Origin: Zopfochytrium polystomum
Taxonomy: Eukaryota > Chytridiomycota > Chytridiomycetes > Chytridiales > Chytridiaceae
Direction of reading: 5' to 3'
Assembly (NCBI GenBank): GCA_025765615.1
Contig: JAIVFJ010000115.1
Coordinates: 124,001 to 188,000 of the forward strand
Length of the DNA stretch: 64,000 bases
The position numbers and the translations under genes are program-made. This document shows, in pieces, positions 1 through 64,000 of the stretch. Each line of letters opens with the position of its first letter. Positions within the stretch are counted from its first letter, which is position 1. The notes under the pieces are model-generated. The model saw only the letters and a program-made list of their open reading frames with translations. It searched no databases and was not told where the DNA came from.

Positions 1-906
1 GTACTGGTTCGGGTAGGTGTGGGGGTAGTTGAAGCCTTTCTATTTGGTTGGGAGAAGTGGGGGATGGGAATGGGTGTAAAGAGTCGAGGGAAGGAGGTGG
101 TCGCCAGAGGGTTGTAGAATGAGAAGGGCTGGGCTGTGTTTTTCCTGGAGGTGGAGGTCCACCAAAATCTCGGTTATTTACCATGATGCACGATCCGTTG
201 GAAAAGTACATGGCCGCCGCGCAGCGGGTTCCATCGTTCAAGCAGGTGTTGGCGCAGTCGTTGAGCGTAACGCTCGAGTACCACGGTCCGTACGAGTTGT
301 CAATAAAGTACTAATGGCGAATGTGTGTGGGGGGTGGGTGGGGTGAGCCGCCAGTCAGTCATGCATATCCGCGTCGCATGCAAAGTAACTTACCCTTCCA
401 GGCAGAACCCAGTTCATGTCCCCGCCCCACACGATCGAAGCTCCGGCCATCCGATCGTACTTTTTGACGAAGCACCCGGGGATACCCCCGGGAGACACGT
501 CCTGGTTCCAAACGATCAGGTCGACCTCGCCCGCGGGCACCTTGCCGCGGACGTAGTTCATGCAGTCCTGGTAGGTGATGGTCTGGTGGTCCTTCTGCCA
601 CGCTATGTTGTCGTGCACGCCCGGCTGGTCGGCGTCCTTGAGGTATCCGAAGTTGAAGGTGATGCTCGTGTCGCCCAGCGGGTTGCCCGGGATCCAGAGC
701 GGGTTGGAGGAGGCCGGGTGGGGCGCGAGGGCGGCGATGGCGGCGAGAGGAACAAGCGCGCGAGCGGTGGCGGAGGAGGCGGGCCTGCGCTGGCGCTGCG
801 GCCCGCGACAAACAGCGGCCCTGCTGCTGCAGCTGCTGGCGCGGGGCGTGGGCGGTTTGGGTACCATCGCTCTCGTTGCCGTCGCCGTCGCCGTCGTCGC
901 TGTCAT
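1..906 (-). CDS. PAN-like membrane protein, copy A (3' part outside window)
   Basis: First member of a four-copy array. Exons read 906-394, 310-182 and 39-1 (continues beyond the window), joined by GT-AG introns in phase 0. Exon 1 gives a short Thr/Arg-rich N-terminus, a hydrophobic signal or anchor segment (ending near APHPASSN), and a conserved module with DCMNYVRGKV, DLIVWN, PGCFVKKYDRM and VWGGDM. Exon 2 (129 nt in every copy) encodes a second module with NDCANTCLND and RCAAAMYFSNGSCIM. The paired cysteines and spacing resemble PAN/apple or WSC-type extracellular modules, but this is inference. Start chosen at 906 because the upstream frame is only (CAGA)n repeat. Function unknown; a surface receptor or adhesin is likely. 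Confidence 0.75.
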
Positions 907-963
907 GGCCTTCGCGACGACCACGTCCACGCCTGTTTGGTGCTGAGTGATTGATTGATTCCT

Positions 964-1009
<46 letters not shown>

Positions 1010-1035
1010 GGTCTGTCTGTCGGTCTGTCTCTCTC
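964..1035. repeat. (TCTG)n tetranucleotide microsatellite
   Basis: Near-perfect TCTG tandem units with a few TCGG variants, about 60 bp upstream of the start of copy A. Similar tracts precede copy D (16944-16987), the gene at 26033 and the GT32 gene ending at 33705. Confidence 0.95.
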
Positions 1036-1662
1036 CAATTTTTGGACCGTTTACGAATGCTTTCTTTGTCTTTCCTTCTTCCAAATACGGATGGCCACAG
1101 ACAGACACTCCCAATCGACAGTGTTCTTTCCCCCCACTTCACATTTCACATTTCAATTTCAAGGGAGCGGACCTTGCAGTGGTTGCGTCGTTGCCAGTGG
1201 CTGCTGGCCAGACAAAATTGAGCATCCCGACTGTAAAACACTGACTCTGGCTCTGACCTGTCGTCGTCCAAGAGAGACAAGTGAGCGCGCGGGGGAAGCA
1301 AATGCCCCGTGGTCATGCCAAGAACGGCTCTGATCATGACCAACCAACCCTCTCTCTCCATCAAGAACGAAAAAAAAAAAAAAAAAGCTTGTACGGAGCA
1401 AGAGCAGCAAAACTAGCTGACGCGCAAACCCCCCGAGAAGCAGACCAGCACAGCTGTCTTTGCAAAGTATCGCTACCATCATGCACGCCGACGATGGTGG
1501 TAGCGGGCGGTGAAAACATCCAAAAGTGTCCATGGCTCGGGGCGACATTCAAAGTTCGACGGTTGGAGTTTCCATTAACGAAGCGCGGCCGCCTGGGGCT
1601 GCAGACACGAACCAGATAAACTAAGAAGCCGATATTATGTCAACGGGCGATACAATATTGCC
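1036..1662. other. intergenic, no gene seen
   Basis: Holds an A16 run near 1370 and short open frames with no recognisable protein. Presumed 5' flank of copy A and of the tRNA-His gene. Confidence 0.6.
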
Positions 1663-1734
1663 GCTGTATTCGTATAGTGGTTAGTACGCCTCGTTGTGGC
1701 CGAGGAAACGGTGGTTCGATTCCACCATACAGCA
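1663..1734 (+). tRNA. trnH-GUG: tRNA-His (GTG), copy 1
   Basis: 72 nt. Acceptor GCTGTAT pairs fully with ATACAGC, discriminator A. D-arm contains TAGTGGTTAG. Anticodon stem CCTCG/CGAGG encloses loop TTGTGGC, giving anticodon GTG. T-arm GGTGG-TTCGATT-CCACC is perfect. No intron. Identical to the copy at 29168-29239. Confidence 0.97.
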
Positions 1735-2078
1735 AAGGCAAATCCGCTAAAATAATCCGACAATCATCATTCCTCGATGTGCTTCGTCCATGAGACGCCG
1801 CGACGCGACCTTTCGCGGGGGGAGCATCGCTCTCCGCCAACGCGATGTTCCAACCGAAATGAGCAAGCACAGCCCAAGCGCACACGCACACACACACTTT
1901 CCACTTTCTATCTCTCTCTTTCTCCTCCGTTCCGCACCCAGCTGAGAATATGAAAAGCGCCGAATGATGACTAAAATGCTTTCTTTTATGTCGCTTTGTG
2001 GCGCAGCATCGATCGAGAACAGAGGACTTGCTGCAGCCGTAGGAGAAACCACAAACAAAAAAACTGACAGATTCCGTT

Positions 2079-2388
2079 TCAAATGTTGCACCCAAGGTGC
2101 TGTACCAAAGTAGCGCCGTCACCTCCGCCACCGTTGTAGTCCCAGCATACAGCGTACGAGCCTGCTCCGTATTGGGACGACAAGTCGTACGTGGCGCCGC
2201 CCATTCCGGCTGGAATTTGGAACCACACGTCGAGCTGAGCGCTGCAGTCGTCCGAAATCACCCTCTGGTTCTGGCAGACTGCCGCACCAACCGTGAGCTG
2301 CGGCCCTCCGTACCAGTGGTGCTGGTTGTTATCGGCAGTGTACGCGCTGCAGTACGCAGAAGCCGCCGCAATGCTGACCGAGTTGCCG

Positions 2389-2391
<3 letters not shown>
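2079..2391 (-). pseudogene. 5'-truncated copy of the small Cys protein gene
   Basis: Reading backwards from about 2388, the frame gives SAYCSAYTADNNQHHWYGGP, then VISDDCSAQLDVWFQIP and GSYAVCWDYNGGGGDGATL, ending with a stop at 2079. This is clearly paralogous to the gene at 3914-4294. The N-terminal 30 or so residues and any ATG are missing: the coding sequence runs straight into a long (CT)n tract. The flank beyond the tract matches the promoter-proximal DNA of the intact gene, so I infer a deletion that removed TATA box, leader and start. It could be alive only if an upstream exon splices past the tract; I saw none with an ATG. Confidence 0.7.

Positions 2392-2460
<69 letters not shown>
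2391..2460. repeat. (GA)n microsatellite
   Basis: About 34 uninterrupted GA units, read as CT on the strand of the truncated gene, sitting exactly at its 5' breakpoint. Confidence 0.97.
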
Positions 2461-2464
<4 letters not shown>

Positions 2465-2526
2465 AAAGGCACCACTGAAGACAGTCTGATAGGGTTTTCG
2501 CGACTGCTCAGTGTGTCAAAACAAGT

Positions 2527-2790
2527 ATATTTGTTACCAAATAAAAGCAAATTAAAGAAAATGAGCCAGCGCACCGCTGGCTGTCTTCACATTTTGAAGG
2601 GCGAGAACAATTCTGCTGAATATCGGGCTGTCTTCAATGGTGCCTCTCTCTCTGCTCTCTTTTACTCTCCCAATGTCTTCTTAATAATATAAACAGTTGG
2701 ACGATCTTACTATCCCTCATATACCACCGTCCCTGACACGTTCAACAACCACTGCCCAACCTCTCTCTAAATCGCTTAAAGGTATCTGCC
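2527..2790 (+). promoter_or_regulatory. duplicated promoter module, copy 1
   Basis: Shares with 3387-3835 an ordered set of blocks: TTGTTAC(C)AAATAAAAGC, CTGTCTTCAATGGTG followed by a CT tract, a TATA-like ATATAAA (2687-2693), TCCCTCA, TGTCCCTGA, ACGTTCAACA and TTAAAGGTA. In the second copy this module drives the small Cys protein gene. What copy 1 drives is unclear. Confidence 0.55.
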
Positions 2791-2821
2791 ATGCGATTTA
2801 GCTAATCCCGGTGTATTCGCA

Positions 2822-3386
2822 TTGAGTTTCATATCTTTGATGCTGCGCCTGTTTTCTCACTCAGCCGGATGCCGCGCGAACGACGCTGTCATCAACCTGT
2901 TCTCATTAACTCGAATGTCGTCGAACGCAAACCAATCGTTCGCGACAGGACGACGCAATCCCGCCCAAATCCCGCGCAGGAAGCGCAAACTGCCGCCAGG
3001 AACAGCGTCGGCACGATCCCGTCGCCGGCACTGTCTCTACCCACGTCGGTCTCAATCGCTACGACAACCTTCCGCACCCGCATCACCCAACACGGTGGTT
3101 TCCACCATGCAAAGGCCGATTGGCACCACCGGGCGCCGCCTTTTGCTACCGGCCGCGTGGCAACCAGCCGCCGCCAAATACCTTACACCGCGGAAAGCAC
3201 GCTCGTGTCCGGGATGGACGGCGCGGGTCCGTTCTGGCGCCACGCCGCAGCGGAGCCCTCCGCGGTGCTCACCCACCACGCCACGCCGGCAGTTGCACGA
3301 CCCGCCGCAAAAAGTACACGGCCTTCGGGTGGACGCCCACCCTGGCGCTGTGCACCTCGGTTGGATCCCGTGTACCGTTTTCTTGT
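2822..3386 (+). other. GC-rich stretch downstream of promoter module 1, no gene recognised
   Basis: Open frames exist, for example one starting at ATG 2869, but the translations are Arg/Pro/Thr-rich in all three frames and match nothing I know. Position after a duplicated promoter suggests a diverged or replaced gene copy. Not supported as coding. Confidence 0.3.
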
Positions 3387-3551
3387 TACAAATAAAAGCC
3401 AAGCCGCTGACTGTCTTCAAGGCGTAAAAATCCCTGCAAGACCGCGGAGACACAGCGCGACCATGTCAGATGCACTATTATTTCAGTGATCGACAAAATG
3501 TCTCCGCCAAGCAGGATTGCAGCTCAGTCACGCAGTGGGGTGGCGGTCCCA

Positions 3552-3582
<31 letters not shown>

Positions 3583-3715
3583 TCTCTCTCTCTCACTCTC
3601 TCTCGCTGACGGCTGGTCGCGAAAACCTAAGCGGCCTGTCTTCAATGGTGGCAGCCTCTCTCTCTCTCGCTCGCTCTCTCTCCTTCTCTCCATCTTTCAG
3701 CTGCCTTGTGAAGGA

Positions 3716-3723
3716 TATATAAA
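3716..3723 (+). promoter_or_regulatory. TATA box of the small Cys protein gene
   Basis: TATATAAA downstream of a CT-rich tract and about 190 bp before the ATG at 3914. The matching position of the duplicated module holds ATATAAA. Confidence 0.6.
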
Positions 3724-3913
3724 CACGCCGGCGGGCTAATTCTGTCCCTCACAACGCTTCTGTCCCTGATACGCTCAACGATCCCTTCCCAACCACTTAA
3801 CTTGATCGTTCAAAGGTAGCGGCGCGTCGCTATTATTGGCTTGCTGTTTCCACGTTTATCTGAACAACACCGTCAACAAAATCCCAAAACTAAAAGAAGG
3901 ATCGATACCAGTG

Positions 3914-4294
3914 ATGAGCTCTTGCCCAGAAGTCTGCACATTCAAGCCGTGCAACGAGTTTGGACCGGCGACTCTCGGTTCATTTCACGGTGGGGTGAGA
4001 ACCGATCCATCTTCTGCGTACTGCAGCGTGTACACTTCCAAGAACAACCAGCACTCTTGGTACGCGTCGCCGCAGCTCGTCCTCGGGGGCACGCCCAACT
4101 GCCAGAAGCAGAGGGTGGCTTCGAACGACTGCGGCAATCAGCTTGACGTGTGGTTCGATATCCCAGACGGAATGCGTGGCCTCACTTACGACAAGTCGTC
4201 CGAGCTCGGCCCGGGCTCGTACGCCATCTGCTGGGACTACAACGGTGGCGGAGGTGACGGTGCTACCCTGCTGGAGCACCTGTGCACGAAGTGA
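3914..4294 (+). CDS. small Cys-containing protein, family unknown
   Basis: 126 aa, single exon, starting MSSCPEVC. The ATG at 3914 is the first in frame; codons upstream lack an ATG. Seven cysteines are visible: three in the first 15 residues, then YCSVY, NCQKQ, NDCG and ICWDY, plus one near the end. No signal peptide or membrane segment. Conserved with the truncated paralogue at 2079-2391: NNQHxWY, QLDVWF, the Tyr/Gly-rich GSYAICWDYNGGGGDGATL. I do not recognise the family. A TATA box and a CT-rich tract lie upstream. Confidence 0.75.
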   Translation: MSSCPEVCTFKPCNEFGPATLGSFHGGVRTDPSSAYCSVYTSKNNQHSWYASPQLVLGGTPNCQKQRVASNDCGNQLDVWFDIPDGMRGLTYDKSSELGPGSYAICWDYNGGGGDGATLLEHLCTK

Positions 4295-4968
4295 AACGGA
4301 ACATATCGTTTTTTTTCCGGTTTTTTGTTTTTTTTCCTTTCCCCCATCGATGTTGCGCAACAAAGCGAAATAAAAAGATCAGCCATCATTTGGCCGGTTA
4401 AAGCACGACAGTGTGGACCGGGAGATATCATTAGAGACTGTGGATGTGGGCGGAATGGTCAAGGTTCCAGGTGTTTGGAGGCTGGTCGGAAGAGACAGGA
4501 GGCGGCCGCGCTCGAGTGAGTTGAGGTCGGCGCCGACGGGGTCCGAGAAGGAACCGTCGGCAAGAAAGAGGACTGGGAGGTGGCCCCGAGGAAACGATAG
4601 TGGACAGGAAGGGTGGTGGAGTTGGAATTCGTGCCAGGAGGCATGCAAAGCAGTAGGTATTGGCGAATGCTTCGCTTGCAGCAAGTGGACCCAAGTAAGC
4701 TCTCTGGCGCTCCAGCGACTCAACCAATCCTTTTCTATTTTCCCGGATAATGGGTAACAGCTTTGCTTGTGTGTGCGACACAAAAAAAAGATTCAAGTTC
4801 CTGATAGATCCAGCCATTCGTAATAATGAATCGCTGTTTGCGGCTGAATGCAGGAAAAAGGGAATCAGAGTTGCAACTGCTTGAATGCAGAATTCATTCA
4901 GCACACTCGATTCATCATGATCACCGCGAATCAAACCCATTACTATTAGCGCGCGCGATAGCGTCCCG
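4295..4968. other. intergenic, no supported gene
   Basis: T-rich 3' flank of the small Cys protein gene, then overlapping open frames on both strands (4379-4783 and 4413-4757). None shows a recognisable domain, splice pattern or homologue in the window. Confidence 0.5.
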
Positions 4969-5068
4969 TTACTGTGTCACCATCGATTCGGTGTAAGATG
5001 GAGGAAACAGTTGCCCTCCTGGTTGCACAACTGCGATTGGCGCTGCGCCTGGCTTCTTCCACGCAGCG

Positions 5069-6960
5069 TCATTTTGAGCTGGGGTTCCCACGGTCGCTGA
5101 CTGAGCCGCCGTCGATGGGCGCCACCCACAAAACCGACCCGGGCTCCGTCTCGGTCCTCGAAGGGGCCTGCAACTGCGAGCTCCCCACCTGGCTGCTACC
5201 GTACGCGCTGGTCTCCACAGCGGCTGGGACGCTGTGGCAAGGCACCGCGAAGCCGTCGCGGAAAGTCAGTCCCGGCCTCGCATCCGAGCCGGCCTGGCTG
5301 CTACTGCTGCCGCCGTGGTCTACAGCCACGCCGCCGTGGTGGTAGGATAACTGGTATCCCTCTTGCACCGGCGGTTCCGCCGTCGCAAGAGTCTGTCGAA
5401 GGGACTGCGGCCACTCGGGGATCGCCTGCGCGACCGCAAAGACGGATCCGCCCGCGGCGCCTGCGGTCCGCGTAAACGCTGTCGCGGCGGACTCCCCGTC
5501 GCCGTCGTCGCTGCCGCGGTCGCCGCGGCCGCGGCGGTCGCCCCCGCCATCGCCGCCACCGCCGCCACCGCCCCCGCCGCCGCGTGAGGAAAGGAACCCC
5601 GCGGTCCCCCCGCCCGCCGACGACCCAGCGGCGGCGACGTCGCTCCTCCTCGCGCCGGTCCTCCGCTTCCGCAGCACCAAAACGACGACGACGGCCGCCA
5701 CGGCTGCGACGCCGGCCACGATGGCGCCGCCGACGAGGCCGCCGATGAGGACGCTGCTGCGCGCGACGGCGGCGACGGCGTCGTCGCCTGCCCCGCCTGA
5801 CGGCGTTGGAGACGGCGCGGCTGGAGCGGAGGTGGAGGTGGTTGGCGCGGCGGCTGCGGTTGTGGTCGACGCGGTCGTCGCGTTCGGCGAGAGGTCTTTT
5901 GGGGGGATGGTGCCGTCGAAGACGCGGTCGACCCATTGCCACCATGGGAATGTGATGTAGCGGTTGGGGTAGGAGGTGGGGTAGTTGAAGCCTTTCTGTT
6001 TTTGTGTGTTGGGGAGGGGGGGAGAGAAGCAGGGAGAGGGAAGGGCAATTTTGGTAAACTCTTGGCCTTTTTTGTTCAAGTTTACCATAATGCACGATCC
6101 ATTTGGAAAGTACATGGCCGCCGTGCAGCGGTCCCCGTCATTCTGGCAAGTGTCGGCGCACTCGTTTAGTGTCATGTTCAAGTACCACGGTCCGTACGAG
6201 CTGTCGTTAAAGTACTGTAGCAGCGTATGGTTGTGTGGGTGGGCGAAGTGAGCAATTCCGAAAGCAAAGGCCCCAGCAAGTGACCAGAAAAATAAGGGGG
6301 GAGGAAGCACATCGAGGCGCGCAGGGAGTGAGCTCTCTCGGTGGCAGCGACAAGCAAAAGATCCCGATGGGCGTTTGTCGGAAAAGAAAAGCCATCTCTC
6401 ACCCTTCCCGGCAGCACGCATCCCATATCCCCACCCCACACGATCGTCGCGGTGTCCATCCGATCGTACTTTTTAATGTAGCATCCAGGGATCCCGCTCA
6501 ACTCTGCGTTCCACACAATCAAGTCGACCTCCTGCGGCGGCACCTTGCCGCGGACGTAGTACATGCAGTCCGGGTACGATATGTTGCCACGGATGGTGTA
6601 GGCCTCGTTGCTGGGCTTGCTTGTCTGGTCGGCGCCCTTGAGGTACGCGTTGACAAAAGTAATCGAGTAGCCGAGGGGGTTGCCCGAGAGCCAGACCTTG
6701 TTGGCGGACGCCGGGTGCGGCGGGGTGATGGTGACGAGGGCGGCGAGAGGAAGCAGGAGCGCGGTGAGGGTGGTGTTGAGTGTGCGGGAGGAGTTGGAGG
6801 AGGAAGAGAAGGTGGAGGGAGTTGGGGCGGAGTGCCGCTGGTGCTGCAGTTGCTGCAGTTGTTGCTGGGGATGCTGCAAACAGAGGGGATTGGGAGGGCG
6901 TCGTTTCCCACCAGCGCTGGTGCTGGTGGGAGTGGTCGAGGCGGCGGCGGGGGCGGCCAT
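5069..6960 (-). CDS. PAN-like membrane protein, copy B (tail frameshifted)
   Basis: Exons 6960-6403, 6214-6086 and 5995-5069; 537 aa. A GTG further upstream is in frame, but the first ATG is at 6960. Residues 1-60 are Gln/Ser/Pro-rich, 61-80 hydrophobic (signal or anchor). Module 1 holds YPDCMYYVRGKV, DLIVWN and PGCYIKKYDRMD; module 2 holds NECADTCQND and GSCIM; then YITFPWWQW, a Thr/Ala/Pro-rich stalk, a membrane span (about 310-337) and a basic stop-transfer RKRRTG. The cytosolic tail is Gly/Asp-rich and has TETEPGSVLWV, shared with copy C. After VAPID the frame shifts relative to copy C and stops at 5069; the lost frame (to 4969) would encode WKKPG and FPPSYTES. Intron 2 (6085-5996) is 90 nt without stops. 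Confidence 0.85.
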
Positions 6961-7801
6961 CACCACAGTCACTCGCTGCTTGCTCGCAGGCAGGCGGCCT
7001 TGCGTGTAGTGTGTGTGTGTGTGTGTGTGTGGCGTCGATTATGAGCAGGTGGAGAGACAGGCAGCACACAGAAAAGTATGCTTTTGGATCGTTGACCGCT
7101 TTTGCAAACCGCGCCACGGCGGCGGCGTGGGCGGAACGCGTGTCTCCTGGGCGGGTGGTTGTTGTTTGTTCGTTGGTTGCAGGGCTTCTTTCCTTTTATG
7201 GGAACCGTCTGTCGGCCGACCGTCCGTCTGATGCCCCCCCGCCGTTTCCGCTCCGAGCAGTAGTAGTGGTTGCACAGGTTCCGAACCACTTTCGGCTGGT
7301 GAAAGTTTGCCAAATTCAAAGCGGGCCAGCTGCTTGAAGAAAGTTTGTTGCTTGGCTTCTTCATGTTGATTATAAATAAAATAACCCTTTGGACTTTCTT
7401 GTCAATATTGATATTTGTTCGAGGAAAATGGGCTCAGTTTGCTCGCAAGCTGCCAGATCGCGAGCTGTCTTGACCCTCCCCCATCCAATCCAACATGTGC
7501 CTCATGATCGTTGGTCGATTTTCCATATGTGTCGAAAATTTCAGACTGCAGCGCAGCGTAGCCTTTGGAGGAAGAAAAGTCATGTCATACATGCAAAAGA
7601 TAGCAAATGTGATGTTGAAAAATCATGATATTGCTCTTCCCGTCCAAACTGGCATTCTCACCGATGAAAGAACAACTGTCGGTGAATCGTCTTTTATAAC
7701 AAAATGATAAAAGTGACAAGACAAACAGAAAAGGCCGTCAACTTTTTTTTTTGTCAAAATGATTGACGGTTTGGCAGGGGCCGTAAGAAAGCAGGCGTCG
7801 A
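6961..7801. other. intergenic, no gene seen
   Basis: Upstream flank of copy B with a short (GT)n tract near 7005-7031, passing into AT-richer DNA that leads to the transposon. No gene recognised. Confidence 0.5.
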
Positions 7802-8947
7802 TTGACACCAGGCTCCATCCACGCTATCGTCAACCTCCAGCTTGCCATACCCGTTGTTGAGAAAGTTCTTTCAGTTTCAAAGCGGAGCATCCAGCGGTGG
7901 ACGTCAAGATACAGGAAGACTGGCTACCTCGGTCGACAGACGAAAGGGGCTTGCCATCGACAATTTGTTGCAAAGCACCGCGAGTAGATTCGAGACTTCG
8001 TGACATCCCACCTGCTCTCATTCCTTGAAGAGGTGAAAAAGGAATTTGAGGAGGAGTGGAACTTGGAAATCGGTATCTCATCTGTATGGACGATCATGCG
8101 AGAATGGGGATTCACTAGGAAGGTATGCTGATCTTCGTTCGTTCAGTCTGGATTCAGTGGCCAAACTTCATAATCAACTCCTCTCTTGTAAATCAGGTCA
8201 TTGAGCGGCGAGCACTAGACATCAAATGCGAGGACATCAATCGCTTCACAATGGAGCTCAGCAGCATCAATTGGAACCATTACAATCTCGTTTTTCTCGA
8301 TGAGGTGTCGTTTGACAACCGTGGATTGCGTCGATCGCGAGGATACGCTCTCAAAGGACAGCGATTGCGATTTCGAGGCGGTTCAGGCGCCAACCAAGAG
8401 TTTCGCTTCTTCGTTTCATTGGTATTGGCGGCCTCCTTGAATCTGTGATGACGGAAGGGACGTTCACACACTTGAAGTTCTTGGATGCGTGCTGAAGTTT
8501 TGCGTTGAAATCAGGTTAGCACTGCCACTGACCACGCCCTCTTGTTGCCCATTGACCTCTGGCTCGCGATTTTTCCCTTGATTTGGCTACATTTCACTAG
8601 GAAAAGTACAGTGCTATCCCAGTCATCATTCCGTATGGATCATGGACGGTGCCAAAATCCATTGCAACCCAAACATATCTCTCTACCTTCGGTCAATTGG
8701 AGTAATCCCAGTGTTTCTTCCGGCCTACTGTCCCTTTTTCAACCCCATTGAAATTCTCTTCGGCGTTGGAAAAAGTCACATGCAACGAGAGTATCCTGAA
8801 GGCGAACTGACACCACGTACTCTCCACTCTTTATCGCAAAAATCATGCAGAGATTTGAAACTTTCCCTATGCAGAATATGTTTTGCCATTGTGGGTACCA
8901 GGAGGATGGTGTGTTCGATCCAGGCGCTGGCTCCAAGGTCAACGTGA
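7802..8947 (+). mobile_element. decayed Tc1/mariner-IS630-like transposase (DD34E)
   Basis: Three blocks of one transposase are readable. The first has a helix-turn-helix-like VSKRSIQRW and continues after an in-frame TAG (near 7984) to SSVWTIMREWGFTRK. A GT-AG intron-like gap (8123-8196, phase 0) leads to VIERRALDIK and the first catalytic Asp in LVFLDEVSFD. After a frameshift near 8390 comes RFIGIGGLLESV. The last block has the second Asp in VWIMDGAKIH and, 34 residues later, Glu in FFNPIE, the DDE_3 spacing of Tc1/mariner. Further intron-like gaps lie around 8500-8600. Inactive as written. Terminal repeats were not found. Confidence 0.75.
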
Positions 8948-9048
8948 AGAAGATGGCTTTGAATAAACAGTGAAGTTAGATTCGTTCTTTATTCGCAGTT
9001 TCAAAAATAATGGCATGGGAATATTTCATGGGTGGAACAGAATGGGGT

Positions 9049-10077
9049 CTAGAAAGAAAAAAAACGAAGCATTTCAACAAACAACAGTGGTAGGTAAGAA
9101 ACTATATCAATGAGACTTCTTTTCGACTGCAACCAAACCCACAAGCAGCCTTCGTGGCATTGCCAAAGTTCATTCGGCGTGGTCCTCGTCCTCTCGATCT
9201 TCAATGCCTCCAAGAAATGCACGAGCAGTTCTTGTCTCTCTTGGGGTGCCAAGAGCGACAATCCCTGTGAGAAAGTTAGATTGGCCAGCAACCAACGATT
9301 GAAGCTTGGAGACGCGCCAAATGACCTTGGGTTGCAGCAATCAGTTCAGCAAGATGCGTTTTATGCGACTGGAGCATGGTACCAATTGCTTCGTGCTCCG
9401 TTCGCATTTCCTGGAGTAGTCGTTCCGCCTCGCCTGGTGCATGTCGAAAGAATGGAAGCACATCTTGCGGTGGGGGTTGGTTTATCGCATTTTGCTGATC
9501 GGCACTTGGCTGACCAAGAATGTGCGTTGCCCAAAGATTTCAGTACATATCAAGGCGAGTGGCATAGTTGCGTCCGTGCTTCTCCTTAAGAGCTGCAATG
9601 ATCTGCTGAATGACCGACCCTGCTGGGGCCGTGCAATTTGATGACGAAGAACTTGGGATTCGAAAATAGCAAAGACTGGCCTCGTGCGCAGGAGTCCATA
9701 CTTCATGACGGTCAGTTCTGCCTTGTGCCACTTGCAAAGCTCCTCCTCTGTGATGGTGTCGCTCGCAATCCCGCCACGCAAGGAGTACTTAAGTTCCCAC
9801 AAGGGTGCTTTTCGATGGCAAAGATGTTTGGCCAGTCTGCTACGGTGGCTGGAGAGCCTGTGAATGTCGTGCTATTGGCTCCTCCCGCCTGTGCCATATG
9901 CCCAAGGTGGCATTCAAAAATATTGAAGGCCTTTTGGAAGAAGTCATCCAAGCCTGTTGCTGTTATTGTGATTGGAGCAACAGCTGTGATGGTGCCGTGC
10001 TGCCGATAGAATTCTTTTATCACTGGGTGCACAATGATGGAAAAGGATGGGACTTTGTCTGGGATATCAATGTCCAT
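9049..10077 (-). pseudogene. decayed protein-coding sequence in the mobile-element island
   Basis: Protein-like blocks run in order on the minus strand but change frame: MDIDIPDKVP with GLDDFFQKAFNIFECHLGH (from 10077), then LRGGIASDTITEEELCKWHK (from about 9790), then VIQQIIAALKEKHGRNYATR, an in-frame TGA after LDMY, and finally EAERLLQEMRTEHEAIGTM with QSHKTHLAELIAATQGHLA ending near 9277. At least two frameshifts and one nonsense codon. I do not recognise the family; a transposon-borne gene is likely from context. Confidence 0.5.
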
Positions 10078-10802
10078 TTTGTGTGAAGGTTTGTGAAGTG
10101 CTTGTGATCAGTTCTGCACTCGAAATAAATACTGTACGCAACCAGTCCGGTAGTCTGGTGGAGATCTTCCCATCTCTTCACCATAACAAAACAAAGAAAA
10201 AAGGAGAGAGAGGGTTGAACCACTAACAAAAGCGAAAGGCTGTTTTTCTTCTTTTTTTCTTTCTCCTCTTTGTCTTCCAGAATCTCTACAAAACAGTAAG
10301 GCAGATGTTTTGACTTTCAATAAAACAAGAAAACTTGTGGGGACAGGCTTTTGACCTGTGATGATATGGGCCTTTCATCACCACGACGATTCAACTGGTC
10401 ACCAGATGACAGAACTTATCACAACGGCAATATCACATTTAATATTCTGACTTTGATACCCTGCCATTCATCCAAAAAAGCAGGTCATGATCTGAAATTT
10501 TGCAAGCAGCTTCTTCAACTCTTGATTTCGTGAAAGATTCCTCGTTTTTCGTGTAGAAAGCAACCCACAAAGAAGAAGAACCACAAAATTGACCAATGGA
10601 CGGAAACCACTGCCGCAAATGTGTTGAAATTGCAGTGTAGAAGGCGATGTCGTGAGTGAAGGCAGCGTCGCAAGAAGGTGGAAGGGTCGAGGCTGCGAAG
10701 CGAAGCAAGTGGCTGAGAGGTAGAGAGAGAGAGAAAGGATACAACCAAGGTTGAATCGAGTGCTTCAGACAGGTCTTTGCTCTAGGGAGGTGTTGTAAAC
10801 CC

Positions 10803-11032
10803 CTTCCCACAGAGGGATGGTGATTTGAAATATTCAGAGCATTTCAAATCAACCAAGCTCTGTGTGGAGCCCAGTGTGCAAGCACTGGGCTTCCCACAGA
10901 GAGGGGAAAATGATTTGAAATCTTCAGGAGCATTTCAAACCAACCAAGGTCTGTCCACAGGTCTGTGTCCAGTGACCAGTCTTCCCACAGAGGAAAGATG
11001 ATTTGAAATCATCAGGGGCATTTCAAATCAAC
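10803..11032. repeat. three direct repeats, about 87-91 bp period
   Basis: Units begin at 10803, 10890 and 10981 with CTTCCCACAGAG and share ATGATTTGAAAT, TTCAG and GCATTTCAAA followed by CAACC. Within each unit GATTTGAAAT and ATTTCAAATC form a small inverted repeat. Confidence 0.9.
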
Positions 11033-11040
11033 CGGTCCCT

Positions 11041-11180
11041 GGTTCAACATTGGTTCTGGTTCAACATTGGTTCAGACAACAGTCAGCTGACCTGGAGCTG
11101 CTTTGAGCTGCCCAGGTCCAACATTGGTTCAGACAGAGGTGACCTGAGCTGCTGTGAGCTGCACTGGTTCAACATTGGTT
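11041..11180. repeat. dispersed short repeat GGTTCAACATTGGTTC, four copies
   Basis: Copies at about 11041, 11058, 11116 (GGTCCAAC variant) and 11165, interleaved with GAGCTG-rich spacers. It directly follows the 90-bp repeats and probably belongs to the same repetitive element. Confidence 0.85.
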
Positions 11181-11189
11181 CAACCCAAT

Positions 11190-12500
11190 GAGTGTGATTC
11201 TAATTGCATTGTCCTTGCCAGCGAAGCCTAGGAAAAGCAAAGCTAGAATCACCGCCGTCTTCACCTAACTCCTTTTGTTGGATTCAGATTAGGCCTTTCA
11301 GCTTACCTGACTTAGTGTAAGTCGCATCGGCAGCGGCGACAAGGCTGCCGTGGACATAGGAAGCTGGCTTCCAAGGCTCAAATCTCAACAAAATGCAAAT
11401 CTGCCATAAATAGTTCGGAAACCCAAAAACAGCATGAAATCAACCAGATAAAAAACAACATGGCAATTGCAGCTCAGTTACTAGTGAAATTTATTCCAAT
11501 TTGGTGCCAAGTTTCAGGTTTAATTGTTTCCAAAGGTGGAACCTGCTCTGGCCCTGTGTCCTTTAGTTGAAGCGCTTATCTGAGAGAATAATTACAGTCA
11601 TTTAGCTATTGCAGTTACAAGAACAACTGCTCCTGCTGTTGTTTGTGCTTTTGCTGCTGCTGTGACCGGCTCGGGACTGCCCAAATGCCGGAAACTTGTT
11701 GCAGTACATGCTACATCCAGTTCTATTAACAGCTTCTGTCTTAATGATTGCTTTTGTTTGCCCCTTTGAGCAGTTGGGGGCGTCAAAAAAGGAATGGGAA
11801 AAATTTTCCAACCTTACGTGGGCAAATCCTAAAATGGCCACTTTGAACTGCAAAATCCTCTACTTTATTAGCAAAACTTCTGCAAGCTGATTTGATCTGC
11901 ATAAAAAATATGCCAATGCATATTTGCGCAAGAGGGCAAGGCTGCTGGATGACTGGGCAAGATTTGGCATGATTCAAAACAAAGATTTCAATATTGATGT
12001 GTTTCAAGACAAGCTCCTTGTACTCACTTTGTGTTCTACATAGTAAAAATGTTTGCTTTTGGCAGGACCTTTCTTTCGTTATGAAGAAGAATGCAAGGTT
12101 TAATTGAGGTTAGATAATATTTTTTGGGCGCTGTCAACGTGGAGGTAAAGATATCAAATGTGAAATGTGCCACAGACCCAAAGGGCTAAAACAAAGACAG
12201 AAACCAGAACAAACCACAGTCCCCGTCCGCCAACGTCGTTCAAGTGCTGTTCGCGCAGCAGCTCTGGCAGTGGGAGTCTCAATGGTTGCTTTTTGTTTCA
12301 ACATGCTGGCTCTTTGGCCGTTTTCACCGGTAGGCGGGGGCAAATTCAAGTTGTCGGCTCTCTACGTGCCCGGATTACTTCATCCTGTGCGGTCACTGTT
12401 GCGGCGAGCTTGCAAAGGTTTGATGACATGCGTGGCATTGTCAGAGAGGCTGGGGAAGCATCGTTGACGCGCTATTATATAGCCCAGTCCATGTTCTTCG
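11190..12500. other. AT-richer island, no gene seen
   Basis: No open frame with recognisable protein, no terminal repeats found. Likely old mobile or non-coding DNA separating copies B and C. Confidence 0.45.
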
Positions 12501-12534
12501 GGCTGGCATGTTGCCAAGCAAGAACATGCCAGCC
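12501..12534. repeat. perfect 12-bp hairpin
   Basis: GGCTGGCATGTT is followed after 10 nt by its exact complement AACATGCC-AGCC. Could be a terminator-like or element-end structure; nothing else marks its role. Confidence 0.85.
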
Positions 12535-12792
12535 AAGACGCTGTGGTGCATTGAGGGACCGTTTTCAGACAATTTTCAAAGTTCGGGCCGTTCCCGCGTT
12601 GCTTGCAGCAAATCGACTGAAAAAAATGCGGACCAAGGCAATCTAACACTACTCCACCATTCCCCTTTTCGGTAGAGAGGAAATATTCACAGGACCTTAT
12701 TCATATATCCAGCCATTATTATTAACTGTTGTTTGGGGCTGAGCACAAGCAAAAAGGCGACCGAGCGGCGATCCTCTGAACCGCATCAAAAT

Positions 12793-14700
12793 TCATATCG
12801 ATTCGCTGTAGGACGGAGGAAACAACTCCCCCGCTGGTTGCTGCACCGTGTTTCGCGCCACACCCGCTGGCTTCTTCCACGTACTATCAGTTCGCGCTGG
12901 CCTCCCTCCCGTCGCCGACTGCGCCGACGCCGCGATCGGCGACACCCACAAAACCGACCCGGGCTCCGTCTCCGTCATCGGAGGCGCCTGCTGCGGCTGC
13001 GGCTGCGGCGGCGCGAACGCGCTCCCTCCGTAAGTGCTGCCGTCGTAGCCGCTGGGATCTACAGCGGCGGCACCGTGGTGGTACGATCCCGCGTACCCGT
13101 CGTGGTAACGCGGTCCGAGCTTTGTCGCGCCCGGGTCGTGCGGGCTGCTGCCGGTACCGTGCTCTACGGCGGTGGAGGCGCCGTGGTGGTACGACCCCCA
13201 GGCGCCGTCTTGCAACGACGGGTCCGGCGTCGTCGCGCCGCCGCCGCCCGCGGGGGGCCACAGCGGCTGCTGCGATTCGGGGATCGGCTGCGTGTTTGCA
13301 AAGCCGGCGGCGAGCCCGCCCGCGACGCCGCCGCCGCTGCGTGTGAAAGCCGTGGCGACGGATTCGTCGTCGCCGTCTCCAGTCCTTCTTCCGTTACTGC
13401 TGCCGCCGTCGCCGCTGGGCGTGTATCGGTACCCCGCCACCGCCGCCCCGCCGCCGCCGATCGACCCGGCCGCGTCGTCTTCCCCCGCCGCGGCGCGCTT
13501 CCGCTTCCGCAGCACCAGCACGACGACGACGACCGCGGCGGCCGCGACGACGGCCACCATCGCGCCCCCGACGATGCCGCCGATGAGGACGCTGCTGCGC
13601 GCGGCGGCGGCGGCGGTGCCGTCGTCGCCGCCGTTGGGCGGTGCGGTCGGTGCGGTGGAAGCCGAGGTGGATGTGGAGCGCCGGGCGGTCGTGGTGGATG
13701 CGGTCAACGCGGTCGGCGAGAGGTCTTCTGGGGGGACGGAGCCGTTGAAGATGCCGTTCACCCACTGCCACCACGGGAACGTAACGTAGCGGTTGGGATA
13801 GCTGTAGGGGTAGTTTAAGCCTTTCTGTTGGGTGAGTGTGCATCCGTGCGGGCCGATTTCGAGGGTTAGGTGTCTGGAATCAGTTTGCTCAAAGGACATG
13901 TTGTTGTTTACCATAATGCAGGATCCGTTCGCAAAGTACATGGCTGCCGAGCAACGGTCCCCGTCGTTCTGGCACGTGTTGGCGCATTCGTTTAGCGTGA
14001 CGTTCAAGTACCACGGTCCGTACGAGCTGTCCTCAAAGTACTATTGGAAGGTATGGATGGGTGCGCAGCGAGTGAGCAGAACCAGATTCCATTGGAGGCC
14101 AGCGGCCAACAATTGCATTCGCCAGAAAAGCAATCTCCTCACCCTTCCCGGCAGCACGCATCCCATATCCCCGCCCCACACGATGGTCGCCGTGTCCATC
14201 CGATCGTACTTTTTAATGTAACACCCGGGGAACCCGCTCGCGACCGAGTTCCACACGATCAAGTCGACTTCCTGCGGCGGCACGGACCCACGCACGTAGA
14301 ACATGCAGTCCGGGTACGATATAGTGCCGCGGAGGATCCAGTCCTCGTTGTCGTGCATGTTTGTCTGGTCGGCGTCCTTGAGGTACGCGTGGACGAACGT
14401 GATGGTCGTGTCGCCGAGCGGGTTGCCCGGGAGCCAGACCTTGTTGGCGGCGGCTGGGGCCAGCGGGACGATGACGATGATGATGATGGCGGCGAGGCAG
14501 GCGAGGGCGGCTATTTGCGACAGGACGAGCGCGAGGGCGGTGGTGGTGGCTGCGCGAGAGGATGGGAGGCCGGGAGGGCGGCGTCGTCGTCGTCGTTGCC
14601 GTCGTGGCCGCCCACCACCAGCTGGGCTGGTCGCGGTCGTGGTCGCTGTGGTGGTTGAGACGGTCGCGGTGACGGCGGCGGTCACTGTCATCATCATCAT
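12793..14700 (-). CDS. PAN-like membrane protein, copy C
   Basis: Exons 14700-14143, 14040-13912 and 13824-12793; 572 aa. Exon 1 and exon 2 have the same lengths as in copy B (558 and 129 nt). Start is the first of four consecutive ATGs. Order: Thr/Arg-rich N-terminus, a strongly hydrophobic Ile/Ala segment, module 1 (YPDCMFYVRG, PGCYIKKYDRMD), module 2 (NECANTCQND, GSCIM), FPWWQW, Thr-rich stalk, a membrane span (SVLIGGIVGGAMVAVVAAAA onward), basic stop-transfer, and a long Gly/Tyr/His-rich tail with TETEPGSVLWV and the C-terminal FPPSYSESI. PPSY is a PPxY (WW-domain ligand) motif. Intron 2 (13911-13825) is 87 nt and stop-free, so retention would insert 29 residues. Confidence 0.88.
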
Positions 14701-15287
14701 CGATGCCGCAGCCACCGAACCAACGGAAAAAAGATTTTTTTTTTTCGATCGACTGGTTGAGGCGCCATGCCTTTCCTGTTTTGGAAAGTTTTCGGACCCG
14801 AACTTCCGAAGGGCAAACCTGGCTTTTGCCGGCTGGTCTGGAAAGGTGAAACACTCTTCCAGAAGGCTTTGCCCACGCCGTCGGGACAAGGAAAGAAAAA
14901 GCCCTCCAGCGAAGCCCCTCTGTTTCTCCCTCCCCCGGCTTCTTGACTGCCCATATGTGCTCTATCCGGTTTTTTGATCTCCAGCGTGCCTTCAAAGCCC
15001 ACAAACTTTTTGATGCTGCGAGGGCCACGCGGTGTCAGAAATGGCCAACAAGTTTGAGCGGCAGATTGCTTTCCGCAGTAAGGTTCATGACGGACGGAAC
15101 CAGCTTGTGTACACATCGGAAAACTGTCGAAACGAAGAATGCTCTTTAAGCCAAGCTAGAGCTTTTTTTCAGGCTTCAGATGACACTAGTTCTTGTTCTC
15201 GGACGAAAGAATTGTGTATTAAGGTAGTGTTTAGCCGAACCAAACCGAAAACAAAACAAAACAAACAAAAGGTCTCCTCCCGTCCCG
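14701..15287. other. intergenic between copies C and D
   Basis: Promoter region of copy C and 3' flank of copy D. No gene recognised. Confidence 0.5.
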
Positions 15288-16922
15288 TCAGCAACCGATC
15301 TCTTGTTGCCCCTCTCTTACCCCAACAGCCTCTTGCCCGCTGCCAAACTTTGTCTTGCTGCTCGGATCGGATTCAGTGTAAGCCGGAGGAAACGTCTCCC
15401 GACTGCAACTTACGAGGACCGTGGCGGCCCGTTCCCGCAACCCACCCACCGCGCCGGACGCGTCTTCCTCAGCCCACAGCTTCCCGTTCCCTACTCGCTG
15501 CTCCCCGTCGATCCACCCGGCCGCCCTCGCCTCCTCCACGCGCGCCTCGTGCGCCCGCGCGTACTCGTGTACTCCCACCCTCTCCGCCTCCCACACCTCC
15601 CCGCCGCCGCCGCGTGAGTCCCCGGCCCGGTTCGCCTCGCTCGTCCCACTCCCCACCCTGTTCTGTTGCTGCCGCCGCCACAGCACCAGCCCGACTACCG
15701 CCGCGATCGCTAGGAGCACCACCGAACCGGCCACCCCGCCCGCGATCGCTGCCACCACGATGCTGGTGTTGGTGCCGCCGCTGCTAGTGGTCGCGTTGGC
15801 GGCTGTCGGCTGCACGGTGCCGACGAAGATGCCGTTCGACCATTGCCACCACGGAAGCATGACGTACTGGTCTGGGTATTCGGTGGGGTAGTTGAAGCCT
15901 TTCTGTTGTTGTTTGTGCCAGAGCGAACGGAACGGCGGGGGGGTTGCCGGGGGGGTACAGAGTCATGAGCATTCGGTGTGCGCGAGCAGAGGTTGGTGTA
16001 GGTTCAACACCGTTACCATGATGCACGAGCCGTTGGAAAAATACATGGCTGCCGCGCACCGGGTGTCGTCATCCATGCAAAGCTGTGCGCACTTGACGAG
16101 AGTGGAGTTGCTATACCATTGGCCGTACGAGCTGTCCGCAAAGTACTGGGAGAGGGAAAGTGTAAGAGGGAAAAAAAGCAAAGAGAAAAAAAAAAAAAAA
16201 AAAAAAAAAACTCTCTCCCTATCATATCTCACCTTCCCCGGCAGCATCCAGTTCAGGTCCCCACCCCACACGATCACTGCCCCGTCCATGCTCTCGTACT
16301 TTTTCACGTAGCAACCAGGCGTCCCGCTCGTCGTCGTCGTGTTCTGCTTCCACACGATCAGGTCGACCTCCCCCGCCGGCACCTCGCCGCGGACGTAGTT
16401 CATACAGTCCTGGAACGAGACGTTTTGCGCGCGCTGTTCCCACGCGGCGTTGTCGTGCTGGCCGCCCGGCTGGTCGGCGCTCTGTAGATAGCCCTTGTTG
16501 AAGTAGATGGTGGTGTCGCCGAGCGGGTTGCCCTTGAACCAGACGGCGTTGCTGGCGGCGGGGCAGGGGGCGAGCACCACCACCAGGGCGAGGCCGAGCG
16601 CCAGCAGGACGAGGAGCTCGAGGGCGGCGAGCCGGCGGCGGGGTGCGCAGGTTGGGACACAGGTTGGTAAGATGGGCGGGGCGATGGGGAGGGCGATGTG
16701 GAGGGGGCTTATGTGGTGGGTGGAGGCGGCGAGACGAGTGGTGTGCTGTAGTGGAGTGTGTGGTGGTAGTGATGCGAGGGAGGGCAGACAGCGGTGGAAG
16801 TAGCCATGACGGCGGTGGGGGCGGCGAGATCCGTCTGCGTCTGCGTGCATTGGTTGGGCGAGTTGTTGCAACTGTTGGTGTGTCCAGGTCCAGCAACTCA
16901 ACTTTCTTCTTTGCATGACCAT
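15288..16922 (-). CDS. PAN-like membrane protein, copy D
   Basis: Exons 16922-16233, 16145-16017 and 15902-15288; 477 aa. Start is the first in-frame ATG (16922; a second at 16916). The N-terminus is long and His/Pro-rich and ends in a hydrophobic segment (LVLLALGLALVVVLAPCPAA). Module 1: FQDCMNYVRGEV, DLIVWKQN, PGCYVKKYESMD; module 2: VKCAQLCMDD, RCAAAMYFSNGSCIM. Then LPWWQW, a short stalk, a membrane span (IVVAAIAGGVAGSVVLLAIA onward) and a tail with FPPAYTESD, a PPxY motif also seen in copy C. Most divergent of the set: it lacks the TETEPGSVLW motif. Intron 2 contains a stop, so here it must be spliced. Confidence 0.87.
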
Positions 16923-16943
16923 GTCTGTGGTGCATTTCCTTCT

Positions 16944-16987
16944 CTGTCTGTCTGTCTGTCTGACTGTCTGTCTGTCTGTCTGTCTGT
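16944..16987. repeat. (TCTG)n microsatellite
   Basis: TCTG tandem units about 20 bp upstream of the copy D start, matching the tract upstream of copy A. Confidence 0.95.
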
Positions 16988-17657
<670 letters not shown>

Positions 17658-17939
17658 GCAGAGAAAGGAAAACGGCGGAGCGGAATTGTCGCGTGGGGGC
17701 AAAAATAGCACGCACATCTTCCCAAAAAAGGTCCCGTCACGCCACAATCCAAGCGATGGACACAAGAAACCAAACGTTAATTTGTGTCTATTGCGACCTG
17801 TGTTGCGTTTTTTGCGTTGTCGGATTTTGGATGATACTTCTGTTTTTAGAGCGCGATCCGCAAAATCATAGCTTCCCGAGTCAAAGAAACAACTACCCCC
17901 TCAGTAGATAACCCTAAATTGGGCATTTTGCACTTTCAC

Positions 17940-17947
17940 TATATAAG
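17940..17947 (+). promoter_or_regulatory. TATA box of chitin deacetylase 1
   Basis: TATATAAG about 115 bp before the ATG at 18064, a plausible core promoter spacing. Confidence 0.6.
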
Positions 17948-18063
17948 CGGCATTATTTCCGCTCTTAAGCCGCGAGGGCAGATAAAAAGAACTAAACCTT
18001 CGTTTCTGCAACTTTAGCGGACCTTTCCATCAACCAAATTGGCAGGCTCACACTCAAAACTGC

Positions 18064-19611
18064 ATGATGGAGTGTACCATCACCACTCCAACGGCAAGAA
18101 GGCATTACCACCAGCACGGCTCCACGCGGCTTCCACAAGCGGCGGTGCAAAGGCGCTCAGCGAAGGCCATCGCCCTCGTCGCCACCACTGCCATCCTCGT
18201 TCTCCTCCTCCGACCACACGTGGCCAAAGCGGCCCCTGCCTCCGGCAACAGCAACGCCAACCACCTGCACCCTCGCGACCCAGCCCCCTTCCCCGCACCG
18301 GCTTCCAACAACAACGGGCTCTGCGGGAAAAACGTCGGGAGCTGCTACCCCGGCTTTTGCTGCTCGACTTGGGGCTTCTGTGGCAACACGACGGACCACT
18401 GTGGAACCGGTTGCCAGTCTGCTTACGGAGCGTGCACGGGCACTAACACCACCTCGTCTTCAGGCTCTTCGGGAGGTGCGACAACCAACTCGACTGGTGG
18501 TACGACCAGTACAGCAACTACCTCGACTGGTAGTACGACAAATACGAAATCGACCACCACCACTACCAGTGGCAGCACCTCCAAGTCTTCGAGCACGACA
18601 GGGACTCCAACAACATCCTCGACTGGCACAATCCCCGATTTTGTCTCGACGACCGGACAGTGTGGACCCACTTACGGTCTTTGTCCCCTCGTAAGCCCCC
18701 CTCTCTTTGTTTCTTTGAATTTTTGTCCACTAAAGTCGAGTGATTTTTTTACGTTTTCAACCTCAACTACCCGTCCTCCCCAACCTTCCGACCCCTTTCA
18801 CCAGGGCCTTTGCTGCGGCAAATACGGCTGGTGCGGCAGCGATCCTAGCAGCTGCAAAGTAAGCTCTGGCTGCGACAAGCGATATGGAGACTGCGACGGC
18901 TTCCCGCAAGATCCCAAGATCAACATCGTCTACGGCTGCAAGGTGGACAAAACCGTCGCCATCACCTTCGACGACGGGCCGTACACGACGATATCGACGA
19001 TCGCCAACGCCTTCAAAGCCGCCGGCGGATACACAACCTTTTTCGTCAACGGCGACAACGCAGACTGCATCTTCGACCACGCGGCCGCCCTCAAGGCCGC
19101 CTACGACGACGGCCACCAGATCGGCGCACACACGTGGAGCCACCCGGACATCACCACGCTGTCCGAGGCCGAGCTGCGGCGCGAGATGGGGCTGCTGGAG
19201 AGCGCGGTCAAGATGATCACGGGCGCGCGGCCGAATTTTTTCCGGCCGCCGTTCGGGTCGTACAACAAGACGTCGGTGGACATTGTCGCGGACCTCGGGT
19301 ACACGCACTTTGTGCTGTGGGACATGACGCCGCAGGAGCTGTCGAACAATAGGGGCCAGAGCACGTCGGCGGACGTGAAGAACGAAAAGAAGACGTACAA
19401 CAACGCGGATCTGTCGGTCCCGCATATTTTCCTGCAGCACAGCCAGATCAGGAAGACCGTCTCGGACATGGTTCCATTCATTATTAACTGGGCGCAGAGC
19501 AAAAAGCTGAAGATGGTGACAGTGGCGGACTGTCTGGGGACCGGGATACCAAAGTACCGAGATATAGGGCAGCCGACGGCAAAAAATGATAGCTGGACAT
19601 GCGACATATAG
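18064..19611 (+). CDS. secreted chitin deacetylase with two CBM18 domains (copy 1)
   Basis: Exons 18064-18690 and 18805-19611; 477 aa if spliced. Hydrolyses N-acetyl groups of chitin to chitosan at the cell wall. A signal peptide follows a 30-residue N-region (IALVATTAILVLLL). CBM18 number 1 is CGKNVGSCYPGFCCSTWGFC; then a Ser/Thr-rich linker; CBM18 number 2 (GQCGPTYGLCPL, then GLCCGKYGWCGS) is split by the intron. The NodB domain has all five motifs: TFDDGPY, HTWSHPD, RPPFGSYN, VLWDM and IFLQHS, with metal ligands Asp and two His kept. The 114-nt intron (18691-18804) is a multiple of three and stop-free. Tandem with copy 2. Family assignment is firm; activity is inferred. Confidence 0.95.
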   Translation: MMECTITTPTARRHYHQHGSTRLPQAAVQRRSAKAIALVATTAILVLLLRPHVAKAAPASGNSNANHLHPRDPAPFPAPASNNNGLCGKNVGSCYPGFCCSTWGFCGNTTDHCGTGCQSAYGACTGTNTTSSSGSSGGATTNSTGGTTSTATTSTGSTTNTKSTTTTTSGSTSKSSSTTGTPTTSSTGTIPDFVSTTGQCGPTYGLCPLVSPPLFVSLNFCPLKSSDFFTFSTSTTRPPQPSDPFHQGLCCGKYGWCGSDPSSCKVSSGCDKRYGDCDGFPQDPKINIVYGCKVDKTVAITFDDGPYTTISTIANAFKAAGGYTTFFVNGDNADCIFDHAAALKAAYDDGHQIGAHTWSHPDITTLSEAELRREMGLLESAVKMITGARPNFFRPPFGSYNKTSVDIVADLGYTHFVLWDMTPQELSNNRGQSTSADVKNEKKTYNNADLSVPHIFLQHSQIRKTVSDMVPFIINWAQSKKLKMVTVADCLGTGIPKYRDIGQPTAKNDSWTCDI

Positions 19612-20296
19612 TGTTATCTAGCCTTTTTGGAAGTAAACGCTTGATCGCTTTGCTCGAAATTTGTATTTGCCTTTTTGGACCCAAGACGTTTTTTTTATCA
19701 TCACTTCACTGTCGTGGATGTTGAGCCGCTGCTTTGTGTGAAAAACCTGTTTTCCCTCGCAGCATCAGGCACCCAAGTATTCCACTTTTATTACCTGTTT
19801 TATCAAAAAGAAATTTTTTTAAAATATACCTTAGCTTGGAGACTGATCAAGAGAATGAGAGTGGGAGCTTCCGTCGGTCTTTGAGGCTGTAATTTTGCCA
19901 TACCACCGGGAAGCAGACCGGTAAGCCCACACAAAAAGCAAACACCTCATCTACCGCGCCTTGCTGCACTGACTTGACGCATTGACTCTTTTTCTGCGGT
20001 GAGCTGTTCGACGAGCTTTTGTATAGTGACTTTTATTGTGCACATGAACGACGACCCACGACGTCAATTTCTAGCAGAGGACTTGTTCAAACTAGCACAA
20101 ACAGGCAGGCTCGCGCGCATTCAAGGAGCACCTCCCCAGGGTCGAATGAGCCCGCTACGGCAAAGGCGGCGGGGCGCACGACCTTCGACTCGCTGATCAG
20201 CCCGGCCCTGCACAGAGAACATGCTTTTCAGGCAGAAAAGCAAAATCCCGTTCCCGTTGGCTCGGCTTTGCTGCAGCTACCATTCGAGCAAACAAA

Positions 20297-20336
<40 letters not shown>

Positions 20337-20933
20337 TGGTCACGGGCGGGTGTTTGAATGTGTGTGGTGTGTGTGTTTTTGCAAAGCCCTCGGGGACAAC
20401 AAAAGCAAGATGGCGCGGGCTTCGTGGAACGGAACGGATCACACTCGGACCTTCACATCCCTGCGTGGCCGATCCCCATTGCGTGCTCCTTGCCCAAGCG
20501 CGAGCCTGCCTCCAACTGAAAAAATTTTGAGGCTTTGCCGCCGCCGCCAAGAACAGCCAGCCCCGCTTCCCGAATGGCACAGCCCCTCATGCATCCAGAC
20601 CTAACGCGCGAGGTCTTCGATCTGCCCAGCTCCTGGCCACTGGCAGCAGCTGGCCAAGCGTGAAAGCAAAGCAGCGCACTGACTGCTCCGTCTGTCTTTG
20701 CCTTCGCCCCATTTGGCGTCGTGAAAGTTGCCATATGCAGCTCGGATCAACAAGGTGAATGTCCGACGGAGCGACAGAGATGGGTGGAAATCGTGAAGGA
20801 AGAAAAATGCCCCGCCGAGGGAGAAGAGCAGCCCCGAGACTTTCTAACTAACAAACCTATTCAAAGAAGAGTCCCAGCGACCCTCCCCTCCTGTGCGAAT
20901 AGACCTGGTTTACTCCAACGGGCTCCCTGCAGG
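19612..20933. other. intergenic with A37 tract, no gene seen
   Basis: Includes an uninterrupted A run at 20298-20334. No gene recognised; the last part is the promoter of chitin deacetylase 2. Confidence 0.55.
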
Positions 20934-22547
20934 ATGGCGCGCAGCGCCCCAAAGGCAAGGATGGACCTCCAGCATTGCACCGGCTCGCAGTCACCAGCCG
21001 CGCTGCTTGGAAGCGCAGCCATGGCCGCCGGCTCCATCACCCTTGTCGCGACCCTACTCGCGCTCACAGCCAACGCGGTCCCTGCTCCTCCAAGCAGCAA
21101 CCACCGCCTGAGCCCTCGCGACCCAGCCCCCTTCCCTGCACCAGCTCCCCAGACGACGCACAACAACGACGGCCTCTGCGGCAGAAACGTCGGGAGCTGC
21201 TACCCCGGTTTCTGCTGCTCCATCTGGGGGTATTGCGGCAACTCGCCCGATCACTGCGGAAGCGGGTGCCAGTCGGATTACGGGGTGTGCACGAGCGCCA
21301 GGACGGCCACGACGTCGTCCGTCTCGTCGGGGGGTGCGACGGTCGCATCGTTCGCTTCTACATCTTCTACCATATCGGAAGGTTCCTCTTTGGCATCGAC
21401 GACCATAACGTCTGGCCCGACGACGTCGGTCACGTCAACCGCCTCACAAACGACCAGTTCCGGTGGCTCCGCCACCACCTCCTCGGCAAGCCCCACGACG
21501 AGCTCTTCTCCACCGAGCACATCGACGGAGACCACAAGCTCTTCTGCGCAAACTACAACAACATCCTCGGCAAGCGCCAGCCCAACTTTTGTCTCCACGA
21601 CCGGACAGTGTGGAGATTCTTATGGCCTTTGTCCTCTTGTAAGCTTCCTCCTGCTTGTTTCTCTTCGCATGTTTAGTGAAGTCAAGTGTTAACGTTTTCA
21701 ACTTCAACCAACCCCCTCCCCTCCTGCCAACCTTTACCAGGGCCTTTGTTGCGGCGAGTACGGCTGGTGCGGTAGCGAGCCAAGCAGCTGCAGCGTCAGC
21801 TCCGGCTGCGACAAGCGATACGGAGACTGCGACGGCTTCCCGCAGGACCCCAACATCAACATCGTCTACGGCTGCCGGGTGCCCGGGACCGTCGCCATCA
21901 CGTTCGACGACGGGCCGTACACGACGATATCGACGATCGCCAACGCCTTCAAAGCCGCCGGCGCCCGCACGACCTTTTTCGTCAACGGCGACAACGCCGA
22001 CTGCATCTTCGACCACGCGGCGGCCCTCCTCGCCGCCTACACTGACGGCCACCAGATCGGCGCACACACGTGGAGCCACCCGGACATCGCCACGCTGTCC
22101 GAGGCCGAGCTGCGGCGCGAGATGGGGCTGCTGGAGAGCGCGGTCAAGATGATTACGGGCGCGCGGCCGAATTTCTTTCGGCCGCCGTTCGGGTCGTACA
22201 ACAAGACGTCGGTGGACATTGTCGCGGACCTCGGGTACACGCACTTTGTGCTGTGGGACATGACGCCGCAGGAGACGTCGAACGGCAGGGACCAGAGCAC
22301 GTCGGCGGACGTGAAGAATGAGAAGCAGACGTACAACGAGGCGGATCTGTCGGTGCCGCACATTTTCCTGCAGCACAGCCAGATCAAGAAGACCGTCTCC
22401 GACATGGTGCCGTTCATTATTAGCTGGGCGCAGAGCAAAAATCTGTCGATGGTGACGGTCGCGGACTGTCTGGGAACCGGGGCGCCAAAGTACCGAGATG
22501 TTGGGCAGCCGACGGCAAAAAATGCCAGCTGGACGTGCGATATTTAG
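20934..22547 (+). CDS. secreted chitin deacetylase with two CBM18 domains (copy 2)
   Basis: Exons 20934-21638 and 21741-22547; 503 aa from ATG 20934. The ATG at 21021 (GCCATGG context) gives an ideal signal peptide, MAAGSITLVATLLALTANA, and may be the true start. Same order as copy 1: CBM18 (CGRNVGSCYPGFCCSIWGYC), longer Ser/Thr linker, CBM18 split by an intron at the same site, NodB domain with TFDDGPY, HTWSHPD, RPPFGSYN, LWDM and IFLQHS. The intron (21639-21740) contains a stop, so splicing is required. The NodB part is almost identical to copy 1 while linkers differ, which fits recent duplication or gene conversion. Confidence 0.95.
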
Positions 22548-22892
22548 TGTTAACTAATTTTTTATCTGTTTGGAAGGATACACTTGATGGCCCTCTTTGC
22601 TCATCTTCATGTTTGCCTTTATTGCCAGGACATTGCCCTTACCGGTGCCTTGGCTGCTGCGTTGAGTGATAAATTTCATAAATATAGGAGCGAACTCTGG
22701 AAGGTTCCAAAGACCGTTGGAAGCCCCACTTTCATCCTGGTCAGCCTTCGAGCGAGGCATATTAAAAAATCATATTTTCTCGACAGCCGAGTTGGTTGCT
22801 TGTTGGTGCTGCTTGGAAAAACATAATGTGGTGGTTCCAAAGGTGATTCATCGCCTTTAACAATTATTCACAAGAAGTTATTCGTTCTTAGA
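22548..22892. other. intergenic, no gene seen
   Basis: 3' flank of chitin deacetylase 2; short open frames only. Confidence 0.5.
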
Positions 22893-22963
22893 GCCCCAGT
22901 CGTCTAATGGTCAGGACAACACCTTGCACGGTGGGAATCGGCGTTCAATTCGTCGTTGGGGCG
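22893..22963 (+). tRNA. tRNA-like sequence, bacterial/organellar tRNA-Glu-like, anticodon uncertain
   Basis: 71 nt with acceptor GCCCCAG/TTGGGGC, D-arm GTCT-AATGGTCA-GGAC and T-arm CGGCG-TTCAATT-CGTCG. The anticodon arm CACC/GGTG leaves only a six-base loop TTGCAC, so no anticodon can be assigned safely. The acceptor and TCGTCTAATGG..AGGACA resemble bacterial-type tRNA-Glu rather than nuclear fungal tRNAs. Either a decayed nuclear copy of an organellar tRNA or an unusual functional tRNA. Confidence 0.45.
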
Positions 22964-23271
22964 AATCGGAACTTGTTACATTCGGTTGCGGAGTTTTCTT
23001 TGGCAATTGTCCGAGAGGAATTAGGCAGTTATTTCCAAGCAAATGCTATTGTGTCCAGTCCACCACGATCAATCGCCGTATTCTTGACAAACGTGTCCAC
23101 AACTCGCTGTTTCTGCAGCTGCAGGACTCGAGCATTTTGTCGCTGATCTGCAAAAAACGTTGGGGGCCGGGCGTCAAGAAATACCTGGCCCATCGCGAAC
23201 TGCAGTCAAATAACCAACTTGGTTCAATGTTCAACCAACCCAAGCAAAAATAACAATCCCAACAAACCAAG

Positions 23272-25256
23272 ATGCCGTCGCAACAGCCGCCACAGCCGAA
23301 GCAGCAGCAGCAAGGGGCCGCCGCAGTCTCATCGTCGGACGAGCGCGCTCCACTCCTCCGATCGCGGCCGCTCGCCGCCAGGGCATCCTCACCCTCGCAA
23401 CAGCAGCAACTGCTGCAGCAGCAGAGGGGCTCTTCCGATGCCGATGCAGATCGCCGCACGACGACGACGCAAGACGCCCCTCGCCCTCGACCGCGCCGCC
23501 GCGGCCTCGCGTCCCTCCTCGCGCTGCTCGCCGCCCTCGCCACCGCCGCCGCCCTCGTCTACTTCACCACCACCGCGCCCCCCGCCGCGACCCCGCCCGC
23601 ACCGCCCCCCTCCCCGCCCCGCTTCACCACCCCGTCCTCCGCCACCCCACGCATCGCCGTCGTCGGCCTCGGCGCCGCGGGCGCCTCCACCGCCTACTTC
23701 CTCGCCACCTGGTTCCCCAACGCCACCGTCACCGCCTTCGAGCGCTCCCTCCGCGTCGGCGGCCGCGCCCACCTCGTCGACATCCCCTCCCTCGTCGCGA
23801 ATACGACCGTCCGCGCCGAATCCGGCGCGTCCATGTTCGTCGACGTCAACCGCCACCTCCTGTCCGCCGCGCGCGAGTTTGGCCTCGCGCTCGACAGCAA
23901 CGACGACGACGAAGGGAAAGCCGACGGCACGATGGGCGTCTTTGACGGCACGCGGTTCGTGTACCGCACCCGTGCGGGTGCGCCCTGGCGGAACGCGGCC
24001 GAGGGCCTGTGGAGGTGGGGCGCCGTGTCGATGTATAGGGGCAGGAGGATGGCGTTGGACGCCGCGGCGAGGTTTGCGAGGGCGTACGAGGCGGGCGACG
24101 CGTTGCCGATGGCCGAGGAGTCGGTCGAGGGGATGCTCGAGAGGCTTGGGTTGGACGCGTTGGCGGCGCTGGAGGGGCGGGACGCGCTGCGGAGGGGCGG
24201 CGTCGGTGAGGCGTTTGTGACCGAGCTGATTGAGGTGAAATACGGGTTTTGTTTATAACGTGTTTGACTCACTGGTTTTTCATCATCTGTACCCTTTTTC
24301 CCACAAAACAAGTCCCTCTCCCGCGTCAACTACGCGCAGAACCTGGACCTGAACGCCGCGGCGGCTCTCGTGTCGCTCGTTCCCATGTTTACCAAGACCA
24401 TGTCGATCAAGGGCGGAAACGAGCTGATCTTCAAGGAGATGGCCTTGCGCAGTCTCGCCGAGATCCTAATGAACCGCACCGTGACCGAAATCGCCAAGGT
24501 GACGACCTCTGAGAACTCGGACGGCGTCGCGCAGACGGCGTACGCCGTGACCGACAGCAAGGGCGTGACCCGCGAGTTTGACGCTGTCGTGCTCGCTGTT
24601 CCCAACAACAAGGTATTTTCACAGTGTGTTTTTAATATTTTCGATGCGGTCGTCGACTGACGGTCTTGTCCACGAAAAAAAAAAAAATAATAATAAAGGC
24701 GTCAAGCTCGATCAAATTCACGGGCCTCGCGGCGCCCAAAACAATCGACTTTATCCACCTGCACGTCACGTTCGTCACGGGCGTACTGAACCCCGAGTTC
24801 TTCAACCTCCCCGCCGGCTCCGCTCTGCCCTCCGTCATCCTCACTACTGCGACGTCGACGACGACGCCGTCGTCCGACGTGCGCTTCAACTCGATCGGCG
24901 TGCGCCACGCGTACAACCCAGCCGACGTCAACGGCACCGTCGGCCTGGCCGTCACGAAGCTGTTCTCGCACGTAGCCCTCGACGACGCGTACCTCGCCCG
25001 CGTCTACAGCGACGTGCGCGACGTCCGGCGGTACCAGTGGGACTCGTACCCGGTGCTGCGGCCGCCCGTGAGAGGCGACGGCGACGGCGCCGATGGAAAG
25101 ACGGGGTACCCCGACGTTGTGCTGGACCGCGCGGCGGGCGGAAGTGGCGGGGTCGTGCACGTGAACGCGTTCGAGGCGGCCGTGTCGACGATGGAGACGG
25201 AGACGGTGGCGGCGTTGAATGCGGTCGGAGTGCTGAGGGCGTGGTTTGGAGAGTGA
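23272..25256 (+). CDS. prenylcysteine oxidase/lyase-like FAD protein
   Basis: Exons 23272-24234, 24313-24612 and 24699-25256; 606 aa. The family oxidatively cleaves the thioether of prenylcysteine left by turnover of prenylated proteins, in the lysosome or vacuole. Visible: Gln-rich cytosolic N-terminus, a membrane anchor (LASLLALLAALATAAALVYF), a dinucleotide-binding Rossmann motif IAVVGLGAAGASTAYFL, then ERSLRVGGRA and ESGASMFVD, GGNELIFKEM in exon 2, and the family-typical HVTFVTGVLNPEFF in exon 3. Introns are 78 and 86 nt with clean GT-AG. Type II topology is inferred. It is longer than animal PCYOX1 because of the N-terminus. A MINDY protein with a CaaX box lies elsewhere in the window but not adjacent. 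Confidence 0.85.
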
Positions 25257-25676
25257 AGTGCGGGGTGGGGGGCGGTGCTGGGTACTAGGGGGGGTTTTTT
25301 TTGGCATCTCTTTCTTCTTTTGGTCAACTTCCCATTTTCGCTCTCCCCCGCCGGTCCCCGTACCTCTCGCCTCGTGACCTCTTGTTACCTCCTTCGTTTT
25401 TCTATCCCTATCCGCCCCCACACTTGCGTCCTGGTCGGTCAACGCCGCCGGCTGTGTGTCCTGCATTTCTCTCTCTCTCTTATTTTTTTTCCCGAGCATG
25501 GATATTTGGTCCTCGATCGGAGCGCGACGTTGCGTTCTCGCTCCCTCCCTCTCCACCGCCGGGGCCTCGCTCAGGTGAATGCGTTTGTGTGGTTGTGGTT
25601 GGTGGTGTCCGCTCCACACGCGGGTCGGGGGGTTCATGTAGCCATACACATATTGAGCGCCGGTGACGCCAGCAGT

Positions 25677-25697
25677 GTCTGTCTGTCTGGCTGTCTA

Positions 25698-25728
<31 letters not shown>

Positions 25729-25732
25729 GCCC
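25677..25732. repeat. (TCTG)n microsatellite
   Basis: TCTG units with two early variants, about 300 bp upstream of the gene at 26033. Confidence 0.9.
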
Positions 25733-25961
25733 GCTCTCCCTTTCCTGTCGGAAGTTTCCGGCTTCTTCTCTCGTGCTCATGACGTTTCCCGACAATTCAA
25801 CTGTTCAATCGTTCAATCGTTCAATCATTCATTCCGAGTCACAAGGGCACAAGACCGGGTCCACTCTCTCTCTCGATCCCCTCTCTTTCTCTCGCCACTC
25901 ACGCCGTAGTTACATAGATATTAATACCTCCTTCGTCTTCTTTTGTCCCTTCCCTCTCCAT

Positions 25962-26011
25962 CGATCCATCCATCCATCCATCCATCCATCCATCCATCCA
26001 TCCATCCATCC
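25962..26011. repeat. (TCCA)n microsatellite
   Basis: About twelve ATCC units ending 21 bp before the ATG at 26033, so probably in the 5' leader. Confidence 0.95.
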
Positions 26012-26032
26012 ATTCGTTACGCAGCAGCAGCA

Positions 26033-27262
26033 ATGGACCACCACAACAACGCCTGGTCGTCCGACCAGACCGCGCCGTCACGAGCAAACATGCTCTTCCC
26101 CCTCCTCCCCTTCGCCCACATCCTCCCGCACTGCGACGCCCGCTCCGCCCACGCCCTCTCCCGCGTCTCCAGGGACGTGCGCCGCGCCGCCGTCGCAGCC
26201 TCCCCGCTGCGCATCTTTGCCGCCGCCGTCAATCGCATCATCGTCGACGCTCCCTCCACCACCACCGCCGTCCACGACTGCCCACCGCCGCCGCCCCTCC
26301 TCCACGACCTGCCGTCCCCGCCATCCTCCCCGTCCTCCTCCCCGCCAGACCACCCGTCCTCCCCGCTCCACCGCCGCCTCCTACTCTCGCCACCACTACC
26401 ACCCACCACCCCGCCCGTCCACCCCGCCCTCGCGACCCTCCGCGCCCGCCTCGAGCACCGCGCCTGCGTCGCCAACGGCGGCGACCCCGGCCCCGACGCC
26501 CCGCTCCTCCCCCTCGCCACCCTCGTCCGCTGCGGCCCCGTCCGCCCCGACGTCGTCGCAAAACACATTGTCCTCCGATGCCGCCCCGGTTTCAACGAGA
26601 TCCACGACGACGACGACGACGGTGACGGTGGAAAACCGGCGGCGTTCCTGCACGTCTGGGAAACCAAGCGCGTCCGCTTTGGCGTCGCCGTCGAGGCCGC
26701 GCTGGACGTGGGCGGCCGCGGGCCGGTCGCGGACGTCCTCAGACGGACGGTCGGCGCGGCGGCGGCCGCCGTTGGCGGTGTTGAGCCGGTGAGCGCTGGC
26801 GCCCCTCGCCGCGGTGGAGGAGGGGGAGGAGGGATGCAAGTGTTCCGGGTCGCCGACGTGCGGCATGACGGCGTCGTCGCGGCGGCGGGGCTCGCCGAGG
26901 CGCTGGATCTGCTGTGTCCGCTTGGGACTGCTTCGTCGGCATCGGACTCTGGCGAGAGCGGTGGCGGGTGGCGGTCGTCGCGCGCGGCGGTGCGCGTGCT
27001 GCGCGAGCTGTGCGCGCGGTGGGAGCGGGAGGTCGGGGTGTGGAGGGGGGCCGTGGAGGAGGAGGAGGATGAGGAGGGCGACGGGGAGTCTGAAGAGGAG
27101 GCGGAAAGGGAAATCGGATTGCGGCCGGACGGGCCGAAGGAGCCGTGGGCGCCGTTTGCAGAGTGGGTGGGGCGGTCGGACGTTGCGCAGGTCGCCATGG
27201 ACATGTTTGCGAGGGAACCGAAGCGGTTTGTGCGGTGGTGGGGCGAGCGCGTCGGGATCTGA
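26033..27262 (+). CDS. F-box-like protein, function unknown
   Basis: 409 aa, single exon, GC-rich. Start at ATG 26033; the in-frame codons upstream are only the TCCA repeat. Residues 20-65 ([20 protein letters not shown], then [11 protein letters not shown]) look like an F-box helix bundle, which would recruit an SCF ubiquitin ligase, but the match is weak. Then a Pro/Ser-rich linker, a central part with [11 protein letters not shown] and [14 protein letters not shown], a Gly run, an acidic Glu/Asp stretch (about 345-360) and a Trp-rich C-terminus. No signal peptide or membrane span. Real-gene status rests on long uninterrupted frame and codon use. Confidence 0.65.
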
Positions 27263-27505
27263 GTGAGGTGTGTGTGTCTGGTTGACGTTGACGTTATGTG
27301 AGGGATCGGAACTTTCAATTCGCGTGCTTGCCAGAGTCCATCTTTACCCAAGTTTTAAGTTTTATAATTTCTCTCTTAACTGCCTGCAACACCCAATGCC
27401 TGATGACTTGAATTAACGAACTTTGTGTGTGAAGCTGATCTCTGTTCGCGCGTTTGCTTTTTGGGTGGTGGACTGACTCTCACACCCGTCAACCCCAGTA
27501 CACCC

Positions 27506-28675
27506 TCACTCATTCCCCTTCCAACCCCCGCCCCACACGCCGGCAAACTTGTGCTCGACCAGCGCGTGCGGGTGGTCCACGCCGCCGGCGTGCGCGTGGT
27601 ACGGCGAGAACGACGTGATGCCCAGCACCGCCACATCGCCAAGCCTTACCCCTCCCGTGCGCAGGCCGCCGCGCCGCGCGCACTCGGCCTGCAGATCCCA
27701 GCCGCCGTTCCCGTCGCCGCCGCCGCCTCCACGCTCGAGGTACGCCGTCACGGCGGCGGTCCACGGCACGGGTCCCGTGACGCCGACGACGCCCTCGTCG
27801 ACGCTCCCCAGCTGCGCGTCGCTCGCCGCCTCGATCCGCTCCACCACCCTCTCCACCGCCTCGCGCACCGCCGGATACCCCGGCGCCGCCGCCATCACCC
27901 ACTGGCACAGCTGCACCCCTTCGGTCTTCCTGTCCGTGTCCCACTCCAACCCGGCCACGAACCTCACCCCGCCGTCGTTGCCGTCGTTCCCTTCACCCAG
28001 CACCGCCGCCACCCACCCGTCGACAGGCCGCAAACACACCGTGTCCGCGTCCGCGTAGACCCCGCCGTCGGCGAGGAGCACGAGGTAGCGGAAGAGATCG
28101 GTTTTCTGCACGCGCTGCGGCAGCCGGGCGTACGCCTCGTGGACGCGGCCGGGGAAGCGGGCGAGGACGAAGGCGTCGGCGGACGCGTCGGTCCAGAGGA
28201 TGTGGGTGTGGGACGGGTTGAGGGACGTCCACGAGTCGAGCCAGGCGAGGCGGACGGGCTCGATGAGGGTGCGGTTGGCGGTTTTCCAGGTTTGGTGGAT
28301 GAGGCGGGGGATTGCGGGGGTGCCGCCGGGGTTGGGGGAGGGTGCGGGTGAGGGTGCGGGTGGAGGAGGAGGGGCGGGATCGCGGTCGTTGGGATCGCGG
28401 TCGTGTGTGAGGAGCTGCTGCGGCTGCTGGTGGTGGTGGTGGTGGTCCCTGGACCAGATGAGCGCGAGCAAGGTGGCGATGACGAGGGCGGCGGCGAGGG
28501 CGACGACGGCGCTGCGCCTGCTGCGGCGGGCGGCGGCGGCGGGGAAGAGGAAGAGGAGGCGCGCGCCGGTTGTCGGTGAGGAGGAGTAGGAGGAGTAGGA
28601 GGAGGAGGAGGAGGAGGAGGGGGAAGGCGAGGAGGGGGAAGACGCCAACGCCTTCGACGCCAAGACGCCGAGCAT
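27506..28675 (-). CDS. GT32 (OCH1-like) Golgi glycosyltransferase, copy a
   Basis: 389 aa, single exon. Short Ser-rich cytosolic tail, one membrane anchor (VVALAAALVIATLLALIW), His/Gln/Pro-rich stem, then a GT32 catalytic domain: IPRLIHQTWKT, a TDLFRYLVLLADGGVYADAD core whose DAD is the metal-binding DXD, FVAGLEWD, CQWVMAAAPGYP and VTGPVPWT. Family members transfer mannose (or other sugars) from nucleotide sugars in the Golgi; the acceptor cannot be read from sequence. Tail-to-tail with the F-box-like gene (243 bp apart). Two further GT32 genes lie at 32.6 and 34.4 kb on the same strand. Confidence 0.93.
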   Translation of the reverse strand: MLGVLASKALASSPSSPSPSSSSSSSYSSYSSSPTTGARLLFLFPAAAARRSRRSAVVALAAALVIATLLALIWSRDHHHHHQQPQQLLTHDRDPNDRDPAPPPPPAPSPAPSPNPGGTPAIPRLIHQTWKTANRTLIEPVRLAWLDSWTSLNPSHTHILWTDASADAFVLARFPGRVHEAYARLPQRVQKTDLFRYLVLLADGGVYADADTVCLRPVDGWVAAVLGEGNDGNDGGVRFVAGLEWDTDRKTEGVQLCQWVMAAAPGYPAVREAVERVVERIEAASDAQLGSVDEGVVGVTGPVPWTAAVTAYLERGGGGGDGNGGWDLQAECARRGGLRTGGVRLGDVAVLGITSFSPYHAHAGGVDHPHALVEHKFAGVWGGGWKGNE

Positions 28676-29167
28676 TTTTTTTTTTTTTCTTTTTTCTTTT
28701 TTCCTTTTTGTTTTTTGCTTCCTGATCGATCGGTGGGTGGAAGTGTTTTGCTAATCGAAAGGTTTGGCGAGACCAACCGACCGACAGACAGAGAGCAGCC
28801 CCCAACCGAAAAGGAGAGAAAGCAAAAAAAGCACACTCCGCTCAACTCCGCAACAGAATGAAAGAAGAATATCATAAAAAAAAAAAAAAACGAAAGGCAA
28901 GACAGAAATAGGCTCTCCACCACAACCCTCAATTTATTATTTGAGACAGGGCTGCCGTTCGTTTGGGACAACAAGAACCCACTCCAACACCGTCTGGAGA
29001 GCGCCGCGCGACGCATAAATCGGTGAAACAAGAGACGGCGCGCGACACCTTGATTTGATAGTTTAATCATACTTGGGTTCTCAGAATCCCTTCGGTTTTG
29101 GAAGGGGCATGTGGTGATTATATTAGAAAAAGAGAATCAAGGCCATTTGGTTTTTGTCATGATTACC
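28676..29167. other. intergenic, no gene seen
   Basis: T-rich leader of GT32 copy a, an A15 run near 28877, no gene. Confidence 0.55.
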
Positions 29168-29239
29168 GCTGTATTCGTATAGTGGTTAGTACGCCTCGTT
29201 GTGGCCGAGGAAACGGTGGTTCGATTCCACCATACAGCA
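29168..29239 (+). tRNA. trnH-GUG: tRNA-His (GTG), copy 2
   Basis: All 72 nt identical to the copy at 1663-1734; flanking DNA is unrelated apart from two bases, so these are dispersed functional copies rather than one large duplication. Confidence 0.97.
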
Positions 29240-29425
29240 GAGCGAAACTCCAGCATCTCGACTGTAAACGTCGCATCCCGGAAAATTGGAATGGAGAATA
29301 CCAAATAGGTTATTTCGAGGCAACGATCAAACTCTTCCTGAGATCGCAAGATATGAAATGAAGTTGCGTGTATGATTACACTTCATGATATTCCAATCGT
29401 CTTTCCTTTTTTCTGAGTTTTTTCA

Positions 29426-29758
29426 TTAAAAAAGAGCAAGACGGCCGGTCGAGCGGCAGGTACTAACCATGAAAAGCGACTTTACTTGACTTTTAATGAA
29501 ACTTTTGCTGCGGCGGCGGCGGGGCAGACACCTCTTCTCGCCCGCGTGATGGGCGCTGCATTGCACACCGGTACCGACCTGGACATGGGGTAGTCTTCGA
29601 CAATGCCCGCAGAAATTTTGTTTCGCGTGTCGACGCCAGCGACAGAGGGCTATTGTATGCTGCTCGGCATGGTGAAATAGCGGAAGATTCTTACTGACTG
29701 AAAGCGTGGGAGGACGACGCCAACCGACCGTGTAGGTTAGGGTTTCGACAGACGCCAA
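29426..29758 (-). pseudogene. possible remnant of a Nudix NADH-pyrophosphatase zinc-ribbon
   Basis: One open frame holds ALCRWRRHAKQNFCGHCRRL and, further on, QCSAHHAGEKRCLPRR. The pattern of a Trp helix, FCxxC and a second Cys pair before PR resembles the zinc ribbon of NADH pyrophosphatases, but no Nudix box follows. A fragment at most. Confidence 0.25.
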
Positions 29759-30025
29759 GATTCAGGTGGGCGTTGAATAAGTTGCCAAGCCGCAGACCGA
29801 GAGAAGTGGGCAGGCTTTACGCTTACTACATCACTTCAATAAGTTTAATTCAGCAAGTTCAAACTTCCGACAACAAAATCGAAAATAGGCTATGAGGGCC
29901 ATCCAAATATATTTCAAACAATTGTTGATGTCAGGTGGGTAAAACAAAAGAAAAAAAATATTGAAACATGATGTATAAGGATGTTCCTTCCGCCCTCCCT
30001 CTCAGTCAAAATTGGTGCACTTTTT

Positions 30026-31319
30026 TCACTGGCATTTGCGGTGCACAATCCCCGGCCCGCTCTCATCGTACTCCTGCTTCGACACCCACATCTGCTGGAA
30101 CGTCGACAGCGACGCCAAAATCGACCCCCCGATCCACACGCTGTACTTCCGCTCCGGCGGAGCCACGACCTTAATCTTCATCGACGACGGCGCAAGCTGC
30201 GTCAGCTCCTTGTGCATGTGGTCCGGCAACCCCGGGTACATTGTCGTTCCGCCCGACAGCACCACGTTGCCGTACAGCTCCTTGCGCACGTCCATGTCGC
30301 ACTTGAGGATCGAGTTGTACGTCGTCTCGGCGATGCCGGCCGCCTCGAGGCCGAGCAGGGACGGCTGGAACAGCGCCTCGGGCGCTTTGAAGCGCTCGCT
30401 GCCGATCGTGAGGATTTGTCCGTCGGGAAGTTCGTAGGATTTTTCGAGGGAGAGCGAGCTGTTGGCGACGTTCATTTCTTGGTCGTAGTCCAGGGCCACG
30501 TAGCAGAGCTTTTCTTTGATGTCGCGGACGATTTCGAGCTCGGCAGAGTTGTTGAAGGAGTAGCCGCGGTCCATGAGGATGCGGCGGAGGTGCTCGGTTA
30601 GGTCGCGGCCGGCGAGGTTGATGCGTTGGATTGCGTGCGACATCTGAGTGTTTAACCTGGTCGGTGAGCAAAGGAAACCGCTAGCGTAAAGGGAGAAATA
30701 TAAAAACGAGTAATACATACCGAGTATCCCTCATAAATTGGGACAACATGCGAAACTCCGTCGCCAGAGTCCATGACGATGCCCGTCGTTCGACCAGAAG
30801 CGTAGAGGGAAAGCACGGCTTGGATGGACACGTAGAAGGCAGGGACGTTGAAGGTTTCAAACATGATTTGGGTCATCTTTTCGCGGTTGGCCTTGGGGTT
30901 GAGCGGAGCCTCAGTGAGGAGGACAGGGTGCTCCTCTGGCGGTGCGCGAAGCTCGTTGTAAAAGGTGTGGTGCCTGGCAAATCATATTGAGCCATTAGCA
31001 ATGACTGGGTGGGTGGATGGACGGTCGGGTAAAACGTCTATAAAAGAACCTCGACGGCTCACCAAATCTTCTCCATGTCGTCCCAATTTGTGACAACGCC
31101 GTGCTCGATCGGGTACCGCAGCGACAGGATACCGCGCTTCGACTGAGCCTCGTCGCCAACGAACGAGTCCTTTTCCGCCATGCCGATCATGGCGCCTTGG
31201 TAGCGAGGACGACCCACGATGGCCGGGAAGACGGACCGCGGGGCGTCTTCGCCGCCGAAACCGGCCTTGCACATGCCGGAGCCGTTGTCGATAACCAGGG
31301 CGGCGACGTCGTCGAGCAT
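30026..31319 (-). CDS. act: actin (divergent paralogue)
   Basis: Exons 31319-31063, 30973-30721 and 30643-30026; 375 aa, the usual actin length. Forms filaments; binds ATP through [15 protein letters not shown] and MDSGDGVSH, both present. YPIEHG with the normally methylated His, [33 protein letters not shown] and [17 protein letters not shown] are canonical. Unusual: the DNase-I loop reads [16 protein letters not shown] with Tyr for His, subdomain 3 starts [10 protein letters not shown], and the last residues are KCQ, not KCF. Introns are 89 and 77 nt. A TATA box lies at 31406-31413. It may not be the only actin of this genome. Confidence 0.96.
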
Positions 31320-31405
31320 TTTTTTTTGTTCTTGGCGACTCTGGAAGAGTTTGAAATGGATTGAACTAGATGAGTTGATGTGCGTATTGGACCGATAGTC
31401 TTTTG

Positions 31406-31413
31406 TTTATATA
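31406..31413 (-). promoter_or_regulatory. TATA box of the actin gene
   Basis: TATATAAA on the minus strand, 87 bp before the actin ATG. Confidence 0.65.
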
Positions 31414-31419
31414 TCGCTG

Positions 31420-32580
31420 TGGGCGTCTCGCGTGGATGTTTCCTTTGCTTGTGTCCGGTGGGGTGGGACGGGCTGCGGACAGGGGGTTTCCCTTCTACAT
31501 TTGGCCGCAACCTCCACCCCTATCTTCCCACTTGAACACTCCTTGATGGGTCGTTGTTGAGTGAGTGAGTGCCTGTGCCCACAGGTTAATTCGTCCGCTC
31601 CTTGGTGCTGGGCGAATCTGTCGCTCTGACGAAATGATGAAAATCCACCCCCCTTTTTTCTTTCACAAGAAAAAGCAAATTGGCTTTGCCACATCCATGA
31701 CTTCATCCTTTTTCTCGGACGGTTCGATTAGAGCGGCGTCCGAACGGACGAATGCATGGATGGACACACCGAATACTTTTCATGACTACCTCGAGCACAA
31801 TCAGCTCGGCTGACTGCGAATCGTTCGATCCCCGCCAATACAGTTAGCGTGATCGTCTCAACAAGCACAGTGAGTGCCGTCTCGAGCACCCCGGCCACGC
31901 ACACACCTCCACAGTGATGGCTGCACCAAGCGAAAGGGAGGCTGTACGAGTACCTGTTTTTGGAGTCCAACGCGTCGACGGATGAGAAAGAGGGAGGGTA
32001 TCCGGTCCGTCGGCGAGAAATCTCGCGCTTGTTTGGGCAGCCAATGTGAATCTCGCTAGCCTAAATCACCGGGCGGGTGTCTCAGTGTCATGGTGCCACG
32101 AATGGGCCGATGACGTCAATTGTTACCCCATGACTCTCGTGCCGTTTCGCGGAAAAGGTCCGCGCCCAGACCGCACGCCGGGACTCACATAGATGTGGGG
32201 CGCGGGTCTCTTTCGGTTTTTGGACGCTCTGGATTGGACTCTTTCTTATTCTCTACATGGCACGGCCAGAGGCAAATTTGACGAAACTTGGGTGAACGAT
32301 GGGTGGTCAAGGGTGTGTGATCTTGGGAGGCATAAACAACCTGATTTCAATATTGGTCTCAACGTTGACCGTTCTTCCTTGAACAAAATGCCTGTGAAGC
32401 TGCCGAGTGTTCCTAGTGTGATGCAGGACTTTATATTTATCTTTTCAATGTGTTCCAAAAGGAAACGAAAAATAAAGAAAGAAGGAATGGGGCATCGACG
32501 GCTCCGAACAAATAGAGAGATAGAGAGATAGAGAGATAGAGAAGAAAAAACACGAGCGAGGCAAAGACATTGTCATGTTT
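31420..32580. other. intergenic, no gene seen
   Basis: Actin upstream region plus the 3' flank of GT32 copy b, with a short GATA repeat at 32515-32540. No gene recognised. Confidence 0.55.
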
Positions 32581-33705
32581 CTACCGTTGCGCCTTATCCA
32601 TCGGCGCATCGCCATCCAAGTCCTTCTCAGCAGCAGCAGCAGCTTTCTTGGCTGCCTCGAGCTTCCACCCGCCAGCCTTGTCGCCAGTAAACTGGTGGTG
32701 CACGAACGCGCTTGGGTCGTCCTTCCCCAGCTTGGACGCGCGCTTGTGCCACGGCGAGAACGACGTGATGCCGAGCACCAGCACGTCCGCGAGCTGGATG
32801 GACCCGACCGAGTACGGCTGGGCACGGTCCAGGTCCTCGCCTTGCGACGTCAGGTATGCGCGGATGGCCTCCGTCCACGGTACGGGGCCCGTCAGCCCGA
32901 CGACCGAGTCGACATCGCGCAGGGATTCCACCGGCGCGGCCTCGACGGCCGCGACGATGCGCTCGACGAGCGCCGCGAGGATCGGGTGCCGCGGCGCGGA
33001 GGCCATGGTCCACTGGCACACCTGCAGGGTGGTCCCGTTGCCCTCGTAGTCCCACTCTAGACCCGCGATGAAGCGGACGTTGCGGGACCGCGGGGGTACC
33101 CAGAGGTCCGCGCCGCGGAGGTTCTCGGTGTCGAGGTCGGCGTAGACGCCGCCGTGGCGGAGGAGGACGAGGTAGCGGAAGAGGTCGGTTTTCTGCACAA
33201 CGAGGGGCAGCTTGGTGTAGGCGCGGACGACGCGGCCGGGGAAGTGGGTGCGGACGTAGGCGGCGGCTTGGGCGTCGTCGTAGAGGACGTGGCGGTAGGT
33301 CGGATTGCGGTCGGTCCAGGTGTCAAACCAGGCGAAGCGCTCGGGCGTCTGGGATTTGAAGAGGGCGAGGTCGCTGGTGTTCCAGGTCTGGTGGATGGTT
33401 CGTGGGATCGAGTCGGTGTTGGCCATGCGGCCACGGCCGCGGGTGAGGGGGGCGAGAAGGGAGAGGAGGAAGGTGCGGAGGGAGAGGGAGTTGGTGGTGG
33501 TGGTGGTGGTGGGAGCGACGCTTCTGCCGCCGCTGCCGCTGGCATCTGTGTTGAACAGGAGGATCAGGTTGTAGGTGAGGACGACCGTTGCGAGGGCGAG
33601 GGCGATGGCGAGGAGACGGCGGCGTGGGCGGCCGGTTGTCGCCGCCTGGACGAGAGAGGGCGAGGAGGAGGAGGAGGGACCTCGCTTGACGCTGGTGAAG
33701 ACCAT
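32581..33705 (-). CDS. GT32 (OCH1-like) Golgi glycosyltransferase, copy b
   Basis: 374 aa, single exon, type II membrane protein with anchor LLAIALALATVVLTYNLILL (residues 30-49). Catalytic domain: IPRTIHQTWNTSDLALF, FPGRVVRAYTKLP, a TDLFRYLVLLRHGGVYADLD core with DXD as DLD, FIAGLEWDYEGN, CQWTMASAPRHP and GLTGPVPWTEAI. The C-terminus is Lys/Ala-rich. Closer to copy c than to copy a (shared HQTWNTSDLALFK, RASKLGKxDP, FTGDKAGGW). A (TCTG)n tract lies about 190 bp upstream. Confidence 0.93.
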   Translation of the reverse strand: MVFTSVKRGPSSSSSPSLVQAATTGRPRRRLLAIALALATVVLTYNLILLFNTDASGSGGRSVAPTTTTTTNSLSLRTFLLSLLAPLTRGRGRMANTDSIPRTIHQTWNTSDLALFKSQTPERFAWFDTWTDRNPTYRHVLYDDAQAAAYVRTHFPGRVVRAYTKLPLVVQKTDLFRYLVLLRHGGVYADLDTENLRGADLWVPPRSRNVRFIAGLEWDYEGNGTTLQVCQWTMASAPRHPILAALVERIVAAVEAAPVESLRDVDSVVGLTGPVPWTEAIRAYLTSQGEDLDRAQPYSVGSIQLADVLVLGITSFSPWHKRASKLGKDDPSAFVHHQFTGDKAGGWKLEAAKKAAAAAEKDLDGDAPMDKAQR

Positions 33706-33892
33706 GGCGGCGGCGAGAAGGGAGGGAGGGAGAGAAGGGGGCTGCCCGTTGTTGCGGCTTGCGATAAGGAAACGAAAATTTTACCGCCTTTGGGTGGAAA
33801 GGAGCAAGACAAGGCTTGTCCTTCAGCGAGGCAGGCAGAGGACAGAGAGACAGACAGAGAGATAGACAAACGATCCGACAGATGCAAACAAC

Positions 33893-33924
<32 letters not shown>

Positions 33925-34389
33925 TTGCTTCTCTGTCTGTCTGTCCGTCTGTCCGTTTGTATGTCTGGCCTGTCTCTCGCTGTCCTGCCCAAACAAGAAA
34001 CTGGCCCAATGTCTCTCGAATGCGCTCATTGCAACGATTGAACAGGTCCACGAGTGCGGAAATGGTATCCCCCCGGCTCGTACTCCATCTTTGGGATCCC
34101 TCTCTAACAACGCTTATCAACTCTACGTTACGCAGGTAAATAACGGCGACTGTAACACACATACATCCACAGGCACGCGAAAAGTATGGAATAAAAAATA
34201 AAGGAGCAGGAAAAAGAAAAGAAACACGGATTTATTTACCCAACCAAGTGTGAAAGAGAGCGATACGGGGAAAGTGAGGCCGGAGAGCACAAATAGTAAA
34301 AACAGCGGAACACGATCATCCATAGTAGTAAAAAAGTATCGCGAAAACTGAGCCATCCGCGCAGCTGCAGCGGAACGAAGTAAGGGCTT
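33706..34389. other. intergenic with (TCTG)n tract
   Basis: TCTG units with CCGT variants at about 33896-33962. No gene seen; promoter of copy b and 3' flank of copy c. Confidence 0.6.
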
Positions 34390-35898
34390 TCAGGTCGTCG
34401 CCGAGAATGAAGTGCCTGATTTCGGCGAGTAGGGCTCTGCATCCTTCTTACTTGGTTTGTCGGCGGCAACCGCCACAGGCTCCTTCTTCTTTGCTTTGTC
34501 GTTTTCGTCGTCGTCGTCAGATCCCTTCCCTGCCGAGGGCGTTGCAGTCTTGGACACGGAGGCCGTTGCCACGTCCTTTGCCTTTGCAGCAGTCGCAGCT
34601 GAAGACTCTTCCTTTTTCTCCGTATTTACCTTCTCCGCCACCGCGTCCTTGCCCTCTGCAGACTCTGCTTCCTTCTTCTTTGCCTTGTCGGCCTCCGCCG
34701 CCGCCGCCCGCGCCGCCTCCTGCTGCTGGTTGTGTGCGTGCCGCCACCCGCCCGCCTTGTCGCCCGTAAACTGGTGAAACACGAGCGCGTCCGGGTCCTC
34801 CTTCCCCAGCTTGGACGCGCGCTGGTGCCACGGCGAGAACGCCGTGATCCCAAACACGACCACATCCGCCAGCTGGATCGACCGGACCGAGTAGTTCTGC
34901 GCGCGGTCCAGGTCCTCCCCGACCGTCGCCAGGTACCCGCGGATCGCCGCCGTCCACGGCAAGGGCCCCGTCAGGTGCACTACCGTCGGCACGTCCGCGA
35001 GCTCCGCGTCCGTCGCCGACAGGATGCGCGACACGATCTGCTCGACGAGGACCACCAGGATCGGGTGCCCCGGAACGGACGCCATCGTCCACTGGCAAAC
35101 TTGCAGGTCCGGCGAGTCTCTGTCGTAGTCCCACTCTAGACCGGCGAGGAACCGCACGCCCCGGGACCCGCGCGGCACCCAGGCGTCGACGGGCTTGAGG
35201 CACTCGGTGTCGAGGTCGGCGTAGACGCCGCCCGCGTGGAGGAGGACGAGGTACCGGAAGAGGTCTGTCTTTTGCACCGTCAGCGGCAGACGGGCGTACG
35301 CGCGGGACACCCGCCCGGGAAAGTGCTTCCGCACAAAGGCCGCGGCCTCGGCGTCGTCGTGCAGGGTGTGGGTGAAGCCAGGGTTGCGCTCCGTCCACGT
35401 GTTGAACCACCAGTACCGCTCCTCCGTCTGCGCCTTGAACAGGGCCAGGTCGCTCGTGTTCCACGTCTGGTGGATGATCCGCGGGATGCCCGCCGTGTTG
35501 GCGATCTCGGTCGGCTGTGGTGGCGGCGGAGGCGGCGGCGGCGGTGGCGGCGGCGGCGGGGTCAACGGGCGGCGGAAGAGGGATCGCGTGTCGGAGGAGA
35601 AGAGCGCAAAGTTGTAGACGAGAAGGAGGGAGAGGAGCACGAGGACGATGGACAGCAGGCGCCGCTTCTGGCGGCCGGAAGTCGCAGCGGTTGTTGGCGT
35701 TGTGGCAGCGGCACCCGCGGAGGAGGCGGCGGTGCCTGCAAAGAGCAAGTGGGCGAACTTTGAAGCGAGGCTCCTGTTGCTGCCGTGTGCGTGTCCGTGT
35801 GCGTGTCCGTGTGCGTGTCCGTGTGCGTGTCCGTGTGCGTGGTGGTGGGAAGCTGCGCCGGCGCCGCCGATGCCGGGAGTAGCGGCGGTGACGGCCAT
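34390..35898 (-). CDS. GT32 (OCH1-like) Golgi glycosyltransferase, copy c, with HAHG repeats and long charged tail
   Basis: 502 aa, single exon; ATG at 35898 chosen because upstream codons read as leader. The cytosolic N-terminus carries five His-Ala-His-Gly units encoded by a 12-bp repeat. Anchor LLSIVLVLLSLLLVYNFALF, then a run of 14 Pro in the stem, then the catalytic domain: IPRIIHQTWNTSDLALF, HDDAEAAAFVRKHFPGRV, a TDLFRYLVLLHAGGVYADLD core (DLD), FLAGLEWDYD, CQWTMASVPGHP and HLTGPLPWTAAI. Unlike copies a and b it has a Lys/Glu/Ala-rich C-terminal extension of about 110 residues. Confidence 0.93.
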   Translation of the reverse strand: MAVTAATPGIGGAGAASHHHAHGHAHGHAHGHAHGHAHGSNRSLASKFAHLLFAGTAASSAGAAATTPTTAATSGRQKRRLLSIVLVLLSLLLVYNFALFSSDTRSLFRRPLTPPPPPPPPPPPPPPQPTEIANTAGIPRIIHQTWNTSDLALFKAQTEERYWWFNTWTERNPGFTHTLHDDAEAAAFVRKHFPGRVSRAYARLPLTVQKTDLFRYLVLLHAGGVYADLDTECLKPVDAWVPRGSRGVRFLAGLEWDYDRDSPDLQVCQWTMASVPGHPILVVLVEQIVSRILSATDAELADVPTVVHLTGPLPWTAAIRGYLATVGEDLDRAQNYSVRSIQLADVVVFGITAFSPWHQRASKLGKEDPDALVFHQFTGDKAGGWRHAHNQQQEAARAAAAEADKAKKKEAESAEGKDAVAEKVNTEKKEESSAATAAKAKDVATASVSKTATPSAGKGSDDDDENDKAKKKEPVAVAADKPSKKDAEPYSPKSGTSFSATT

Positions 35899-36829
35899 GA
35901 CGGGTGGGTGGGTTCTCGTTTGTCTCTCTCCTCTCGGTTCTCGCTCCCAAAGGCCACAAATGTCTATTTTTGGCCCTTTTTGAGTTGTCTGTCTCCCTTG
36001 GTTCCGCACCATTCCCGACGACGACCTCCGCCTGGCCGTCTCCGCCCCCAGGCTGGGAAAGCGTGAGGGCTCTGGGCATCTGCCACTCGAGGGACTAGGG
36101 CTCGAGCCTCGACGCGGATGCGAGCTGTTGGAGGCAAAAAGAAGAATACGGTCTCCAATCGCAGTGGGAGTCGTTTCAACGTTTAATCAGCTGGGGAGGC
36201 CAGTGGTTTTGGTACAATTGGTTCTGTCTCAGATTGCTGGCTTGCTGTCACATCCTCAAAAATGGCATAACACCTCCTCCCAAGCGTTGGGTGAGCCCAG
36301 GGCTTTTAGGGGGCAGGTGCAGCGAGAGTGGCATTTGGAGAGAACAGAAGAGAATGATGTTTTTGGGATGTAATGAGGATCAGTCAGTAAATTAGTCTCT
36401 ACAGAGAGTATTGGGCTTGTAACAGCCTTTCAGCCGTAAATTTATGTCTGCAGGATTTTCACTTATTTTGCAACCAAGGACTGGAATGTGGACATAGATG
36501 TTGTCACAGTGGGTAAGGGCCGAGAGCAACTTCATCCTCCAGACAAAAAATGATCTGGTCATATAGAGGAAAAGTCACGGCCAAGCAGAAAAATAGCTTT
36601 TCCTGGCAATAACAGCCTGTCACTAAGAAACTCTGGGGGAACCCAGCAACATTTGTTACGGGCATTCAATTTGAACCAAACACGATTGTGCAAAACAGAC
36701 TTGCCCGATTTTCGATTTCATCTCCATTGCGGAAATGGACATCTTTAAAGCGTTGAAAATAAGTCAAGCAGCCCGCTGGGCGGCCCTGCAAGTGGGAAGG
36801 AAGGGAGAGTTGGCCGTTACTTGTCAGAA
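35899..36829. other. intergenic, divergent promoter region
   Basis: Separates GT32 copy c (minus) from the histone deacetylase (plus). No gene recognised. Confidence 0.55.
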
Positions 36830-38464
36830 ATGTCCGATACAGACTTGGCCACTGACGACGATCAGCGGCCATCCACTCGCTTTGCTCTGGTGCACTCGCC
36901 CGCGCACGTTGCCGCCGCCGACTTCCTTCCTTCAAATACCGGACGGGTAAGCTGAGGTGATTCCGTGGCACGCCTCCTAGGAGCCCACCGCTTCTAACTC
37001 CGCGCACCGATTTCCAAACCGATTGCAACCCGCGCATTTCGACGATACCTCCCCTGTGCTCGCACCACCACTCCCCAGGCCGCCGTCGTCCATGCCCTCA
37101 TCGATGCGCTCGCGCCCATCGTCCTTCGCTCTCCTCTTCGCCGCGTCGCGCCGCGCCTCGCCACCGACGACGAGATCCGCGAGTTCCACTCGGAGGCGTT
37201 CGTCTCGAGGATCTTGCGCGGCGGCGAGCTGGGACGGGGAAAGGTGGCTGGTGCTGGTGTGGGAAGCGGCAGCGACGGCGAGGACGTAGAGACGGACGAG
37301 GATGACGAAGATGACGAGGAAGATGCGGGGCTGGCGTAGTTGAGTTTTCTTAATTCTGTGAATATAGGAGTTCAACTTGAACGCCCTTTTTCCACCTTCC
37401 TCCCACAACCCACAATTAGCGACTGTCCGCCGTTCCCGCAGCTCCCAGCCTACGTCCGGACAGTCGCTGGCGGCACCCTCACCGCCGCACGGCTACTCTG
37501 CAGCGGCCAAGTGGATGCGATTGCCCACTGGGAAGGCGGCCGCCACCACGCCCACCGCGACGAAGCCGCTGGCTTCTGCTACGTCAACGACGTGGTGCTA
37601 GGAATCATCGAACTCCACACACGCTTCGATAGGGTGTTGTACATCGATGTGGATGTGCACCACTGCGACGGTAGGGTGGGGGGTCGCATTCGTCTTGTCC
37701 GGATACTGGGGAATCCGTAGCGCTCACAACTCTCATTAACAAACACAGGCGTCGAACGCGCCTTCTCCACCACCGCCAAAGTTCTCCGCGTCTCCCTCCA
37801 CCTCCACGAGCCCGGCTTCTTCCCAGGCACAGGCGCACGCACACCCGCCGACGCCCGCGGCAAAAACACCTCCACATTCAACGTCCTCCTCCCGCGCGGC
37901 ACCCGCACCGCGCCCTTCTTCGCCGCCTTCGTTGCCGCCGTCGCCCCGCTCGTGCCCCTCGCCCGCGCCGTCGTCCTGCAGTGCGGCGTCGACGGCCACC
38001 TCGCGGACCCGCTCGCCGCCCGCGCGTGGCGTGTCGAGGCGCACGGGTTTGTCGCGTGCGTCGCGTGGATCGTCGCCGCGCTCGGACACGCGGGGCCGCG
38101 AGTGAAGACGCGCGGCTGCCCGGAGAGAGACGGCGCGGCGGCGGCAGCGGCGGTGGCGGCGGGCGGGCGCGTGCCGCTGATGGTGCTCGGCGGCGGCGGG
38201 TATGCGTCTGCGACGGCCGCGCGGGTGTGGGCCGCGTGCACCATGGTGATGGCGAGCGGCGCGAGCTGCGTTCCGGGGTGGGACGAGTGGTGGGGGCGGT
38301 CAGGAGTGGCGGCGGTCGGCGGTGAGGAAGCAGGGGTGGTCTTGCGGCTGGTGCGCGAGTGGATGGAAGGAATGGATGTACCCGAGCACGACGGGTACTT
38401 GCTGTTTGGCCCGGACTTTACCATGGAGGGGCAGAAGGCGATGGACGTCTCGGTTGGGTTGTAG
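36830..38464 (+). CDS. class I (HDAC8/RPD3-type) histone deacetylase
   Basis: Exons 36830-36946, 37079-37335, 37420-37670 and 37749-38464; 446 aa. Zinc-dependent deacetylase acting on histone or other acetyl-lysines in the nucleus. Visible: ALVHSPAHV, an acidic insert (about residues 106-124, Glu/Asp-rich), DCPPFPQLPAYVRTVAGGTL, the catalytic His pair in GGRHHAHRDEAAGFCYVND, zinc ligands in YIDVDVHHCDG, the third ligand Asp in VLQCGVDG, and the Tyr loop MVLGGGGYAS. The HHCDG has Cys where most family members have Gly. Introns fall at phases 0, 2 and 1 and all four exons join in frame, which supports the model. Confidence 0.93.
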
Positions 38465-38517
38465 TAAAGAACGATGCTGTCCGAGCAGTGCGAATTGCCG
38501 CAGAAACAAACTGACAC

Positions 38518-39050
38518 CAGCAACACGGGCCGCCTGGTTCAGCCTCCTCGCGGTCGCCCAGTCCAACACGGTTCGCGACGTCCACCGCCGCACCGGCCCC
38601 ATGTCGCGGAGGAACCGCCGGTGTACCTCTGTGGCTTCGTCGTCGGAAAGCTGCCCAGCGCCACCCGCTAATGGACCCTAAAGTAGCGGCTCGTTTGAAG
38701 AAATCTAGTGAGTGGCACGGAGACGGCTTAGGCAGTGAGTACAATGGGTTATTTCCTTTCGGCTGTTGCATTACATGACTCCTCGATTTTTACGGTTCCC
38801 GCTTCCCTGTAATCGTCCAGCGTCGAAGTAACTGCAAGTGCGCCGTCTGTTTCGGAGAGGGTTGGGGGTACGAAGTTATTTAAGAAATACGTGAGAAACA
38901 AATACCACTCACGACCCGGTCAGGTCCTCAAACTCCCAATACACTCCATTGCCCCGCCCACCTCCTCTCACCAAAAATCGAAGATGCACCGTAGTCCTCC
39001 CCATTACTGTACTGCCCCGCCGCAACAAAAGGCTGCGGTACATCCTCGCG
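38518..39050 (-). pseudogene. remnant of an LRR-SAM receptor gene
   Basis: 38650-38518 matches the SAM exon of the gene at 39799-42521: LSDDEATEVHRRFLRDMGP, then VRRWTSRTVLDWATARR, with acceptor and donor at equivalent sites. Near 39020-38972 a second exon remnant reads GEDYGASSIFG before a GTGAGA donor, as in the intact gene. The intron between them is also alignable (for example CTCACCAAAAATCGAAG and GTGCGCCGTCTG). The LRR, membrane and last exons are gone, and the 3' side runs into the histone deacetylase tail. Confidence 0.7.
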
Positions 39051-39798
39051 TCGACGACGGGCTGAGACTTCGCCACGTGAACAAGAACATCGAGGAGTGC
39101 ATCGTGGACATGGAGCTGGACGACGTGGCGTCCGCCCGAGAAGTTGACGAGCCCAGAGCGCAGAGGCTCAGTTGGCAGGCAGCTTCGTGTCTGGAACCGC
39201 GGTGGCGAAAGACTCGACGTGGATGGGGACGCAGCTGGAGTAGACCGACTCGATGACTGTGACGAGAGAGTCGCCGTTTAGGCAGAAGACTGGAGGGCTC
39301 TTGCGTTATTCTCTGACTTGGTGTGTCCTCCGTCAGATGGGATGCAGTTCCGAGAGATGGAATCGAGAGATATTAAGGCCGTGGTGCAATCGTCCGAGGC
39401 CATCCTGCGTGGCGCAAGGGGGGGGAAGGGCGGGCGATTCAAGGGTGGTCAACTAAGAAACGACCATGGGTGGCGCAGTTTGAAAATTCGTTTTGGTTTT
39501 TTCCTGTTTTGGGCCCTGCTGGCATTGACTGATTCGCAAAGAGCACATACACACACTGGTACAATCTCAGAGGATTCGCTAAAAGCATTGCCGTGAGAAA
39601 CGGTGCAGCATGAGCGTTGTGTTGGCCCGCCTGCGAACCACATGCGCGAGAGAACCTTGTATGTGAACCTCCGGCCGGGTGCTAAGGGAATCGACGCAGG
39701 GACACGGATGTACACGAGAACTATGAAGCCAGTTTGCTCAGATATTAGAGCACCGGTTTAAAACATGCCAACCAAAGGTGGCTCACTCCAACCCCCCC
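39051..39798. other. intergenic, no gene seen
   Basis: Probably includes more of the decayed duplication, but I could not align further exons. Confidence 0.45.
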
Positions 39799-42521
39799 TC
39801 AATCGTAGTACGCCGGCGGCGCCACCATCCCCCTCTGCAACGACCCGGCTTCCGTCGTCGCGACCGCCATCGCCTCCTCTGAAGCCGCGAGCCCCAGCAG
39901 CGCCGACACCATCTGCCGCCGCGTCTCAAAGTCCATCGCCCCGAACGCCGCCTCCAGCGCGTCCCGCCCCGTGTGGCCCGACGACGGCGCCGCGGCCCCG
40001 GCCTTGGCGAGTTCAAACTGCAAAGCGATTATTGACGGGCCGTCAAAGTTTTGGGCTTTTGTTGGCCGGAGGGTGGGGGCGAGCGGGGATTGGTGCGTCA
40101 GCGCCAAGAAAAAAAAACTAAAAATAAAACGCAAACACTGACCGGCGAGCAGCCTCACAGCCGCCACGCTCAGCTTCCGCGCGATCGCCCAGTCAAGCAC
40201 GTTCCGCGCCGTCCACCGCCGCACCGGTCCCACGTCGCGGAGGAACAGCCGGTCCAGCTCTTTGGCCTCGTCCTCGGGGAGCATCGAACCGACGCCCCCG
40301 CCGCCTGCGGACGCGTGAGGAGGCGGAGGGTTCTTGGAGAGGTCTGGCGGATGGCGGGGTGGTAGGGAGACGCAGGGGTTGAATTGTAGTTAAAACGAAA
40401 GGAACAAATTCTTTTGCATTATTTACAAGACTCCTTGACTTTCACGGGTAGCGCTTGTTTGTAATCGTTCCTTGTTGAGGCAATGGCGAGCGCGCCGTCT
40501 GGGGGGAGGGGGGGAGGGGGTAACGTATCAATTCATCGGGCCCCTTCGAACGCGCATCCCCCAAAAAAGACTAACTCACCAAAAATCGAAGCGCCGCGCT
40601 GCTCATCCCCACGTCCGTAGTACCCAGCCGGCGCCGCAGGCTGCCACCCCTCCCCGGCCGCAGCACCGCCAACAGCTGCGTCCTGCGGCTGCGACTCTGC
40701 TGCCGCCGCAGCCGCCACCGCGGGCGGGTCGAACGGCGCCAGCTCGCCGCTCAGGACGGTTTTCGCGTTGCTGTCACCGCGGGCGGCTTTACGCCGCCGT
40801 GCAAAGGCTACGGCAAGGACCACGGCGCCGACGAGGACGATGGCGGCGGCAACCGAACCGGCGATGACTGTCGCGGGGGGTGCGTGGAGGAGGGGAGAGA
40901 ATTAGTTTCTATTTTTTTAAATTTTTTTTGTTTTTTTTTTTAAAGTCGGTGTGTTGGGGCTTACTCGGTGTGCTCGAGGTAGACGAGGACTGCTGCGCGT
41001 CGTTTGCAGGTTGTGCTGCAACCATGAGATAAGAGGGTCATTTTAGCATTGGGAAAGTGAAAACGGAATATTTTGGTGGTTATAACTTGGAGAAGTTGAG
41101 GTCGGGGATGAGGCTCCGGTGCTTGTAACGAAGGAACCTGCGGAAAAAAAAATTGTGAAAATTGTGAAAAAAAAAACCAAGGGATAGAATGCACTCAACT
41201 GCACTCGCTTGCGCTTCGCTGGTTCGATGCGTAGGTAAGGCAGTTGTGATGGTAGACGTAACTGGACGCAGGGGTAGGCCGTAAATCTCCCCGTCAGTTG
41301 CGTGTTGACTGAATAGTTGACTCACCTCCCAAAGTAGGTGTTGGGAATCGCCGGCGGAACTCCAGTCAAAAAGTTGTAACCCACGACCCTGGCGAGATGA
41401 TTATGTGCGGTTACGCCGGAGACAACGCTTTTGACAACCCTACCCCCCCCCCCCCCCCCCCCCCCCCCACCCCCCGGAGACCAACGTTTATAAAGTCAAA
41501 TGACGCTCACATATACTGGATTGAGTTTGTCACTCCAAACTCTGCCGGGATTTCGCCAGTCAAGCTGTTGTTGGTGAGCCAACTACGGAGGAGGAATTCG
41601 GCGTTCAGACAGAACGATTCACGAGACTTTTGAACTCACAGGTTGTCCAGGTGAGTGAGTTTGCCAAGGCCGGGCGGGATTCCGCCGGTGAGAAAGTTGT
41701 TTTCGAACGTCCTGTCCACAATGTCAGAAGAGACGTGTACTGGGGTTTAAACGCTTACAAATACTGCAAGTTTTGCAGTCCGCCGTACTCTGTGGGAATC
41801 GGGCCGGTTAAAGAGTTGTTTCGGATGGTACTGTTCGTTTTTGTTTTTTTTTTTTTTCGGAAATCCAGTTTTCATTTTGATTATCCACAATCTCACGACA
41901 AGTTTGTTAAACTTACAGCTGCTTTAGGTTGGGCAGCCGTCCCAACTCCGGCGGCAGCTTTCCAGAAAAGTTGTTCCAATCCAGATACCTTGTTAACCCA
42001 GTTCAGAAAAACGTAGAAGGAAGCACGCGAGGGAATGGAATCGCAAGGAAAATTTGACTAACAAGTAATTCAAACTGTCGATGTTGGATAGCTCGGCGGG
42101 GATGGTGCCGCTCAACGAATTGTACGATAGCAAGCTTTGTGACGGATGGTTGGCCCCCGTCGACAATTTTTCGCCCCCCAACAAACAACGCAGCGCTCAC
42201 ATGGACACAAGGCTCGTGAGCTCCCCGATGCGCGACGACAGCGGTCCTGTCAAGCTTCGGTTTCGAAGATCGCTTTGAGGGGTGTGCGTTTGTGTGTGTG
42301 TGCGGGGTTGGAAAGGGGGAAGTGGGGTGAGGCCAAGTTGAGGAAAGCAGTCTCGTCGTACGAGAATCCGTGGCAACAACCAAAAACAAAAGAACATACA
42401 GCGTAGTCACGACACCGCTGGTGCCGAGGGAGCAATAGATGCCACCGGAGCCGCAGCACGCGTTCGCCGTCCAGTTGACCAGCGTCGGGAAGATTGCCGC
42501 GACGATCGCGCACTGATCGGA
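39799..42521 (-). CDS. LRR receptor with membrane span and cytosolic SAM-like domain (5' exon not identified)
   Basis: Fourteen exons: 42521-42400, 42272-42201, 42134-42063, 41988-41917, 41830-41759, 41711-41640, 41582-41511, 41388-41326, 41261-41200, 41137-41087, 41015-40965, 40867-40580, 40304-40143, 40055-39799; 495 aa, all in frame. Exon 1 is a Cys-rich LRR N-cap (CAIVAAIFPTLVNWTANACC). Six exons of exactly 72 nt, phase 2, each carry one plant-type LRR (for example NNSLTGEIPAEFG), then a last partial repeat and the C-cap NCLTYASNQRSASEC. Ser/Thr stalk, membrane span IIAGSVAAAIVLVGAVVLAV, Ala-rich linker, SAM-like domain (GPVRRWTARNVLDWAIARKL, FDGPSIIALQFELAKAG) and C-terminal PPAYYD, a PPxY motif. 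A signal-peptide exon upstream of 42521 must exist but I could not place it. Probable surface receptor. Confidence 0.85.
41443..41468. repeat. C26 homopolymer
   Basis: 26 uninterrupted C inside an intron of the LRR receptor gene; reads as poly-G on the transcript. Confidence 0.97.
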
Positions 42522-43605
42522 CTATGAGGTTCGAATTGAGATGCGTTGAGCGTGTGTGTGTGTGTGCGTGTGTGGATGTGTGTGGATGTGTGTGTGTGTG
42601 TGTTGTGTATGTGCGTTGTGTGTGTGCGTATGTGGATATGTGTGTGAGTCAGCGAAGAAGAAGTGGTGATGTTGTTACTGCGGGGCGGGTCGCCGTGCCA
42701 CGCGAAACACACAAGCGAGAACCTACCATCTCTCTCGTCCTCGTTCCTCTTTTTTGTTTTTCGCAGTGGGTGAGGCGGGTCTGCTGGCCAGGTGGGTGGG
42801 TGGGTGGGTGGGTGGGTGCGAGAGGTGGGCGCTGGAGGTTGTGAGGTGGAAGTTGAGGAGGACAGAGGAGGACAGACACAAGGGGGCGGGCTGGCTGGCT
42901 GGCTGGCTGCTGCTGAGGCGTCGGCGGCGGCGGCGGGCGGCGGCCGCAGTGCTCCGCGTAGTTGTTGTTATTGTTGCTGTCACCCCGGTGGCGGCGGCAC
43001 CGGGAAGGTTCGTGGCTGGGCTGTCGCTGTGACTATCTATCTATCTGCCTCTGTCTGCCTCTCTCTCCCTTTTGTTTCCAAACACGCGTTCTGCGTCAAT
43101 GAAAAAAACATAAATACAAAAAAAGCAAAAAAAGAAAACGAGAAGACAGCCCACTCCACTGGGTTAGTTGCAAAACAGAAGACAGTCCGCCAGTCGATGG
43201 ACGCAAAATCAGCCCTGGCATGAAAAAAATAAATCATCAGGTGTCATGACATCAAATGTCGCTGTGGGCGGTACCCACCCACCCACCCACCCGCCAACAA
43301 ACTTTCAAGTCAGATATTCGAATACCTGACATTAGTTTGACAAAATGTCATTTGAAGAAGTCAAAAAAAGTCGAGGGTTGGGTCTTTCTCTTCTCTTCTC
43401 TTTTTGGGCCAACCACAGTTGCTCTTGTATTGCCGAAAGGAGCAGGCAAGAACTGAACGTTATCAGACAAATCAGAGAAACCGACCAGTTTGTCAGAAAA
43501 CCTTTGGCCTCACCCTTCCCCTGCCCTCCTCCTCGAGGTCCATCAACTAACTAACCCCTCCCTCCTCCTCCTCCATCCACCCCACCAACCGCCCCCAACC
43601 CCCCC
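42522..43605. other. region upstream of the LRR receptor, with GT-rich and GGGT repeats
   Basis: TG-rich microsatellite at about 42549-42650 and (GGGT)n at 42790-42818. It should contain the missing first exon and promoter of the LRR receptor. Candidate ATGs at 42726 and 43221 (minus) lack a convincing signal peptide spliced in frame. Confidence 0.5.
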
Positions 43606-44894
43606 TTACGCCGCCGAACCCGCCTGATGGTACCCGCCCACCAGCCCCGCCACCCCGCCATGGCTTGCCCCGCCCTCGCCCTCGCGCCGGCCGGCCCCCA
43701 CCCCGACCGCGCTCACCACCGCCGCCACAATCTCCCGGTACGCCCGCGCGTGGTGCGCACCATAGTTTGCCGGCACACCCCCCGCCGCCGCCGCCGTCCC
43801 ACCACCACCGCCAAGGCCTTCGTCGCCGGCACCGCCGCCGCCAACTCCCGCAAGGCTCTGCTGCAGCGCAAGCAGCTTGGGGCCGTCCAGTCCGTGCGCT
43901 GTGTGGGGGGCCGGTGTGGGTGGGGTGGAGGTTGTTTTCGTGGGTGTGGGGAGGGAGTGTTGGGCCGTCAAGGAAACAAGTCTTGACTAGAAAAGTAAGG
44001 GAAAAAGAAGAAAAAAAAACAACACCTTCAAGCACGACGAGCGTCGGCGCGCTCATATCCCGCGCCGTCGCCCACTCCACGACCGTCTGCCGCGTCCATC
44101 GCTCCACCCCGCCGTACCGCTGCACAAAGTGGCGATCCGTCGTCACCGTAAAGTCGTGCGGCGCCGCGCCGCCGCCGGCCACCCTCGGCGCTGTGAATTT
44201 TTTTTTTTTTTTTTTTTTTGAAAATACGTCAGAGGTTGTGGCGACGGAGGAAGGGGGAACGGGGGGGCTCGAGGGAGAGCGGTTGATACTTAACAGAGTC
44301 TCTCCCACTCGTCGCTCGGCTTTGCCGTGCCGCTCTGATTCGCCAATCCGGACGGCGCCGCGGTCGTCGCCGCCGCCGATCCTGGAGCCGTCTCCATCCC
44401 CACTACAATAAACCGCGGACCCGCCGCTGCGCCCCCCACGCCGCCACCGCCGCCGCCGCCCGCCACAACCCCAAACATCCCCCCCGCACCGCCACTGCCG
44501 CCACACGGCTGCGGCGCCACAGACGCCGCAGCCGTCTGCCACGCGGCGGCCGGGTGCGGGCCAAAGTGCGGCTGCTGCGCGGCCGACGCGACGCGCGGCT
44601 TGCGGTGGCGGCGGAGCAGGAAGAGAAAGGTTGCCGCCAGCAGGGCGGCGACGACGAGGAGGACGCCGAGGGTGGTGGCGATTGCGATTGCTGTGGGTGC
44701 GTGGATGGTGGTTGCTAGAGTCAATTATACAGAAAGGGCGAGAATGGCGGGAAGGGGGCGCGGAATAACTGACTCGCGGTCGGTTGCCCGCCGGACCCGC
44801 CGGGTCCGCCCGGCGCGATCGTGTTGTCGCCGGGCATGGCCGTGGACGAGCTGGTGGCGGCCGGCGACAGGGTCGCGGATGCTGTTCCCACCAT
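43606..44894 (-). CDS. single-span membrane protein with SAM-like domain, no LRRs
   Basis: Exons 44894-44774, 44714-44295, 44190-44026 and 43898-43606; 332 aa. Residues 1-45 are Ser/Thr/Gly/Pro-rich without a clear signal peptide, then a membrane span (IAIATTLGVLLVVAALLAAT) and basic RRHRKPR, a Gly/Ala/Pro-rich linker, and a SAM-like domain split by an intron (YGGVERWTRQTVVEWATARD, then GLDGPKLLALQQSLAG). The split is at the same place and phase as in the LRR receptor next door, so the two share ancestry of this half. It lacks LRRs and the PPxY tail. Either a short type III membrane protein or a gene whose extracellular exons were lost or missed. Confidence 0.75.
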
Positions 44895-45301
44895 CGAGAA
44901 TGGTTAGCCCGCTCGGAGGTGCACCTTGGGAAAACACGGAAACACTTGCTGCAGTTGCGTGCGTTGGGTGGGCACAGAGCCATTGTCCATCAGCAGGTGC
45001 AAGGCGGGCCGGAGGGAGAGGAGCGAACGCCGTGGATTGCGTGCGGTCCGGGGCAGGGGTTGGATTTGCTTGCTGGGGTTGTGCGTTCGTGTTGGTGGTT
45101 GCTTTTTGCAGTCTTCGGAGTTTGATTTCTTCTTTCTTTTTTTTTTTTTTTTTTTTTTCATAACACCCAAAAATGCCTGCGGGGGTGCCACCCGCTCCAT
45201 CACCATCAGCGCATTTTATCGAAACACAAAGAAAACAGCTTAAGAGTAAAACGACCCCCCCACTCCTGCCATGCGCTCACAAACAAAGCACAATCGCTTC
45301 T
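44895..45301. other. intergenic with T21 tract
   Basis: Poly-T at about 45138-45158. No gene. Confidence 0.55.
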
Positions 45302-46792
45302 TCATCCGAAACCTCCCCTTCCTCCAGCTCCTCCGCGGGGACGGCAGCCTTGCTCCGTGCGACCAAAACAACCTTTACGCGCTCCTCGTCCTCCGCGTCC
45401 TCCGCCTTGCCCTTTTCTTTGTGCACAACCCCCCGTCCCCGCCATAGAGGGATTCCAGAGCATCGAGCCCATCGACGTGGGGTCAACAAAATCAACGGGA
45501 CCGCCGGCGCCGTCCATATACCCGTCCTCGTCGTCGTCAGGGCCTACAAAACCCCCGTCGTCGGGCCCGTCGCCCACCGCGTCGTGGTCGTAGAACGGGT
45601 CCATAAAAGGCGGGAACATGGATCCGGGACCGGCGGCGAAGGGAGCAAAGGAAAACGCTGGCATCGGCGGCCGGTACCGCGGATTCCGCGCGCGAGTGAC
45701 GCGCACCGCAGATCCGCGCAGGACGCTGCCGTTCAGCGTTTTCAGCGCTCGCTCCATTGCGGATTCCGTCGCGAAGCGAACAAAACAGAAACTAGCAATA
45801 GATGGGAATGATATTGTTGGTTTTTGGACGACAAGCAAACCAAAAAAAAAAAAAAAAAGGAAAAAATAAGGTTCGAAACTATAACTCACGGCTTATTCCA
45901 GAGCATCTTCACATCCACCACGGTGCCAGCCTCGCCAAAGTGCCTCCGAATCTCGTCGCGCGTCGCGTCCATCGAGAGATCGCCAACATGCACCGTCCGC
46001 GGAGAAAACTCTGGTTCCTCACGGTCCGCGGACCGCGACCGCGTCCGAGACCGCGTCCGAGACCGCGAGAACCCGCCCCGCCTCCTCCCCCCTCTCGGAC
46101 TCCCGCTCCGCCGCCCCCCGCGGTAGTCCCCGTCCCTGCTCCCCGACGACGACAGGCTGCCCCCGCACGTGCTGCACACCGACCCGCGCCGCCGTCGCGC
46201 CCCCGACCGGCCCCCCGCGCCGCCCCGGCCCGTCGACCGGCTCCGCCCGCGCGCCGGCTGCTCGCCGTCGCTCCGCTCGTCGCCATCCGCGTCGGCAAAC
46301 ACGCCGAAGATCTCGCCGCCGCTGCCGCCGGACGAGGCGGGGGCGACAGGCTTCGTTGCCTTTTTCCGCCTCTTCATGCGCCCAAACTCGTCCACGGAGC
46401 CGGTCGAGTCGATCGAAAACGAGCGGCGGCGGCGCGCGGGCGGGAACGCTGGGACCGATGCGCTCGCGGCCGCTTGTGTGGTCGAAGCGGGAACGGTCGC
46501 ATCTGCGGAAGAGGCGGGCTTGCCGCCGTCTGGAGCCTTCTGCTGTTGTTCGACCCGGTGTTCAGCCAATATGAGCCATCGAGTAACATCCAAAGGAGCG
46601 GAGAAAGGACAAAAAGGAGGAAGAGGAGGAACCCACCAAAGGCGCGGCCGCCGTCCCGCCACCATTCGATTGAGTGTGTGGTTTGTTGGATGATGCAAGC
46701 GTCGATGTCACGGGAGGGTCTTGCTTCGGCGATGCTGATGGAATCGATGGCACCGTGTGCGACGACGTCGATGACGGATTGGAATCAGTCAT
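45302..46792 (-). CDS. RRM protein with RS-rich linker
   Basis: Exons 46792-46637, 46542-45890 and 45791-45302; 432 aa. An RNA-binding, SR-like protein, probably nuclear (splicing or mRNA processing). N-terminus Ser/Thr/Pro-rich; SFSIDSTGSVDEFGRMKRRK; an Arg/Ser/Gly-rich stretch with alternating SRTRSRTRSRS; then one RRM: RNP2 in TVHVGDL, DATRDEIRRHFGEAGTVVDV, and, across the last intron, RNP1 in PFCFVRFATESAMERAL. After the RRM the frame is Pro/Asp/Gly-rich and ends in RGG-like sequence. Overlapping that end in another frame is a strikingly protein-like acidic stretch (ELEEGEVSDEEA, stop at 45277), so an extra intron or an alternative C-terminus is possible. Confidence 0.85.
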
Positions 46793-47270
46793 TTTTTTGA
46801 GTTAGGGGAACGCAGTGAAGGAGGTGGGGAGAGGATGGGGATCGGGGGGTCTGTGTCAGGTCTCTTGGAGGCCCAATCTGGCAGCGAAACTCGAAGAATA
46901 TGGCGCCTCCGCTTCGACGGTTTGTAGGTTGTTTTCAAGAACGCACGCACGCCCACCCCCCAACACACGGCGTCTCGCGGATCGAGCTGCTCAACGAAGA
47001 GTGGAGATGGCGGGGAGGGGCGGGTAGGGGATGGGATGGGGGCCAACTGGGGAGGGGGCCGAAGCGATGAACGATTCAATCGTACTGTGTGCGGTTTGGT
47101 GAGGTGGAAGGAGTTTCTTCTTTTGCGTCCCTTGTCAAAACCAACCCTGCGGCCAAAAACTGCTCGCACGTGACACAAACGGCGAGAAAGAAACGAAAAC
47201 AACTGTGCAACGTGCACAAAGCACGAAGGCTTTTTTCTATGAATTACGAGATTTGATTGCAGCGATCTGG
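46793..47270. other. intergenic, promoter of the RRM gene
   Basis: No gene seen. Confidence 0.55.
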
Positions 47271-49491
47271 CTACGATATAACACAACTGTCCTTCTCCTT
47301 CTCGGCCGGTACTGGTGCAGGCCGCGACGAAGAGCCCCTCGGAGGTACTGGACGTCCAGGCCCCAACATCTGCTGTCGTGGCGGTTGTTGTCCACCATGT
47401 TGCTGATAAGCCTGCTGCTGATAAGCCTGTTGTTGATAAAGCTGTTGTGGTTGACCCTGCTGGTATTGCGCAGGCTGCTGTCCGTAACCGTACGGTTGCA
47501 GCTGTTGGGACTGCTGTCTCCGCGCATCCGCTTGAGCCGCTTGCTGTTCCTCTTCCATCTGTAACTGCCGAGCCAAAGCCAGGCTGTCGCAGTTTTTTTG
47601 TTGGTATTTTTGTTTAAGCGGGTAGATGATAAGAGTGAGCCCGTACGAAGTAATAAATGTGGCACAACGGCAAAACAACTCAACTCGTCCTCATATGTCG
47701 GGACCACTGCTGGTTCAGCCCTTCCAGCAGCTTGGGCCTTTGCAGCCTCCCACGCTCTTGCTTGCTCCTCCTGATCGATGCTGTCCAGCTGCACGAGATT
47801 ATCGCTGGAAGGGGTTGGGTCTGGCTGCGAAAATCGGAACAGTCCGTCGACAAACGTCGAGTCTCCTTCGACATTTGACAGCGTTTCCCAAACTACCGAG
47901 CGGCTTGCCGAGGCAAGCCCTTGGTCTGTAACGAGCGTAAGTAGGCCAAAAGTGGGGTGGGCAAAAAGCGTGCAAAAGTGGTTGTTCCGGAAGAGTACAG
48001 AGAGGCTCGACCGCGGAAGAGACTCAACCATGGAATTTATGCCATGGTACGTTAGCTGGGAGGCCGTAGTGTTCAAAAAAGTCTGAGAAACGAGGCCTAC
48101 AGTGCAACGATGAAAGACCGGCATTTAGTCGCAAAATATCTCAAGAATGAGCAGGGCAGCAGACACCTTCGTGCAAGGCATCTCGGGCGCCCTCAGTGGA
48201 TGATGTTGTCGATGGCAAATCGGCCGAAATGGCGCTCTCCACGACCTTGTTGTACGATTTCAGCTTTTGTGCCACAACCCGATGCGTTTCGGAATCCTGC
48301 GGGTCTACTGTCCAGCCGTGGCACAGCGTTATCCCGAACAGGTCGAAGATGAGCAGCGAGGGAGTGACTTCGAAAGCAAATGGCGAGTCAAAGTGGACGT
48401 TGACATCCAGCCCGGTTTGGAGTGAAGGGAAAAGGTCCATGACGTCTTGCATATTTTGCGAAAGGTTGAGGACGGCTTCAGCGTTGGCGCCATGTACGTT
48501 GGATGGCTGGGGGAAAATGAGCAGAGAACAGAAGCGCAAAAAAGGGTAGGCCGTACGGTCACGTTTCGGTTCAGCAGGTAGTCTCCAAGGAGGTCGACAA
48601 GGTGTTGGTAGGTCACAAACGACCGATCCAAGGAGATTGAAATATCACCCCGAAGCAAAAGAACATTGCCTGCATTTACGTTCCATTAAGGTTCATCCAA
48701 GGAAGAGTTCGGCTCAGGCACTCACACAAAGCGAGCAGCGGACACGGCCCATTCTCGTTCTGCGTGATGATGTTGACCTCCATGGGCTGCTTGCCTGGAC
48801 GCGCCCAATCGATTCGTTTCAGTCGGTACTCCTTTGCGGGTTCCGGCATCGACCGAGACGGCGCGATGGACGCAGGCCGCGAAGCAGGTGCAGCTGTCTG
48901 GTCCGGAACGCGCAGGCCGGAAGCTTCGGTTGTTGCAGCGTCGACGGGTTTTGACGGATCTTCCTTCCGGGTATGATCTACAGATGTGGCCGTCAACGCG
49001 ACGCTGGCTATCGCCAGTCGGACAGCATCTGCATGCAGTGCGCCTGGACTGCCAGCTGCTTCTGCGATAGGCTTGGCAGTAGCAGGTGCAGCCGCTATCG
49101 TCGTTTCCGACGGGAGAGCAGGAGATCCCTCCTTTGCAGGATTTGGTGGCGGTGCCGCCGGTGGTGGTGCTGCGCCCTCGACGTGCTGCTCTTGGGATGG
49201 TTCTTTGGCGGGCTCCGCCGAAGGCGGAAGAAGAGGCTCGAACGACGAAGCGTCACGCGCCTCAAGAGAGCCTTGGGTAGATTCGGCAGCAGCAGCCGGG
49301 GCCGGGGCAGCCGGGGCCACCGCGGGCGGGTCGGCCGGCGGGTCGGCCGGCAGCGGGGTCTGGGGCTCCTCTGCATCGACAGCGGGCGCCGGGGCTTCGT
49401 GGTTTGCCTCAGCTGTGGCGGCGTCGACCGGCGCATTAGCAACAACGGGGGTTGTGGGTTCAGTCAGGGGGGAAGCTACTGGTTCAGACAT
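47271..49491 (-). CDS. MINDY-1/2-family deubiquitinase with C-terminal CaaX box
   Basis: Exons 49491-48726, 48669-48557, 48506-48167, 48096-47685 and 47583-47271; 647 aa. MINDY enzymes are cysteine proteases that trim Lys48-linked polyubiquitin. A 200-residue Ala/Pro/Glu-rich N-terminus precedes the catalytic domain: YRLKRIDWA, NIITQNENGPCPLLALCNVL with the catalytic Cys in GPCPL, SFVTYQHLVDLLGDYLL, FGITLCHGW, TASQLTYHGINSMVESL, the catalytic-His segment VLFRNNHFCTLFAH, LVTDQGL and VVWETLSNVEGD. LALARQLQMEEEQQ resembles the ubiquitin-interacting motif of the family, followed by a Gln/Tyr-rich tail. The last four residues, CVIS, form a CaaX prenylation box. Each splice junction restores the family consensus, which supports the model. 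Confidence 0.93.
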
Positions 49492-49785
49492 TTTTTTTTT
49501 CTGCCGAAATAAATATTTTTTTTCGTTTTATTACTGATATTCGACAGGGTTTTGGGAAAAAAAAAGAGAAAAAAAAAAAAAAAAGAAATGGGAAAGGTTG
49601 GATGCATTAGAACAAGGCCCACAAAGGGAAAACGAAAAAGAAAAAAAAAAAAAAAGTAAATGATTGTCAGGGTTCATGGCCGCCTGGCGCCATAGCAGGA
49701 CGATCTAAAATCGCAAAACCGAAAAAAAAAAAAAACCAAAGAGCAAGAACGATAGCGCGTTCACGAAACACAAAACTGGTTCGCC
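49492..49785. promoter_or_regulatory. 294-bp divergent promoter region
   Basis: Lies between the ATGs of the MINDY gene (minus) and the Cys-module gene (plus). Several poly-A/poly-T tracts, no clear TATA. Confidence 0.5.
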
Positions 49786-52700
49786 ATGCTCGCCGGGTTT
49801 CTCGACGTCGGCCGGCTGCGGGCGGTCTCCACTTTTATCGCGCTTCTGATCGCCGCTGCCACGGCTGACGCGAGCCCCGCGCCAACCGCCACAGGATCAA
49901 GCTCGCTGCCTATATCGGGCCGGGTCCTCATAAACAGAGGCGGTGGCTCTCCTCTGACCAAGGGTGCAGCGTCTGGCGCAACGCTCAAGTACTACGGGGG
50001 ACCTTTGATCAGAAATGTGCAGGTGCGTATACGAGCACTATCTTCGCGGGATTTCAGACATCAATTGCTGCTGGTGCTTGGAACGAAAAGCTCTGTTAAC
50101 AGCTCGTTTCCACTCGTTTGTTAAGGTCTTCCCAATGTTCTATGGCGAGGCGCTTTATCAAAAGGAGCTGACTGACTGGTACAAAGTCGTAGTCAACTCT
50201 TCGTACATGGATATACGTAAGAACAAGAAGTCTTGAGGTCGAGAGGTCGAGCGTCTGACAATTGCCAAAAAAAAAAAAAAAAACAAAAAAAAAACCAAAC
50301 ATACAAAAACGAACAAATAACGACCCACCCAGTGGCTGAATATAGCACCCCTAACTACCAACTTGGTCGAGGGAGCTTAATCGGCACCTACAAGTTTACG
50401 ACCAACTTGAAAGACAAGCTGGACGACGTTGCTGATGTTCAGCCACTCCTGAGGTAAAGTGAAAACACAATTTCTGCGCCAGGCTAATTCCCTCCTCCGC
50501 GTCAGGTCACTAGTAAAGACAGGAGTTCTGAACCCCAACGAAAACACGTACTATCCAATTCACCTTCGACCTTCAACAAGCGTAATCCAGGGTGGAGATA
50601 CGTCCTGTGTCACTTTTTGCGGCTACCATGGTACCGTGTTTGATCGAACTGTTTCGCGGCCTCATCCTCATCAACTCCGTTTCAGGGACCATTGACATTA
50701 GCGACATCAGCAAGACAAAGTACTTGTACTACGGCATCATTGCGGACCAAACCGGCGATTGCTTTGGCGGCTGCGGGGCAAGCACGAATCCGCTCTACAA
50801 TGCGGAGTCTGTCGCGGCACACGAGCTCATGGAGGCAATCACCGACCCTGGTGTAGCCTTGGCAGCTACGTACAGCGCGCCGCTCGGCTGGGTTAGCTCG
50901 CTTTGTCTCGCTTTTTGGATCTCCCGTTTCTGATACGCGCCTTCCTCTGCAGTACGACAAAACAAATGGAGAAATCGGCGATATTTGCAACGCGATGCAA
51001 TCCTCAATGGTCGTCAACAACGTGAAATATGTTATTCAAAAAGAGTGGAGCAACCAACAATCTGCTTGCATTGCACTCCCCGGAGCTGTAAGTATTAAGC
51101 AAACAGTTGAAGCTTTATTTGCGCTGTATAACATACTAAACTGCTTCTCGAAAAGCCCTACTCATCAAAAGGTCCAAGCCCAACGCCCACTGCCAGTTGC
51201 CACGACGTGTGCATCCCCGGTGACCCACTTTCCCCTTCTTGCGGTTCCGTCGCCGCGTGTGTCATCAAAGCCGACAGCTTTTGTGGTGTAGTATCATGGG
51301 ACGCAGCATGCATTAAGCTGGCCGTCAGCAACTGCGGTGCTTCATGCTCAAAGGTTACTTCGCCTACGTTTACCATATGCAGCCAAAGAAGTCCTTCCGC
51401 TAAAATGTGCGAATTTCCTCATTTAGACATACACTTCGTACGGAATAGGATCGACGTCTACGTCTTATGCCCCAGTTCCAACTACAACGACCACCTACGG
51501 AAATCCTCCCCCCGACTGCCATGACCCCTGCATTCCAGGTGGACCAATGGGAGCACAGTGTGGTGATGTTGCCAAGTGTGTTGGTCAAATGGACTCCTAC
51601 TGCCAGTCGACCAACTGGGACAGCATTTGCGTCAGCGAGGCTGGCCAATGTGGAGCTTCCTGCAGTGGAGGTGGTGTGAGTATAATTTTCGCTTCAAAAA
51701 TTCTCGCGCACCTACTTTGCCGCAATCTTCAACAAAGTACTGATGCCCCACCTGAAACGAAAACAAAGTACTCCACGGATTATCCTACACCCACATACTC
51801 TTACCCGTCCTACTCTTACCCGTCGTACTCTTACCCGACCTACTACTCAAGCAGTGCCCTTCCATCCTACACTCCTGTCGTTTGCCACGATGTTTGCTCC
51901 ATCGGAGACCCTCTAGACCAGAACTGTGGCTCGATTGCGTCTTGCGTCATTGCTTCAGACAGCTATTGCAAAGTCGCCAAGTGGGATAGCATCTGTGTTG
52001 CAGAGGCACAAGTTTGCGGCGCAAGCTGCTACACTGTGAGTCACGCGTCTTAAAGTCTGCAAAATGCCGGCCAAGTGAAACTGAAATGGATTCTCTTTTG
52101 AAAAATCTGCAAGACGCCGACACCAACGCCGACCCCAACACCTGGCTACACCCCAAGTCCAACTTACAGCAGCGCGACCTACACGGATGACAATGGCTGC
52201 CACGATGTCTGCTTACTCGGCGGACCAATGACTGCTGATTGCAGCGATGTAGCTTCGTGCGTTGTTGGCCAAGCGTCGTCTTGTGGAACCGACCAGTGGG
52301 ATGCCACGTGTGTTAGTTTGGCAGACCAGTGTGGTGGTGGCTGCTCGTCGGTAAGCACCTTCAATCTAAATGGCTGCGATTAAAAGAGAGCTTTCAATTC
52401 CACCAGAGCACCTCGGCTACTACTGCTACCACGGCGACCTCTTCTTGCCACGACGTTTGCTCCGTCGGATTGGGCATGGATGAGACTTGCGGTGATGTTG
52501 CAACCTGCGTGGTCGGACTCAACTCCACCTGCTACACAACTTGGGATTCCACTTGTGTCGGCACAGCCGTCTCGTCGTGCAACGCCAACTGCACGACCCC
52601 AAGCACCCCGCTGCCCGACATGATCTGCCACGACCCGTGCCTTGTCGGCGGCGCCTTGCCCGCTCGGTGCGGAACCGAAGTTGCTTGCGTCTTGCAGACC

Positions 52701-53334
52701 AACCCGGAGTGTGAAACGGACAGCTGGTCATCCAACTGTGTCAGCGTCCTGCAGAGCTCCTGCAGCGTTGACTGCACGGTAAGAAAAATTGCTGTGACCC
52801 GAGCGAAGTTGAGTCGCGTTAACCAAATATATAATTATTTGGTTGTCAAAGGCGTCGACTTGGACCCAGCCATGTGTGCCCAAAACCGCTGTCATTTTCT
52901 CAAGCGTCTCCACAACGACGGCCACAAGCACCTCCGTGACCACCGCAATCACAACTGTCCCCACAACGACCACCACGACCTCCCTCAAGGTGTCAACTTT
53001 GACGAAAACCGCAACGACGTCGACCACCAAAACCACCACTTCCCAAACCACGACGACCCAGCTCACCACCGTCACGACAAAAGCCACAAAGACTACGACC
53101 ACCACGTCTGTGAGCACCGTGCTCTCGACCGCTCCCAAGTGGACCACAACGATCCCCACCACGACCACGGTTGTCTCGGTCTCGGTTTCGCCCACAACCA
53201 CCACCAAGGTCGTGACGGCGACGACCACGGCAAAGACCGCGATCGTCAAGTCTACCATTCTTGTGGTTTCGACTACCGTGGTGAAGACAACGGTGACGCC
53301 GCCTGCTATCAAGACTGTCACTGTTTCAAAGTAG
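49786..53334 (+). CDS. secreted protein: HELxE domain plus six 8-Cys modules and Thr-rich tail
   Basis: Twelve exons: 49786-50022, 50126-50216, 50333-50453, 50506-50630, 50686-50891, 50953-51087, 51156-51353, 51427-51675, 51769-52035, 52114-52350, 52407-52778, 52852-53334; 906 aa. Signal peptide (TFIALLIAAATADA). Residues to about 305 form one domain with KYYGGPLIRNV, FYGEALYQKELTDWY, SCVTFCGYH, DCFGGCGA, AAHELMEAITDPG and GEIGDICNAM; it resembles EXORDIUM/Phi-1-like proteins of plants, protists and bacteria, and HELxE is not a classical HExxH zinc site. Then six modules of pattern CHDxC-x(n)-C-C-C-C-C-C (for example CHDVCSIGDPLDQNC and WDSICVAEAQVCGASC), joined by Ser/Thr/Tyr/Pro linkers, the last two in one exon. 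The tail is mucin-like Thr-rich, ending VTVSK. No GPI signal. Role unknown; cell-surface or extracellular. Confidence 0.88.
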
Positions 53335-53708
53335 AGACAGCAGACCTGCGATGAGAGCGTTCTGCTTCGTTCAGTTCTTCGCGCATTGAGCTCCCTTTTT
53401 TTCCGTGTTTCAAAAAAGAGTTTGTCCCATACCAACGTTCTTCTCAAATTCTTCCAGAACTTTGCCTTTGTCACCTTTGAATTCATCGTTGGCTGATAGA
53501 AGTTGACCACCGACATTTTGGACCTCTGAAAGGTGTGCGAGCCCGCACCCCTTCAATGAACTACGACATAGAAACCTTCAGTCCGTGTCTCTCTTTTCTT
53601 AAAAGAAGTGGTCGGGTCAGCGCGGACGCCCCAAGCCTGTTCCTGGTGAAATCGAAGGCAAAAACGAAATTGTCAGCCTACATTTTTCACAACAGTTAGC
53701 AAACATGA

Positions 53709-53752
<44 letters not shown>

Positions 53753-53829
53753 TTTGCCAGTCAACAGCGAGAAACCACCAAAACGCGTCCAACCCCCCTC
53801 CCTCGCGCAACCCTTTCAACACACAAACC
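53335..53829. other. intergenic with A39 tract
   Basis: A39 homopolymer at 53710-53748, about 80 bp before the next start codon. No gene. Confidence 0.6.
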
Positions 53830-56248
53830 ATGCTCGGTGGCCTCTTCACGCCCGACCGGGTCCCGGCTCTCGCAGCCGCCCTAGCGCTCTTCGCGGCCGT
53901 CGCTTCGCCCACCGCCGCCCAGCTGACCTGCCACGACGTCTGCGTCGCCGGCGATCCCCTGGATCCCACTTGCAGCGACATTGCGGCTTGCGTCATCGCC
54001 GGGGACAGCTACTGTGGATCAACGGCCTGGGACTCTGCGTGCGTCAGCGAGGCGTCCTCGCTGTGCGGTGCCAATTGCGATAATCAGGTTTCCTAATGTC
54101 GCCATAACTTCCCCTCCCTCCGTTTGGTCCTCGTCCTGCGACAGATAACTAACTTTCTTTGAATCGACTTTCGGTCTTCAACTCCCCACCCACCCTCGAA
54201 AAAAAAATTAAAATTGCGCCCGTTCGTCCACGTAGGTGCCCACGACTGATGGCTATTCAAGCTCATATGGAGGCTACCCGACTCCTACCTACAGCAACCC
54301 GGTGCCCAACTGCCACGACCCGTGCGTTCCAGGTGGACCAATGGGAGCACAGTGTGGCGATGTTGCTAAGTGCGTCGGCCAAATGGACTCTTATTGCCAG
54401 TCCGCCAACTGGGACAGCATTTGCGTGAGCGAAGCCAACCAGTGTGGGGCTTCGTGCAGCGGGGTAAGCTCAATATCTTATTCAGATGCACAATGCTACA
54501 TTGTGTTTTTTTTTTTTTTTGGTTCCACCTCTCAAGATCTCGTTGTTGGAATTGTCGGCGCTACTAACGTTCACCACTTCCTCTTATAACTACAGCAAAA
54601 CTACCCAACTTATGGTACTGACGGCAACACACCCACCTACACGCCCTACACCTACTCTTCGTACTCGTACCCGGTTTACTCGGGCGTCCCCTCCCCTACC
54701 CCCTCGGTTGCCATCAGCTGTCACGATGAATGCACCATCGGCGACCCGATGGACTCCACTTGCAGCGATATCGCCGGCTGTGTCTCTCTGTCCGACGCAT
54801 ACTGCCAAACAACAAAGTGGGACAGCATCTGTGTCGCTGAGGCAAAGAAATGTGGTGCCGTCTGCTCGATTGTAAGGGAGTGTTTCCTATATTGCAGCCT
54901 ACATCTCCGGTGTGTCGCGCAACATGTAACCCGATCTGGACTTTCTCACTAGACTTCGACTCCGACGACAACAACGGTGCCTCCGACGTACTCGCCGTAC
55001 TCGCCCGTTTACAGCAGCGCCACCTCCACCGACTCTGGCGGCTGCCACGACGTCTGCTTGCTCGGCGGGCCTTTGACGGCTGACTGCGGCGACGTTGCTT
55101 CGTGTGTCATCGGCCAGACTGCGTCATGTGGAACCGACGCTTGGGATGCAAACTGCATCACCCTCGCGAACCAGTGCGGCGCGAGCTGCAGCGTGGTAAG
55201 TCGGGATTTAATCCATGACTTATTTCTGCACCCTCACACTTACTAAACTCTACCTGATCCCCTTCGCACTCGTCCAGCCCACTTCTACCGACACTCCGAC
55301 AAGCACGCTCATCACCAACACCTGCCACGACGTCTGCACGATCGGCGCTGGCATGGACGAGACCTGCGGCACCGACGCCGCCTGTGTCGTCGCCGCAAAC
55401 AGCGCCTGCTACACGTCGTGGGACACGACCTGCGTCGCCACCGCCGTCTCCTCTTGCTCCGTCACCTGCCCGACTCCTTCCAACACCCCGCCCAACAAGA
55501 TCTGCCACGACCCCTGCACGGTCGGCGACGGCCTGCCCGCGCGCTGCGGGACGGAGATCGCGTGCGTGCTGACGACGAACCCGGAGTGCGAGACTGGCGG
55601 GTGGACTTCGGCCTGCATCGGTGTGCTGCAAAACTCTTGCGGATTCAACTGCACGGTGCGTGTGAAGATCTATTTTTTTTTTTTTTTTTTTTCCGCACAC
55701 ATGTGCTCTTTGAACTTGAATCCTAATCACCGCATTTCCCACCTTAGGCCTCAACCTGGACCGCGCCGTGCGTCCCTCGTACCGCCTTCTTCCTCACCTC
55801 CGCAACCGTCTCCACCACGGCCACGACCGTCCCGACGACGACAACCTCGACCACCCCGACGACCGTCATCCTCACGGCGACCAAGCCGACCAAAACCACG
55901 ACGACCTCGACCTCGACGACGCAGTCGACCAAGACGGTTGTCTCCGTCACCACAAAACCCTCCACGACCGTCGCGACCTCCACCGTCCTCGCCACCTCCG
56001 TCGTCGTCAGCAAGTCGCTGAGCTCTGTCCCCAAATTCACCGCGATCTCCACCGCCTCGACGACTACTACTACCGTCAGCGCCACGACGACCACCACGCT
56101 GCTGACGTCGACGTCCTATGCCGGCGCGGTTAAGACTACCACGGTCAAGACTACCGTGTCGACCGTGTCCACGTCGTTGCAGGTCGTGACCGCAAAGCCA
56201 CCCCCAGTGGTCACCGTCACGGTGTCGAAGAAAGCCGGGAAAAACTGA
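53830..56248 (+). CDS. secreted protein of six 8-Cys modules and Thr-rich tail
   Basis: Exons 53830-54087, 54236-54463, 54596-54871, 54953-55195, 55278-55655 and 55748-56248; 627 aa, every intron in phase 0. Paralogue of the gene upstream, but the signal peptide (ALAAALALFAAVASPTAAQ) leads directly into the first module (TCHDVCVAGDPLDPTC), so the HELxE domain is absent. Modules 2-6 correspond one to one with the neighbour, for example NCHDPCVPGGPMGAQCGDVA, GCHDVCLLGGPLTADCGD and the double module ending NKICHDPCTVGDGLPARC. The Thr-rich tail starts ASTWTAPCVPRTA and ends VTVSKKAGKN. Likely O-glycosylated, extracellular. Function unknown. Confidence 0.88.
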
Positions 56249-57370
56249 GAGGTTCTCACCAGAACAAAAAAAAGCCAAATTGTACGGATTTTGAAGGGAA
56301 GTCTGGTGTAGCTTGGTTAGAGGAGAAGACAGAGGGTTTTCAAGTATTCCCTTTGCCCATTTTTCGTTGTTGAGTTGCTATTGTTGTCCCCCAAACGGTC
56401 TTGTGTTCCATAGCATGTCGCTCCTCCAAAAAAAACGCCGGTCGACCGCGCGAAAGCGCGGACGGCGGTTTCTCTGCGAGTGGTTGAGCTTTTATTTTCC
56501 CCCTTTCTTGTCGCTTCTTTCGTTCCTTGCACCCGTTAGACGCCTTTGCTTGTGTTGTTCACCTCCACGCATCCTTTACAACTTTCTTCCTCATGTCTCC
56601 TCACACTCTCTTTGACACTTTGCGTTAGCGTCGTGCCGAAGTTGAGAGATGAAGCAACCATGAAAGCATATGCCTCAGGACGAACACAGAGGGCAGTAAT
56701 ATAGATACCTGCTCCCCATGCAATTGTCGACACCTTCAAACCCCTCTAATGCACCGTCACGCTAATGCTTTTTTTTTTTTTTTTTTTTTGTGGATGGTGC
56801 TGACGTTGTGGGTTGTCGGTTGTGGTATGAGGACGCCCCACACTCTCACCTCTCGGTCGCTCAGCGACTCATAACGGCCGTTAAGTCGCTTTCCCAACTA
56901 CCACGTGGCCCCTTTCAATACCAGTGACCTTTGGATATCGTCCCGAGACTTCCCTTTCCAGGTGCTCTCGTCGATGAGTGGGCAATGCCATTTGAAATCC
57001 CGCATCGTCGGTGGATGGAAAAAGGGTGCGCCCCAACGACGAAGTGAACGCCGATCTTCACCGTTATCCCCCGAAGGACTGTCGCGACGATGTTTACTTG
57101 GCAGATGCGAGCGAAGTTGAAACGAAAACGAGGAATTCAAATCTCGCCGGGAGAACAAAGCCAAGCTCAATCACTATTTTTGTGGCATCATTCTTGCAAC
57201 GTGCTTATGAAGATTCCCGAAAGGAATTCAAACCGCTACAGCCTTGTCCGTCCCTGCTTCAAATTTAAAGTCCGATCTATCGCAGCCTTTCCGCCAGCAG
57301 CAACAGTCACACAAGTTCGCTGTCATCAAAACGAAAGAACTTAAATAATATTTGCAACCATTTTGGCACA
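56249..57370. other. intergenic, T21 tract, no gene seen
   Basis: Poly-T at about 56768-56789; short frames only. Confidence 0.55.
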
Positions 57371-57444
57371 GGTCGCATGGTGTAGTTGGTTATCACGTCT
57401 GTCTAACACACAGACGGTCTCCAGTTCGAGTCTGGATGCGACCA
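57371..57444 (+). tRNA. trnV-AAC: tRNA-Val (AAC)
   Basis: 74 nt. Acceptor GGTCGCA/TGCGACC, anticodon stem TCTGT/ACAGA with loop CTAACAC giving AAC, T-arm TCCAG-TTCGAGT-CTGGA. All stems perfect. Confidence 0.96.
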
Positions 57445-57758
57445 TTACATTTTTTCCCTTAACCCTTCTTGTGACTCCAACCTTCCTCTGACCGTGCTTT
57501 CGACGGCACTGCACAGCGATATGTTCAGGAATAGTTGCGGCGGGGAAGGGAAAGCGGTAATACTCTCTCTCTCTGTGAGCATGGTGGGAACGTTTCCGCC
57601 AGGGAATTGGGCTTCTGGGCAGGTCAGTCCATTCGAAAAAACTAGTTCCAGTTCCTTTTATTCGAAAAATCGAAAAAGGATAGACGCTCATCGTCGTGAA
57701 CAGTTTATTGTGACAAATTATGCGAAACGCATTCAAAAACTGAAAAGGACGCTACCAC

Positions 57759-59067
57759 TCAAACAGCCACATCGAACTCCATCTCCCTTTCCCTCACAAG
57801 CAGCTCAACAACCCGCTCGACACTTCCACCATACCTTCGAACCAAATCCCTGACCTCCTCCGTCTCCTCGAACCCCATGCCCCTCAGCGCCTCGACCGCC
57901 TCCTCCTCGACACGATCGACGGGGTGCACCATCGTCACGAACCGCTCGGCGTGCGATACCCCGGCGCCGCGCAAGCCGCCGTGTACCTGCTCGACGTTCG
58001 CAAAGCACGCGTCGCAGAGATCGTAATCGCGACACTCCAGACAGCGGTGGCGCGTGCCGGTGAAGGCGTGCGAGTTGCAGCCGTCGCAGGTGATGCGGGT
58101 CCAGCGGCGCTCGGAGGGGGCGGGGAGCGGGTCGGATATGGCAGCTGCGGCGGAAGGGTGATGGCGGCCGAAGGGGTGCGGGTTGAAGGAACGCGCGCCG
58201 CAGCGGGCGCCAAAGGCGGGGTGGCAGCCTCCGGTCGCGCCCCAGGAGCGTGGACCGCTGTGGCGAGCACGGAGGAGTTCTTCAAAGGCGGGGGTGAAGG
58301 CGGTTTGGGCTTCTTCTGCGATCTGGTGTTGGAAAGAGTTTCGTTGTTAGCAAATGGCAGAAAATGGCGAACCCAAGACGAAGGCAACAAACTTTTTCGA
58401 GGATGGGTCCCATGTTGCTCTTTTCGTACTCTTCTTGAAGAGCTTTCAGGTGCGGCTCGAGGCTTCCAAACATTTTCTCGAACGGGTTTTGCTGTGCGGT
58501 GGTGGGCTTCGGTGCGGGCGCATCGGCGCTCTTTCCCTTGTTCTGGGAAGAGGACGATGAAGAGGCCGATGATGACGATGATGACGAAGCCGACGACGGA
58601 GCCCACGCCAAAGAAGAAGAAGTGGCTGAAGACGAAGCAGCGGGCAGGGCAGAAGCGGCGCCAGAGCCACCAGCAGCAGACGTAGCGACCGGCGTCGGTT
58701 GGGCGGCGGTCTCTTGCACGGTGCGCGGCTGCTCGGTGAAGCTCGTTACCGGCGTCAGGCGGCTCTCACCGGCGCCGCCCACGACGACGTACTCATCGCC
58801 CTGGACCATGCGAACCTCGAACCTGACGCTCTTGCCGGAGCCGCCAAACAGCCTGAGCAGCTCGGCGAGCTCCTCATCAGAGTCAATGGCGATGTGATCG
58901 CCGTCTGCGTCGACGTAGGTGACGGCGAGGGGCACCTCGGCGGGGATGGCAAAGGCCTTGCGGATGCGGGCGTCGAAGGCAGACCAGGTCGTTGCTTCGA
59001 CGGCGGGGTTGGCGGTGAGGATGGAGCGGAGAATCCCGCGGTAGGAGACCTTGAGTGTGAGGGCCAT
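57759..59067 (-). CDS. p62/SQSTM1-like PB1-ZZ-UBA protein
   Basis: Exons 59067-58393 and 58322-57759; 412 aa. Architecture matches the selective-autophagy receptor p62 (and NBR1 without its FW domain): an N-terminal PB1 domain with basic LKVSYRG and an OPCA-type acidic motif YVDADGDHIAIDSDEEL; a Ser-rich, then Lys-rich linker; a conserved NPFEKMF; a ZZ zinc finger (about 301-355) with ITCDGCNSH, RHRCLECRDYDLCDACF and SHAERF; and a UBA domain (about 364-405) with EALRGMGFEE and RRYGGSVERVVELL. Binding of polyubiquitin and oligomerisation through PB1 are known for the family. No LIR could be called with confidence. TATA box at 59143-59150. A decayed copy lies at 61776-63068. Confidence 0.9.
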
Positions 59068-59142
59068 AGCGGTTATGCTTTTTTCTGCTTTATTCACAGA
59101 GAAGATGTGGGACGAGGTTTGGCCGGTTTTGGGGGTCTGCAC

Positions 59143-59150
59143 TTTTTATA
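59143..59150 (-). promoter_or_regulatory. TATA box of the p62-like gene
   Basis: TATAAAAA on the minus strand, 76 bp before the ATG. The decayed copy keeps the same box at a similar distance. Confidence 0.65.
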
Positions 59151-59700
59151 GCTTTGGAATCAAGAAAGGAAAACCAAAAATGAAATTAGAAAAGCACAAA
59201 TTGGAACCAAGAAAAGGCAGCCGCGCGGCGTCGCAGACAGCAGCTGCCACGCGGCCACCTTTATGTCCGCCGACCGAGAATGGCGGCATTTGCATCAGTA
59301 GCAAATGAGAGCGCTGCCTCATTTGCTTGCCAATTATTATTCTCGGCTTGGAGACGTTGAGCAGGTGAAGCACGTACTGTCCGCAGTCGAGGAAGGGGCG
59401 CGAGCCAGAAAAAGGACCAAGAGATCTCATACCCGGTGGGATGTCGCGCCCCACTCTAAATCGGATTCGTAACAGACGCAGACGCAGAAGCAGCCTGCCG
59501 CACCACCGAGCACGCGTGGTCCAAGCCATCAATCACCAGGCCATAACGACAAAAGAAAGAAAACCGCCAAATGATGACCGCGCGCCACCCAGCGCTCTCT
59601 GTAGGCGCCGCACATTTTCTCCATCACGCACGCATGTTCATGTTCGCACCGGCAAATTGGCGGCCCCGAAGCGATCCGGAGTTGATAAGATCGAGTCGCG

Positions 59701-59708
59701 TATATATT
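59701..59708 (+). promoter_or_regulatory. TATA-like box of the GST-like gene
   Basis: TATATATT about 140 bp before the ATG at 59845. Confidence 0.45.
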
Positions 59709-59844
59709 GATAAGATGGAGGTGGAAGACCGTCCCATCAATCTCGGCCACTCGGGGGGTGATTCACATTCACAGACGGCCGTATTTATTTCTGCCAGGCA
59801 AAGACAAACGAACCGCCCCATTCAAAATTCCACTACCGCCCCCG

Positions 59845-60663
59845 ATGCCTGCTCACACACTCACTCCCATGGACGACCTCACGCCTCCGCTCATCTTTCA
59901 CGAGCTCGTCTACGACCCGGACACGCCGACCAGCCACCTGTTTGCCGGGCCGAACGGCTGGAAAGTGCACCTGTCCCTCCTGCACAAGCGAGTACCGTTC
60001 GTGATCCAGCCGATCACGCTGCTCGAAGTCAGCACGACGTTGCGGGCGCGGCGCGGCGGGCAGCCGTCGACGACGCCGGCGCTGGAGCTGCCAGACGGCA
60101 CGATCCTGTGCGACTCGTTCCGCATCGCGGAGCACCTCGAGGCGGCGTACCCGTCGGCGCCGTCGCTGTTCTCCGGCGACGGCGCGGTGCCGGCGGACCC
60201 GCGCTTGGTCGCGGCGGGCCGGCGGTTCGCGCGCCTCGTCGACCTCGGGCTCGGCTCGTCGGACCCGCAGTGGGCGGTGTGGTTCGACGCCGTGTTCCCG
60301 CAGATCGCCGAGCGCATCCCGCCCGGGCCGGACCGCGAGTTTATCGTGTCGGACTCGCGCATGGGGCCCGGCGGGTTCCGCAAGGCTTTGGAGCGGCCCG
60401 AGAAGGAGGATCTCGTCGCTCGCGCGAAGCTGAACGTCGCGCCGATCGCAGCGGCTCTGGCGGAGCGCCCGGGCGAGTTTTTGGCAGGGCCGGAGCCCGG
60501 GTTTGTGGACTTTGTCGTGTTTGGGAGGTACGCCATGGTGCGCAACAACGCGCCGCACCTCGTGAGGGAGCTGTTTGAGGAGCGAGGAGCGGCGCTCGAG
60601 AGGTGGATCGGTGCCATGCTCGAGAGGTATCCTTCCATTGTAAAACACTTACGCCCGATTTGA
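59845..60663 (+). CDS. glutathione S-transferase-like protein
   Basis: 272 aa, single exon; a second in-frame ATG at 59869 (CCCATGG) may be used. Cytosolic detoxification enzyme family that conjugates glutathione or cleaves ethers. The N-terminal thioredoxin fold is visible: GPNGWKVHLSLLHKRVPF, the cis-Pro region STTPALELPDGT and the glutathione-contacting DSFRIAEHLEAAYP. The C-terminal helical domain carries RRFARLVDLGLG, EREx-type helices and FLAGPEPGFVDFVVFGRY. It looks closest to fungal etherase/Ure2-type GSTs, but the class is uncertain. Divergently arranged with the p62-like gene. Confidence 0.88.
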   Translation: MPAHTLTPMDDLTPPLIFHELVYDPDTPTSHLFAGPNGWKVHLSLLHKRVPFVIQPITLLEVSTTLRARRGGQPSTTPALELPDGTILCDSFRIAEHLEAAYPSAPSLFSGDGAVPADPRLVAAGRRFARLVDLGLGSSDPQWAVWFDAVFPQIAERIPPGPDREFIVSDSRMGPGGFRKALERPEKEDLVARAKLNVAPIAAALAERPGEFLAGPEPGFVDFVVFGRYAMVRNNAPHLVRELFEERGAALERWIGAMLERYPSIVKHLRPI

Positions 60664-61775
60664 GGTTGCGTCCGTTGGGTCCGACCATCGGATCATTCAA
60701 TACAAGACGGAAAATCGACTGTTAGCGGCCGAGACATTTTTAAGTTTGCAACGAAACGCGAATCAATTAGACGTACTAGAATTGCTGGAGCAAGAAGTGT
60801 ACCTACCTTCGAGGTGCTTTGTCGAGGTGGACTTTGGAGATGAGACCCTACAGCTTGCCAAGCTACGTCAAAGGCGAGAGGCAGCGGAGACGGCGTCAGC
60901 AGGGGCCATCATTGGAACCGCTTTGACGTTCCGCAGCGTCATCAGAGCGAAAGAGCTGCGGGTGCGAGCGGAGTGGAGCCCTCCTCAACAGCCGCTTTGA
61001 CGTCCCACAGCTTCCTTTGAGCGAAAGAGTTGCCGGCGCGAGTAGAGTGACGCCGGCGGCTTCCGTGGGCCATCCGTCGGCAGCCGCAACCGGGAAGGAA
61101 TGGACGGTCCCCGGTTTCAACCACCGCCTTCCTGTCGCTTCCTCAGAGCGACAGGGATGTTGTGTTGGCTTTGGTTGCTGGCAGAGAGCCCATGCTGCAG
61201 TTTTTTCCAAAGATGGCGACAATCAAAGCAATGAGGACGACGGAAGGAACTACCTTGCGCAAGTCCCGCTCGCTGTGATTGATTGCTGTTTGAAGTTCGT
61301 GCTCGTACCATAACTTTACGATGACTGAAGGGGAATGCTAATTTTCGACTTGGACTTGTCAAATATTCGACTCATTTACATGGGAGAACTGTTATTGTCC
61401 GAAGGGGATATGAGACTCACTAGGGCACATCTGGCAGAGTCGCCTACCGCCCGTCCGAAACAACATCGTATTGTTCATCGACACCCGCATCCGCCAGGCT
61501 TCCAACATCCCCGTACAGTCTACAAATTGTGGACACAGCAAAGATCGTCACCGGTCCAATGGAAATCGGACGGAAGTCCAAGTGTTCTGGCTGCAGTGAG
61601 GCAACTAGCAAATGATTCGAGCGAAGAGCGAGGTTTGACCAACTACACCATGCGACGATCCCTAACGTTCATCAAAAACTATATATTGATGGTCACACGC
61701 CACAAATCATGTTCAGTTTCAAAAACAGGAGCAACTTTGGAAACGAAACCCAAAAATTTAAGAGGACGCCACCAC
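60664..61775. other. intergenic, unrecognised open frames
   Basis: A plus-strand frame near 60746-61000 (with LELLEQEVYLPSR) and another at 61335-61844 look weakly protein-like, but no domain is recognisable. The last 60 bp match the 3' flank of the p62-like gene. Confidence 0.4.
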
Positions 61776-63068
61776 TCAAACAGCCACATCGAATCCCCTC
61801 TCCGTCTCCCTCTCCCTCACGAGCAGCTCCACCACCCGTTCTAACCCTTCCACCATACCTCCTTACCAAGTCCCTGACCTTCCTGCGACTCCTCGAACCC
61901 CATGCCCCTCAGCGTCTCGACCGCCTCCTCCTCGACACGATCGACGGGGTGCACCATCGTCACAAACCGCTCGGCGTGAGACACCCCGCCGGCGCCGCGC
62001 ACTCCGCCGTGGACCTGCTCGACGTTCCCAAAGCACGCGTTCGCAGAGGTCGTAGTCGCGGCACTCGCGGCAGCGGTGGCGCTTGCCTGTGAAGGCGTGC
62101 GAGTTGCAACCGTCAGCAGGTGATGCCAGGTCCAGCTGGCGCTCGGAGGGGGCCGGGGAGCGGGTCGGATGTGGCGGCGGCGGCGGACGGGTGGTGGAAG
62201 CGGCCAAAGGGGTGCGGGTTGAAGCTGCGAGGCCCGCAGCGGCCGCTGAAGGCGGGATGGCAGCCGCCGGTCGCTCCCCAGGAGCGTGGGCCATTGTGGC
62301 GAGCGCGGAGGAGCTCTTCAAAGGCGGGGGTGAAGGCGGTTTGGGCTTCCTCTGCGATCTGGTGTTGGAGGGAGTTACGCTGTTAGCAAATGGCAGAGCC
62401 CAAGACAAGGCAACCAAACCTTTTCGAGGATCGGTCCCATGTTGCTCTTTTCGTACTCTTCTTGAAGTGCCTTTCAGGTGCGGCTCGAGGTTTTCAAACA
62501 TTTTTTCGAACGGGTTCTGCTGTTCGGCAGTGGGCTCTGGTGCGGGCACTTCGGCGCTCTTTCCTTTGCTCTGCGAAGAAGAAGATGAAGAGGCCGACGA
62601 TGAGGATGTTGACGAGGCCGACGAAGAAGCCAAGCTGACGAAGACGTTGAAGTCGATGAGGCCTGTCTCGTTCACAGGCGCGGACGCAGCGACCGGGCCT
62701 GATTGCGCTACGGGCTCCGACACGACGCGTGGCTGCTCTGCGACACTCGCTGTTGGCGACGTTCCGCGCTCGCTTGCGGCGCCTACGACGACGTACTCGT
62801 CGCCTTGCACCGTGCGGACCTCGAACCTGACGCTTTTGCCGGAGCCGCCAAACAGCCTGAGCAGCTCTGCGAGCTCCTCGTCAGAGTCGATGGCGATCTG
62901 GTCGCCGTCGGCGTCGACGTACGTGACGGCGAGAGGGACCTCGGCGGGGATGGCAAAGGCCTTGCGGATGCGGGCGTCGAATGAGGACCAGGTCGTTGCT
63001 TCGGCGGGCGTGGTGGTGAGGATGGAGCGGAGGGTGCCGCGATAGGAGACTTTGAGGGTGAGGGCCAT
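61776..63068 (-). pseudogene. decayed p62-like copy
   Basis: Same order as 57759-59067. The PB1 half is intact (MALTLKVSYRGTLRSIL, YVDADGDQIAIDSDEEL) down to NPFEKMFENLEPHLK. From there single extra bases relative to copy 1 break the frame at about 62467, 62145, 62115, 62040 and 61878, so the ZZ finger survives only in pieces (DGCNSHAFTGKRHRC) and the UBA is out of frame. The first stop-free frame would give a PB1-only protein with a nonsense tail. TATA box at 63169-63176 is kept. Confidence 0.8.
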
Positions 63069-63168
63069 GCTATTTTCTTGTCTTTTTGATTTCCTTGTTG
63101 TTCTCAGAATGGTAAATACGAGGATCAGATGTGCGACGCTGCTGAAGTTTTCTTGGGCCTGCTGTCGG

Positions 63169-63176
63169 TTTTTATA
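63169..63176 (-). promoter_or_regulatory. TATA box of the decayed p62-like copy
   Basis: TATAAAAA, about 100 bp before the ATG at 63068. Confidence 0.55.
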
Positions 63177-64000
63177 GTCTGCTGGCTCTTGTTGGTGCTT
63201 TGGAATCACGAAAAAACCAGAGACAAACAAAAAACGAGAAAACAAGCCAAAACAGGAAAACTAAAATAAGAAGAAGAAGAAAAGGAGAGAGCCGCGCGTC
63301 CCACCACACTGGCAGCGGCCACGCGGCCATCGGCGCACCCTTTACGCTTTCGGGAATGTTCGACAAAACAAAAATACCAGGAGCTTGGGTTAGTTCTGGT
63401 TGGAGAGAGAGAGAAAGAGAGAGACGATGAAGGTGCTCCTGCCTGCCACGCGGCAATTTGCGTGTGTGATCATCGACACTGTTAATTGAGGACATCCAAA
63501 CCTCAGACCCAGCACCCAGTGACAATCTCGGGGTCGCTCTCCCAACATGGAAAGACTTACAGCAGTAACAGCTGCCAAGGCTCCTTCTTCGGTGCAAAAA
63601 CAGCAACATTGACGAAAATGACAAGTGTTTGAGGACTGCTCACAAACACTTGTTCTTGACCAGTTCCATTGCAAACTATGTGGCCATCACACATCCCTCC
63701 TGGTTGAGCCTGCTATGCCAAACACTGCACAACCAAAACCGACACCCAAATCCCCCATGAAAGTAGAAGTGAAGCTCTGGGGTCCCTCTGGCGCCCGGCT
63801 TCTCGCAGCTTTGAGAAAAAGCTGGCCATTATTTATACTCAATATATTCAGGCACTGGGAAAATAAAAACCTTCGGGGACCACGACAATTCTCATAAAAT
63901 TTTTCCAAATTGATTTGCAAGTGCAAGGAGCACGATATGACAGTTCAATCATTTCAGATTTTCATTTGAAGACAAGCGGTGCTCAAACCTGAAAACAACA
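63177..64000. other. intergenic to window end, no supported gene
   Basis: A plus-strand frame at 63625-63897 has no recognisable domain. A short GA repeat lies at 63403-63423. Confidence 0.5.

Follow-up and report, generated by a model that had tools for sequence, protein, structure and literature searches.

This study examined a predicted gene on the minus strand (positions 42521-39799) of a 64,000-nucleotide stretch of the Zopfochytrium polystomum genome (hereafter, the window), and the gene appears, from sequence comparison, to be one member of a sizeable LRR-SAM-PPxY family within a single flagellated fungus. The exon model, in which the join between the LRR and SAM exons is predicted, almost certainly captures an architecture in which capped plant-type LRRs and a stalk precede a membrane span, with a cytosolic linker, SAM domain, and terminal PPxY after it. 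The protein is likely to have a putative receptor or sensor role, and the explanation that we favor as a whole, with moderate confidence, is that it would be a single-pass plasma-membrane receptor, from a multigene sensor family of a zoosporic fungus, with SAM-driven clustering and control by a PPxY-recruited ligase. That the genome is from a flagellated fungus agrees with its own content, as 106 Zn2Cys6 matches and a radial-spoke protein were found in it.

The ectodomain of the model starts with an LRR N-terminal cap exon (42400..42521; NWTANACCGSGGIYCS), which gives the beginning of the mature ectodomain and contains CC-x6-C, followed by six consecutive 72-nt phase 2 exons at 42201..42272, 42063..42134, 41917..41988, 41759..41830, 41640..41711, and 41511..41582. 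The proposal in the initial annotation that each of these six exons encodes one LRR was borne out by the exon model and by Pfam LRR_1 (PF00560 against a 506-aa model, E 3.7e-18 over five stretches). A 63-nt exon (41326..41388) encodes a terminal half LRR, and several paralogs also end in a short repeat. Downstream of it are a C-cap exon (41200..41261; NCLTYASNQRSASEC) with a Cys motif matched in paralogs, two Ser/Thr-rich stalk exons (41087..41137 and 40965..41015), and an exon (40580..40867) encoding the membrane span (IIAGSVAAAIVLVGAVVLAVAFARRRK), identified by hydropathy (mean of 2.7 over a 21-residue window, then RRRK), and the start of the cytosolic linker. The linker continues through a further exon (40427..40498) and ends in the exon holding the first part of the SAM-like domain (40143..40343; VRRWTARNVLDWAIARKLSVAAVRLLA); the second part (NFDGPSIIALQ...FGAMDFETRRQMVSALLGL), the terminal PPAYYD, and the stop codon lie at 39799..40055. 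The initially described succession of C-cap, stalk, membrane span, SAM-like domain, and PPAYYD agrees with the exon model and with its recurrence in paralogs, whereas the claim that the SAM is the only cytosolic module did not hold, as the linker and the conserved terminal PPxY are also in the tail.

The better gene model comprises 532 aa and includes the C-cap exon (41261-41200); it was preferred because the C-cap Cys motif (NC-[LF] ... QR ... C) recurs in six of the 11 paralogous loci scanned (C42, C250, C121, C6, C214, and C231). The 506-aa model is the same gene without this exon, and was used for the Pfam scan and for the outside search with the SAM region. The length of 495 residues given in the initial annotation suggests that its model also lacked the C-cap exon. 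An artefact of gene modelling, in which two adjacent genes carry the LRR exons and the TM-SAM exons, respectively, would agree with the lack of a convincing signal exon candidate in the stretch scanned upstream of the N-cap exon. Such an artefact is nevertheless highly improbable given that the model introns, all GT-AG, are short (47-127 nt), that the C-cap motif is kept after the LRRs at the six loci named above, and that the order of LRR, membrane span, SAM, and PPxY is kept at nine further intact-looking loci. The intron splitting the SAM is 87 nt long with an open frame, and is counted against the favored explanation.

Queries with the SAM module retrieved 11 further loci in the same genome, making 12 with the window gene, and upstream LRR repeats and a terminal PPxY were found at all 12 loci examined. 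The LRR, membrane span, SAM, and PPxY all lie in open exons at ten of these loci, which extends the initially noted domain order to ten intact-looking loci of one genome, and the other two loci look damaged. The architecture is not a chance arrangement, as the LRR exons, the order of the domains, and the PPxY end were seen again at loci for which SAM similarity was the only query. Candidate 72-nt LRR exons, in a scan with phase 2 and the LRR motif imposed beforehand, were present at ten of the 11 loci scanned (window included; one to nine exons each), with C443 having none. Additionally, the N-cap motif CC-x-x-x-G-[VI]-x-C was found 5' of the LRR exons in eight of nine paralogous loci scanned, L044 being without it. 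A SAM without a downstream PPxY, within the sequence stretch scanned, was seen at L074 and is counted against the favored explanation; weak matches (C192, C385, C124, C92, C46, C608, and others) were kept outside the family counts.

In all likelihood the cytosolic module has a SAM fold, judging from profile comparisons that place the initial SAM assignment above its controls. As a single sequence, the SAM of the window protein gave no match to Pfam SAM_1 or SAM_2; SAM_2 matched two of nine family members (best E 0.042), and one non-LRR member, ending in PPPYLG, was above the Pfam SAM_2 cut-off. In hhalign, the LRR-type SAM alignment (nine rows) matched the other SAM group (seven rows) with a probability of 95% and a score of 45.3, and matched five Pfam-SAM sequences of the genome with a probability of 78% and a score of 31.1, compared with 18.1 and 17.5 for the best of 100 column-shuffled controls and 12.9 and 8.4 for reversed controls, respectively; C50, C443, and C231 were left out of the SAM alignments, and L006 out of the Pfam-SAM group. 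The nine-row alignment has invariant SAM and PPxY columns. A PDB profile search was weakly supportive, with five of six matches being SAM proteins (E 0.014-0.82). An AlphaFold prediction made without an alignment on the unspliced SAM ORF, 29 intron residues retained, gave a poor and uninformative helical model (pLDDT 46.6, pTM 0.29). Two other identities were rejected: the RecA match in a single-sequence PDB search (E 1.2e-4), to multi-copy chains, is an artefact of summing repeats because each copy alone gave an i-E of about 2000, and Pfam TOR1L1_N (E 0.017) was far under its cut-off.

The predicted system is wider than was initially claimed, since the tail is common to other ectodomains: the stalk-span-SAM-[PL]PxY chassis was also found behind Cys-rich and GH16 ectodomains, the latter with a PF00722 match of E 8.6e-27. 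A terminal PPxY was present in ten of 11 further tails, two of those ten being near-copies of others. Two observations are counted against the favored explanation: the first GH16 gene on C195 has a non-terminal LPPY followed by about 60 more in-frame residues, and in the neighboring TM-SAM gene of the window (44.9-43.6 kb) neither LRR nor PPxY was seen. Overall, there is a slight balance toward a zoosporic-fungal superfamily, undescribed in the literature searched, that would combine a SAM and terminal PPxY tail with interchangeable ectodomains (LRR, Cys-rich, GH16) as the fungal equivalent of receptor kinases and Toll-like receptors, with an output through SAM clustering, possibly onto a Byr2/Ste11 MAPKKK, and with built-in ubiquitin-ligase control.

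One alternative is a role as a cell-wall sensor similar to Wsc and Mid2 of yeast, which have a Ser/Thr-rich stalk and one membrane span. The stalk and ectodomain would then sense the wall by mechanical means or through binding to its polymers, the LRRs would be wall anchors rather than immune-type ligand receptors, and the SAM-PPxY tail would dock the wall-integrity pathway. We regard this as a serious possibility that stops somewhat short of being probable. A Ser/Thr-rich stalk with a membrane span is present in every member in which the stalk was read (window, C6, C214, C231, C86, C105, C271, C4, and C195), the GH16 ectodomain points to wall polysaccharide, and the concave LRR surface is conserved rather than hypervariable in three paralogs. 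However, no Pfam WSC match (E up to 0.5) was obtained in the three Cys-rich ectodomains scanned, and the tails of the yeast sensors are not known to have a SAM.

The concave-face comparison covered C528a, C528b (with one repeat left out), and C299, in which concave-face LRR residues were conserved in 47 of 57 comparisons versus 75 of 152 at other variable positions (Fisher p 1.5e-5); conservation among these three paralogs is what a common ligand surface would show. It is the reverse of hypervariable recognition, and an innate-immune or non-self receptor, in which putative LRR exon shuffling would make new specificities and SAM clustering would trigger a response, is therefore an unlikely reading. 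Its attraction is that several gene copies exist, some near one another, and that each LRR is an interchangeable phase 2 exon, as in the brown-algal ROCO genes, which have a single LRR per 72-bp phase 2 exon and were proposed to be immune receptors in the text available from that report (PMC11378527). Given this precedent, encoding each LRR in its own exon is not in itself a novelty, and the immune reading of such exons is weakened by the conserved concave face. The brown-algal proteins also differ from the window protein in being ROCO-family GTPases, with no membrane span, SAM, or PPxY reported in the same text (PMC11378527).

Few features of the tail are as constant as the PPxY, and this constancy would suit a trafficking adaptor with the PPxY as its main output: the motif would bring cargo together with an Rsp5-type ligase, the LRR would bind cargo on the lumenal side, and the SAM would oligomerise for sorting. 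A PAN-TM protein of the window has a PPxY end as well. Sna3 is not known to have a receptor-like ectodomain or a SAM and differs from the window protein in both. It offers a parallel as a membrane protein with a PPxY that binds the Rsp5 WW domains, and its endosomal sorting is described as working through that PPxY and Rsp5 (PMC2171029, available text). We consider an adaptor role improbable, as varied ectodomains including GH16 are better suited to surface display than to cargo sorting.

Under the favored receptor explanation, the proteins are most likely sensors at the cell surface that cluster via SAM and are turned over via PPxY. The ectodomain would bind a ligand, perhaps a peptide or a glycan of the wall or the environment, across the cell wall, and crowding driven by the ligand would allow the SAM domains to associate among themselves or with a partner that also carries a SAM. 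Clustering through the SAM is a reasonably probable function. The genome encodes a Byr2-like SAM protein, whose Byr2 Ras-binding match falls below the threshold and whose SAM is the nearest Pfam-recognised SAM outside the family among the rows examined (E 0.001); this Byr2/Ste11-like protein would be the obvious candidate for the SAM-bearing partner, and a MAPKKK partner is proposed only tentatively. In the Opy2-Ste50-Ste11 system of yeast, the MAPKKK Ste11 is bound through the Ste50 SAM domain, and Ste50 also binds Opy2, a single-pass protein (PMC4411306); the window gene differs in that the membrane protein itself carries the SAM. The PPxY may recruit a Nedd4/Rsp5-type WW-HECT ligase, with receptor number set by ubiquitination and endocytosis, and turnover of this kind is fairly probable. 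Genes for such ligases, with three WW domains followed by a HECT, are found as a tandem pair on C215 and as two copies on C164. The common tail therefore predicts binding of the PPxY to WW ligases and SAM-SAM pairing, perhaps with a MAPKKK. Charge patterns on the SAM surface give a hint of SAM polymers, as they suit polymers in the non-LRR group and are weak in the LRR group, in a comparison without C528b and with segments miscut in three of eight LRR-type rows (window, C42, C121) and one of nine others (C208).

Compared with known receptors, the window protein shares the N-x-L-x-G-x-[IL]-P consensus, a Cys-containing N-cap, and a single membrane span with plant LRR receptor kinases and receptor-like proteins, but differs from the kinases in having a SAM and PPxY and in giving no match to a kinase family when the 506-aa model was scanned with Pfam (E up to 1). 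The LRR ectodomain, one membrane span, and small internal protein-interaction domain are similar to those of animal Toll-like receptors, except that a SAM sits in the place of the TIR, for which the same scan (E up to 1) gave no match. Eph receptors likewise place a SAM in the cytosol ahead of a peptide motif at the C-terminus; however, they carry a kinase and a PDZ-binding end, and their ectodomain is unrelated.

Homologues in other genomes were sought with the SAM region of the 506-aa model (3755 candidates of 0.55-1.75 times its length) and with the nine-row SAM module alignment (7997 candidates, with only short proteins admitted), and neither search retrieved anything at E up to 1; chytrid proteomes may be sparsely covered by the database, or may have dropped out at the candidate step. 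For the LRR part, the named matches among the 120 listed of 3064 were receptor kinases of plants and LRR proteins of bacteria. In agreement with the initial annotation, which knew of no described fungal system of this kind, no published account of LRR-span-SAM-PPxY receptors was found in full-text searches of open PubMed Central papers. A 2010 survey, in its available text, found LRR receptors lacking in 45 of the 49 fungal genomes, and reported that the five other fungal examples carried no further functional domain (PMC2939053). About ten predicted LRR receptors with a conserved intracellular tail in one flagellated fungus alter this picture of near-absence, and the LRR-SAM family offers a tangible entry point into how early fungi perceive hosts, walls, or microbes.

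The initial annotation also drew a parallel with the PAN-like proteins at 12-17 kb of the window. The membrane span and PPxY are indeed common to both, the PPxY being terminal in one PAN-like protein; no SAM was seen in these proteins, and therefore they are treated as parallels for which family membership is unsupported, and common ancestry with the LRR-SAM family was dropped. Among the 322 window ORFs of at least 100 aa, a terminal PPxY occurs in two, the LRR-SAM gene and one PAN protein.

The window gene was modelled on the minus strand from its first recognised exon at 42521 to the stop codon at 39799, and the predicted splicing yields 15 exons, separated by canonical GT-AG introns of 47-127 nt, and 532 residues without a signal peptide; an upstream scan for the signal exon found none. 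An N-cap containing CCGSGGIYC is followed by six 72-nt exons, each entered in phase 2 and encoding one LRR, by a 63-nt half repeat, and by a C-cap exon (41261-41200, minus strand). The C-cap exon is supported by the other loci scanned, 6 of 11 of which (contigs C42, C250, C121, C6, C214 and C231) show a Cys motif that matches (NC-[LF] ... QR ... C). Two short Ser/Thr-rich exons then lead to a membrane exon with a single strongly hydrophobic span and then RRRK, after which come a linker, a SAM-like domain from two exons, and a C-terminal PPAYYD. The LRRs were detected by Pfam (E 3.7e-18, computed on a 506-residue version of the protein without the C-cap exon), and the same kind of scan at E up to 1 returned neither a kinase nor a TIR domain. 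The spliced model confirms both the one-exon-per-repeat structure and the order of LRR, membrane span, SAM-like domain and terminal PPAYYD proposed in the initial annotation, and nine further loci carry all four parts. The intron within the SAM domain (40142-40056) is 87 nt long, open and in frame, so its retention would add 29 residues; the paralog C528a has no intron at this position. The intron that separates LRR exon 6 from the half repeat contains nearly 30 consecutive C (41440-41475), likely a site of variable length.

When the window's own genome (80 Mb in 761 contigs) was searched with the SAM-to-tail module, 19 matches came up, part of them from the window gene and its neighbours; C231 was among those added by a second query. 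Flanking sequence was retrieved for 11 loci elsewhere in the genome; with the window gene included, 12 of 12 loci proved to have LRR repeats on the upstream side and to end in PPxY, the LRR and membrane span having played no part in finding these loci. All four parts lie in open exons at 10 loci (the window, C528 twice, C42, C250, C299, C121, C6, C214 and C231, the SAM of the last being strongly diverged), and C50 and C443, close copies of C121, appear damaged, with SAM pieces in different frames. A scan for exons of exactly 72 nt that are in phase 2 and hold an LRR motif gave candidates at 10 of the 11 loci covered (the window's counted, C231 left out), with 1 to 9 per locus and none in C443. 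The window gene is real and a member of a real family, and its receptor architecture is well supported from sequence. Downstream of it on the minus strand (38300-39300) there are pieces that resemble the linker (DGALAVTSTLDDYREA) and, at 65% identity, the first SAM half; no second SAM half or tail was seen there, and this partial copy looks like a truncated tandem duplicate. A neighbouring minus-strand gene (44900-43600) has a Ser/Thr stalk, a membrane span and a SAM-like domain interrupted by an intron; neither LRR nor terminal PPxY was seen in it.

The invariant columns of the nine-row LRR-type alignment (W23, W31, D51-G52, L58, L80, G85, R92-R93 and PP-x-Y) lie at positions that fit SAM helices. 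Counting against a SAM, single LRR-type sequences fall below the Pfam cut-off. A PDB profile search returned six hits (E 0.014-0.82), five of them SAM proteins (SHANK2 twice, liprin-beta-1, neurabin-1 and L3MBTL3) and the sixth a viral F0 protein (E 0.24). In profile-profile comparison, the LRR-type SAM matched the second, non-LRR SAM group of the genome with a probability of 95% (score 45.3) and five Pfam-recognised SAM sequences of the genome with 78% (score 31.1), against 18.1 and 17.5, respectively, for the best of 100 column shuffles. The second group is itself tied directly to Pfam by the member at C86:76.6 kb, with 29.9-30.9 bits on SAM_2 (cut-off 20.5); another scanned member reached 20.8 bits on SAM_1 (cut-off 23). 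The SAM assignment for the LRR-type family is sound at the sequence level, where the SAM-like domain proposed for the window protein is upheld.

The same tail is predicted behind other ectodomains. A Cys-rich domain, about 110-130 residues long, stands before a long Ser/Thr stalk, one membrane span, a SAM and a terminal [PL]PxY on C105, C271 and, in three genes, C86; by eye only, the Cys-rich domains resemble WSC or PAN domains, and a Pfam scan of three of them gave one weak zinc-ribbon score and nothing for the other two. C195 carries two genes in tandem, each with LPPYSG: in the first, stalk, membrane span and SAM follow a GH16 domain (PF00722, E 8.6e-27, the scan covering this gene), and about 60 in-frame residues extend beyond LPPYSG; the second, a close relative, ends directly at that motif. 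With a C86-type SAM as query, 53 matches were obtained up to E 10, of which 34 lie under 1e-10 and several share identical scores; no gene count is given for the SAM-tail family because such matches are probably haplotigs or copies. The same or nearly the same scores recur across C195, C208, C477, C530, C546, C580 and C188, and also on C86 and C306, which suggests that the assembly contains haplotigs or recent copies; the number of places is therefore not a number of genes. Of 11 further tails retrieved, 10 terminate in PPxY, near-repeats among them (C306 with C86:73.5 kb, C524 with C4); the eleventh, locus L074, has no PPxY up to the end of the fetched stretch, where its frame is still open. 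The SAM of the C86:16 kb tail is spread over two frames.

Although the sequence between SAM and tail varies in length and make-up within the family, the motif still stands at the end. PPxY falls within the last 12 residues of only 2 of 322 window ORFs (stop-to-stop, 100 aa or more), namely the receptor gene and a PAN-membrane protein (14040-12796), and a [PL]PxY control on 28 loci outside the family gave 4 of 301, three of the four being one stretch in overlapping loci. Two PAN-like membrane proteins lie on the minus strand at 12793-17000 (one was scanned, with PF00024 at E 6.6e-5), with no SAM seen in either. The parallel drawn with them earlier holds in part: both have a PPxY, but it is at the very end in only one (PPSYSESI), the other having PPAY about 30 residues before its frame end.

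The order of the parts, as predicted, and their conservation are features of the family, whose members are most likely surface sensors with varied heads on a tail of a common kind. The ectodomain would bind a ligand, clustering would proceed through the SAM, the PPxY would recruit a ligase, and output might run via MAPK. All 9 rows of the non-LRR group (one of them cut out of place) have an acidic mid-loop part of the SAM and a basic last helix, the pattern of head-to-tail SAM polymers; the charge pattern in the LRR-type group is not clear. As candidates for the ligase, three WW domains immediately precede a HECT domain in a tandem-duplicated gene (C215:73.9-80.1 kb and C164:77.9-84.1 kb, twice on each contig), the arrangement known from Nedd4/Rsp5 ligases, and C164 is possibly a second haplotype. 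On C89, with a relative at C61, a SAM protein scores 22.4 bits on the Byr2 Ras-binding family, below the cut-off of 27, and is taken as a putative Byr2/Ste11-like MAPKKK. Among the rows examined with the C86-type query, the nearest Pfam-recognised SAM outside the family is the one of this protein (E 0.001 and 0.008). In yeast, as PMC4411306 relates, Ste50 binds Ste11 through its SAM and has the single-pass protein Opy2 as a further partner. As to the ligand, concave-face residues of equivalent repeats in C528a, C528b and C299, the three genes compared, were equal in 47 of 57 comparisons vs 75 of 152 at the remaining variable positions (p 1.5e-5, a guide only, comparisons within a repeat not being independent), and those between repeats of one protein in 10 of 171. 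This conservation suggests that members of the subgroup share a ligand and argues against immune recognition that changes fast in their LRRs.

According to Soanes and Talbot (PMC2939053), LRR receptors are absent in 45 of 49 fungal genomes, and the five examples they report, from four species including one chytrid, are given there without another functional domain. The exon-per-repeat design is not new in itself, since brown-algal ROCO genes have been published with 72-bp phase-2 exons of one LRR, as in the window gene, and gonadotropin receptors with phase-2 introns (PMC11378527). In the open PubMed Central papers searched, neither LRR-TM-SAM receptors nor SAM-PPxY membrane tails were found described, which agrees with the earlier remark that no fungal system of this kind is known to be described. 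Outside the genome, no relatives were detected at E up to 1 among 3755 candidates for the SAM region and 7997 for the nine-row module (short proteins only). The family reads as a variant of single-pass receptors with a putative mechanism, and there is a fair chance that it forms a receptor class of its own.

Zn2Cys6 domains, which mark fungi, gave 106 matches in the genome, and a radial-spoke protein, a mark of motile flagella, is present; together they suggest a fungus that bears a motile flagellum. The plus-strand ORF at 17986-19611 holds Cys-rich repeats and a second domain, which we take to be chitin-binding-like and polysaccharide-deacetylase-like, respectively. The minus-strand neighbours upstream of the receptor gene, at 45300-46800 and 47200-48500, presumably encode an RS/RRM splicing protein and a MINDY-type deubiquitinase.
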